A DNA stretch of 39,808 nucleotides, taken from NCBI GenBank assembly GCA_029238785.1, contig JAQWFN010000074.1, positions 1 to 39,808 of the forward strand, in the 5' to 3' direction. Positions 1 to 39,808 of this stretch are shown piece by piece. The first letter of the stretch is position 1; each line of letters opens with the position of its first letter. Under the pieces are notes generated by a model. That model saw nothing but the letters and a program-made list of their open reading frames with translations. It made no database searches and had not been told where the DNA came from. Both the position numbers and the translations under genes were made by a program. This stretch comes from Flavobacteriales bacterium (GTDB lineage Bacteria; Bacteroidota; Bacteroidia; Flavobacteriales_D; Sanyastnellaceae).

Positions 1-2
1 AT

Positions 3-734
3 TTCAGAACGATTTCATCTTCTTACAACTCCTTGGTCAACCATCCCGTGATTTCGAATGATGCCACCATGAGTTTTAACGTGCGTGTTTTACCAGGGAA
101 TGCTGGTTCTTCTTTGTTGAATGAGCAGCTCACTGCCGACATCCCGAATTCTTCGGGGATCATGCCATTGGAGGTCGATGAGGAATCTGACTGGGATAGT
201 TTTTCTGCGAGCTACATTTCAAACATCCAAGCTTGGATTAACGGTGGAGCTCGAGACATGTATGGAAATTTACCATCGGCAGAATCGGGGAACCTTCCCC
301 CCACGGTCGATGGACTTGTTGTTTTTCCTTCGGGGAACACCACTACCCCATTTAATCGAAACCCAGATGAACCCGGGATTACCCCAATTGAAGTGAATGC
401 AGGAGTCATCGATATTTGGGTGAAAGCCAACGACGATGAATTATCGCCAACAGAACTCGGAACAAACCAGTTGTTTTATGCGAGTAGCGTGAATGAATTA
501 GAGGCTGCAAATCCGATTATTTTCAGCACCGCCAATTCCATTAATGCCGAAGACTTCAGTGGAAATTCTGGAACTTTTTACCATAAAGCAAGTGTAGATT
601 TAAGTGCCGCAAGTTCAGGCGATACCTTTTTCTTGCGCACTCAATTTGATGATGGTGTGAATCCCGTGGTTGCTACTCCAAATTCTGGAAGTAATCCGTT
701 CATCACTGCCATTTTTGTAATCAAAGTTATATGA
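3..734 (+). CDS. Secreted cytochrome-c-like protein, C-terminal part (5' truncated)
   Basis: The reading frame is open from the first bases of the window, so the true start lies upstream; a TTG at 33 is only an internal codon. The first ~75 visible residues have the pattern of the distal half of the cytochrome-c-like domains common in Bacteroidota and Planctomycetes: a V-x-PG-NAGSSLL segment, then MPL, then IQAWINGGARD. The haem motif CxxCH would lie upstream and cannot be seen, so haem binding is inference. The rest (about residues 90-244) is Thr/Ser/Asn-rich and looks like a beta-sandwich. The stop overlaps the next start (ATGA at 731-734), making this the first visible gene of a four-gene surface-protein operon ending in PorP/SprF. 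Its exact function is unknown. Confidence 0.7.
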   Translation, partial: FRTISSSYNSLVNHPVISNDATMSFNVRVLPGNAGSSLLNEQLTADIPNSSGIMPLEVDEESDWDSFSASYISNIQAWINGGARDMYGNLPSAESGNLPPTVDGLVVFPSGNTTTPFNRNPDEPGITPIEVNAGVIDIWVKANDDELSPTELGTNQLFYASSVNELEAANPIIFSTANSINAEDFSGNSGTFYHKASVDLSAASSGDTFFLRTQFDDGVNPVVATPNSGSNPFITAIFVIKVI

Positions 735-1180
735 GACAGGTACTAAGGACACTCTTGTTTTTTGTATTGTTGACGGCAATATTGTCTTGCAACAAAGAGG
801 AAGAACTCAATCCAGTTCCGAGCATTGAATTTGTGAGCATTTCTACAACAAATGTAGAGAGCTTCAACAATCAGATTGTTGTGAACATTGCTTACAAAGA
901 TGAAGACGGCGACCTTGGTCAGCAAGACCCCGATATATATTCATTGAGAATAAAGGACGCCCGCTTGAACGATTTCGATTGGTATCACATTCCTCCGCTC
1001 ACACCAAACAATGAAGCATTGAATATTGAAGGTGAGTTCAGTATTGAGCTTAACGCTTTGTTTTTACTCGGCAATGGAAGCCAAGAAAGCACCACGCTGT
1101 CTTTTCAATTGCAAGATCGTGCGGGAAATTGGAGCAACACCATTCAATCGCCACAGATTTTAATTGTTGATAGCCTCTAA
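731..1180 (+). CDS. Predicted outer-membrane or periplasmic lipoprotein, unknown function
   Basis: This 149-residue protein starts with a hydrophobic signal (RTLLFFVLLTAILSC) ending in an ILSC lipobox at Cys20, so it is probably cleaved by signal peptidase II and lipidated. The mature part has one acidic beta-rich domain with a DEDGDLGQQDPD stretch. That resembles the Asp-rich Ca-binding-like loops common in small Bacteroidota lipoproteins, although no metal site can be proven. It overlaps the preceding gene by ATGA and ends 1 bp before the large sorting-domain protein. This suggests translational coupling and a shared role in assembling or anchoring that surface complex. I do not recognise a named family. 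Confidence 0.75.
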   Translation: MRQVLRTLLFFVLLTAILSCNKEEELNPVPSIEFVSISTTNVESFNNQIVVNIAYKDEDGDLGQQDPDIYSLRIKDARLNDFDWYHIPPLTPNNEALNIEGEFSIELNALFLLGNGSQESTTLSFQLQDRAGNWSNTIQSPQILIVDSL

Positions 1181-1181
1181 C

Positions 1182-4100
1182 ATGAAGAATAGTTGTTTCA
1201 TCTTGTGTCTTCTCTTTGCTTTTGGCTTGAGTTATCAGGCCTTAGCTCAGTTACCCGAGTACAACATGAGCGACCTCCTCGTGACTGACTGCGATGGATA
1301 TTTGTATGACAGTGGTGGACTTGATGAACCCTACGAGAACAACGAAAACTTCACTTTCACTATTAACACCGGATCTACAATCACCGCTACTTTTCTGGAA
1401 AATATTTGTATTGAAGATGGTTTTGATCAACTTGATGTGTATGACGGAACGGATGCCACAGCGCCCTTAATAGCCAGCATCACTGGAGCTGATTTTACTC
1501 CTCCCAGCCTGGTTTCAAACTCCGGTAGTATGACCTTTGTGTTCACATCGGATCAATCTGCGAGTTATTGCGGTTTTGCGATTTTGTGGAACAGTAATGC
1601 CATCGAGCCCACTCCTCCTGTTTTGAGTTTGGCAACGGCTCCTTTGTGCAATACTGCTCTCGTGGAGCTTAATTTCAGCACACCCATTGCCTGCTCTTGG
1701 CTTTATACAGACAGCACCACCATCGTAGGAGAAGACAGTTTTTCAGTTCTATCAACCAACCTGAATTGCCTTGGTGGTAACACCTCATCAGTAAGCTTTG
1801 AATTTAGTCCCGACTTTGACACCAATTGCGACTATGTTCTTGATCTTGTATTGGGGATTCCCGACAATTGCGATTCCATTTGGGTGTATCATAGAAGCGT
1901 CACTTTCGCCGTAAATGACTGCGGAATCAATGCTTCACTAATATTAGACCCAGAGGAAATTTGCGCAGGACAATGTACATCAATTGAGGCCCTTGTTGAA
2001 GGGTGTTATACTTACAGTTATGATTGGACCCCAGCGCTTCCCAACACTTCGGGGCCGCACCAGATTTGCCCTCTTGTAAACACCAGCTACAGCGTGCTCA
2101 TCACAGAAATTGAAACAGGAAATCAGGAGACCTTCAGCCTTGATGTTGATGTTACCAGTGCAGGAATAGAATTCGCAGATCAGAGCATTTGTCAAAGTCT
2201 TCCTGGTTTTGAGTTGAGTGCGGCCACACCTGGAGGCGAATGGTTTGGAAACGGTATTCAAGATGAACTTACTGGCTTTTTCGAACCTGATTCTGCCCAA
2301 ACTGGCCTCAATACCATCTACTACGTGATTAGTGAATCTTGTTTTGACAGTGTATTGATTGATGTGATTAAAATCGACGCTGGCATTGCTGATGCAGCTT
2401 GCCCGGGATCACCTGTTTTTCAGTTAGACGCAATTCCTTTGGGTGGTGTTTGGACTGGTCCGTTCACCACCAATAACGGCCTATTCGACCCGCAATTGGC
2501 TGGTAGTTATGAAGTGTATTATAATACTAATGGCTGTCAAGACACCGTGATTGTGAACGTTGAAGACATTGCTGGAACCTTTGACCTTGGTGAAATGTGC
2601 CAAAGTTTATTCCCTGACACTTTGGATTTTTCTCCTTTAGGAGGAACATGGATTGGTCCTGGTTTTGAAGACGATTTTTACGGAATTTTCGCTCCTGGTA
2701 GTATTGATCCTGGCTTCTATGATTTGCTTTACCAGGTTAATGGTTGTGATCAGCTCTTCACTGTTGAGATCAAAGAGGTGGATACTGGTCAGCGCGTGCG
2801 CACCACTTGTCCAGAGCAGGATGCCTTTATTCCCTTTCCCAACTTTTCTCCAACTGGCGGTTTCTGGGAAGGAAACGGCATTATCGACACCAACACCGGG
2901 ATGTTCGACCCGGGTTCAGTTAACAACGATGTTTGGAGCGAACTGATTTATTATGCCCCCAATGGTTGTACTGATACCATTTTCAACTACAACCGTCAAA
3001 CCACCATTGGTTTTGACACCACTTATGTTTGCATTGACGAACCAACAGTAGGCTTGATTGAAGACAATGTGGGCAACCTCCCTTGGAATGGCGTTTGGAC
3101 CGGTAATGGAGTTACTAACCCCGATAATAATTACTACGAATTCACTGCTCAGCTTGCAGGTTTGGGCGATCATTTATTGACCTATGAGGTGAATGGTTGC
3201 GCAGATACTGCTCGTGTTTTTGTATTTCCAAATGAACTCTTTGTGAGCAATTATGGGCTGTGTTCAGATGAAGCTTCTTTTGTTTTAGACCCGGGCGTCA
3301 ATCTTGGTGGAACATGGAGCGGACAAGGAATTATTGATGCTGCTACCGGACTATTTGACCCTAGTTTAGCCATAGAAGGTGAGCAGTATATCGTGTGGTC
3401 AACACCATCAGGATGCAGCGATTCTGTGTTGGTTGATGTGGAGTTTTTCGAACAAGCCAGTATCAGTGGTTTGAATGATGTTTATTGTTTTGAAGATGTT
3501 TTCATAGATGTTGAACTTAGTCCGGAAGGAGGCCTTTTCACCGGGCCAAGCGACATTGACAACATCAACCCAGCGCTTATTGGTGAGGGTACATTTCAAT
3601 ATGATTACGTTTATGAAGGCCTTTACTGTTCGAGTGACACCAGCATTAGCATCCTTATTCACCCGCCAATTTCCATCAATATTTCAGCCAGTGACACCTT
3701 GATTTGCGACAATTCAGGAAGTACCATTCAGGTGAATGCTAGCGGTGGTTTACCCGGGGGGTTATTCGAATACACCTGGTCTGACGGTTTATTATCTCTC
3801 AGTCAAAACAACGTTCAGCCCGAATTTAGTCAATACTATTACATCAGTGCCGATGACGGCTGTTCTGATAGCGCGCTGGATTCCATTTTCATTGCTGTAC
3901 TTCCCCCAATTCAGGTTGATGTTTCGGTAAACGATACCCTTTGTTTTGGAGAAGCTAGTAGTGCAAGCGCTGAAGTATTATCGACAGGTAATTTCGACCT
4001 GACTTGGCAGAGTAACGACGGGGCAACCGCCTTTGTTGATGCTGGTGCTAGCGTATTGTTAGAAGTGATTGATCTCGACCAAGGCTGTACTTTCGATAGC

Positions 4101-4655
4101 TTGGTATATGTGCCCAGTTATTCACCCATCAGCGCTGCCTTCAGTTTAAATCCCAATTTAGGCTGCATCCCCTTTGAGTCGCAACCCCTTGAAGTCATTG
4201 ATTTGAGTCAGAATGCCATTACTGGAATTTGGGACTTAGGCGACCTTGGGATTTTAGAATATGGTGAAGACAATCCTGTTTTGAGTTTTGATACTCCTGG
4301 AGAATATCCGATTTCACTGTATGTAGAAAACGAAGGAGCTTGTCCTGACAGCGCTAGCCAAACAATTTGTATTGAAGATCCCGCGAGGCTTTTTATCCCA
4401 GATATTTTTAGTCCGAATGGCGATGGTCTGAACGACATCCTTTACGTTCGAGCTCAAGGTTTGGCTAGCATGGAGTTTTTCATGTATGATGCGTGGGGAA
4501 GTTTAGTTTTTTCAACAGAGAATCCAGATCAGGGATGGGATGGACAACTTCGTGGCAACAAGGCTCCTTCAGGGGTTTATGTCTATATGTTGAGCGCACG
4601 TTTGAACGATGGAACGCTGATTGAGCAGCACGGAAACGTAACACTTGTTCGATGA
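1182..4655 (+). CDS. Large secreted CUB/repeat protein with type B T9SS sorting domain (CHU_C)
   Basis: This 1157-residue exported protein starts with a signal peptide (MKNSCFILCLLFAFG, cleavage after ALAQ). The ATG at 1182 is preferred to an upstream TTG because the signal peptide begins there. Residues ~31-139 form a CUB domain with paired cysteines and a DVYDGTDA strand. A PKD/Ig-like segment follows. Residues ~334-828 hold about seven modules of ~70 residues, each with a GGxWxGxG core, a GxFxP turn and a terminal GC-x-D. The C-terminus (~1067-1157) is a gliding-motility-associated type B sorting domain, recognisable by PDIFSPNGDGLND and GWDGQLRGNKAPSGVYVY. Such proteins pass through the type IX secretion system and are held at the surface. 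The next gene, a PorP/SprF protein overlapping by ATGA, is the usual partner. A role in adhesion or surface binding is inferred. Confidence 0.92.
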   Translation: MKNSCFILCLLFAFGLSYQALAQLPEYNMSDLLVTDCDGYLYDSGGLDEPYENNENFTFTINTGSTITATFLENICIEDGFDQLDVYDGTDATAPLIASITGADFTPPSLVSNSGSMTFVFTSDQSASYCGFAILWNSNAIEPTPPVLSLATAPLCNTALVELNFSTPIACSWLYTDSTTIVGEDSFSVLSTNLNCLGGNTSSVSFEFSPDFDTNCDYVLDLVLGIPDNCDSIWVYHRSVTFAVNDCGINASLILDPEEICAGQCTSIEALVEGCYTYSYDWTPALPNTSGPHQICPLVNTSYSVLITEIETGNQETFSLDVDVTSAGIEFADQSICQSLPGFELSAATPGGEWFGNGIQDELTGFFEPDSAQTGLNTIYYVISESCFDSVLIDVIKIDAGIADAACPGSPVFQLDAIPLGGVWTGPFTTNNGLFDPQLAGSYEVYYNTNGCQDTVIVNVEDIAGTFDLGEMCQSLFPDTLDFSPLGGTWIGPGFEDDFYGIFAPGSIDPGFYDLLYQVNGCDQLFTVEIKEVDTGQRVRTTCPEQDAFIPFPNFSPTGGFWEGNGIIDTNTGMFDPGSVNNDVWSELIYYAPNGCTDTIFNYNRQTTIGFDTTYVCIDEPTVGLIEDNVGNLPWNGVWTGNGVTNPDNNYYEFTAQLAGLGDHLLTYEVNGCADTARVFVFPNELFVSNYGLCSDEASFVLDPGVNLGGTWSGQGIIDAATGLFDPSLAIEGEQYIVWSTPSGCSDSVLVDVEFFEQASISGLNDVYCFEDVFIDVELSPEGGLFTGPSDIDNINPALIGEGTFQYDYVYEGLYCSSDTSISILIHPPISINISASDTLICDNSGSTIQVNASGGLPGGLFEYTWSDGLLSLSQNNVQPEFSQYYYISADDGCSDSALDSIFIAVLPPIQVDVSVNDTLCFGEASSASAEVLSTGNFDLTWQSNDGATAFVDAGASVLLEVIDLDQGCTFDSLVYVPSYSPISAAFSLNPNLGCIPFESQPLEVIDLSQNAITGIWDLGDLGILEYGEDNPVLSFDTPGEYPISLYVENEGACPDSASQTICIEDPARLFIPDIFSPNGDGLNDILYVRAQGLASMEFFMYDAWGSLVFSTENPDQGWDGQLRGNKAPSGVYVYMLSARLNDGTLIEQHGNVTLVR

Positions 4656-5647
4656 AAAGGGTGGTATTTTACATATTGCTCATTTTTATCTCGACCAAGC
4701 TTTTCGGGCAAGACGCTCGTTTTAGTCAGTTCAGCTTGACACCAACATTAATCAACCCAGCGGAATCTGGTGCCATTGATGCTGATTATCGCGGTCAAAT
4801 TCACTACCGCAACCAATGGGCCGTTTTGGGCGAATCTTTTAGAAACTATGCCGCAATGGGAGATGCTGCTTTGTTCAGAAGCACTAAGAAGCCCAATTAC
4901 CTCGGTGCAGGCTTGGTGATCCACCGAAATGAAGCAGGAAAATCACAACTTAGTCAACTCAGAGCCGAAGCTCAAGCCGCCTATCATCTCACTGGAAATA
5001 AAAAGAACATTTGGTCTACCGGACTCTCTTTGGCATTTGTTCAACGGAGCATTAACTTTGATGGTTTGTTGTGGGACAGTCAGTATAACGGAGTTGGCGT
5101 AGACCCCAGCCTAGCAAGTGGAGAGCAGTTCTTTAATGAGTCGCGAAGCACTGTTGACGCTGGTTTAGGGTTTTTGTGGCGACACCGCGGGCGGCAATCT
5201 TACAACATTGGGTATTCATGGAGGCACTTTTTGCAAGACCAAGGATTTCTAGAGAACACTGCCGACCCTTTGTTGCCCACTCAGAGTGTGTATGTGAAGT
5301 GGCTCGATAAGATGAACTTTGTGGATGTGAACTACGACGTCCTTTTGATCCGTCAAGCTGGAGCAATGCAAATTCTCGCAGGTGCTTTACTCAAGTATCG
5401 TTTTGGTTTAGATTCTCGCTACACCACCAGTAAAACCTCGAGCATGCTGTTGATCGGCTGCCATTTAAGGTATGGTGATGCGCTGATCCCGAGTGTGGGA
5501 TATGAGTTTCAACGCAGTTTTCAGTTGATGATGAGTTACGACATCAATGTTTCTGCCTTGAATGAGGTATCTCAGCGAAGAGGTGGTTTGGAGTTTTGTT
5601 TGATTTACACTGGAACAACAACGCCAAGTCGACGAAAGCTTCGTTAA
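4652..5647 (+). CDS. PorP/SprF family type IX secretion outer-membrane protein
   Basis: This 331-residue protein has a signal peptide ending around LFGQ and the family opening QDARFSQFSLTPTLINPAESGA, followed by amphipathic beta strands of an outer-membrane barrel. In this family each member is commonly encoded directly after a large protein with a type B sorting domain and is thought to retain that substrate at the cell surface, as SprF does for SprB. That is exactly the arrangement here: the start codon overlaps the stop of the CUB/repeat gene (ATGA at 4652-4655). The stop shares a TTAA tetranucleotide with the stop of the convergent small gene. The family call is secure; the pairing with the upstream gene is inferred from context. 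Confidence 0.92.
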   Translation: MKRVVFYILLIFISTKLFGQDARFSQFSLTPTLINPAESGAIDADYRGQIHYRNQWAVLGESFRNYAAMGDAALFRSTKKPNYLGAGLVIHRNEAGKSQLSQLRAEAQAAYHLTGNKKNIWSTGLSLAFVQRSINFDGLLWDSQYNGVGVDPSLASGEQFFNESRSTVDAGLGFLWRHRGRQSYNIGYSWRHFLQDQGFLENTADPLLPTQSVYVKWLDKMNFVDVNYDVLLIRQAGAMQILAGALLKYRFGLDSRYTTSKTSSMLLIGCHLRYGDALIPSVGYEFQRSFQLMMSYDINVSALNEVSQRRGGLEFCLIYTGTTTPSRRKLR

Positions 5648-5805
5648 CGAAGAATAACGAACTTGATGAACATGTAGATCAAGCAGAGAAGGAACATGAA
5701 GATGGAAATCTTATTGATTCCGTGCATCATTCTCAAATTCAAATCAGCCTTCTCTCGTTTAAACAAGTTCTTCGGGTTCAGGTAATAGAGTAGTTTCTCG
5801 ATCAT
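5644..5805 (-). CDS. 53-residue single-pass membrane protein (DUF6728-like)
   Basis: The minus strand has an ATG at 5805 and a TAA at 5644, giving 53 residues. The N-terminal half is basic and amphipathic (MIEKLLYYLNPKNLFKREKA), then comes the segment LNLRMMHGINKIS, then one membrane helix of about 17 residues (IFMFLLCLIYMFIKFVI) ending in LR. The NLRMMHGINKISI core recalls a family of tiny Bacteroidota proteins annotated DUF6728; that assignment is from memory. The gene lies 33 bp downstream of ridA on the same strand and so is probably cotranscribed with it. Its stop shares TTAA with the PorP/SprF stop. Function is unknown, and it is small enough to be missed by automatic gene calling. Confidence 0.72.
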   Translation of the reverse strand: MIEKLLYYLNPKNLFKREKADLNLRMMHGINKISIFMFLLCLIYMFIKFVILR

Positions 5806-5838
5806 AATTCCAAAACAAAGTTCACTGAAAATTGTTCG

Positions 5839-6219
5839 TTACTTCACTGCCGCAACAGCAGAAATTTCAACGTTCACCCCTTTAGGAAGCCCTTTTACCG
5901 CCACCGTCTCTCTTGCTGGAAAATCACTTTCGAAGTAGCTTCCGTAAACTTCATTTACTGCTTGAAAAAGGTTCATGTCTGACAAGAAAATGCTGGTTTT
6001 GATGATCATCGACAAATCGCTCCCTGCCGCTTCTAAAACTGCTTGAAGGTTTTTCATCACCAAATGTGTTTCGTGGGCTAAATCATCGATTTCCAAGTCC
6101 CCTGTTTTAGGATTGATGGCGATTTGTCCGCTAGCGTAAACCATACCATTAAAAGCAACTGCCTGATTATAAGGTCCGATTGGTGCTGGTGCATTCTCTG
6201 TGCGTATGATCTTCTTCAT
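5839..6219 (-). CDS. ridA: RidA family enamine/imine deaminase
   Basis: This 126-residue protein belongs to the YjgF/YER057c/UK114 (Rid) family, which hydrolyses reactive 2-aminoacrylate and related enamines released by PLP enzymes, protecting other PLP enzymes from inactivation. Family landmarks are APAPIGPYNQAV at the N-terminus, YASGQIAI, FPARETVAV carrying the active-site arginine, and VEISAVA at the end. The start at 6219 (MKKIIRTENAP) matches the usual family length; an in-frame extension to 6249 would add a non-conserved leader. It is divergent from the glutaminase gene, with only 31 bp between starts, and is followed by the 53-residue membrane protein. Confidence 0.95.
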   Translation of the reverse strand: MKKIIRTENAPAPIGPYNQAVAFNGMVYASGQIAINPKTGDLEIDDLAHETHLVMKNLQAVLEAAGSDLSMIIKTSIFLSDMNLFQAVNEVYGSYFESDFPARETVAVKGLPKGVNVEISAVAAVK

Positions 6220-6224
6220 TGTCG

Positions 6225-6232
6225 TAAATTTG
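6225..6232 (+). promoter_or_regulatory. Candidate -7 promoter element for the glutaminase gene
   Basis: TAAATTTG is an exact match to the Bacteroidota -7 consensus TAnnTTTG. It lies 18 bp before the proposed TTG start at 6251, so transcription would begin at about 6237. That leaves a short leader and argues against the upstream GTG at 6200 as start codon. No clear TTTG box is visible about 19 bp upstream. Confidence 0.45.
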
Positions 6233-6250
6233 AGCCCTAAACTAAGCAAT

Positions 6251-6817
6251 TTGTCTTTACTGATTTTAGATAATTACGACTCCTTCACGTATAATCTCTT
6301 GCATTATTTGGAGCAGTATATTGATGAGATTGAGGTTCATCGCAACGATCAGATTGCTTTGAGTGATATTGAAAAATTTGATGCCATTGTGCTTTCTCCT
6401 GGGCCTGGGTTACCGAAAGAGGCAGGCATCATGATGGAGGTCTTAGAACGATATGCTGACAACAAACCCATCTTTGGAGTGTGTCTAGGTTTACAAGCCA
6501 TTGTAGAACATTTCGGCGGTAGTTTGAGAAACTTAGAACAGGTGAAGCACGGCATTACCAGTTCATGTTGGGCGACATCAGACAGCATTCTTTTTGATGG
6601 CATCTCTTCCCCTTTTGAAATTGGGCATTATCACTCTTGGGTAGCTCATGAAGAACTACCTGAGCAACTTGAGGCAACAGCGCTTAACGAAGATAAATTG
6701 CTGATGGCGCTGAGGCACCGTATACTTCCAATTGAAGCTGTTCAGTTTCACCCAGAATCTGTGATGACACCGATGGGCATGAAGATGATTGAAAACTGGT
6801 GTAAATCGCTTCGCTAG
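6251..6817 (+). CDS. pabA: Class I glutamine amidotransferase, anthranilate/aminodeoxychorismate synthase component II
   Basis: This 188-residue glutaminase releases ammonia from glutamine for the synthase subunit that makes anthranilate (TrpE) or aminodeoxychorismate (PabB). It opens with MSLLILDNYDSFTYNL when read from the TTG at 6251. It carries LSPGPGLP (oxyanion region), the nucleophile loop FGVCLGLQAI and the histidine/glutamate pair in QFHPES. Starting at 6251 gives the normal N-terminus; the longer frame from 6200 overlaps ridA. No trpE or pabB lies in the window, so tryptophan and folate roles cannot be separated, and one amphibolic subunit may serve both. The stop shares CTAG (6814-6817) with the stop of lptD. 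Confidence 0.9.
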   Translation: MSLLILDNYDSFTYNLLHYLEQYIDEIEVHRNDQIALSDIEKFDAIVLSPGPGLPKEAGIMMEVLERYADNKPIFGVCLGLQAIVEHFGGSLRNLEQVKHGITSSCWATSDSILFDGISSPFEIGHYHSWVAHEELPEQLEATALNEDKLLMALRHRILPIEAVQFHPESVMTPMGMKMIENWCKSLR

Positions 6818-9450
6818 AAAACCACCCCGTCTGGGCCACCTCTTGCCTGAAGTTTGAGGTCTTGAAGTAAGCTTGACTTGATGTTGAGTTGAAGACTAAA
6901 GCTTTGACGTTCACCAAAAGGCACCCAATTGAAAGCAAACTCCCAACAGTGAAGGTCCCAATAGAGGTTTAAAGTAGTGGTGGTTAATTCTTTGCTCACG
7001 AAGTCATAACCACTATTGAAGCCCACCTTCCAGTTTTTCAGGATCGTGAAGTCACCATTAAAACGCATCGATTGACGTATGTCATTGGTATCAGCCAGTA
7101 AGGCCGCATCGAAACGCTTTGTGAGGTCCATGGTGTAATCAACATTTAGCGACCATGGGATGTTGAAATCTACAAACTGACTTGGATTATTTTCTACAAA
7201 AGCAAGTTGTTCCTCGGTAGCATTATCTGTGTTCCTTTTCCCCTTCTTTTGGCTACTTCTAAAAGATGTACCTAGCGAAAGGCTTGCATTGGTCATTCTC
7301 AGCAAGCGGTTTTGCGAATCAAGGAGGTAAGTATCGATGCGTTGCCCCGATTCATTTCTATCGTAAGCTGAGTGCCTGCTGGAATAGTTGATATTGACCT
7401 TTTTAAAGAGTGTTGTAAATGCCCTCATACTGATGTCGCTCAAGTTCAAGGAGTCTGCGATCACATTGTAATTCCCTGAAATGGCGAAATTGTCAATAAG
7501 CTTAATTTTCTTGAAGGGATTCTTCTCGCTGTTTTTGTCGCGCACCTTCATTTCAACATTATTGGCAATGCTTGCGTTGATCGACCAACTTTCTCCTGAG
7601 TTGCTCGGTACAAATCGCCCTGGAGAAAATGGGTTATAACTCGAGAATGCGCCATCATCACCAAAAAAACCATACACATTACGATCGTAAAAAGGTGTGT
7701 ATCCCATACCAAGGCTTGGGGTAATCACATGTCGGATGGCCTTTACATTTTTGGCATTTTTAAAGTTGAACAAACCATAAAAACGGGTGGTAGCGGCAAC
7801 ACTAGTTCTATAATCTCTAGCCGCCGTGAATCCGGCTACGGTATCTCTTTGAGCAATTCCGGTATCTGGGTCAACATTCACTTCCAAGCTCTTGAAATTC
7901 CAGTACTCGTTGTAAGTGAAGTTTGGAGTGATGGTGATGAATTTTGCTTTGAGTTGGGAATTCAGTGCCACTGTTTGCCTCACCCCATTTCTTAAATCGC
8001 GAGAAAGTGGCTCGATATTATCGAATCGGAACCTCGTTTGTTCTGCGGAGAGCAGGTTATCAATGTTGGCAGAGTAGGTCACCGAGACCAGCTTATCTAG
8101 TTTCGTTTTTGTACTTCGTGAGCTCCCCAAAACACCAAGAGGTAAAAAAGTTCTATTCCTGTTAAGGGTGAGTGATGGTAGGGTAAGATCAACATTTCCC
8201 GTTGCACTGTTTTGTGAATGTCTGGCACTTAAAGTAAGGTTCCAAGGTCGGCCCGGAAAACTCTGATTGTACTGGATTGATGAATTGAAGGTATTGGTCA
8301 AAAAGTCGTCTTGCGAACTGTTGATGTTTCTTCTAAAGTTATTTCTAGAACCGAGATTAACGTTTGCTGAAAACCGACTATTTGGTCGGGCTTTTGGATC
8401 TTGATTGTGGGTCCACCTCACGAAGAATTCCGTACTTTCCGAATAGGATGGCAACTCTTTGAAACCGCTTTTAATTACCGTTCTTGAAATATTAAAATTC
8501 CCCGAATAGCGGTATCGTTTTTTGTAGTTGGTGATGTTTTTTAATCCCCAAGAACCTCTTGAATAGATATCGCCTAAGATTCTCGTATCGGCAAAGTCAC
8601 CAATAGGAAAGTAGTAGCCACCATCTTTGAGGAAAAAGCCCAAGTTATTGGCATCGCCATAGCCTGGAATGATGACCCCGTGACTGCTTTTATTTTTTGT
8701 TGGAAACCAACCGAAGGGCAATCCGAGCGGCACAGGAACCTTGCGCACTTTCATGTAAAACGGACCTGTTACTACTTTATCGTCGGGAACGATAATGGCT
8801 TTACTCAGTTCGAAATGGAAGTGTGGGTTTTCTGCCGTACAGGTCGTGAATTTCCCTTTTCTAATGTGGATCCACTCGTTTTCGTGTCGTTTCGAAACCC
8901 CTGCATGAAAAACAGCATCTCCTTCTTGTGTTACTGATTTTCTGCTAAAACCTTGTTTCGTTTTAAAGTTGTAGCACATCTCTTCTTGGGTGAAGGATTG
9001 TCCATTATCATTCACCTCGGGTTTTCCTTGCAGCACATCAAGTGAGTCGCGAATCCCCGTAGCACAAGCAAGGTTATTTTTAAAATCGTATTGCACGTAG
9101 GCCGCTTTAACTTCTATTCCTTCAAATTTCACCACCGCATTTCCGTAGAGGTGGACTACACCATTCACGATATCCAGAATCATTGAATCTTGTGCATCGT
9201 AAAAAATAGAGGAATTTACCCCAGAATCGTTTGTATTTGCAGGCGGAATACTATCTAGTACGAGAGAATCGTTAAGAAATTGGGGAGTAGGTGAACGTTC
9301 TGGCAAGGTGCTTGGTATCTCAGACGGAACCAGCGTGCTATCTGAAGATTGCGAATGCAGATCATTGCCTAGGCTTATCAACAGCAAAGCGAGGATAATT
9401 CGATGTACTATACGTGGCCAAGCGACCTTGATCATTTTACATTTGTTCAT
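6814..9450 (-). CDS. lptD: LPS assembly outer-membrane protein LptD, Bacteroidota type
   Basis: This ~878-residue outer-membrane protein inserts lipopolysaccharide into the outer leaflet. The start at 9450 (or 9435) puts a hydrophobic signal (IVHRIILALLLISLGNDLHS) near the N-terminus; the frame extends to 9516 but without an ATG. Residues ~80-270 form an OstA/LptA-like domain (SMILDIVNGVVHLYGNAVVKF). A PFYMKVRKVPVPLGLPFGWF segment, characteristic of LptD, precedes a long C-terminal region of alternating beta strands forming the barrel. The gene ends tail-to-tail with the glutaminase gene and is divergent from the amidase. No LptE is visible nearby. Confidence 0.92.
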   Translation of the reverse strand: MNKCKMIKVAWPRIVHRIILALLLISLGNDLHSQSSDSTLVPSEIPSTLPERSPTPQFLNDSLVLDSIPPANTNDSGVNSSIFYDAQDSMILDIVNGVVHLYGNAVVKFEGIEVKAAYVQYDFKNNLACATGIRDSLDVLQGKPEVNDNGQSFTQEEMCYNFKTKQGFSRKSVTQEGDAVFHAGVSKRHENEWIHIRKGKFTTCTAENPHFHFELSKAIIVPDDKVVTGPFYMKVRKVPVPLGLPFGWFPTKNKSSHGVIIPGYGDANNLGFFLKDGGYYFPIGDFADTRILGDIYSRGSWGLKNITNYKKRYRYSGNFNISRTVIKSGFKELPSYSESTEFFVRWTHNQDPKARPNSRFSANVNLGSRNNFRRNINSSQDDFLTNTFNSSIQYNQSFPGRPWNLTLSARHSQNSATGNVDLTLPSLTLNRNRTFLPLGVLGSSRSTKTKLDKLVSVTYSANIDNLLSAEQTRFRFDNIEPLSRDLRNGVRQTVALNSQLKAKFITITPNFTYNEYWNFKSLEVNVDPDTGIAQRDTVAGFTAARDYRTSVAATTRFYGLFNFKNAKNVKAIRHVITPSLGMGYTPFYDRNVYGFFGDDGAFSSYNPFSPGRFVPSNSGESWSINASIANNVEMKVRDKNSEKNPFKKIKLIDNFAISGNYNVIADSLNLSDISMRAFTTLFKKVNINYSSRHSAYDRNESGQRIDTYLLDSQNRLLRMTNASLSLGTSFRSSQKKGKRNTDNATEEQLAFVENNPSQFVDFNIPWSLNVDYTMDLTKRFDAALLADTNDIRQSMRFNGDFTILKNWKVGFNSGYDFVSKELTTTTLNLYWDLHCWEFAFNWVPFGERQSFSLQLNIKSSLLQDLKLQARGGPDGVVF

Positions 9451-9468
9451 TACGGACAAGCGGGTCGG

Positions 9469-9476
9469 CAAAGCTA
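9469..9476 (-). promoter_or_regulatory. Candidate -7 element for lptD in the lptD/amidase divergent gap
   Basis: On the minus strand TAGCTTTG matches the TAnnTTTG consensus exactly, about 18-33 bp before the lptD start candidates. No convincing TTTG lies 19-20 bp upstream. The 66-bp gap 9451-9516 must also carry the amidase promoter; TATAGCTTG at 9500-9508 is a weak candidate on the plus strand. Confidence 0.4.
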
Positions 9477-9516
9477 CGGAAATATCACAGTATAGCTTGC
9501 TAAAACACGACACCAC

Positions 9517-10746
9517 ATGAAGACGATGAATAAACGCTTAGTCATACTTTTTCTTGCCTGCACTGTTGCATTGTTTTGGGCTTTCACCCCAAAATCGAGC
9601 AACAAGGGCCGTTTGCAACGTGTTGTTATCGATGCCGGACATGGAGGGAAAGACCCTGGAAACTTAGGTACAGGTAGGTTCAAGACCACAGAGAAAGACA
9701 TCACTTTAGAAGTGAGCAAACTCGTTGGCAATTATATTTCGGAGGCTTACCCCGAAGTTGAAATCATCTATACACGAACTGGAGACAGCTACCCTTCCCT
9801 AAACGACCGAGTAGAAATCGCGAATGAGAGTCAGGCAGACCTTTTCATTTCTATTCACTGCGACGCCTTCACCAAACCCAGTGCTAAAGGATCTGGAACA
9901 TTTGTGATGGGGATGCACAAGAGTGAAGAATCGCTCCGTGTGGCCATGAAGGAGAACGCTTCTATTTATATGGAGGACGATTACGAAAGTAAATACGGTG
10001 GATTTGACCCTAAAGATCCCGACACTTACATTGCCTTAACTTTAAGGCAAAACGCCTATCTCGACCAGAGTTTGAATTTATCCAAGCGCATTCAAGATCA
10101 GTTTAGAGAGCGTGTTGGCAGGGTTGATAGGGGGGTTCGTCAGGCTGGATACTATGTCATTTGTTTCACCACCATGCCAAGTGTTTTGGTTGAGCTCGGT
10201 TTTCTCACCAATGCAGAAGAAGAAGATTTTTTAAATTCTGAAAAGGGTAAGACCTACATGGCCAGTGCTATTTTCAGAGCATTTCGAGATTACAAGAACG
10301 AGTTGGAAGGCATCGAAGCGGTAGTTTTGGACGAACAGGAAAAGATCATTGACGAAGTAAAAGTCCAAGACCCTCCTCTTGTTGATCAGGAAGACAAGCA
10401 TCAGCCAGAAAAAGAAAAACCTGAAGAAAATAAGACCAGCGACTCGAATTGGAGGGCCAGTATAGTTCAGGAGCACATTCGTAAAGGAGTTAAGTTTCAG
10501 GTGCAGATTTTGACCTCCAGTAATGCCATTGAAACGACTTCATCTGAGTTTATCGGTCTTACAGATGTGGATGAGTATATTAGCAACGGACTTTACAAGT
10601 ATGCTGTAGGGTCTACGAGCAATTACAAAAAAGCCCAAGAAATGCAGAAAACATTGCGAGACAATGGCTTTCCAGGTGCCTTTGTAATTGCCTTTAAAAA
10701 CGGAGAACGCGTAGGACTCAATGAGGCCTTGCGCGATGCTCCATAA
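9517..10746 (+). CDS. N-acetylmuramoyl-L-alanine amidase (Amidase_3) with C-terminal SPOR-like domain
   Basis: This 409-residue zinc amidase cleaves the amide bond between N-acetylmuramic acid and the stem peptide of murein, typically during cell separation. A membrane-spanning signal segment (residues 7-23) precedes the Amidase_3 domain (~35-275). The expected metal and catalytic residues are His42 in DAGHGG, Glu59 in TTEKD, His114 in SIHCDA and Glu226 in VELGFLTN. A charged Glu/Lys/Pro-rich linker (~285-320) leads to a SPOR-like tail (~322-409, VQILTSSN and YKYAVGSTSNYKKAQEM), a fold that binds denuded glycans at division sites. It is 11 bp from the MCE gene, so the two are probably cotranscribed. 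Confidence 0.94.
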   Translation: MKTMNKRLVILFLACTVALFWAFTPKSSNKGRLQRVVIDAGHGGKDPGNLGTGRFKTTEKDITLEVSKLVGNYISEAYPEVEIIYTRTGDSYPSLNDRVEIANESQADLFISIHCDAFTKPSAKGSGTFVMGMHKSEESLRVAMKENASIYMEDDYESKYGGFDPKDPDTYIALTLRQNAYLDQSLNLSKRIQDQFRERVGRVDRGVRQAGYYVICFTTMPSVLVELGFLTNAEEEDFLNSEKGKTYMASAIFRAFRDYKNELEGIEAVVLDEQEKIIDEVKVQDPPLVDQEDKHQPEKEKPEENKTSDSNWRASIVQEHIRKGVKFQVQILTSSNAIETTSSEFIGLTDVDEYISNGLYKYAVGSTSNYKKAQEMQKTLRDNGFPGAFVIAFKNGERVGLNEALRDAP

Positions 10747-10757
10747 ACGATTTTGAT

Positions 10758-11789
10758 TTGAGCGGAGTAAGTAGAGAGTTTAAAATAGGTGTAATTGTAG
10801 TGATCAGCATTGTGGTGTTGATTATGGGGGTGAACTATCTCAAAGGTGTCAACCTCTTCGAGGAATCGACATCTTACTATGCAGTTTATGAAAACGTTGA
10901 TGGATTAGCCACAGCGAACCCGGTTATTTACAATGGCTTTAAGATTGGCCTTGTGCGGAAGATTGATTTCGCACCAGGTGGAAACGGGAACTTTGTTGTT
11001 GAGATGAACATTACTGAAGACCGGCTCAAAATCACCGAAGGCACTCGAGCTAAGATTATTTCTTCTGATTTATTTGGGTCGAAGGCCATTCAATTAGAGT
11101 TGAGCGACAGCACTATTTTTGTTCAGCCGGGCGATACCTTAATGAGTGATATTGAAATGGGATTGGCTGAAGCCGTTCGTAAAGAGCTCATGCCTTTGAA
11201 AAACAAGACCGATCAGTTAATTGATGGGGTTGATGACATTTTGGTAAATCTCAAGGCCGTATTTGATGACGACGCTACAAAAGGATTGCCTCAGGCTTTT
11301 GAGAGTTTAGAGCGCACCATGAAAAACTTGGAGCAAACGAGCCTTCGTTTAGACAATACCATTGAGGAGAACCAGTCTACTTTGCGTTCAATTTTCACGA
11401 ACGTAGAAAGCATCACCAAGAACCTTGAGAACAATAATGAAGCATTGACCAATGTGATGCAGAACTTCAGTACCCTATCTGATTCTCTCGTAAAAATCGA
11501 CTTTGCGGCCACCATGAGTAAGGCCGATCAAGCTTTGGCAGACTTTGCCGAAATTTCAGAAAAGATCAACAATGGAGAAGGTTCAATTTCCTTGTTATTG
11601 AATAACGACTCACTTCACAACTCCTTAGTGGATTCGAACAAAGAATTGCAATTCTTGTTGAACGATTTGTACATGAATCCGTGGAGATACGTTCATGTTT
11701 CTATCTTTGGCAAGAAACCCAAAGAAAAGTACTCTAAGAAAGAATTGGAACAGCTAAGGGAGCTGATAAACGAGGAAATCAAAGAGTAA
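10758..11789 (+). CDS. MlaD/MCE-domain lipid transport protein
   Basis: This 343-residue protein is a member of the MCE family, the substrate-binding part of ABC-type lipid trafficking systems between the two membranes. The TTG at 10758 gives MSGVSREFKIG followed by a membrane anchor (residues ~10-28, VIVVISIVVLIMGVNYL). The MCE domain follows (~35-115, YYAVYENVDGLATANPVIYNGFKIG is split across its first strands). The C-terminal ~200 residues are predicted helix/coiled coil. No in-frame ATG fits better. No permease or ATPase (MlaE/MlaF) is visible in the window, so its partners must be encoded elsewhere. It sits between the amidase and the iron-sulfur pair. Confidence 0.9.
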   Translation: MSGVSREFKIGVIVVISIVVLIMGVNYLKGVNLFEESTSYYAVYENVDGLATANPVIYNGFKIGLVRKIDFAPGGNGNFVVEMNITEDRLKITEGTRAKIISSDLFGSKAIQLELSDSTIFVQPGDTLMSDIEMGLAEAVRKELMPLKNKTDQLIDGVDDILVNLKAVFDDDATKGLPQAFESLERTMKNLEQTSLRLDNTIEENQSTLRSIFTNVESITKNLENNNEALTNVMQNFSTLSDSLVKIDFAATMSKADQALADFAEISEKINNGEGSISLLLNNDSLHNSLVDSNKELQFLLNDLYMNPWRYVHVSIFGKKPKEKYSKKELEQLRELINEEIKE

Positions 11790-11824
11790 AGGCAACAGGG
11801 ACTTAGAACCAAAACCGAAAAGAC

Positions 11825-13198
11825 ATGTTGGAACAAATCGCTTTTGTGCTCGTTTTCATCGCTGGAGTGAGCCTCTTCGCATTAAGAATCAAGGCCATCA
11901 GAAGAAATATTCTACTTGGCCGAGACTTAGACAGATCTGATCAGCCTGGAGCACGTTGGAAAACAATGGCTTTGGTTGCCTTAGGACAGTCGAAAATGGT
12001 TGTTCGACCCGTGGCAGGCTTAATGCACATCCTCATTTATCTTGGCTTTGTGATCATCAACATTGAAGTGCTTGAGATCATTATTGACGGGGTAACTGGT
12101 CATCACCGTATTTTTTCAGGTCTGGGCAGTATTTACGACTTCTTGATTGGCAGTTTTGAGATCCTTGCTTTTGGCGTAGTGTTCTCTTGTGTGATTTTCT
12201 TGCTTCGTAGAAATGTGATACGCATCAAGCGTTTCCATGCTGCCGAAATGACCAAATGGCCGACTTCTGATGCGAACATTATTCTGGTTGTAGAAATCTT
12301 GCTCATGTTTGCCTTTTTGAGCATGAATGCTTGCGATGGCTTACTTCAGCAAGCCTTGAGTGCGAGCATTGCTGAAGGTGCTGAAGTTTCTACTCAATTG
12401 TCTCATTATGTCAGCGCTGGATCTTTTCCCGTTTCGCAGTTTCTCATGCCTTTATATGATGGGCTCAGTGTTGAGGGATTGATTTTCGTAGAGCGTTTCA
12501 TGTGGTGGTTCCACATCGTAGGCATCTTGGCCTTCTTGGTTTACGTACCTTATTCAAAGCATTTCCACATCTTTTTGGCCTTCCCAAACACTTACTACAG
12601 TAACTTGGAAGCAAAAGGCGCTTTCACCAATATGGAAGCTGTAACAAAAGAAGTTCAGTTGATGATGGATCCTAGTGCTGATCCCTTTGCTGCTCCAGCC
12701 CCAGATGCCGCAGACGCTCCTCCTGCCCGATTTGGTGCAAAGGATGCCAACGATTTAACTTGGAAACAGCTTATGGACAGCTACAGCTGCACTGAATGCG
12801 GTAGATGCACTAGTCAGTGTCCAGCAAACCAAACAGGAAAGCTCCTTTCACCAAGAAAAATAATGATGGACACCCGAGACCGTATCGAGGAAATCGGGAA
12901 GAACATCGACCAAAACAAAGGCGAGTTCAAAGACGATGGAAAGAGCTTGATTCGCGACTTCATCTCTGAAGAAGAGTTGTGGGCTTGTACTTCGTGCAAT
13001 GCTTGCGTTGAAGCTTGTCCGGTTAACATCGACCCCCTCAGCATTATTGTTGATTTGAGAAGGTACTTGATCATGGAGGAGAGCAAATCACCAGAATCAA
13101 TCACCGCCATGTTTAATAACATTGAAAACAACGGTGCTCCTTGGGCCTTCCCTGCTTCAGACAGAGGCAATTGGACTCAAGAAATGAACGAAGCCTAA
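11825..13198 (+). CDS. Membrane (Fe-S) oxidoreductase with NarI-like N-terminus and two 4Fe-4S clusters
   Basis: This 457-residue protein combines an N-terminal membrane domain (five or so helices within residues 1-260, with histidines in HILIYLGF and in the FHIVGILAF and KHFHIFLAF helices that could ligate haem b) with a cytoplasmic ferredoxin-like domain. The two cluster motifs are Cys322-x2-Cys325-x2-Cys328-x3-Cys332-Pro and Cys388-x2-Cys391-x2-Cys394-x3-Cys398-Pro. An Ala/Pro/Asp-rich linker joins the halves. This is the layout of HdrE/HdrD- or DsrM/DsrK-like subunits, which pass electrons between the quinone pool and a thiol/disulfide or other acceptor. The next gene, 17 bp away, supplies the cysteine-rich CCG subunit. 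The physiological substrate is unknown. Confidence 0.88.
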   Translation: MLEQIAFVLVFIAGVSLFALRIKAIRRNILLGRDLDRSDQPGARWKTMALVALGQSKMVVRPVAGLMHILIYLGFVIINIEVLEIIIDGVTGHHRIFSGLGSIYDFLIGSFEILAFGVVFSCVIFLLRRNVIRIKRFHAAEMTKWPTSDANIILVVEILLMFAFLSMNACDGLLQQALSASIAEGAEVSTQLSHYVSAGSFPVSQFLMPLYDGLSVEGLIFVERFMWWFHIVGILAFLVYVPYSKHFHIFLAFPNTYYSNLEAKGAFTNMEAVTKEVQLMMDPSADPFAAPAPDAADAPPARFGAKDANDLTWKQLMDSYSCTECGRCTSQCPANQTGKLLSPRKIMMDTRDRIEEIGKNIDQNKGEFKDDGKSLIRDFISEEELWACTSCNACVEACPVNIDPLSIIVDLRRYLIMEESKSPESITAMFNNIENNGAPWAFPASDRGNWTQEMNEA

Positions 13199-13215
13199 AT
13201 TAAAAAGCGAAAAAG

Positions 13216-14013
13216 ATGTCACAAGCAATACACGTACCTACAATGGCCGAAATGGTGGCCAAAGGAGAAACGCCTGAAGTACTTTTTTGGGTGGGATGTT
13301 CTGGAAGTTTTGATGATAGAGCAAAAAAAATCACCAAAGCCATTGCCCGAATCTTGACTCATGCTGGGGTTAAATTCGCTGTTTTAGGAGCTGAAGAATC
13401 TTGCACTGGAGATCCTGCCAAAAGAGCTGGAAACGAATTTTTGTATCAGATGCAAGCCATGCAAAACATCATGGTTTTGAACGGTTATGATATTAAGCAC
13501 ATCGTTACCGGCTGCCCGCACTGTTTCAACATCATGAAAAACGAGTATCCTGAGCTCGGAGGAAACTACGAAGTTGTTCATCACACCCAATTCATCAACC
13601 AGCTTATCAAAGACGGTAGATTAAAATTGAGCGATGGCGACACTTTTAAAGGAAAGCGGATCACTTTTCACGACCCTTGTTATTTAGGGCGAGGAAATGA
13701 TGTTTACGAAGCGCCAAGAGCTGTGCTTCAGCAACTTGATGCTGAATTGGTTGAAATGCGCCGTTGCAAAAAGCAAGGACTCTGTTGTGGAGCCGGAGGA
13801 GCGCAAATGTTTAAAGAAGCTGAACCGGGTAATAAAGAGGTCAACATTGAACGTACCGAAGAAGCCTTAGAACTTAAGCCCAATGTTATTGCAACGGGGT
13901 GTCCGTTTTGCAATACCATGATGACCGATGGCGTGAAGAACTTCGAAAAAGAAGGCAGCGTTGATGTCAAGGATATTGCTGAACTTATTGCTGAAGCAGC
14001 AGACCTACTTTAA
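13216..14013 (+). CDS. CCG-domain heterodisulfide-reductase-like (Fe-S) protein
   Basis: This 265-residue soluble protein has two cysteine-rich CCG-type repeats, as in HdrB/HdrD, GlpC and LutA. Visible cysteine clusters are ESCTGDPAKR and TGCPHCFN in the first half, and DPCYLGRGND, GLCCGAGGAQ and TGCPFCNTM in the second. This motif can bind a non-cubane 4Fe-4S cluster at which disulfides are reduced. Together with the preceding membrane iron-sulfur subunit it makes a split HdrDE-like unit. The pair appears widely conserved in Bacteroidota, but its substrate is not established. The gene ends before a 51-bp gap that carries the fabG promoter. Confidence 0.88.
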   Translation: MSQAIHVPTMAEMVAKGETPEVLFWVGCSGSFDDRAKKITKAIARILTHAGVKFAVLGAEESCTGDPAKRAGNEFLYQMQAMQNIMVLNGYDIKHIVTGCPHCFNIMKNEYPELGGNYEVVHHTQFINQLIKDGRLKLSDGDTFKGKRITFHDPCYLGRGNDVYEAPRAVLQQLDAELVEMRRCKKQGLCCGAGGAQMFKEAEPGNKEVNIERTEEALELKPNVIATGCPFCNTMMTDGVKNFEKEGSVDVKDIAELIAEAADLL

Positions 14014-14037
14014 ATTAAATCCACCTATTGAATTGCC

Positions 14038-14045
14038 TATCTTTG
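14038..14045 (+). promoter_or_regulatory. Candidate -7 element for fabG
   Basis: TATCTTTG is an exact TAnnTTTG match, 19 bp before the fabG ATG at 14065. Transcription would begin around 14050 with a leader of ~15 nt. No strong TTTG box lies at the expected distance upstream. Confidence 0.5.
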
Positions 14046-14064
14046 GGCTTGAAATTAAAAACAC

Positions 14065-14811
14065 ATGAACTTGTTAGACGGAAAAGTTGCGCTCATTACT
14101 GGAGCTTCTAGAGGAATTGGAAAAGGTATTGCTCAAAAATTTGTTGAGGCTGGAGCTACAGTGGTTTTCACCTATGTTTCTTCAGACGATAAGGCCCGTG
14201 CTTTGGAGGCTGAATTGACAGCTAAAGGAGGAACAGCTAAAGGATTCAAATCAAACGCAGCGGAATTTGATGCCGCTCAAACTTTGGTTGATGATGTCAT
14301 GGCCGAATTTGGGCGAATTGATATCGTTATCAACAACGCTGGCATTACCAGAGACAACTTATTGATGAGAATGAGCGAAGAGCACTGGGACGAGATCATG
14401 AACATCAACTTGAAGTCTTGTTTCAACATCACTAAGGCAGTAATGCGCCCAATGCTTAAAGCCAGAAGCGGATCGATCATTAACATGAGTAGTGTTGTAG
14501 GAGTGAAAGGAAATGCCGGACAAGCAAACTACGCTGCTTCTAAAGCAGGTATCATTGGTTTCACCAAGTCTGTAGCAGCAGAGCTTGGGTCAAGAAACAT
14601 CCGATGCAATGCCATTGCGCCAGGATTTATAGAAACCGAAATGACTGGAGCGCTAGACGAGAAAGTGGTTCAAGAATGGCGAGATGCGATTCCGTTGAAA
14701 AGAGGTGGAAGTACTGAAGACGTGGCCAACTTGGCCCTCTTTTTAGCTTCTGATATGAGTGCGTACATTACAGGACAAGTCATCAATGTCGATGGCGGTA
14801 TGTTAATGTAA
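14065..14811 (+). CDS. fabG: 3-oxoacyl-[acyl-carrier-protein] reductase
   Basis: This 248-residue short-chain dehydrogenase performs the NADPH-dependent reduction of 3-oxoacyl-ACP in fatty acid elongation. The cofactor motif is GASRGIG at residues 13-19 and NNAG at 90-93. The catalytic set is Ser143 (in MSSVVG), Tyr156 and Lys160 (in YAASK). The strong similarity to FabG across NAGITRDNLLMRM, GQANYAASKAG and the terminal GQVINVDGGM separates it from generic SDRs. It is not next to acpP or fabF here, so it is probably a stand-alone copy, and whether it is the essential FabG cannot be shown. The VWA gene follows after 6 bp. Confidence 0.93.
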   Translation: MNLLDGKVALITGASRGIGKGIAQKFVEAGATVVFTYVSSDDKARALEAELTAKGGTAKGFKSNAAEFDAAQTLVDDVMAEFGRIDIVINNAGITRDNLLMRMSEEHWDEIMNINLKSCFNITKAVMRPMLKARSGSIINMSSVVGVKGNAGQANYAASKAGIIGFTKSVAAELGSRNIRCNAIAPGFIETEMTGALDEKVVQEWRDAIPLKRGGSTEDVANLALFLASDMSAYITGQVINVDGGMLM

Positions 14812-14817
14812 ACCCAT

Positions 14818-16905
14818 TTGAGCATTATATTCGAACATCCGGCATGGTTGCTACTTCCAGGTGGAATTGCAGCATTACTTTTGGCGATATGGTTATATCG
14901 ATCTGATAAAACCACTCGCCATCTCAACTCGGGTGTGCGCTATTTGCTTGGGGCATTGCGCTTTTTAGCCTTGTTCACGCTTATCATATTGCTCTTAAAA
15001 CCCCTCATCAAAACCCTAGACACTGAAGTTGAAGCACCGCTAATTGTGATTGCCCAGGACAATTCAGAAAGCTTGTTACTTGGTGAGGACAGCGCCTATA
15101 TCAATGGTCGTTACAAAGAGCAACTTCGTGAATTGGCTGCAAACTTTGACGGAGATTACGAGCTGAAAACTTACACTTTTGGCGAGCAATTGGGCGAAGG
15201 ATTAGAGCAACTTGACTACAACGAGCAATTCACCAACTTCAGCGGTCTTTTCGATGAGCTTTTCAATAAATACAGCCATCGAAATCTGGGTGCTGTAATC
15301 ATCGCGAGTGACGGTTTGTACAACAAAGGCGCTGATCCCAGCTATAGCTTTAGCAAATTAAATGTACCGATTTACACCATTGCTTTAGGCGACACCATTG
15401 AGAAAAAAGACCTCCTTATTCGTGAGCTTGCCCATAACCGACTCGCCTACTTGGGCAACTTATTCCCACTTGAAATTGAGCTAGAAGCAAAGAAGTGCAA
15501 TAGCGAAGATGTGCTGCTTGAAGTTGTAAAGCAGGGACAGGTGCTTTTCTCAAAACCACTAAAAGTGAGTTCAAAGAATGAGCAGTTCACAATTCCGGTT
15601 CAATTAGAGGCTAAAAATGTTGGCTTGCAGCGTTATACCGTTCGTGTTACAACTTTGGAAAATGAAATAAGTACAGTAAATAATACTCAGGATATTTTCA
15701 TTGATGTCTTAGACTCTCGACAGAAAATCCTCATCCTGTCAGCTGCTCCACACCCAGACATAGCTGCCTTACGAGCGAGCATCCAAAGCAATCAAAACTA
15801 CGAGGTAGAAGCCATGACTGCCGAAGAGTTCAAAGGACAAGTTGCCGATTACAGTTTGATTGTGCTTCATCAACTCCCCTCGAAAAATAATTTAGGACTC
15901 GATGTGATTGAAGCAGCCATGGCCATTAAAACTCCCTTGTTTTTTATCAGAGGAGCACAAACTGACTTTCAATCTTTCAACAAGCTAAAACTAGGATATG
16001 AAGTTCTGAATGCCCGGGGTAACGTTAATGATGTAAAAGGTCGATTTGCTCAAGGTTTTTCCTTATTTCAAGTTGAAGATGAAGAAAAGAACATGTTTCC
16101 TTCGCTTCCTCCCTTACAAGTGCCTTTTGGAGAATTTAATAGCAGTCCGGGAATTAGCACCCTGTTAAACCAGAGCATTGGCACCATTGCTACAGAGATT
16201 CCTTTGCTTTCTTTCAACCAGAATCAAGAGCAGAAAATTGGCGTATTGGCCGGTGAGGGTTTGTGGCGATGGAGAATGGTGAATTATTTAAACAAAGGAA
16301 ACCATGATTTATTCAACTCCTTCTTTAAAAAGCTCGTGCAGTTCCTCGCTAGCAAAGACGACAAGCGTCCGTTTAGAGTAAGCGCCAACACCGCTCTTCT
16401 TGAAAACGAAGAAATCCGCTTTAATGCCGAGGTTTATGATGCTACTTATAGTCCGATTCCTGGGAAGGACATCAGCATGAGCATTAGCGATAGTGAGGGG
16501 AATGCTTTTGATTATAACTTTTCACCAGACCGTGAAAAATACAAGCTCAATGCTGGGCGACTCCCTGTGGACAATTACCGTTGGGAGGCTGAAGTTAATA
16601 TTGCTGGCAAAAAATTTGTTGAGCGCGGCGAGTTTAGCGTTTCCCCTCTTCAGTTTGAATTGATCAACGTGAGGGCTGATCATCAGATGCTCTATCGTTT
16701 AGCTCATCAAAATGGCGGACAAATGATTGCCAAAGAGCAGTTATTGAGTTTAGCTGAAATCATCCGTTCGAATGAAGACGTTGTGAGTTTGAGCTATGAG
16801 CGCAAGACTTTGTCTGATTTAATTCGAATCGACCTACTCTTGTGGATTTTGCTTTTGCTTTTAGCAGCTGAATGGCTCATTAGAAAGTTGAACGGAACAT
16901 ACTAG
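14818..16905 (+). CDS. VWA-like membrane protein, unknown function
   Basis: This 695-residue protein starts at a TTG (14818), 6 bp after fabG. Two N-terminal membrane segments (about residues 10-26 and 43-63) and one C-terminal segment (~672-689, followed by RKLNGTY) bracket a large periplasmic part. Residues ~75-200 resemble a von Willebrand factor A domain, with a MIDAS-like AQDNSES motif after the first strand and IIASDG later. A middle region around HPDIAALRAS resembles a glutamine-amidotransferase-like fold without an obvious active cysteine. Similar proteins with terminal membrane anchors and a VWA domain occur in Bacteroidota aerotolerance-type (BatA/BatB) neighbourhoods. No MoxR ATPase is present here, so the function is unknown. 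Confidence 0.8.
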   Translation: MSIIFEHPAWLLLPGGIAALLLAIWLYRSDKTTRHLNSGVRYLLGALRFLALFTLIILLLKPLIKTLDTEVEAPLIVIAQDNSESLLLGEDSAYINGRYKEQLRELAANFDGDYELKTYTFGEQLGEGLEQLDYNEQFTNFSGLFDELFNKYSHRNLGAVIIASDGLYNKGADPSYSFSKLNVPIYTIALGDTIEKKDLLIRELAHNRLAYLGNLFPLEIELEAKKCNSEDVLLEVVKQGQVLFSKPLKVSSKNEQFTIPVQLEAKNVGLQRYTVRVTTLENEISTVNNTQDIFIDVLDSRQKILILSAAPHPDIAALRASIQSNQNYEVEAMTAEEFKGQVADYSLIVLHQLPSKNNLGLDVIEAAMAIKTPLFFIRGAQTDFQSFNKLKLGYEVLNARGNVNDVKGRFAQGFSLFQVEDEEKNMFPSLPPLQVPFGEFNSSPGISTLLNQSIGTIATEIPLLSFNQNQEQKIGVLAGEGLWRWRMVNYLNKGNHDLFNSFFKKLVQFLASKDDKRPFRVSANTALLENEEIRFNAEVYDATYSPIPGKDISMSISDSEGNAFDYNFSPDREKYKLNAGRLPVDNYRWEAEVNIAGKKFVERGEFSVSPLQFELINVRADHQMLYRLAHQNGGQMIAKEQLLSLAEIIRSNEDVVSLSYERKTLSDLIRIDLLLWILLLLLAAEWLIRKLNGTY

Positions 16906-16933
16906 ACACAATAAGCTCAAATCAGACATCAAC

Positions 16934-17569
16934 ATGACCGAAGGTATTTCTCCTAAAACCAAGTCGCGTCTCAACAAGCTCATTTGGTTGATTTTCGTGG
17001 GCGCAGCCCTCTTTTTCTTTAGAACCGAAATCCTCAGTGCCAGTGGGTCCTTTTTGATTCATGAAAGTGAGTTAACAAGGTCGGATGCCATCGTCGTCCT
17101 TGGCGGGAACTCTTTAGACCGAGGTCAGCACGCTTATTCCCTTTACCGTCAAAATTTCGCAGGAAAAATCATTTGCACTGGCGGCAACGTCCCAAGCGTT
17201 TTAAGCGCCATAGGAGCACCTTTATTTGAATCCGAAGTAAGTAGACGTTTGATCCTAGCTGAAGGCGTGGACAGCTCCGCTGTTATTGCTTTAAGTTCCT
17301 CGACGAGTACTTTTGAAGAAGCTATTGAGCTTAAGGATTACGCAGAAAGGAATGGTTTGAAATCGATGATTGTTGTGAGCAGTAAGTTTCACACCAAGCG
17401 CGTATCCAAGGTTTTTGATAAAGCCTTTAAAGATAGTGGGATCACCTTATTGTACAGCGGCGCTCCCAGCTCTTCCTATGATGAGGCGATTTGGTGGAAA
17501 AGTGAATCAGGAATGATCATGGTGAACAACGAGTACATGAAACTTTTGTACTACTTCCTGAAGCATTAG
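16934..17569 (+). CDS. YdcF/SanA-like DUF218 family membrane protein
   Basis: This 211-residue protein has a single N-terminal membrane segment (about residues 16-31, IWLIFVGAALFFF) and a DUF218 domain. Family marks are SDAIVVLGGN, the GGNVPS loop, SSSTSTFEEAIEL and VVSSKFHTKRV. Relatives (ElyC, SanA, YdcF) are linked to envelope integrity or nucleotide-like ligand binding; the reaction is unproven. It starts 28 bp after the VWA protein and is the last plus-strand gene before the convergent rpmB. I see no terminator with a T-run on the plus strand after it. Confidence 0.87.
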   Translation: MTEGISPKTKSRLNKLIWLIFVGAALFFFRTEILSASGSFLIHESELTRSDAIVVLGGNSLDRGQHAYSLYRQNFAGKIICTGGNVPSVLSAIGAPLFESEVSRRLILAEGVDSSAVIALSSSTSTFEEAIELKDYAERNGLKSMIVVSSKFHTKRVSKVFDKAFKDSGITLLYSGAPSSSYDEAIWWKSESGMIMVNNEYMKLLYYFLKH

Positions 17570-17635
17570 TCGTTTCCATTGCAAAACAACTTCCCTTTCC
17601 TTTTCAGCGGGCAATTTCAAAATTCATTTGGCAAC

Positions 17636-17665
17636 AAAAAAAGGTGTCCCTGTATAGGAACACCT
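17636..17665 (-). terminator. Rho-independent terminator of rpmB
   Basis: Read on the minus strand, AGGTGTTCCT-ATAC-AGGGACACCT folds into a 10-bp stem with a single U-G wobble and a 4-nt loop, followed directly by a T-run (complement of the A-run at 17636-17642). The wobble is a C/A mismatch on the plus strand, so it acts for the minus strand. Confidence 0.88.
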
Positions 17666-17694
17666 CTTGAGTATGATTGATGTACTTCAGGGGC

Positions 17695-17937
17695 TTACGC
17701 TCCTGTGTACAAACCTTTCGCTTTAGATCTTTTGATCGTTTCTTCGATACCCAATTTGTTTACGGTACGCAAAGCAGAAGCCGTAATTTTAAGAGTAACA
17801 TACTCATCCTTAGACTCAAGGAAGAAACGTTTCTTAACCAAATTCGGGTAAAAACGACGCTTTGTCTTTCTATTCGAGTGGGAAACATTGTTTCCAACCA
17901 TCATTCTAGTACCAGTCAATTGACAAACACGTGCCAT
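17695..17937 (-). CDS. rpmB: 50S ribosomal protein L28
   Basis: This 80-residue basic ribosomal protein has the L28 opening MARVCQLTGTRMMVGNNVSH and the internal RRFYPNLVKKRFF and VTLKITASALRTVNKLG stretches. The length is typical. It has its own strong promoter (17976-18006) and its own terminator (17636-17665), so it seems monocistronic. In many Bacteroidota rpmB is followed by rpmG, a DUF4295 gene and ftsY; here only 125 bp separate it from the convergent YdcF-like gene and none of these fits. Confidence 0.97.
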   Translation of the reverse strand: MARVCQLTGTRMMVGNNVSHSNRKTKRRFYPNLVKKRFFLESKDEYVTLKITASALRTVNKLGIEETIKRSKAKGLYTGA

Positions 17938-17975
17938 CTTTTTCGTTTTTAATCTGTTTCACAAAATTGGGAGTG

Positions 17976-18006
17976 CAAAGATGCAACATTCCCTCTAAAA
18001 ATCAAA
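17976..18006 (-). promoter_or_regulatory. rpmB promoter, Bacteroidota type
   Basis: On the minus strand a TTTG (-33) at 18003-18006 is followed by a 19-bp spacer and CATCTTTG (-7, seven of eight to TAnnTTTG) at 17976-17983. The start of transcription would be near 17970, leaving a leader of about 30 nt. The -33 box overlaps the last codons of cinA. Confidence 0.65.
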
Positions 18007-19252
18007 CCTTTCCTTCTAAAATTGCTCTGCGAAGCATATTTAATGCTGAAAGTCCAGCTACTGCAATGATTCTCTGCCTATTAGTTCCCAAATTTAATTG
18101 CTTCGTAAACACTTTTTCAGCGCTTCCATATGCAATCCAGACCGTTCCAATGGGTTTTTCCTCGCTACCGCCATCCGGACCTGCCACACCTGAAGTTGAC
18201 ACCGCGTAGTCTGCTCCTGTGAGTCTGATTACGCCCATCACCATCTCTTTTACCGTTTGTTCTGAAACTGCTCCGTGAGCAGCCAATGTTGATTCTTTAA
18301 CGCCTAGAACAGCTGTTTTTACTTCGTTGGCGTAGGCCACAACACCTCCAAGAAAGCTTGTAGAACTTCCCGGGTGTTTTGCTAGTAGTGCAGCGATTGT
18401 TCCACCCGTGCAGCTTTCGGCGCATGCGATTGTTTTCGAATTGGCTTGAAGCACAGCATTTAGCGTTTCTTCCATCTCCGTTTTTCCTTCACCAAAAACA
18501 ATATCAGACAAGCGTTCTGCCACCCTATCGAAAAAGGCGTCCACGTTCGCCATGACGTCTATTTTGTCTGTTCCAGAGGCCGAGAGTCTTAGTTTTACTC
18601 TACCAGCAGCCGGTAGGTAAGCGAGTTTAATTCCTTGCACTACCATCTCGTCTTCAAGGTCGGCGATTTGTTCTGCAATGCGCGACTCTCCCCTACCAAA
18701 GGTCAGTAGTGTTCTATGATAGATGAAAGGTGTTTTGAAATGTTTGCTTGCGCGAGGGAGCACTTCATTGCTCATGAGCCCTTTCATTTCGTAAGGAACT
18801 CCCGGCATAGAAACCACTACTTTACCATCAAGGTCAAACCACATTCCACTGGCAGTTCCGAGAAGATTGCGAAGTACAGTACATTTTTCTGGAAGCATTG
18901 CTTGAAGTTTGTTCACCTCCATAATGGGAATTCCTCGTCCAGAAAAATAGGCTTCAATACCTTCAAGTACCTCTTCATTCAAAACCAATTTCGTGTTGAA
19001 ATAATCTGTCAAAGTAGCTTTCGTGACATCATCTTTCGTTGGACCTAATCCGCCCGTCATCAAGATAAGATTGCTGCGCTTCAAGGCCTCATCGAGTGCT
19101 GTTTTAATGTGATTGGGATGATCTGTAATGGATGTGATTTGATGAACATGCATTCCAATGGCGTTCAATTGCTCGCCCATCCATGCTGAATTGGTATCGA
19201 TTGTTTGACCAATGAGTAGTTCATCGCCAATTGTAATTATCTCTGCTTGCAT
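18002..19252 (-). CDS. cinA: CinA family nicotinamide-nucleotide amidohydrolase
   Basis: This 416-residue two-domain protein starts at 19252 (MQAEIITIGDELLIGQ). The N-terminal half is a MoCF/MogA-like domain (MTGGLGPTKDD, VVVSMPGVPYEM), associated in CinA with ADP-ribose or NAD-derivative hydrolysis. The C-terminal half (~255-416) is the PncC amidase domain that deamidates nicotinamide mononucleotide in NAD recycling, with the nucleophilic serine in CAESCTGGT and the conserved STSGVAGPDGG. An in-frame extension to 19273 adds seven non-conserved residues. It is divergent from the DUF4197 gene (74-bp gap). The older name, competence/damage-inducible protein, reflects operon context in other phyla. 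Confidence 0.94.
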   Translation of the reverse strand: MQAEIITIGDELLIGQTIDTNSAWMGEQLNAIGMHVHQITSITDHPNHIKTALDEALKRSNLILMTGGLGPTKDDVTKATLTDYFNTKLVLNEEVLEGIEAYFSGRGIPIMEVNKLQAMLPEKCTVLRNLLGTASGMWFDLDGKVVVSMPGVPYEMKGLMSNEVLPRASKHFKTPFIYHRTLLTFGRGESRIAEQIADLEDEMVVQGIKLAYLPAAGRVKLRLSASGTDKIDVMANVDAFFDRVAERLSDIVFGEGKTEMEETLNAVLQANSKTIACAESCTGGTIAALLAKHPGSSTSFLGGVVAYANEVKTAVLGVKESTLAAHGAVSEQTVKEMVMGVIRLTGADYAVSTSGVAGPDGGSEEKPIGTVWIAYGSAEKVFTKQLNLGTNRQRIIAVAGLSALNMLRRAILEGKV

Positions 19253-19326
19253 AGCTTGTCTCTTCGTTGTCAAAGGTCGAAAACTCCTACAAAGAACTTG
19301 TACCTTCGTTCAACAAAATTCACCAC

Positions 19327-20064
19327 ATGAACTACTTAAAATATTGCACCTTTATTTTAGCCCTATCGCTCATCTCTTGTTCAGAGCTTAATCTAGGAGA
19401 ACTTGCAGAAAGTATCCCTTCAAGTTTACCATCAAGTGAAGCACCGTTGAGCCAGGCCGAGGTTAGCCAAGGCCTCAAGGAAGCGCTCATTCAAGGAGTT
19501 AAACAATCGGTATTATTGGCTTCTGTTGAAGACGGGTTTTATGGCAACCAGGCCTTATTTATTCCTTTTCCTGAGGAAGCTAGTAAGGTTAAAGAAACAG
19601 CCTTGAAATTTGGTTTAGACACTCAAGTTGCCAATTTTGAGCGCACTTTGAATCGCGCAGCAGAAGAAGCATCCAAGAGTGCGACCAATATTTTTGTTGA
19701 TGCCGTTAAAAACATGAGTATTGAAGATGCTTTTGCTATTCTTCAAGGTGGAGAAACAGCTGCTTCGGATTTCTTAATGCAAAAGACAAGAACGCAGCTA
19801 GAGACAAGCTTCGCCCCAAAAGTACAAGGAGCAATTGAAAAAGTGGAGTTAACAAAATATTGGGAGCCCCTAATTTCGAAATACAACATCGCCACTCAAT
19901 TCACAGGAGGTGAACCGGTAAACGAAGATTTGGAAGGCTATGTCACCGACAGAGCTATTGACGGTCTGTTTATTCACATCAAGGAAGAAGAGCAAAAAAT
20001 CAGATCAAATCCTGCAGCGCGCGCTACTGAACTCCTTAAGCGTGTTTTTGGAAGTGTAGATTAA
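19327..20064 (+). CDS. DUF4197 lipoprotein
   Basis: This 245-residue protein starts at ATG 19327 with a lipoprotein signal (LKYCTFILALSLISC, Cys18 as lipid anchor). The body is helical and matches DUF4197 in outline: SQGLKEALIQGVKQ early, then the middle segment ALFIPFPEEASKV, RAAEEASKSATNIFVDAVKNM, and a terminal half with FAILQGGETAASDFL and YVTDRAIDGLF. The family is periplasmic and of unknown function. The frame is open upstream to 19267 but those residues are not signal-like. It is separated from the following secreted protein by a 79-bp gap with a good promoter, so it is probably its own unit. Confidence 0.85.
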   Translation: MNYLKYCTFILALSLISCSELNLGELAESIPSSLPSSEAPLSQAEVSQGLKEALIQGVKQSVLLASVEDGFYGNQALFIPFPEEASKVKETALKFGLDTQVANFERTLNRAAEEASKSATNIFVDAVKNMSIEDAFAILQGGETAASDFLMQKTRTQLETSFAPKVQGAIEKVELTKYWEPLISKYNIATQFTGGEPVNEDLEGYVTDRAIDGLFIHIKEEEQKIRSNPAARATELLKRVFGSVD

Positions 20065-20077
20065 TTCTGAATTCTTC

Positions 20078-20108
20078 TTTGTAGAAAAGTCCAACTAGAT
20101 TAACTTTT
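20078..20108 (+). promoter_or_regulatory. Promoter of the Asp-box T9SS cargo gene
   Basis: TTTG (20078-20081), a 19-bp spacer and TAACTTTT (20101-20108; seven of eight to TAnnTTTG) form a Bacteroidota-type promoter 35 bp before the ATG at 20144. Confidence 0.6.
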
Positions 20109-20143
20109 TGTTATTTTCATGGCTCGAACCAAAACATTGAATC

Positions 20144-22000
20144 ATGAAACAATACTACATTTTTGCCTTGGGGCTTTTTTCTTGCACCTCAATTTTTGCT
20201 CAACAAGTGCCACAACAGCCCGCATCTGAGCGTCAGGCTGTACCGATGGTTAAGCGTGCTTTTATGGGTAATGAAGTGAGCACTTCTCAAGCTGTACAAG
20301 CACCTCAAGACGGAAAAACAAAAATCATTCAAACAAAATCTGCCGTAATTGCAGAGACCGTAATTGGACTTACGCAATACGACTTACAATCGAACGGAGC
20401 AGTTCAGAACAGGCTTGCGAAAACAGGCAACCAACTTTCTGCTGCTTGGACCATGAGTTTGAACGCTACTCCCTTTGCAGATCGTGGCACTGGGTACAAT
20501 TTTGGCGACAATGGATCTTGGGATGAAGAACCATTTGCGAGATTGGAGAGTGTGCGTGTAGGATGGCCGAGTATGATCCATACTGCCGGAGGTAAGGAAA
20601 TTGCTATTACTCATGCCGCTTTTGCTCCATTAAACATGGTTTCTAGAGACGTGAACTCCGGTTCGTGGACAGAATCCTCAATACCTACCGATGTTGCTGA
20701 CGGAATGTTATGGCCGAGAGCTGCTGCCGGCGGTGAAGACGGAAATTCGCTACATGTTATTGCCATTACGACACCTGTTGCCAATGATGGAACAGCTTAC
20801 CAAGGTGTAGACGGTGCTATCTTGTACTACAGGTCTTTGGATCAAGGTGAAACTTGGGACATTCAAGACCTTCTTTTGCCTCAATTAGACAGCACACAAT
20901 TCCTCGGTTTTGATGGAGATTCTTATGCCATTCATGCTCGTGGAAACAAAGTTGCTTTCGCCGTATTTGGCGACTTAATGGATTCATTCGTCATGATTTC
21001 AGAAGACAATGGCGATACTTGGACTTACACCAGTTTAGTTGATTTCCCAGTAGACTTATACGAAGTTGATGCTGGTCTTCCTGAAATTGGCGATGACTGG
21101 AACGAAGATGGTTTGTTTCAGGAGTTCTTCAACACCGACGGTGCAGGCGCCATTCTTGTCGATCAAGAAGGTCAAGTACATATTACCTACGGTGAAATGT
21201 ATTACATGGATGATGACTTGACTGACACCAATTTTTCTTACTTCCCAGGTGTAAACGGACTCCGTTATTGGAATGAAGGATTTGGTCCGGATTCATCTCA
21301 AACAATCGCCTACACCTATGATCTTGATGAAAGCGGTGCTTTGGAGTTGGAAGATGACCTCCCATTATACTTCGTAGGTTTATCTGCTTTGCCTTCTATG
21401 GGATGTGATGAAGCCAACAATCTTTATGTGTCTTACCACGCCTTGATGGAGTCTCACACCAATGGTACCCAAAACTTTCGTCACATCTATGTTGTGAACT
21501 CACAAGATGGAGGAAGCACTTGGAGTACTGAAAATGCTTGTGACTTGACTCCTGATGAGGATTTTGATGAAGTAGAATTCATTTTTGCTTCAATGGCTCC
21601 AGACGTTGATGACAACATTCACCTCATCTACCAAAGGGACTTTGAGCCTGGTTTGCATGTACGTGGAGATGAAGATCCCGTAGATGTTAACGACATCGTT
21701 TATCTTGAAATGCCTGTTGCTAGTTTGGCAGAATGCTTGAATGTTTCTGTTAACGAAGTGATATCACCAGAAAGCATCTTGATTTATCCTAACCCAAGCG
21801 AAGGCCAAATCACCTTGGTCATTCACCAAGCTGGAACTTCTCTGGTAAATGTACTCGACCTTGCAGGCAAAACAGTTTATTCTCGTCAAACCACCAACAT
21901 CGTTGAAACACATGACTTGAGTGAATTATCTACTGGAATTTACATTTTACAAGTTCAAAAAGACGGACAAATGGTGAGCAAGAAATTGATCATTGAATAA
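20144..22000 (+). CDS. Secreted sialidase-fold (Asp-box) protein with type A T9SS sorting domain
   Basis: This 618-residue exported protein has a signal peptide (QYYIFALGLFSCTSIFA then QQ). The central part contains Asp-box motifs at roughly residues 231 (SLDQGETW), 286 (SEDNGDTW) and 454 (SQDGGSTW), as in sialidase/BNR beta-propellers. Asp-boxes are structural and do not by themselves show glycosidase activity, and I cannot identify a sialidase Arg triad. The region is rich in Asp, including DDLTDTNF and PDEDFDEVEF. The C-terminus (~540-618) is a type A sorting domain: SILIYPNPSEGQ, then LDLAGKTVYS, LSTGIYILQV and KKLIIE. The protein is therefore probably exported by T9SS and processed by the PorU sortase. 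Substrate unknown. Confidence 0.9.
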   Translation: MKQYYIFALGLFSCTSIFAQQVPQQPASERQAVPMVKRAFMGNEVSTSQAVQAPQDGKTKIIQTKSAVIAETVIGLTQYDLQSNGAVQNRLAKTGNQLSAAWTMSLNATPFADRGTGYNFGDNGSWDEEPFARLESVRVGWPSMIHTAGGKEIAITHAAFAPLNMVSRDVNSGSWTESSIPTDVADGMLWPRAAAGGEDGNSLHVIAITTPVANDGTAYQGVDGAILYYRSLDQGETWDIQDLLLPQLDSTQFLGFDGDSYAIHARGNKVAFAVFGDLMDSFVMISEDNGDTWTYTSLVDFPVDLYEVDAGLPEIGDDWNEDGLFQEFFNTDGAGAILVDQEGQVHITYGEMYYMDDDLTDTNFSYFPGVNGLRYWNEGFGPDSSQTIAYTYDLDESGALELEDDLPLYFVGLSALPSMGCDEANNLYVSYHALMESHTNGTQNFRHIYVVNSQDGGSTWSTENACDLTPDEDFDEVEFIFASMAPDVDDNIHLIYQRDFEPGLHVRGDEDPVDVNDIVYLEMPVASLAECLNVSVNEVISPESILIYPNPSEGQITLVIHQAGTSLVNVLDLAGKTVYSRQTTNIVETHDLSELSTGIYILQVQKDGQMVSKKLIIE

Positions 22001-22026
22001 AGAGCATCTTTTTGCAATCATACTTA

Positions 22027-22058
22027 AAGCCTGGAGCAATTTTGCTTCAGGCTTTTTT
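22027..22058 (+). terminator. Rho-independent terminator of the T9SS cargo gene
   Basis: A 12-bp stem (AAGCCTGGAGCA paired with TGCTTCAGGCTT, one G-T wobble) with a 4-nt ATTT loop runs into a six-T tract. It lies 26 bp after the stop at 22000, in the gap before the convergent protease gene. Confidence 0.88.
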
Positions 22059-23115
22059 AATTTAGGGCCTGCCAGAAGTTCAATGGCGAATTCACTAAAG
22101 ACCTTTTTTTCTGAGGAAGTGCAAGACTTAGTCCACAATAGTTACCAATAGCTTCAGGAGCATTGGGCGAAGGAATGTGCCATAGAATACATGATTGCAT
22201 CTTTAATCGAAGATTATTTGCACTCGCCTCATCAAAAAGCAGCGAGAATACATCACTCAAATCTGCGTACTTGTGTTTACCGTAATGCACTAGCTTCAAT
22301 TCCTTTTCTTCTTTTTTTGCTTGATGACAAATTCTTTTGGACCTGAAATCGCTTGGCTGATAATCACCTTCTTTTGCTAAGCGATGAAATTCACTCGTGA
22401 GTTGAGCAAGGCCATTTGTTTGGAAAAGCGACAGCGAAAGGAACATGTGAAGATCTTCGTTCATGACGATTGATCTGGCCAGTTCTTCTCCACTTTGAAC
22501 AATGCCTTGATTCAAATCTGCGAGCATACCTGCGTAGTAAGCATTTGGCGCTCCCAGAGGAAAAACACTGGCCATGATAAAAGGAGCAGAGGTATTGAAC
22601 TCAGCAAGTGCGTCTAAATGAGCCTTAGAGCATACTTGAAGATAGATGAGCTCAAGGCTTGGCGCGTTGCTCATAGAATAGGCAGCAACCGCCTTAGCCG
22701 CGCTTGAAACGCTCAACCATGTTTCTTTCGGATTTAGATCTAAACCCAATTCGTTTTCATTGCCCGCATGATCAAGAAAGAAAATCGCCGATTTGCGCGC
22801 CTCGCTCTTTGTGATTAAACTCAGGAAAAATGATTGTAGTGCTTCTTCTGTAATGCTTGTGCCCGGTTCCTTCCATGAAGAAGAGTCTACAGCGTTCCAA
22901 TGAGCACAAGTGAGCGAAAGCTCTTGGGGAAGAGCTTTGATGATGGCTATTTCGGTTTCGCCCCTGTTTTGAGTGAGTTCGTCCTGGATTTGCTCATGAT
23001 AAATGGCCAAATCGTTGTCATAAGGCATCACATAAATCAGCAGCCACTCTGTTTGGGCTTGAAGGAAACCACAAGCGCAGAGAAAGACACCTAGGCAGAG
23101 GCCTCTAAGAAACAT
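22057..23115 (-). CDS. Clostripain-like (C11 family) cysteine protease, divergent, exported
   Basis: This 352-residue protein begins at ATG 23115 with a signal peptide (MFLRGLCLGVFLCACGFLQA). The mature sequence resembles family C11: YVMPYDNDLA after the first strand, FFLDHAGNENELG carrying the presumed catalytic His116, and LIYLQVCSKAHLDALAEF carrying the presumed Cys162, followed by FIMASVFPLGAPNAYY. The family normally has DHG and D-A-C at these sites; here they are DHA and Q-V-C, so specificity or activity may differ. It is the last gene of the rsfS-ftsH-cdsA-psd operon, 7 bp after psd. This is an unusual place for a secreted protease. Confidence 0.75.
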   Translation of the reverse strand: MFLRGLCLGVFLCACGFLQAQTEWLLIYVMPYDNDLAIYHEQIQDELTQNRGETEIAIIKALPQELSLTCAHWNAVDSSSWKEPGTSITEEALQSFFLSLITKSEARKSAIFFLDHAGNENELGLDLNPKETWLSVSSAAKAVAAYSMSNAPSLELIYLQVCSKAHLDALAEFNTSAPFIMASVFPLGAPNAYYAGMLADLNQGIVQSGEELARSIVMNEDLHMFLSLSLFQTNGLAQLTSEFHRLAKEGDYQPSDFRSKRICHQAKKEEKELKLVHYGKHKYADLSDVFSLLFDEASANNLRLKMQSCILWHIPSPNAPEAIGNYCGLSLALPQKKRSLVNSPLNFWQALN

Positions 23116-23122
23116 TAAAACT

Positions 23123-23782
23123 TTATTTTGGTAAACGTGCCAAGACCGTGGTTTTGCCACTCACTTTTTGATCCATGTTCACGCAGATCTCAGAGCCTAA
23201 AGGAAGGAAAATATCTACACGACTTCCAAATTTGATAAATCCTACTTCTTCGCCTTGTTCTACAGACTGACCTTCTTTGATGTAAAAGCGAATTCTTCGT
23301 GCAACCGCTCCAGCTATTTGACGGAACAAAATTTCGTGTTCTCCTTGCTGAATAACTAAAGTCGTTCTTTCATTTTCTGTTGACGACTTCGGATGCCACG
23401 CAACCAAAAATAGTCCTGCGTGGTATTTTGCGTACTTGACGATTCCTTTAAGTGGTGCCCATTGAACGTGAACATTTAGGGGCGACATGAAAATAGATAC
23501 TTGTATGCGTTTATCTTTAAGGTATTCGCTTTCTTCAACCTCTTCAATCACTACTACTTTACCGTCTGCCGGGCAGATGACTTCTCCATCTTTTGCCGTA
23601 ACAGTGCGCTTAGGAACTCTAAAAAACTGTGCAAAAATGAGAAAGATGATTAATGAAATCACCAGAAGTACTGCATTCATCCAGTTCCAAGAACTTGCAC
23701 CAAAGTAGAGCCAAACATTGAGTAAGCTTAGAACAGAAAAAAGTCCTAATAGTATTTTATTTCCTTCGCGATGGAGCGTCAT
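23123..23782 (-). CDS. psd: Phosphatidylserine decarboxylase family protein
   Basis: This 219-residue proenzyme makes phosphatidylethanolamine from phosphatidylserine at the inner membrane. Two membrane segments (about residues 11-27 and 37-53) precede the catalytic region. ICPADGKVVVIEE and SPLNVHVQWAP (His105) are family marks. Self-cleavage to form the pyruvoyl group is expected between Gly186 and Ser187 in IKFGSRVDIFLP; this short family uses FGS where classical Psd has LGST. It follows cdsA by 18 bp, placing two phospholipid synthesis steps together. The phosphatidylserine synthase gene that would connect them is not in the window. Confidence 0.93.
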   Translation of the reverse strand: MTLHREGNKILLGLFSVLSLLNVWLYFGASSWNWMNAVLLVISLIIFLIFAQFFRVPKRTVTAKDGEVICPADGKVVVIEEVEESEYLKDKRIQVSIFMSPLNVHVQWAPLKGIVKYAKYHAGLFLVAWHPKSSTENERTTLVIQQGEHEILFRQIAGAVARRIRFYIKEGQSVEQGEEVGFIKFGSRVDIFLPLGSEICVNMDQKVSGKTTVLARLPK

Positions 23783-23800
23783 ATCCGTTGAATTTGGGTG

Positions 23801-24625
23801 CTAATATCGTAACAAGAAATAGAATAAAAGCATCGGCATGGCTAAAAGTACACCATCAAAGCGGTCGAGTATGCCTCCATGGCCTGGTAGCACTCTTCCA
23901 GAGTCTTTCACATCGTAGGTTCTTTTCAGCATACTTTCTGTCCAATCACCAAAATTCGAAAAGATGGATACAATGATCGCCATCGCCATCCAATCTGGTC
24001 TGTTTAAGGGCGTATCGAAAGTACTTGCAATAAAGGCTGCCGATAAGGTTAAGCCTACACCTCCCACAAATCCTTCCACCGTTTTTCCGGGGGAAATTTT
24101 AGGGATAAGTTTTGTTTTGCCTCTCCATTTCCCCATCAAATAGGCTCCGGTATCGTTGATCCAAAGAAATACGAAGAAACCTAAAGGAATGGTGTAATCA
24201 TAGAAACCAAAAACATGTGCTACCAGTTGAATACTGCCAAAACTTGAAGCAATCAGCACCGTTCCAAATACATTTAGGCCTAATGGTATAAAAGCTGGCT
24301 TTTTTGAAAACAGTTCACTTGAAATTTGGAGTACCACAACTGGAATCCAAATGGCGATGTACTTCAGGGCAATTAAGTCCAAAGCATAGGCTGAGATCAA
24401 ACTGTAGAGCACTGCCGTTGAAAGCATCGCAAAACCTCCTTGAAAGGTATTCCTTGCTGGTCGGCCAATGATTCTAGTGAATTCAGATGCTCCAATGATA
24501 GCAGCAAAACCGAACACCAGGGCTAGACTTCGTTCTCCCGAAATTATAGACAAGACAAGAGCCACTACGAAGATGACTCCCGTAATGGCTCTTTGCCAAA
24601 AGTTATTCAAGGTTTTTCTCGCCAT
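23801..24625 (-). CDS. cdsA: Phosphatidate cytidylyltransferase (CDP-diglyceride synthase)
   Basis: This 274-residue integral membrane enzyme makes CDP-diacylglycerol from phosphatidic acid and CTP, the branch point for phosphatidylserine and phosphatidylglycerol. About seven or eight hydrophobic segments span the protein. The family signature near the C-terminus is KDSGRVLPGHGGILDRFD, and an upstream INDTGAYLMG and SPGKTVEGFVGG are also typical. It starts 3 bp after ftsH ends and is followed by psd, so the order rsfS-ftsH-cdsA-psd matches common Bacteroidota synteny. Confidence 0.95.
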   Translation of the reverse strand: MARKTLNNFWQRAITGVIFVVALVLSIISGERSLALVFGFAAIIGASEFTRIIGRPARNTFQGGFAMLSTAVLYSLISAYALDLIALKYIAIWIPVVVLQISSELFSKKPAFIPLGLNVFGTVLIASSFGSIQLVAHVFGFYDYTIPLGFFVFLWINDTGAYLMGKWRGKTKLIPKISPGKTVEGFVGGVGLTLSAAFIASTFDTPLNRPDWMAMAIIVSIFSNFGDWTESMLKRTYDVKDSGRVLPGHGGILDRFDGVLLAMPMLLFYFLLRY

Positions 24626-24628
24626 TGA

Positions 24629-26629
24629 CTATTCTTCCGTAGTTGAGTCTTTCAGTCCTTCTTCTGGAGCTGCCTCATCAATTTTGTCAATGTGCACATT
24701 TGGTGCTGGAGGAATAGCGTCAACAGCAGGCGCTGGTGATTCTGCTCCCCAAGCTCTTGCTCCGAAAATACTCTCTAGATCTTCTTTGAAAATCACTTCT
24801 TTCTCGAGAAGCTTTTTGGCAAGTTCCGTCAGTTTGTCCTTGTTATCGAGGAGGATTTCCTTTGCTCGGTTGTATGCTTTTTCTATGATTGCACTTACCT
24901 CTTCATCGATGATACGAGCTGTTTCCTCACTGTATGGTTTCGTGAAGGAAGACTCGCCTCTTGAATCGTAGTAGCTTCTATTTCCAATTCGCTTGTTCAA
25001 ACCGTAAACAGACACCATAGCGTAGGCTTGTTTTGTGACCTTTTCCAGGTCGGACAAAGCACCTGTAGAAATCTTTTCGAAGATAATTTCCTCAGCAGCT
25101 CTACCTCCCAGAGCAGCGCACATTTCGTCAAAGATCTGCTCTGTGGTCGTAATTTGACGCTCTTCTGGCAAGTACCAAGCTGCTCCGAGGGATTGACCAC
25201 GTGGAACAATTGTTACTTTCACCAAAGGAGATGCGTGCTCTAGTAACCAAGATACAGTTGCATGTCCCGCTTCGTGGTAGGCAATTGTTTCTTTTTCTCT
25301 TGGTGAGATGATTTTGTTCTTCTTTTCAAGACCACCAATAACTCTATCCACAGCATCCAAGAAGTCTTCTTTGGTCACCATGTTTTTCTTTTTCCGAGCG
25401 GCAATCAAGGCAGCTTCGTTACAAATGTTGGCGATATCTGCACCTGAGAAACCAGGGGTTTGTCTGGCGAGGAAATCCACGTCGATGGTTTTATCTACCT
25501 TAATTGGCTTCAAGTGAACATCGAAGATCGCCTTACGCTCATTGAGGTCTGGCATATCTACATAGATCTGTCTGTCGAAACGACCAGCTCTCATCAAGGC
25601 TTTATCCAATACATCAGCTCGGTTGGTAGCCGCAAGAATGATTACACCGCTATTTGTACCGAAACCATCCATTTCAGTCAGAAGTTGATTCAGTGTGTTT
25701 TCACGCTCATCGTTACTTCCAATGTTCACGTTCTTTCCACGAGCTCTACCGATGGCATCAATCTCATCGATAAATACAATAGAAGGGGCTTTTTCTTTGG
25801 CTTGTTTAAAGAGGTCGCGCACTCGTGAAGCACCCACACCAACAAACATCTCAACGAAATCTGAACCTGAAAGCGAGAAGAACGGCACTTGCGCTTCGCC
25901 AGCCACTGCTTTTGCCAAGAGTGTTTTACCTGTTCCCGGAGGACCAACAAGTAGTGCTCCTTTAGGGATTTTCGCTCCTAATTCAGTGTACTTTTTAGGG
26001 TTTTTGAGGAACTCAACAATTTCTTCAATCTCTTCTTTCGCACCTTCTAATCCGGCTACATCTTTAAACGTAACGTTGGTCCCTTTGCCCTTCTCGAAGA
26101 GTTGTGCTTTCGATTTTCCGATGTTGAATATTTGTCCACCACCAGCTCCACCGCCGCCCATTCGTCGCATAAGTACAACCCATACCACGATCATGATTCC
26201 GAGGATAATTAACCAAGTGAAGAGTTGTTGTCCCCATTCGTTTACCGGTTCAAAGTCGATTCTGAAATCGTGCTCTTCTGCAAGCGCGTACATTTCATCT
26301 TTGATGGATTCCGACTCTGGGATGTAGAAGAAGTAATCAGCTCTTGTATTCAAGTTTCCTAAGAAAGGATCCTTGCTTTTGTTGAGCGTATCTTTTACTT
26401 CAGGTCTGAGGAAGACATCCGCCTTCACTCCATTCTCACTCACTCTAAGTACTTGATCGGACTTAGCGAGTTCTCTAAATTTTGCGTAAACAATTCTGTT
26501 TTTCGGTCCAGAATTATTGAAAACAAGCATCAGCAGCAAGAGTGCTCCTATTGCCGCGTAGATCCAATAAAAATTCATGGATTTTTTCGGCTGCTTGTCG
26601 TTTGTAGGTTTGTTATCTGTATTTGCCAT
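24629..26629 (-). CDS. ftsH: ATP-dependent zinc metalloprotease FtsH
   Basis: This 666-residue membrane-anchored AAA protease degrades misfolded membrane proteins and regulatory substrates. Membrane segments lie at residues ~21-37 and ~136-155, with the periplasmic domain between. The AAA module has Walker A GPPGTGKT (229-236), Walker B IVFIDEID (284-291) and the second region of homology [20 protein letters not shown]. The protease zinc site is HEAGH (452-456), with the later acidic ligand in the [13 protein letters not shown] region. A Gly-rich GGGGAGGGQ linker follows the second membrane segment, as usual in Bacteroidota. It lies 19 bp after rsfS in one operon. Confidence 0.97.
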
Positions 26630-26648
26630 AAATGCGTTCTGTCAATCG

Positions 26649-27026
26649 TTATTCCACATCTTCATAGTGTGTAAGCTCTGCGTCGGCCCAAAGTTCTTCA
26701 AGGGCGTAGAAAGCTCTTGCTTCTTTATAGAAAACATGTACTACGATGTTTCCATAATCCAGCAAAGCCCACTCTGCGTTTCCAATACCTTCTCTACTCC
26801 AGGGTTTTTCGTTGAGCGCTATTGAAGTTTGTTTTTCAACACCTCTAGCAATCGCTGTTACTTGAGTATTTGAGTTGCCGTGGCAAACTACAAAGTGTGA
26901 AGCAACGGAGTGAGGAATTTTTGTTAAATCGAGCACAGTAATGTCGTGACCTTTCACGTCTTGTATACCTTCTATAATGCTCTCGAGAAGCAAAGTTGTT
27001 TGCTTGCTATCAGTAGTCTTCGTCAT
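26649..27026 (-). CDS. rsfS: Ribosomal silencing factor RsfS
   Basis: This 125-residue RsfS/Iojap protein binds L14 on the large subunit and blocks subunit joining when nutrients are low. Family marks are SIIEGIQDVKGHDITVLDLT, HFVVCHGNSNTQVTAIA, EGIGNAEWALLDYGNIVVHVF and the end YALEELWADAE. The start at 27026 (ATGACGAAGACTAC) follows a palindromic divergent promoter shared with birA. First gene of the minus-strand envelope operon. Confidence 0.95.
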   Translation of the reverse strand: MTKTTDSKQTTLLLESIIEGIQDVKGHDITVLDLTKIPHSVASHFVVCHGNSNTQVTAIARGVEKQTSIALNEKPWSREGIGNAEWALLDYGNIVVHVFYKEARAFYALEELWADAELTHYEDVE

Positions 27027-27045
27027 TCAATATATTTCGTAGTTG

Positions 27046-27062
27046 CAAAAGTAATACTTTTG
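27046..27062. promoter_or_regulatory. Palindromic divergent promoter between rsfS and birA
   Basis: A perfect 17-bp palindrome, CAAAAGTA-A-TACTTTTG, carries an exact -7 box (TACTTTTG) on each strand. The plus-strand box (27055-27062) would start birA transcription near 27068, and the minus-strand box (27046-27053) would start the rsfS-ftsH operon near 27040. TTTG boxes at the expected distance are weak on both sides. Confidence 0.6.
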
Positions 27063-27101
27063 AAGTACTAGAATTAAGTAAAAACACCATCTCTGTTTTA
27101 C

Positions 27102-27845
27102 ATGCCAACACTTTTTACAGGTCAACACATCATCCGCTTGAGTGCTGTTGACTCAACGAACAATTACGCTGCCAAAGTGATGGAACTGCCACAATGGGAG
27201 AACGGAACAGCCATCTTGGCAGAAACGCAAACCAATGGACGAGGTCAAATGGGTAATACTTGGTCTAGTTCTAATAAAAACCTTTTCTGTTCCTACATGT
27301 TCAAACTGCCGTTTCTTGGTCCCTTAGATTTACCAATTTGGAATCAAGCGGTAGCATTAGCGGTATATCGAACAGTAGCGCATTTCTCCAAGGAGCAGGT
27401 TTGGATCAAGTGGCCAAACGACATCATTTGCCAAAGAGGTAAACTGGGTGGCATATTAGTAGAAAACAGCTTACAAGGGAAGCAGATCAACGGTTCTATC
27501 GTTGGTATAGGCTTGAACAGTAATGAAAAACCTGAGATCAACACAGCGGCAAAATTCAGCTCAAATGAACTGGATAATGAGGGGGTGCTTTCGTTTTTAA
27601 GTTCGAGTTTGGAACAAGTTTACTTGAACCTGAAGGCTGGAAAACAACAGCAAGTTGCACTTGAATACAATGAGGTTTTATGGGGTCTAGGTGCTACAAC
27701 TAAAATTTTGCTTAATGGCAAAGAGAAGGAAGTTGTGTTTGAAGGTCAAGACAAAAATGGCAATGCGTCGTTTTTAAGTTCTGACGGACGGCTTTCTTTG
27801 GGCATTAAGCGTTTTGAGTACTTGAGTTTACCTTACTCAAAATGA
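27102..27845 (+). CDS. birA: Biotin--[acetyl-CoA carboxylase] ligase, catalytic domain only
   Basis: This 247-residue ligase activates biotin as biotinyl-AMP and transfers it to the carboxyl carrier protein. Motifs are STNNYAAKV (residues ~18-26), the biotinyl-AMP loop GRGQMGNTW (46-54), VWIKWPNDII with the KLGGILVE strand that carries the key lysine, and GIGLNSN. There is no N-terminal helix-turn-helix, so unlike E. coli BirA it is not expected to repress transcription. The C-terminal small beta domain is present (LNGKEKEVVFEGQD). Its end overlaps the convergent SRPBCC gene by 13 bp. Confidence 0.93.
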   Translation: MPTLFTGQHIIRLSAVDSTNNYAAKVMELPQWENGTAILAETQTNGRGQMGNTWSSSNKNLFCSYMFKLPFLGPLDLPIWNQAVALAVYRTVAHFSKEQVWIKWPNDIICQRGKLGGILVENSLQGKQINGSIVGIGLNSNEKPEINTAAKFSSNELDNEGVLSFLSSSLEQVYLNLKAGKQQQVALEYNEVLWGLGATTKILLNGKEKEVVFEGQDKNGNASFLSSDGRLSLGIKRFEYLSLPYSK

Positions 27846-28234
27846 GCTTTTAATTGTGCCGCAATATGATCGAAAAGAGCCTTTAATGGCTTTTCTACCA
27901 TTTGCTTTAGGAAGAAATTGATGTCTGCATTGCTCACCATGTATGCAGCGCTACCACTAGCGATTTCATCAATTTTAATGTCTAAGTCAAAAGGAAAAGG
28001 GCTGTCTGCATCAGATTCGAGAATGATGTTGTTGGGCTTTTGATTTGACTTGTGTTTCAAACCAATCTTATAAGCTCCCATGACTTTAAACGAACAAGTA
28101 TCCGAACTGGCTTTGAAGTCGCTCACTTTTCCTTCAGGAAGTAATTTCTCCAAGTTTTGAAGGTCCATCAAGAAATCAAAAATCGCATCTTGTTTCGCGT
28201 TTACTTCAACTTTCTGGCTTTCGATTACTGTCAT
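27833..28234 (-). CDS. SRPBCC (START-like) domain protein
   Basis: This 133-residue protein has the pattern of a helix-grip SRPBCC fold: an opening strand VIESQKVEVNAKQDAIFDFL, a central set of strands with CSFKVMGAYKIGLKHK and a C-terminal helix (FFLKQMVEKPLKALFDHIAAQL). Such folds bind hydrophobic ligands, but no ligand can be inferred. It lies 2 bp after pyrE and is presumably cotranscribed. The same neighbour pair is common in Flavobacteriales. Confidence 0.8.
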   Translation of the reverse strand: MTVIESQKVEVNAKQDAIFDFLMDLQNLEKLLPEGKVSDFKASSDTCSFKVMGAYKIGLKHKSNQKPNNIILESDADSPFPFDLDIKIDEIASGSAAYMVSNADINFFLKQMVEKPLKALFDHIAAQLKAHFE

Positions 28235-28236
28235 TT

Positions 28237-28893
28237 TTATGGGTTTTGAATTTTATCGCCCCAAATCTGGGGTGCTTCTCTCCATTCGCTTAATGAAGTA
28301 ACTTGTTCTTCGTTGATGTAATTGCTGTTTAAAGCTTGTTGAATCAAAGTATTGTAATCGGTGAGGGTTTTCAATTCCACGTTTGCCTCTTTGAAGCTTT
28401 GAACTGAAACGTCAAAGCCATAGGTAAAGATGGCAATCATTCCTTTTACCGACATTCCGGCGGCTCTTAGGGCATCAACAGCTGCTAATGAAGATTTCCC
28501 AGTAGAAACAAGGTCTTCAATTACCAGCACCGTTTGGCCTTCTTCAACCATACCTTCTATCATGTTTTGCAGACCATGTCCTTTAGCACTTGATCTCACA
28601 TAAGCGAAAGGTAATCCAAGATCTTGTGCTACCAAGGCTCCCATTGCGATACCACCGGTTGCTACTCCAGCGATAACATCAGGCATACCAAAATGCTCAT
28701 TTATCACATCAACAAATTGTTGGCGGATATATGTTCTCACTTTCGGATATGAAAGCGTTTTGCGGTTATCGCAGTAGATGGGTGATTTCCATCCAGCAGC
28801 CCATGTAAATGGGTTTTGTGGCTTTAGTTCAATTGCTTTTATTTGCAACAAAAATTCAGCGACTTTTAAGGCGTGTTCTTCCCTCGGATTCAT
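28237..28893 (-). CDS. pyrE: Orotate phosphoribosyltransferase
   Basis: This 218-residue enzyme converts orotate and PRPP to orotidine 5'-phosphate in pyrimidine synthesis. Motifs are FTWAAGWKSPIYCDNRK (N-terminal hood), VIAGVATGGIAMGALVA, the flexible catalytic loop near YVRSSAKGHGLQN, and the PRPP-binding strand VLVIEDLVSTGKS (122-134). The start at 28893 (MNPREEHALKVAEF) is preferred over an in-frame ATG at 28917. A good -7 box lies just upstream, and the NUDIX gene begins on the opposite strand within the same CATG. Confidence 0.95.
   Translation of the reverse strand: MNPREEHALKVAEFLLQIKAIELKPQNPFTWAAGWKSPIYCDNRKTLSYPKVRTYIRQQFVDVINEHFGMPDVIAGVATGGIAMGALVAQDLGLPFAYVRSSAKGHGLQNMIEGMVEEGQTVLVIEDLVSTGKSSLAAVDALRAAGMSVKGMIAIFTYGFDVSVQSFKEANVELKTLTDYNTLIQQALNSNYINEEQVTSLSEWREAPQIWGDKIQNP
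28815..28845 (+). promoter_or_regulatory. Promoter of the NUDIX gene, inside pyrE
   Basis: TTTG (28815-28818), a 19-bp spacer and TTTATTTG (28838-28845; seven of eight to TAnnTTTG) lie within the 5' part of pyrE on the plus strand, ~47 bp before the NUDIX ATG. With no intergenic space available, this is the best candidate promoter. Confidence 0.5.
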
Positions 28894-29518
28894 GGAGCAA
28901 AGGTATAAAGTTTTCATTGCAGATAAACCGGTATTTTTCCAAAGTGCTGTTGAAAAATCGAAAAAAAATCAAGCGGCTTGTCTTTGCTTTTCTCATTCCC
29001 CCAATTTCAACTTTGAGGAGATCTATGAGGAATTTGAGCATCGACCCGAGATTGGTTCAATTTACTTGACTTGTGGGGATGATGTACAAGGGGTATTCGA
29101 CTTGTTTAAAGCTCATCACAAACTCATTGAAGCAGCTGGTGGATTGGTGATCAAGCCTTCTGGAGAATACCTTTTTATAGAACGTCTGGGCTATCTTGAT
29201 TTACCAAAAGGCAAACTAGAAAAAGGGGAAACTATAGCTGATGCAGCTTTGAGAGAAGTTGAAGAAGAGTGCGGTATTGATGGATTGAGCATCACTGAAG
29301 CTCTCCCAACAACTTATCACACCTATACGCACAAAGGCTTGCGCGTTTTAAAACCGACTTACTGGTTTAAGATGAGGTCTTCTAGTGATGCTCAACTGGT
29401 TCCTCAATCCGAAGAGGGAATTACCGCTGTGATGTGGCTGAATAAAAAGCAGGCTTTGGCTCGCGGGGCCCAAATGTACCCATCGATTCGCGATCTCTTC
29501 GAGGGACAATTACCTTAA
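28892..29518 (+). CDS. NUDIX hydrolase
   Basis: This 208-residue protein starts at ATG 28892 (MEQRYKVFIADKP), matching the MYKVF-type N-terminus of a family often found divergent from pyrE in Bacteroidota. The Nudix box spans residues 107-129 (GKLEKGE, then REVEEECGI), with all metal-binding glutamates in place. A ~90-residue N-terminal domain precedes it. The substrate, probably a nucleoside diphosphate derivative, is not predictable. The gene has no flanking non-coding DNA: its ATG shares CATG with the pyrE start and its TAA shares TTAA with the stop of the convergent thioredoxin-like gene. Confidence 0.92.
   Translation: MEQRYKVFIADKPVFFQSAVEKSKKNQAACLCFSHSPNFNFEEIYEEFEHRPEIGSIYLTCGDDVQGVFDLFKAHHKLIEAAGGLVIKPSGEYLFIERLGYLDLPKGKLEKGETIADAALREVEEECGIDGLSITEALPTTYHTYTHKGLRVLKPTYWFKMRSSSDAQLVPQSEEGITAVMWLNKKQALARGAQMYPSIRDLFEGQLP
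28898..28905 (-). promoter_or_regulatory. Candidate pyrE promoter -7 element, inside the NUDIX gene
   Basis: On the minus strand TACCTTTG is an exact TAnnTTTG match ending 4 bp before the pyrE ATG (28893). A weak TTTA box lies 18 bp upstream (28924-28927). If used, the pyrE message would be leaderless or nearly so. Confidence 0.5.
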
Positions 29519-31047
29519 TCGTCCCACACCTTTATTCTCAAAACGCGCTGCTTTGCTTTGAGTAGGTTTTGAAACAAGGCTTCCACTCCCTCTGAAGGCT
29601 TTTTCGTATAAGTAGCATGCAATTGAGCATTCGGGTTAAAAAGCATGGCAGTAGGCACTGCATCGACCAGAAAATCTTGTAAGAGCAAAGGAGCAGAACC
29701 GCCATAGAGGAAGTCCCAGCGATAGTTTGGATAGCGCGCCAGAAAGTTATTTAGTGCTTTTGGGTCATCATCAAGACAGATCGTCACGAAACTTATTTGC
29801 CTGCCGTATTTCTGAACAAGCTTCTCGAGGAGAATTAATTCTTGTAAAGAAGCGGTACTTTTTGAATTGAAAAAGATGATATAGGTCCATTGTTCTTGAA
29901 AATCACGAGCCGTTTTCACCTCATCTCGTTCATTTAGGAGTGTAAAATCAGGCATTTTCATCCCTCTTCTCCCCGCCAATTCATCTTCTATAATTCTTTC
30001 TGCATCTTTTGAAAGTGGGTGTTTTGACTCAACAAGATCATTCATCGTTTTCAGCACCATTAAGGGCTTAAAGTCGGGGTGATGGAGTGCCATTTTCATC
30101 AAAACTAGGGCAATGACAGCGGCATTTTCATCGTCGCGCACTTGACCTGATGCAATGAGCGCTTTCATCATTTTTTTCCAGTCAGCATCTGCATTTATAG
30201 CTGTTCTGAAATCATCATAGCCATCGCCAAAAAACGACTTCTGGAGCAAGGGAGCATAGGCCAATTTCAAGAGATTGATGGCCTCTGGATGTTTGCTTTT
30301 TACAACATCAATTTCTATATAGCCCCTCAGTTCTTCTGTGTTAATTATCGCCATATCAAAAGCCACTTGACCGAAAACAAACTCGATGTATTTTTCTGCG
30401 TAAACGTCAATACCCAACAATCTGAGCTCATCAACATCACTCTTGAAAACTTCAAAAATCGAGTCGAGTTTGGTCCTTGTTTGCAGCTCCTCTTGTTGCC
30501 TTTTACTGCGTTTCGCTGTAAGGTCTGTTTCATTTAGCCAAGCTGCTCTCGAGTTACGGTAGCCGCCGCTTGCTGTGGTTTTAATTGCTAGGTCGTAACT
30601 TACTTCAGCGTAGAATTGATCGTAGCTAGCATCGAATTTCGCCAAGACGAAATTAGGGTCGTATTTGTCCAGATCAATGAACTCTAATTGCACTTGATTC
30701 AGCTTCAAACGTTGCGCTTGATTCTCGCTAAACCCTGGGAACTTTAGCTTGTAATTTGTTTCAGGTTGAATGATGATCTCAGCAATTCTATTTCTAATGA
30801 TAAGGTAGTAGCGATTTGTTTTTTCTGGCTGAAAATTAATTAGGAACTCTCCCTCTTCATTGATTGGGTATGTATTGATGATGTCGAGATGGTCGGAAAG
30901 TAGGAAAGGTTTTTGGGCGAGGTAGATGGTTTTTCCGGCATCATCGGGCGCTGAGCCTTGAATGTTTGAAGCTCTTACTTTCAGCCCACAGAAAACAAGT
31001 ACACTAAAAATCAGTACGAATTGCTTCAGGAACAAATTGTTTGACAT
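29515..31047 (-). CDS. Exported thioredoxin-fold protein lacking the CXXC site
   Basis: This ~510-residue protein starts at 31047 or 31053 with a signal peptide (FLKQFVLIFSVLVFCGL). Residues ~25-130 resemble the N-terminal beta domain of TlpA-like Bacteroidota lipoproteins (GSAPDDAGKTIYLAQ). A long helical middle region follows. Residues ~370-500 have a thioredoxin/AhpC-TSA fold: MPDFTLLNERDEVKTARDF, the strand WTYIIFFNSKSTAS where FW-x-WCxxC would normally stand, and a cis-proline site VPTAML. Both redox cysteines are absent, so disulfide exchange is not expected and a binding or structural role is more likely. The 5' end overlaps coaD by 44 bp. Confidence 0.8.
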   Translation of the reverse strand: MSNNLFLKQFVLIFSVLVFCGLKVRASNIQGSAPDDAGKTIYLAQKPFLLSDHLDIINTYPINEEGEFLINFQPEKTNRYYLIIRNRIAEIIIQPETNYKLKFPGFSENQAQRLKLNQVQLEFIDLDKYDPNFVLAKFDASYDQFYAEVSYDLAIKTTASGGYRNSRAAWLNETDLTAKRSKRQQEELQTRTKLDSIFEVFKSDVDELRLLGIDVYAEKYIEFVFGQVAFDMAIINTEELRGYIEIDVVKSKHPEAINLLKLAYAPLLQKSFFGDGYDDFRTAINADADWKKMMKALIASGQVRDDENAAVIALVLMKMALHHPDFKPLMVLKTMNDLVESKHPLSKDAERIIEDELAGRRGMKMPDFTLLNERDEVKTARDFQEQWTYIIFFNSKSTASLQELILLEKLVQKYGRQISFVTICLDDDPKALNNFLARYPNYRWDFLYGGSAPLLLQDFLVDAVPTAMLFNPNAQLHATYTKKPSEGVEALFQNLLKAKQRVLRIKVWDD

Positions 31048-31468
31048 CGCCATTGTTTTTAAGTATTTCACGCACAACGGTCGAATTTATTGCCGCATGC
31101 TCTGGATCTGTGAACAAAATCACGGTTTCGAGATCTTTATCCATGTACTTGGTCATTTGAGCAATGGTTCTCTCATATTCAAAATCCCCACCGTTTCGTA
31201 CTCCACGGAGCAAGAACCTTGCCTCGTTTTCCCTGGCAAAATCCATGGTTAGACCAGAATACGCTTTGATGGTAACATTAGGCAAATCTTTAAACACTTC
31301 TTTAAGCCACTTTTCGCGAAGCTCTATACTGAACATGTTGTTCTTGCTGCTATTGCTTCCGATAGCCACAATAATTTCGTCGAATAACACTGCTGCTCTG
31401 CGAACAATATTTTCGTGTCCTGTTGTAATTGGATCGAATGACCCTGGAAAAACCGCCTTATTCTTCAT
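31004..31468 (-). CDS. coaD: Phosphopantetheine adenylyltransferase
   Basis: This 154-residue enzyme transfers AMP from ATP to 4'-phosphopantetheine, the penultimate step of coenzyme A synthesis. Motifs are AVFPGSFDPITTGHENI (with T/HxGH at 15-18), YSGLTMDFA, LLRGVRNGGDFEYE and INSTVVREI. Length is typical. It overlaps rsmD by 11 bp upstream and the thioredoxin-like gene by 44 bp downstream, part of a tightly packed operon. Confidence 0.96.
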   Translation of the reverse strand: MKNKAVFPGSFDPITTGHENIVRRAAVLFDEIIVAIGSNSSKNNMFSIELREKWLKEVFKDLPNVTIKAYSGLTMDFARENEARFLLRGVRNGGDFEYERTIAQMTKYMDKDLETVILFTDPEHAAINSTVVREILKNNGDVKQFVPEAIRTDF

Positions 31469-32003
31469 GCTCTAAAGTAAAAAAACTAAAATGAACATTT
31501 CCATATTTCCTCGACGATTCAAAGCCCTTTATGGTAGAATAATCGTGGCTGTTATCATGTTCAAGCACTAAGAGTCCGTTTGGCTTTAAAAGTGGTTTTT
31601 CAAGAATTGAGCTTACTATTTCTGGAATTCCCGCCATTTCAAAAGGTGGATCTGCAATAATGAGATCATACTTCAGGTTGGCTCTTGCGATGAATGTTTT
31701 TGCATCGGAACGAATCGTCTTTATTTGATTTGCCCCGTAGATTCCCGCTTGTTCTTTAATGTATTTCAAGCAAAGTACATTTTTGTCCACTGCTGTAACA
31801 GACTTTGCTTCTCGCGAGGCTAATTCATAGCTCATGGCTCCTGTGCCGCAGAACAAGTCGAGCGTGTCTGCTCCAAAAAGGTTGATTTGGTGTCCGAGTA
31901 TATTAAACAAAGCTTCCCTCGCATAATCAGTAGTTGGACGAGAGTCAAAGCCTTTTGGCGGCATGAATTTCCGCCCTTTTAAAGTTCCACCTATGATGCG
32001 CAT
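31458..32003 (-). CDS. rsmD: 16S rRNA (guanine966-N2)-methyltransferase RsmD
   Basis: This 181-residue SAM-dependent methyltransferase modifies G966 of 16S rRNA. It opens with MRIIGGTLKGRKF, has the SRPTTDYAREALFNIL segment, a SAM-binding LDLFCGTGAMS (48-58) and the catalytic DPPF (118-121). rsmD next to coaD is common in bacteria. It overlaps the DUF3822 gene by 13 bp. Confidence 0.95.
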   Translation of the reverse strand: MRIIGGTLKGRKFMPPKGFDSRPTTDYAREALFNILGHQINLFGADTLDLFCGTGAMSYELASREAKSVTAVDKNVLCLKYIKEQAGIYGANQIKTIRSDAKTFIARANLKYDLIIADPPFEMAGIPEIVSSILEKPLLKPNGLLVLEHDNSHDYSTIKGFESSRKYGNVHFSFFTLEHEE

Positions 32004-32842
32004 GATACGAGATTTAGGAGCGTCATAAGGTGTTGTTTTCTCAAAGGGCTCAATGCCTTTGCCAATTTAACATACTCTATTCCCATGTTGACATTCACAT
32101 ATTGGGCATAGGATTTAAAGAGCTTCACCCCTGGGGCATTTATTTTCCAAGCGCCGGAAAAATGCACTTCTAAATCCTTGAATTCAATCTCGTATTGTTT
32201 CGCAATATTGGAAGCGTGGTAGAGGATATCTTCATCGCTTTGTGTGTCGAAACGATTGCTGAAGAGCAGTCCAGATTTTGAAAAAAGATAGAAGTGAGAA
32301 TATTCTTCTTCGATGTCTATGTACAATTTCGGGTTTTGCACGAAGCGATTTCGGTGCGTTAGTGATTCAATAAACAGTCCTTCACTCAGAAAAAATTGTG
32401 CATTAGGATACATTTCTAAAAGCACTTTTTCCAGTTCGATATTTCGTTCGAAGATGATTTTGGCTTTGGCTTCTGTACAGTCAAAAACACCTAGAGTTTC
32501 AGGCCTTGTGCCATGTACTTTTTGAAAAAGTGTTTGTTCCTCTCCTTCAAGATAAAATCCGAGCGGGACAAGGCATTGCTTTTTTGACTTTAAGGCGATG
32601 TTTACAGCATTAAAATCACGAGAAACCACCTTGTGCTGCTCGAGCAAAGGTGGTATCTCTTGAATGCTTTTAAGTGGATGAACCGTTTCTTGAGCTACGG
32701 CTATCAGTGTATCTGCGTCGGCATCGAGCAGAGCGAAGCGCAATTTGGCATCTTCTACTTCAATAAATAGCTTCAGTTCGTTGGGCTGAAGTTTTACCGA
32801 CTCATCAATGAGTTCAAATGACTTACTCTTTCCAGTTACCAT
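31991..32842 (-). CDS. DUF3822 family protein
   Basis: This 283-residue protein matches DUF3822, a Bacteroidota family typically encoded next to rsmD and coaD, as here. Recognisable pieces are ELKLFIEVEDAKLRFALLD at the start, a segment FYLEGEEQTLFQKVH, YIDIEEEYSHFYLFSKSGLLF and NIAKQYEIEF. The layout resembles a divergent actin/hexokinase-like fold (two similar halves), but this is a guess and no catalytic residues can be assigned. It overlaps genes on both sides (20 bp and 13 bp). Confidence 0.85.
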   Translation of the reverse strand: MVTGKSKSFELIDESVKLQPNELKLFIEVEDAKLRFALLDADADTLIAVAQETVHPLKSIQEIPPLLEQHKVVSRDFNAVNIALKSKKQCLVPLGFYLEGEEQTLFQKVHGTRPETLGVFDCTEAKAKIIFERNIELEKVLLEMYPNAQFFLSEGLFIESLTHRNRFVQNPKLYIDIEEEYSHFYLFSKSGLLFSNRFDTQSDEDILYHASNIAKQYEIEFKDLEVHFSGAWKINAPGVKLFKSYAQYVNVNMGIEYVKLAKALSPLRKQHLMTLLNLVSCAS

Positions 32843-33698
32843 CCGTATGCCCCTCTGTTAGTGACCCGAAACGCAAAGCTGTTTTCTTGACATTTGGACG
32901 GCCAAAAGGAGTTGGATCTTCAACTAGAATAGTAGGCTGTTGCACACCTCCGATATCTGCAGTGCTCGTTTCCATTTTGAATGGGAGTCCGCTAGAAGGG
33001 GTAAACATCAGTGAGTCAAGGCTTACTAGAGGAAGTTTTTTCTCTCTTCTCACTTCAGGAGCGAATTCCTTTTCGTAGAACGAGATGTAAGTGGTATCCA
33101 AAATTTGGTAGCCGTTTTCTCCTGTTTCGAGTTGCTTTTTGAATTCATCGGAAGACATTCCGAGCATTGATGCCACCGAGTCTACTTCTGCTTTATTGAT
33201 CACAAACCCCAATTCAATGGCTGCTTCAAGGGTAGTATCTAAACGACCCATTTTGTAGACCTGAGGAATTGTTGCTGAATTGATAAATGCTTTCAATTCT
33301 TCGAAATCGGCTGTGTATTTACCTTTGTTTTCGTAGTAGGCGATTTGTGCTTCACGAAGGTCTTTCAAACGTTGAACTACCGTTTTGTCGATGCGCTCCT
33401 TTTTCGCTCTAAATTCAATTTCTTCTTCCACAGAGAATACCACTCTGTATGCCAAGTAGATTGTAACTAAAAGACCAACTGCTAAAATAACTCTGCTCAT
33501 TTGCAGGCTAAATTTCGACAGGATGAACGGAGCTGCGAGAACACCTACCACAATTAGTGTAAGTGATGCCCAAAGCATGTCTACAGGTTGTGATTCAATA
33601 TCGTCACCTGATAAGTATTTAACCAGAAAAAGAACTCCTCCTATCACTAGAAGAATAGAGATTACGTATTTCCCAAGTGTTCTTCCTAAATTTTCCAT
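32823..33698 (-). CDS. Three-TM membrane protein with pseudopilin-like soluble region, unknown function
   Basis: This 291-residue protein has three membrane segments (about residues 12-28, 42-62 and 69-90) followed by a long soluble region. Directly after the third helix comes VVQRLKDLREAQIAYYENKG and KYTADFEELKAFI, resembling the post-anchor region of type II pseudopilins (helix, then a G-x-Y turn and DLxEL). There is no prepilin peptidase site. The tail has a conserved-looking SLDSLMFTPSSGLPFKME stretch. I know similar unnamed proteins in Bacteroidota but no function. It heads the minus-strand operon, with an exact -7 box upstream. Confidence 0.75.
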   Translation of the reverse strand: MENLGRTLGKYVISILLVIGGVLFLVKYLSGDDIESQPVDMLWASLTLIVVGVLAAPFILSKFSLQMSRVILAVGLLVTIYLAYRVVFSVEEEIEFRAKKERIDKTVVQRLKDLREAQIAYYENKGKYTADFEELKAFINSATIPQVYKMGRLDTTLEAAIELGFVINKAEVDSVASMLGMSSDEFKKQLETGENGYQILDTTYISFYEKEFAPEVRREKKLPLVSLDSLMFTPSSGLPFKMETSTADIGGVQQPTILVEDPTPFGRPNVKKTALRFGSLTEGHTDGNWKE

Positions 33699-33733
33699 AT
33701 TAATGTATCTTTTCTCGTATTAAGGAACGATGG

Positions 33734-33741
33734 CAAACTTA
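33734..33741 (-). promoter_or_regulatory. Candidate -7 element of the 33698-29515 operon
   Basis: On the minus strand TAAGTTTG matches TAnnTTTG exactly, 35 bp before the start of the three-TM protein. No clear TTTG lies ~19 bp upstream; an A/T tract (33743-33751) occupies the spacer. The 119-bp divergent gap must also hold the helicase promoter, which I cannot place. Confidence 0.45.
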
Positions 33742-33817
33742 CCATTTTTTTTTTATCGATTGTCGGCGAAGATACACGAAAAGTATACGTCTTAAAAGCG
33801 CTATCTTGCTGCCTGAG

Positions 33818-35275
33818 ATGGAAGATGTGCAAAGGTTTACTGCTGCGTTAAGAAAATATTTCCCTTACACGCCAACGCCGGGTCAGGATGCCTTATTGCA
33901 TGCTCTGGCTCGTTTCACTTATTCGAAAATGCCCCGTTGCACCTTAGTGGTTAAAGGCTACGCCGGAACGGGAAAGACCACTATTGTTGGCGCTTATGTT
34001 TCAGCTTTGCGCTTGAGTGGTTACGACATTGTTTTGCTCGCCCCCACAGGCAGAGCGGCAAAAGTACTTAGCCAATACGCTAAACGACCGGCCTTCACCA
34101 TTCATAAAAAAATCTATTTCCCGAGTAAAAATTCTTCTGGGGGGATGGCTTATGGCTTGGGGGTTAATCGACATAAAAGAACCATTTTCCTGGTTGATGA
34201 AGCCTCTATGATTGGAGCAAGTTCAGGGATGAGCAGCGAGCAGGCCTTTCAGTATCGCGATATTTTAGAAGATTTAATTGAATTTGTTTTTCAGGGTGAA
34301 GATTGCCGCTTGGTTTTGGTAGGAGATCAAGCGCAGTTGCCTCCTGTGGGCAGTGATGAGAGTCCGGCACTCGACGTTGAGTCATTACGTTCTAGTTTCT
34401 ACCTTACCATTGCAGACATTCAATTGACCGATGTTGTTCGTCAGGAAATGGACAGTGGCATCTTGTACAATGCAACCAGCCTTAGAAAAGCCATAACGAC
34501 CGGCACAGAGGGCTTTCCTCGTTTGGAGCCTCAAGGATTTGAAGATGTGATTCCTGTATCTGGCGAAGACCTTGAAGAAGTCTTAGAGCAGCTTTACAGC
34601 AAGTACACTCGTGAGGGGGTAATGTTGATAACGCGAAGTAACAAGCGCGCGAACCAGTTCAATCAGCACATCCGGTCTCGGATCATGTGGTTTGAAGAGG
34701 AGTTAAATGCCGGCGATATGCTCATGGTGGTTAAAAACAATTATCACTGGTTGAACACTTACAAAGACGCACCAACCAATTTTATTGCAAATGGTGACAT
34801 TGTGGAGGTGGTTAAAGTTGTTCGTCATCATGAAATTTACAATCGTCGTTTTGCCGATGTTGAAGTTCGGTTGATTGATTATCCAGACTTTCTCTCTTTT
34901 GAAGTTCGGATTCTTCTGGACACCTTAACTGTTGATGGCCCTAATTTAAGCATGGCAGAAATCAAGGCCTTGTACCACGATATTACTGAGGATTATTTAG
35001 ACCTTGGCGATCGGAAGAAAATTCACAAGGCCGTAATGGAAGACCCTTTTTACAATGCTTTGCAGGTGAAGTTTGCCTATGCCGTAACTTGTCACAAGTC
35101 TCAAGGAGGTCAGTGGCCCGCAATTGTTGTTGACCAGGGTTACATTACAGAAGAGATGCTCGATATTTCTTTATTGCGCTGGTTTTATACTGCTTTCACG
35201 CGTGCTCAGCAAGAGATCTATCTTTTGAACTTCCATCCTGAGTTTTTTGGAGAAACGAGTATATCTTCTGATTGA
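33818..35275 (+). CDS. RecD2-like superfamily 1 DNA helicase (AAA family ATPase)
   Basis: This ~485-residue SF1 helicase starts at ATG 33818 (MEDVQRFTAALRKYFPYTPT); a TTG at 33806 is possible. Motifs in order: Walker A GYAGTGKTT, motif Ia LLAPTGRAAKVL, Walker B FLVDEASMI, motif III LVLVGDQAQLPPVGSD, and the UvrD_C_2-type end YAVTCHKSQGGQWPAIVVDQ with the arginine-containing RWFYTAFTRAQQE. It is shorter than true RecD2 (no long N-terminal region). Function in repair or replication restart is inferred. It is divergent from the minus-strand operon and convergent with icd. Confidence 0.9.
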   Translation: MEDVQRFTAALRKYFPYTPTPGQDALLHALARFTYSKMPRCTLVVKGYAGTGKTTIVGAYVSALRLSGYDIVLLAPTGRAAKVLSQYAKRPAFTIHKKIYFPSKNSSGGMAYGLGVNRHKRTIFLVDEASMIGASSGMSSEQAFQYRDILEDLIEFVFQGEDCRLVLVGDQAQLPPVGSDESPALDVESLRSSFYLTIADIQLTDVVRQEMDSGILYNATSLRKAITTGTEGFPRLEPQGFEDVIPVSGEDLEEVLEQLYSKYTREGVMLITRSNKRANQFNQHIRSRIMWFEEELNAGDMLMVVKNNYHWLNTYKDAPTNFIANGDIVEVVKVVRHHEIYNRRFADVEVRLIDYPDFLSFEVRILLDTLTVDGPNLSMAEIKALYHDITEDYLDLGDRKKIHKAVMEDPFYNALQVKFAYAVTCHKSQGGQWPAIVVDQGYITEEMLDISLLRWFYTAFTRAQQEIYLLNFHPEFFGETSISSD

Positions 35276-35301
35276 GCTGACCTATCATCCATCTTCAAAA
35301 C

Positions 35302-35326
35302 AAAAAAGGCCCAAATGGACCTTTTT
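35302..35326. terminator. Bidirectional terminator between the helicase gene and icd
   Basis: On the minus strand AAAAAGGTCC-ATTT-GGGCCTTTTT forms a 10-bp stem (one U-G wobble) with a T-run, ending icd transcription. On the plus strand the same stem has one C/A mismatch but also ends in T-run, so it may act for the helicase gene too. Confidence 0.82.
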
Positions 35327-35349
35327 AATGCTTTGTTTCTAAAATGAGT

Positions 35350-36579
35350 TTAAGCTCCCATTCTGGCTTTCAACTCTTCATTCAATGCTTCGAGAAAATC
35401 TTCAGTTGTGAGGTAGTGAGCTTCTGTCATGTCTTTACCGTGGATGAGCAATGCCAAATCTTTTGTCATTTTTCCGCCTTCAACGGTATCGACACATACA
35501 CTTTCCAAAGTTTGAGCAAACTTTCTCAACTGATCGTTCCCATCAAGTTTACCTCTAAAATCGAGTCCGCGAGTCCACGCGAAGATGGATGCAATGGGGT
35601 TGGTTGATGTTTTCTTTCCTTGTTGATGTTGACGGTAGTGTCTGGTGACTGTTCCGTGAGCTGCTTCAGCTTCCATTGTTTTCCCATCTGGGGTAACAAG
35701 TGTTGAAGTCATCAAACCCAGTGAGCCGAAACCTTGTGCGACAGTGTCGGACTGAACGTCACCGTCGTAATTTTTACAAGCCCAAACGAATCCACCTTCC
35801 CATTTAAGTGCAGCGGCCACCATATCATCGATTAATCTATGCTCGTAGGTAATACCTGCTTCAGCGAATTGATCTTTGTATTCATTATCGTAGACCTCTT
35901 GGAAAATATCTTTAAACCTCCCATCATACGCTTTGAGGATGGTGTTTTTTGTTGACAAGTACAGTGGCCATTTTTTCGCCAAAGCTTGAATCATACAAGA
36001 TCTTGCGAATCCGTAAATTGATTCATCTGTGTTGTACATGCTCATTGCAACCCCATCTCCTTGGAAATTGTACACTTCCCAAGTTTGTGTTTCACCACCG
36101 TTTTCCGGAGTGAAGGTCATTGTGAGCTTTCCTTTACCTTTGGTTACCGTGTCGGTAGCTTTGTATTGATCGCCAAATGCGTGACGCCCGATACAAATTG
36201 GTTTTGTCCAGCCCGGCACTAGGCGAGGCACATTCGACATCATGATAGGTTCGCGGAAAACAGTTCCTCCGACGATATTTCTAATCGTACCGTTTGGGGA
36301 GCGCCACATTTTCTTCAATCCAAATTCGCTCACCCGTTCTTCGTCTGGAGTAATGGTTGCACATTTGATCCCTACGTTATATTTTTTAATTGCCTCAGCC
36401 GCGTCGATTGTGATTTGATCGTCTGATTCATCTCTAGCCATTATTCCTAGGTCGTAATACTTAATATCTAGCTCTAGGTAAGGGAAGATAAGTTTATCTT
36501 TAATAAACTTCCAGATTACGCGGGTCATTTCATCTCCGTCGAGTTCTACGATGGGATTGGCAACTTTAATTTTTTCCAT
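35350..36579 (-). CDS. icd: NADP-dependent isocitrate dehydrogenase, eukaryotic-like type
   Basis: This 409-residue enzyme converts isocitrate to 2-oxoglutarate in the TCA cycle, making NADPH. It belongs to the homodimeric type shared with eukaryotes: [52 protein letters not shown], the clasp region [22 protein letters not shown] and [12 protein letters not shown] with the NADP-binding residues. The ATG at 36579 gives [17 protein letters not shown]; an extension to 36618 has no conserved sequence. An exact -7 box lies at 36616-36623. It is a single-gene unit with terminators on both sides. Confidence 0.96.
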
Positions 36580-36615
36580 TTGGAGTAATTGATCAATTGG
36601 ATAGATATAGAATTG

Positions 36616-36623
36616 CAAAGATA
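36616..36623 (-). promoter_or_regulatory. Candidate -7 element of icd
   Basis: TATCTTTG on the minus strand is an exact TAnnTTTG match, 36 bp before the icd ATG. A TTG lies 16 bp upstream, closer than the usual 19-20. Confidence 0.5.
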
Positions 36624-36677
36624 TTTAAATCCTTGAATTCAATTGATGTAGCGAAACATTGCTTTGGCCGAGAATAG

Positions 36678-36713
36678 AAAAAGCCTTCGGTCAATTTTGA
36701 GCGAAGGCTTTTT
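36678..36713 (-). terminator. Rho-independent terminator of ndk
   Basis: A perfect 12-bp stem (AAAAAGCCTTCG with CGAAGGCTTTTT) and 12-nt loop lies 18 bp after the ndk stop. It is symmetrical enough to work on both strands but only ndk reads into it. Confidence 0.88.
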
Positions 36714-36731
36714 GTAAATATTCTATTCGAA

Positions 36732-37136
36732 TTAAGCGAAGAAAAATTCGCCTTCGATTTTAGCGTTATCGTCGCTATCAGAACCGTGAACTGCGTTTGC
36801 TGCAATCGACTCTGCGAATTCTGCACGGATAGTTCCTGGAGCAGCTTCTTTCGGGTTTGTTGCACCTATTAGTGTTCTGTAGTCTTCAACTGCATTGTCT
36901 TTTTCCAAAACTGCAGCTACAATAGGACCAGAGGTCATGTACTCTACCAATTCTCCGTAGAAAGGACGTTCTGCATGAACTGCATAAAACTCTTTTGCTT
37001 GAGCATCAGAGAGGGTTGTCCATTTCATTTCCACGATGCTAAATCCAGCTTGGATAATGCGATCGATAATTTTCCCTGTGTTACCAGCTGCAGTTGCATC
37101 TGGTTTAATCATTGTGAAGGTTCTTGTACCAGCCAT
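36732..37136 (-). CDS. ndk: Nucleoside-diphosphate kinase
   Basis: This 134-residue enzyme exchanges gamma-phosphates between nucleoside di- and triphosphates. It opens with [14 protein letters not shown], has the [21 protein letters not shown] region and the active-site His117 in NAVHGSDS. The start at 37136 matches the family; the frame runs open upstream to 37334 but that stretch is non-conserved. An exact -7 box lies just upstream and a strong terminator follows. Confidence 0.97.
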
Positions 37137-37159
37137 TTTCTTTATATTCAAAATCGGTG

Positions 37160-37167
37160 CAAAAGTA
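37160..37167 (-). promoter_or_regulatory. Candidate -7 element of ndk
   Basis: TACTTTTG on the minus strand matches TAnnTTTG exactly, 23 bp before the ndk ATG. No clear TTTG sits at the expected distance; the strong hairpin at 37210-37244 lies just beyond. Confidence 0.5.
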
Positions 37168-37209
37168 CAAAGATTTATTCGAAAGCTCTTGTGCTTATTT
37201 GATAATAAA

Positions 37210-37244
37210 CAAGGGCCGAAACCAATCTCTTGTTTCAGCCCTTG
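37210..37244 (-). other. Strong hairpin upstream of ndk, minus-strand sense
   Basis: CAAGGGCTGAAAC pairs with GTTTCGGCCCTTG on the minus strand (13 bp, one U-G wobble, 9-nt loop). On the plus strand the wobble becomes a C/A mismatch, so the minus strand is favoured. On that strand it is followed only by a weak T-rich tail (TTGTTTATTATC). It may be a terminator for a small minus-strand RNA from the 37245-37705 gap, since no gene there points into it, or an ndk leader element. Confidence 0.5.
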
Positions 37245-37292
37245 CATCATGCAAAAAAAAAAATCGACAATCACACTTTCATTAATAAATTG

Positions 37293-37383
37293 AGCGACAA
37301 GAATTTCTTTGAGGCGAACATCACTCTCTCCCAATGATGTTCTTTTAATATAGCCACATTACCTCGCTGATTTTCTTGTCGCT
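37293..37383. repeat. Nested inverted repeat, possible structured RNA
   Basis: AGCGACAAGAA (37293-37303) and its exact complement TTCTTGTCGCT (37373-37383) enclose a second stem, GAACATCA (37316-37323) with TGATGTTC (37335-37342), loop 11 nt. The arms are perfect and nest correctly. Whether it is transcribed is not known. Confidence 0.55.
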
Positions 37384-37507
37384 TATTTTTAGGTTCTTGT
37401 TTTTGATCTTCTGTCTATTCAGACGGAGATCTTTTTCGGAGGTCACATTTGAGATTGATTTTTTTTGTTTTGTTTGGTGATGCTGGGGTATTGTTTGTTT
37501 TTGGGCA

Positions 37508-37620
37508 TTATCCATTTAAGTCGCCAAGTGCCTGTTCAGCTAGAAAATTGCGCTTATCCATTTAAGTCGCCAAGTGTCTCTTCATCCAGAAAAATGCGCT
37601 TATCCATTTAGGTCGCCAAA
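37508..37620 (+). repeat. 46-bp-period direct repeat upstream of rocD (two full units and one partial)
   Basis: Units begin at 37508, 37554 and 37600, exactly 46 bp apart. The first 23 bp of the first two units are identical (TTATCCATTTAAGTCGCC then AAGTG); their second halves differ at five positions, giving 41/46 identity. The third copy keeps TTATCCATTTA-G-GTCGCCAA, one change in 20 bp, then diverges. They end ~30 bp before the -33 box of rocD. Confidence 0.85.
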
Positions 37621-37650
37621 CTCATTCGAAAAAGAGGTGTAAAGATGAAC

Positions 37651-37681
37651 TTGCTGCGCTTGTTGCTTTTCAATAGCTTTG
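37651..37681 (+). promoter_or_regulatory. rocD promoter
   Basis: TTG (37651-37653), a 20-bp spacer and TAGCTTTG (37674-37681, exact TAnnTTTG) place transcription start at about 37687, 19 bp before the ATG. The 46-bp repeats lie immediately upstream, in the position of activator or repressor sites. Confidence 0.62.
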
Positions 37682-37705
37682 TAGAACCACATAAAAGAGA
37701 CGAAG

Positions 37706-38989
37706 ATGGCAGATATCATGGAACAGCAATTAAACTCCAAAACAGCGATGGAGTTGGAGAACAAATACGGAGCGCACAACTACCATCCACTTCCTGTGGT
37801 ATTGGAAAAGGGAGAAGGTGTTTTCGTGTGGGATCTTGAGGGGAAGAAGTACTTCGATTTCCTTTCTGCCTATTCTGCAGTTAACCAAGGACACTGCCAT
37901 CCAAAAATTGTTGGAGCCATGACGGCTCAAGCCAAAAAACTGACACTAACATCGCGTGCATTCTACAATTCTGTGCTTGGTGAATATGAGAAATATGTAA
38001 CCAACTACTTTGGGTTTCAAAAAGTGCTTCCAATGAATACGGGTGCAGAAGCGGTTGAAACAGCAATCAAGCTCTGCAGAAAATGGGCCTACGAGAAAAA
38101 AGGCATTCAGGAAGACCAGGCTGTAATTGTGGTTTGCGATCAGAATTTCCACGGACGAACGACAACTATTGTTTCTTTCAGTAATGATCAAGACGCTAGG
38201 AAAAACTTCGGACCGTACACTCCAGGATTTGTTAGCATTCCCTACAACGACCTTCAAGCTTTAAAAAAAGCACTTGAAAATAAAAATGTAGCAGGATTCC
38301 TAGTTGAGCCTATACAAGGAGAAGCCGGAGTAAACACGCCATCAGATGAATATATTGCTGGAGCAGCGAAGCTTTGTAGCGAGCGTAATGTTCTTTTGAT
38401 TGCTGATGAAGTTCAAACGGGAATTGCGCGTACAGGAAGTCTTTTAGCCGTTTGTGGAAACTGTACTTGTGAAGCACACTGCGAGCGTCAGGCAACATAT
38501 ACAAAACCAGACATCTTGATTTTAGGGAAAGCCCTTTCAGGAGGAGCTTACCCCGTATCTGCTGTTCTTGCCGATGATGATATCATGATGGTGATCAAAC
38601 CAGGTCAGCACGGGGCTACTTGTGGAGGCAACCCGGTTGCAGGCGAGGTGGCTATGGCTGCTTTAGAAGTTGTGAAAGACGAACATCTTGCTCAAAACGC
38701 CCGAAGATTGGGAGCAATTTTCCGTGCTGAAATGCAAAAGCTTGTTGAGACCTCTCCACTAGTAAAAGGAGTTCGGGGGAAGGGACTTTTGAATGCCGTT
38801 CTTATTAACGACACTCCTGAAAGTGCTACAGCTTGGAACCTTTGTGTTGCTATGAAAGACAATGGACTTCTAGCGAAACCTACACACGGAAACATTATTC
38901 GATTCGCGCCGCCTTTGGTGATGACTGAAGAACAATTGATGGAATGTGTTTCTATCATTAAAAACACTTTCCTATCTTATAAAGGATAA
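37706..38989 (+). CDS. rocD: Ornithine--oxo-acid aminotransferase with cysteine-rich insertion
   Basis: This 427-residue PLP enzyme transfers the delta-amino group of ornithine to 2-oxoglutarate, giving glutamate semialdehyde in arginine catabolism and proline synthesis. Family marks are [69 protein letters not shown] and the PLP-binding Lys275 in LGKALSGG. Between the LLAV strand and the lysine strand there is a short insert with Cys250, Cys253, Cys255 and Cys259 ([10 protein letters not shown]) not present in the common form of the enzyme, where the two strands are joined by a short acidic loop. The start could also be the ATG at 37718. The gene has its own promoter and terminator. Confidence 0.95.
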
Positions 38990-39003
38990 GAAACCGTTTG
39001 ACC

Positions 39004-39039
39004 AAAAAAGCCGATTGTTACCTTACAATCGGCTTTTTT
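39004..39039. terminator. Bidirectional terminator between rocD and the cysteine synthase-family gene
   Basis: A perfect 15-bp stem (AAAAAAGCCGATTGT with ACAATCGGCTTTTTT) and a 6-nt loop lie between the two convergent stops. A- and T-runs on both sides make it functional in either direction. Confidence 0.9.
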
Positions 39040-39059
39040 AATTCTTAAAATTCTTTGGT

Positions 39060-39700
39060 TTACATAAACCCTACGCTTTTCATCCATTCATCATTATAGA
39101 CCTTGCCAACATATCTACTGCCGTGGTCGTGAAACAAAACAACCACTACATCATCTTCAGTCAGTTGATCTTTAAGTTGTCTTAATCCTTGAAAAGCAGA
39201 TCCACAAGAATAACCTAGAAACAAACCTTCTTTCAAGGCCAATTCTCTAGCTACAAGTGCTCCGTCTTTATCGGTTACTTTTTCAAAGTGATCGATAATA
39301 TCAAAGTCTACATTCTTTGGTAAAATATCCTCGCCTATGCCTTCGGTGATATAGCTATGAATTTCATTTTCGTCGAACACACCGGTTTCGTGGTATTTTT
39401 TGAAAACCGACCCGTAGGTATCAATTCCCCAAATTTTAATATTCGGGTTCTTTTCTTTGAGGTACTTCCCTACTCCAGAAATTGTTCCTCCGGTTCCAAC
39501 CCCAACAACGAAGTGCGTAATCTTACCTTCCGTTTGTTCCCAAATTTCTGGTCCGGTTGACTCATAATGCGCCTCTCTGTTGCTTAGGTTGTCGTATTGA
39601 TTTACCCAATAAGAATTAGGCACCTCCTTGCTCAGGCGTTCGGCAACTGAGTAATAAGAATCTGGGTGATCTGGAGCAACGTTTGTTGGACACACATGCA
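39060..39700 (-). CDS. Cystathionine beta-synthase/cysteine synthase family protein, C-terminal part
   Basis: About 213 residues of a fold-type II PLP enzyme are present, from HVCPTNVAPDHPDSYYSV to the end NDEWMKSVGFM. The phosphate-binding loop GVGTGGTISGVGKYL, the WGIDTYGSVFKKY segment and FLGYSCGSAFQG mark the cystathionine beta-synthase type of Bacteroidota, which joins serine and homocysteine or makes cysteine. The protein stops after the catalytic domain without a CBS-domain pair. The N-terminal ~130 residues, including the PLP lysine, are missing. The frame continues to 39806, but the extra 36 residues come from an inverted duplication of this gene's own antisense strand and are not real. 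True coding therefore ends near 39700. Confidence 0.88.
39355..39463 (+). repeat. Left arm of a 109-bp perfect inverted repeat
   Basis: These 109 bases, inside the cystathionine beta-synthase-type gene, are the exact reverse complement of 39700-39808. The match breaks sharply at 39463/39700. This arm is the native copy, because the family protein sequence reads through it without interruption. Confidence 0.97.
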
Positions 39701-39808
39701 CCTCAAAGAAAAGAACCCGAATATTAAAATTTGGGGAATTGATACCTACGGGTCGGTTTTCAAAAAATACCACGAAACCGGTGTGTTCGACGAAAATGAA
39801 ATTCATAG
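39700..39808 (-). repeat. Right arm of the 109-bp inverted repeat, at the window edge
   Basis: This arm replaces the expected upstream coding sequence of the cystathionine beta-synthase-type gene and runs to the last base. It is probably a fold-back artefact or strand-switch join; the arms are separated by 236 bp of unique sequence. Confidence 0.95.

Follow-up and report, generated by a model that had tools for sequence, protein, structure and literature searches.

A direct-repeat array upstream of rocD in a Flavobacteriales bacterium, one of a genome-wide set of arrays probably bound by a catalytically dead IS1595 transposase derivative

The stretch of DNA studied here (the window, 39,808 nucleotides from a Flavobacteriales bacterium) carries, between the divergent genes ndk (nucleoside-diphosphate kinase, 36732–37142, reverse strand) and rocD (ornithine–oxo-acid transaminase, TIGR01885, 37706–38989, forward strand), an intergenic forward-strand array of direct repeats at 37508–37619, the System-A core array. 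The first-pass annotation had described a 46-bp repeat in front of rocD, and TRF confirms it with a call at these positions (period 46, 2.4 copies, 90% match, score 182), the runner-up array within the window scoring only 52. Each of the 2.4 units of 46 bp consists of a 20-nt core, TTATCCATTTA(A/G)GTCGCCAA, and a 26-bp spacer, and the three core copies stand in register: TTATCCATTTAAGTCGCCAA at 37508–37527 and again at 37554–37573, and TTATCCATTTAGGTCGCCAA at 37600–37619, with units 1 and 2 identical at 41 of 46 positions. Allowing up to three mismatches, the core occurs three times in the window, always in this array, where shuffled sequences lead one to expect 0.00 occurrences. The promoter-like pair described earlier between array and rocD (TTG at 37651 and TAGCTTTG at 37674, together 37651–37681, forward strand) likewise held up and is conserved in the sister species, in which CTTTTCAATAGCTTTGTA is identical; as this site lies downstream of the array, the array is not transcribed from it. 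Upstream of the array, a promoter scan gave no TAnnTTTG box in the window's own genome. Two side observations concern the same neighborhood. An inverted repeat at 37287–37389, between ndk and rocD, retains its fold in the sister species, with four pairs changed on both sides and some segments identical (for instance ATCACTCTCTCCCAATG), making it a possible candidate for a structured RNA; Rfam, run on 36900–37800, returned a single match far below threshold (14.5 bits versus a gathering score of 290). At the contig end, positions 39706–39808 (the last ~100 bases) are an exact inverted copy of the stretch starting at 39355, probably an assembly fold-back, which gives the cysK open reading frame a false N-terminus. 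An exact 32-bp overlap at 39674–39705, within cysK, joins the window to contig C94 (locus L024, in reverse complement), on which the locus is continued.

The core is not confined to rocD. Searching G000, the genome of the window (3.11 Mb, 132 contigs), for the core gave 36 matches, some of them weak, and a search with the core pattern gave 41 versus 1 with the reversed control pattern. About 37 copies of the System-A core make up nine arrays, and a further single copy lies on contig C34, ten sites in all; a view of the repeat as rocD-specific is corrected by this number. All sites are intergenic, and the cores are co-oriented within each array at spacings of 44–47, 57 and 77–81 bp, the 46 bp found at rocD being one spacing among several. 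Information content is 1.68 bits per column in the core versus about 0.3 in the flanks; the unit is thus a core with a degenerate spacer, and the spacers of the arrays fall into a few similar families that are common to several arrays. A CRISPR array was rejected because the spacers are related to one another in this way and the rocD units are identical at 41 of 46 positions. Helical phasing of the core spacings was likewise set aside: clustering is seen, and the Rayleigh values carry no evidential weight because the spacing classes are related by descent. Going by the gene tables, roughly half of the sites stand before the start of a gene (rocD, ZnR-A, and those on contigs C47, C90 and C73, the last by way of its counterpart in the sister species), and roughly half lie between convergent gene ends (C41, C95, C15, C34 and C54), so that a role as promoter operator cannot be general. 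Probably, then, the rocD repeats belong to a genome-wide element system and are not a private switch of rocD.

A candidate protein partner is encoded close by. The array on C94 lies directly upstream of a gene for a 289-aa protein with an IS1595 zinc ribbon, which we call ZnR-A (L024, 1762–2631, forward strand); by way of the C94 overlap the gene corresponds to ~41685–42554 in window numbering, beyond the window end and some 4 kb from the rocD array. The array belonging to ZnR-A (L024, 1463–1621) maps to ~42695–42853, likewise outside the window, at a distance of about 5.1 kb. The sister species (G001), the only other species of the genus compared and like G000 a fragmented draft, has the same rocD/ZnR-A arrangement. 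Each genome holds five ZnR paralogues (A–E) at pairwise orthologous loci, nine of them intact, the exception being ZnR-D of G001, of which only a C-terminal piece is left, joined to another open reading frame. This piece lies in frame with a reading frame that by eye looks acyltransferase-like (L074, 994–1698), possibly a gene fusion that followed the loss of the DNA-binding half. The full-length members are each unique and share 36–51% identity with one another; no ZnR was found in multiple near-identical copies in a genome, each sitting at an orthologous locus in both species. Between the species, syntenic ZnR pairs are 43–51% identical versus mostly 76–97% for their neighbors (64% for a DUF1343 protein), and their pN of 0.34–0.40 against a pS of 0.84–0.88 indicates purifying selection. 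Conservation is highest in the N-terminal part (58–72%), and the middle is hypervariable (27–32%).

Profile comparison ties these proteins to the DDE-type transposases of the IS1595 family. The PF12760 zinc ribbon was matched in nine of nine members (best E 1e-5, in the member shown below the curated cutoff), the helix-turn-helix part is matched by NF033547, and hhalign of the ZnR profile with intact IS1595 transposases gave E = 9e-60; the Pfam and NCBIfam matches are those of the IS1595 zinc ribbon and helix-turn-helix, and not those of a tyrosine (IS200-like) transposase. The catalytic aspartates of the DDE/DDN core (VDE...TDxW) are missing, neither being present in any of the nine members. 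Only the last ~26 residues of the PF12762 DDE domain are matched in the ZnR member shown; in an intact relative the match extends over 140 residues, and all four comparison proteins match the domain well. No intact IS1595 copy was found in G000 or G001. Judged on these matches, the ZnR proteins are probably IS1595 transposase derivatives that have kept the zinc ribbon and the helix-turn-helix and lost catalysis, while the hypervariable middle domain may conceal an unrecognized active site.

Five types of core can be told apart, A (TATCCATTTANGTCGCC), B (TATTGACTTANGTCGCC), C (TATCGGCTTANGTMGCC), D (TATATANTTANGTCTCA) and E (CGGCTTANGTCGCANGA), and they pair with the five proteins. At all nine intact ZnR loci only the gene's own core type is found within 500 bp, with direct copies upstream, and at six of the nine (B, B, C, D, E, E) an inverted core lies over the stop codon, as it would in a compact insertion sequence. 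No recognizable copy of such an inverted end was found at ZnR-A in either species, and the end at ZnR-C is degenerate in G000. All five core types also have copies away from their gene, and mosaic arrays combine B, D and E cores. System-E cores further occur in long arrays of 35-bp period at contig ends (the starts of C102 and C12 in G000), which may be where they break the assembly. As ZnR-D of G001 has no DNA-binding half, D cores are predicted to be absent from that species, and this held for what is a single loss event: G000 has 13 matches versus 4 for the control, and G001 has none above control (2 weak matches versus 3).

The distribution of the A cores beyond G000 is narrow. Among 60 relatives many core copies exist only in G001; G050, of another family of the same order, has four one-mismatch copies, and at up to one mismatch the search of 35 further genomes belonging to the family turned up none. 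Exact core matches in the genome collection number 11, with an array only in L060, a G001 contig, the rest being isolated and mostly from unrelated organisms. A plasmid search returned nothing but distant matches to the rocD coding sequence, and viral contigs gave one isolated core match and no array. Six of the ten sites are common to G000 and G001 in orthologous place and orientation (rocD, ZnR-A, C73, C41, C54 and the single copy on C34). Four arrays are found only in G000 and one or two only in G001, the orthologous regions being without them and the intergenic DNA there no longer alignable between the species; not every site, therefore, has been kept. The rocD array of G001 consists of two cores at a distance of 80 bp, and the last core lies about 90 nt from the −7 box in G001 versus about 55 in G000. 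Core spelling also differs, with CTTATCC in most G000 copies versus GCTATCC in nearly all G001 copies. Synonymous sites are saturated between the two species (pS 0.73–0.88, fourfold identity 0.19–0.45; rocD pS 0.73 and clpB pS 0.76, with fourfold identity 0.40–0.45), so that neutral DNA is expected to be randomized, and near-perfect cores at shared sites imply maintenance or homogenization.

These comparisons bear on whether the arrays are neutral leftovers, that is, dead MITE or minisatellite arrays growing by slippage without a current binding partner or function. Turnover of unit length and copy number, the presence of arrays between convergent genes and the gain or loss of some sites would all be compatible with this reading, and the first-pass annotation had taken many copies across the genome as the sign of a neutral repeat. 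The copies are indeed many, but they lack the appearance of neutral DNA: at orthologous sites the cores have remained near-perfect although synonymous divergence is saturated, their spelling follows the species, each core type has one protein, with the intact proteins under purifying selection, and no cores are found where the protein was lost. We consider neutral leftovers unlikely.

The origin of the core is suggested by G050, in which, on our reading of the sequence, MITE-like elements terminate in GGGTTATCCATTTAAGTCGCGAAA, have paired ends and show direct duplications of 8 bp; this points to a transposon end as the source of the core. Elsewhere, genera g7 and g10 carry IS1595 copies with a VDE/ADE motif and different ends, beginning ACGG. 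In genus g6 of the same family (L113, L114, L122) we observed an IS1595-related set without a visible VDE motif and with paired ends TGATTATCCGYGAAA, which in two species (L113 and L114) occupies an orthologous place by an aconitase-like gene; dispersed arrays are absent from g6, and the set may have met the same fate independently. A further rival reading makes the arrays a still-mobile selfish family, non-autonomous and moved in trans either by a ZnR protein whose active site is unrecognized or by some intact relative of IS1595 outside the assemblies. The sites found in one species only, with array-free orthologous regions in the other, the spacer families common to several arrays and the mosaic B/D/E arrays could be read in this way. 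Against it, no intact IS1595 copy was found in either genome, the catalytic aspartates are not conserved, and neither inverted end pairs nor target duplications were seen at the dispersed A arrays. Continued mobility thus appears improbable.

The reading that we favor, and hold to be probably correct on the comparative evidence above, is that the rocD array is one site of a genome-wide set of transposon-end arrays bound by ZnR-A, a domesticated and catalytically dead IS1595 derivative. The cores would represent the sequence that an IS1595-type element carries as its terminal repeat and that its transposase recognizes, and ZnR-A a single-copy, vertically inherited derivative of that transposase. 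Most likely ZnR-A binds the cores at its own promoter, resulting in autoregulation, and the dispersed arrays as well; it would be expected to bind TTATCCATTTANGTCGCC and not TTATTGACTTANGTCGCC. With protein and site co-evolving, arrays would stay where they are as their unit length, copy number and core spelling change. Several points weigh against this reading: ZnR-A has no recognizable inverted end, the arrays as direct repeats show no ordinary cut-and-paste product, some sites occur in one species only, and the variable middle domain may hide an active site. The array upstream of rocD is probably a set of protein-binding sites, and this part of the earlier operator-array claim is supported, given the conserved promoter and the G001 array; the arginine/ornithine-responsive regulator is not supported, in view of ten sites with unrelated genes and the match to the sites of an IS1595-derived protein. 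A dedicated operator array for such a rocD regulator, for which the position upstream of a conserved promoter and the array at the same place in G001 can be adduced, is very improbable, as the sites are not restricted to arginine/ornithine genes, nine others lying in intergenic DNA beside unrelated genes and half of all sites standing between convergent gene ends without a promoter, as core-to-−7 distance, unit length and copy number differ between the species, and as the 35 other family genomes searched are without cores. While this analysis gave no evidence for control of rocD by the array, a bound array just upstream of the rocD promoter may modulate rocD as a by-product.

To our knowledge, there are few cases in bacteria of a transposase gene retained alongside scattered copies of its end sequence, REP/RAYT being the best known. 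As in the REP/REPIN-RAYT systems (PMC3116915), short intergenic repeats are dispersed and each class goes with its own single-copy transposase-derived gene, a trait seen at all nine intact ZnR loci, with several parallel sets per genome and apparently long co-evolution. RAYTs, however, belong to the tyrosine transposases and are related to IS200, and REPs, which are palindromic, mostly occur in inverted pairs (PMC3116915), whereas the ZnR proteins come from DDE-type IS1595 and are without the catalytic residues, and the sites are direct-repeat arrays. Neisserial mosaic elements (dRS3 + RS; PMC3898611) are similar in that 20-bp cores alternate with spacer families in intergenic mosaics; dRS3 differs in its terminal inverted repeats (ATTCCC-N8-GGGAAT), in its copy number of almost 700 and in being the target of a filamentous phage, and no adjoining dead transposase is described there. 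BrickBuilt of Porphyromonas gingivalis (PMC4596501), likewise from Bacteroidota, is strictly intergenic, with a tandem ~23-nt repeat in a MITE-like element; its repeats differ in having no spacers and in being framed by a leader and a tail with small inverted ends, and its abstract states no cognate protein. IS1595 (ISXO2-like) elements and their MITEs resemble the ZnR loci in zinc ribbon and helix-turn-helix homology, in an element size of ~1 kb and in a terminal repeat that at six of the nine loci lies over the stop codon, and the G050 MITE-like elements share the core end sequence, with 8-bp duplications; the ZnR loci differ in lacking the catalytic aspartates, in their fixed orthologous positions and in carrying additional direct copies of the end, both before the gene and farther away. 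TldR (see PMC13418256), a nuclease-dead, RNA-guided transcription factor derived from TnpB, is unrelated to ZnR in sequence and may be likened to it, by analogy only, as a dead protein of transposon origin reused for sequence-specific DNA binding. A search of open-licence papers found no description of a dead IS1595 protein combined with direct-repeat arrays.

It is conceivable, and we advance it tentatively, that five DDE-dead, genus-specific IS1595 transposases have been domesticated as parallel, rapidly co-evolving DNA-binding proteins, each with its own dispersed direct-repeat network of transposon-end origin, forming a regulatory or chromosome-organizing system that would be the DDE-class counterpart of REP/RAYT. 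For the reading of bacterial genomes there is a caution in this: a repeat upstream of one gene is not to be taken for the operator of that gene. With five apparently dead DDE-type paralogues that each have a private site type, with sites, arrays and protein changing together between two species, and with the sites absent in the one species that has lost a protein, what keeps repeats in bacterial genomes becomes a directly testable question.
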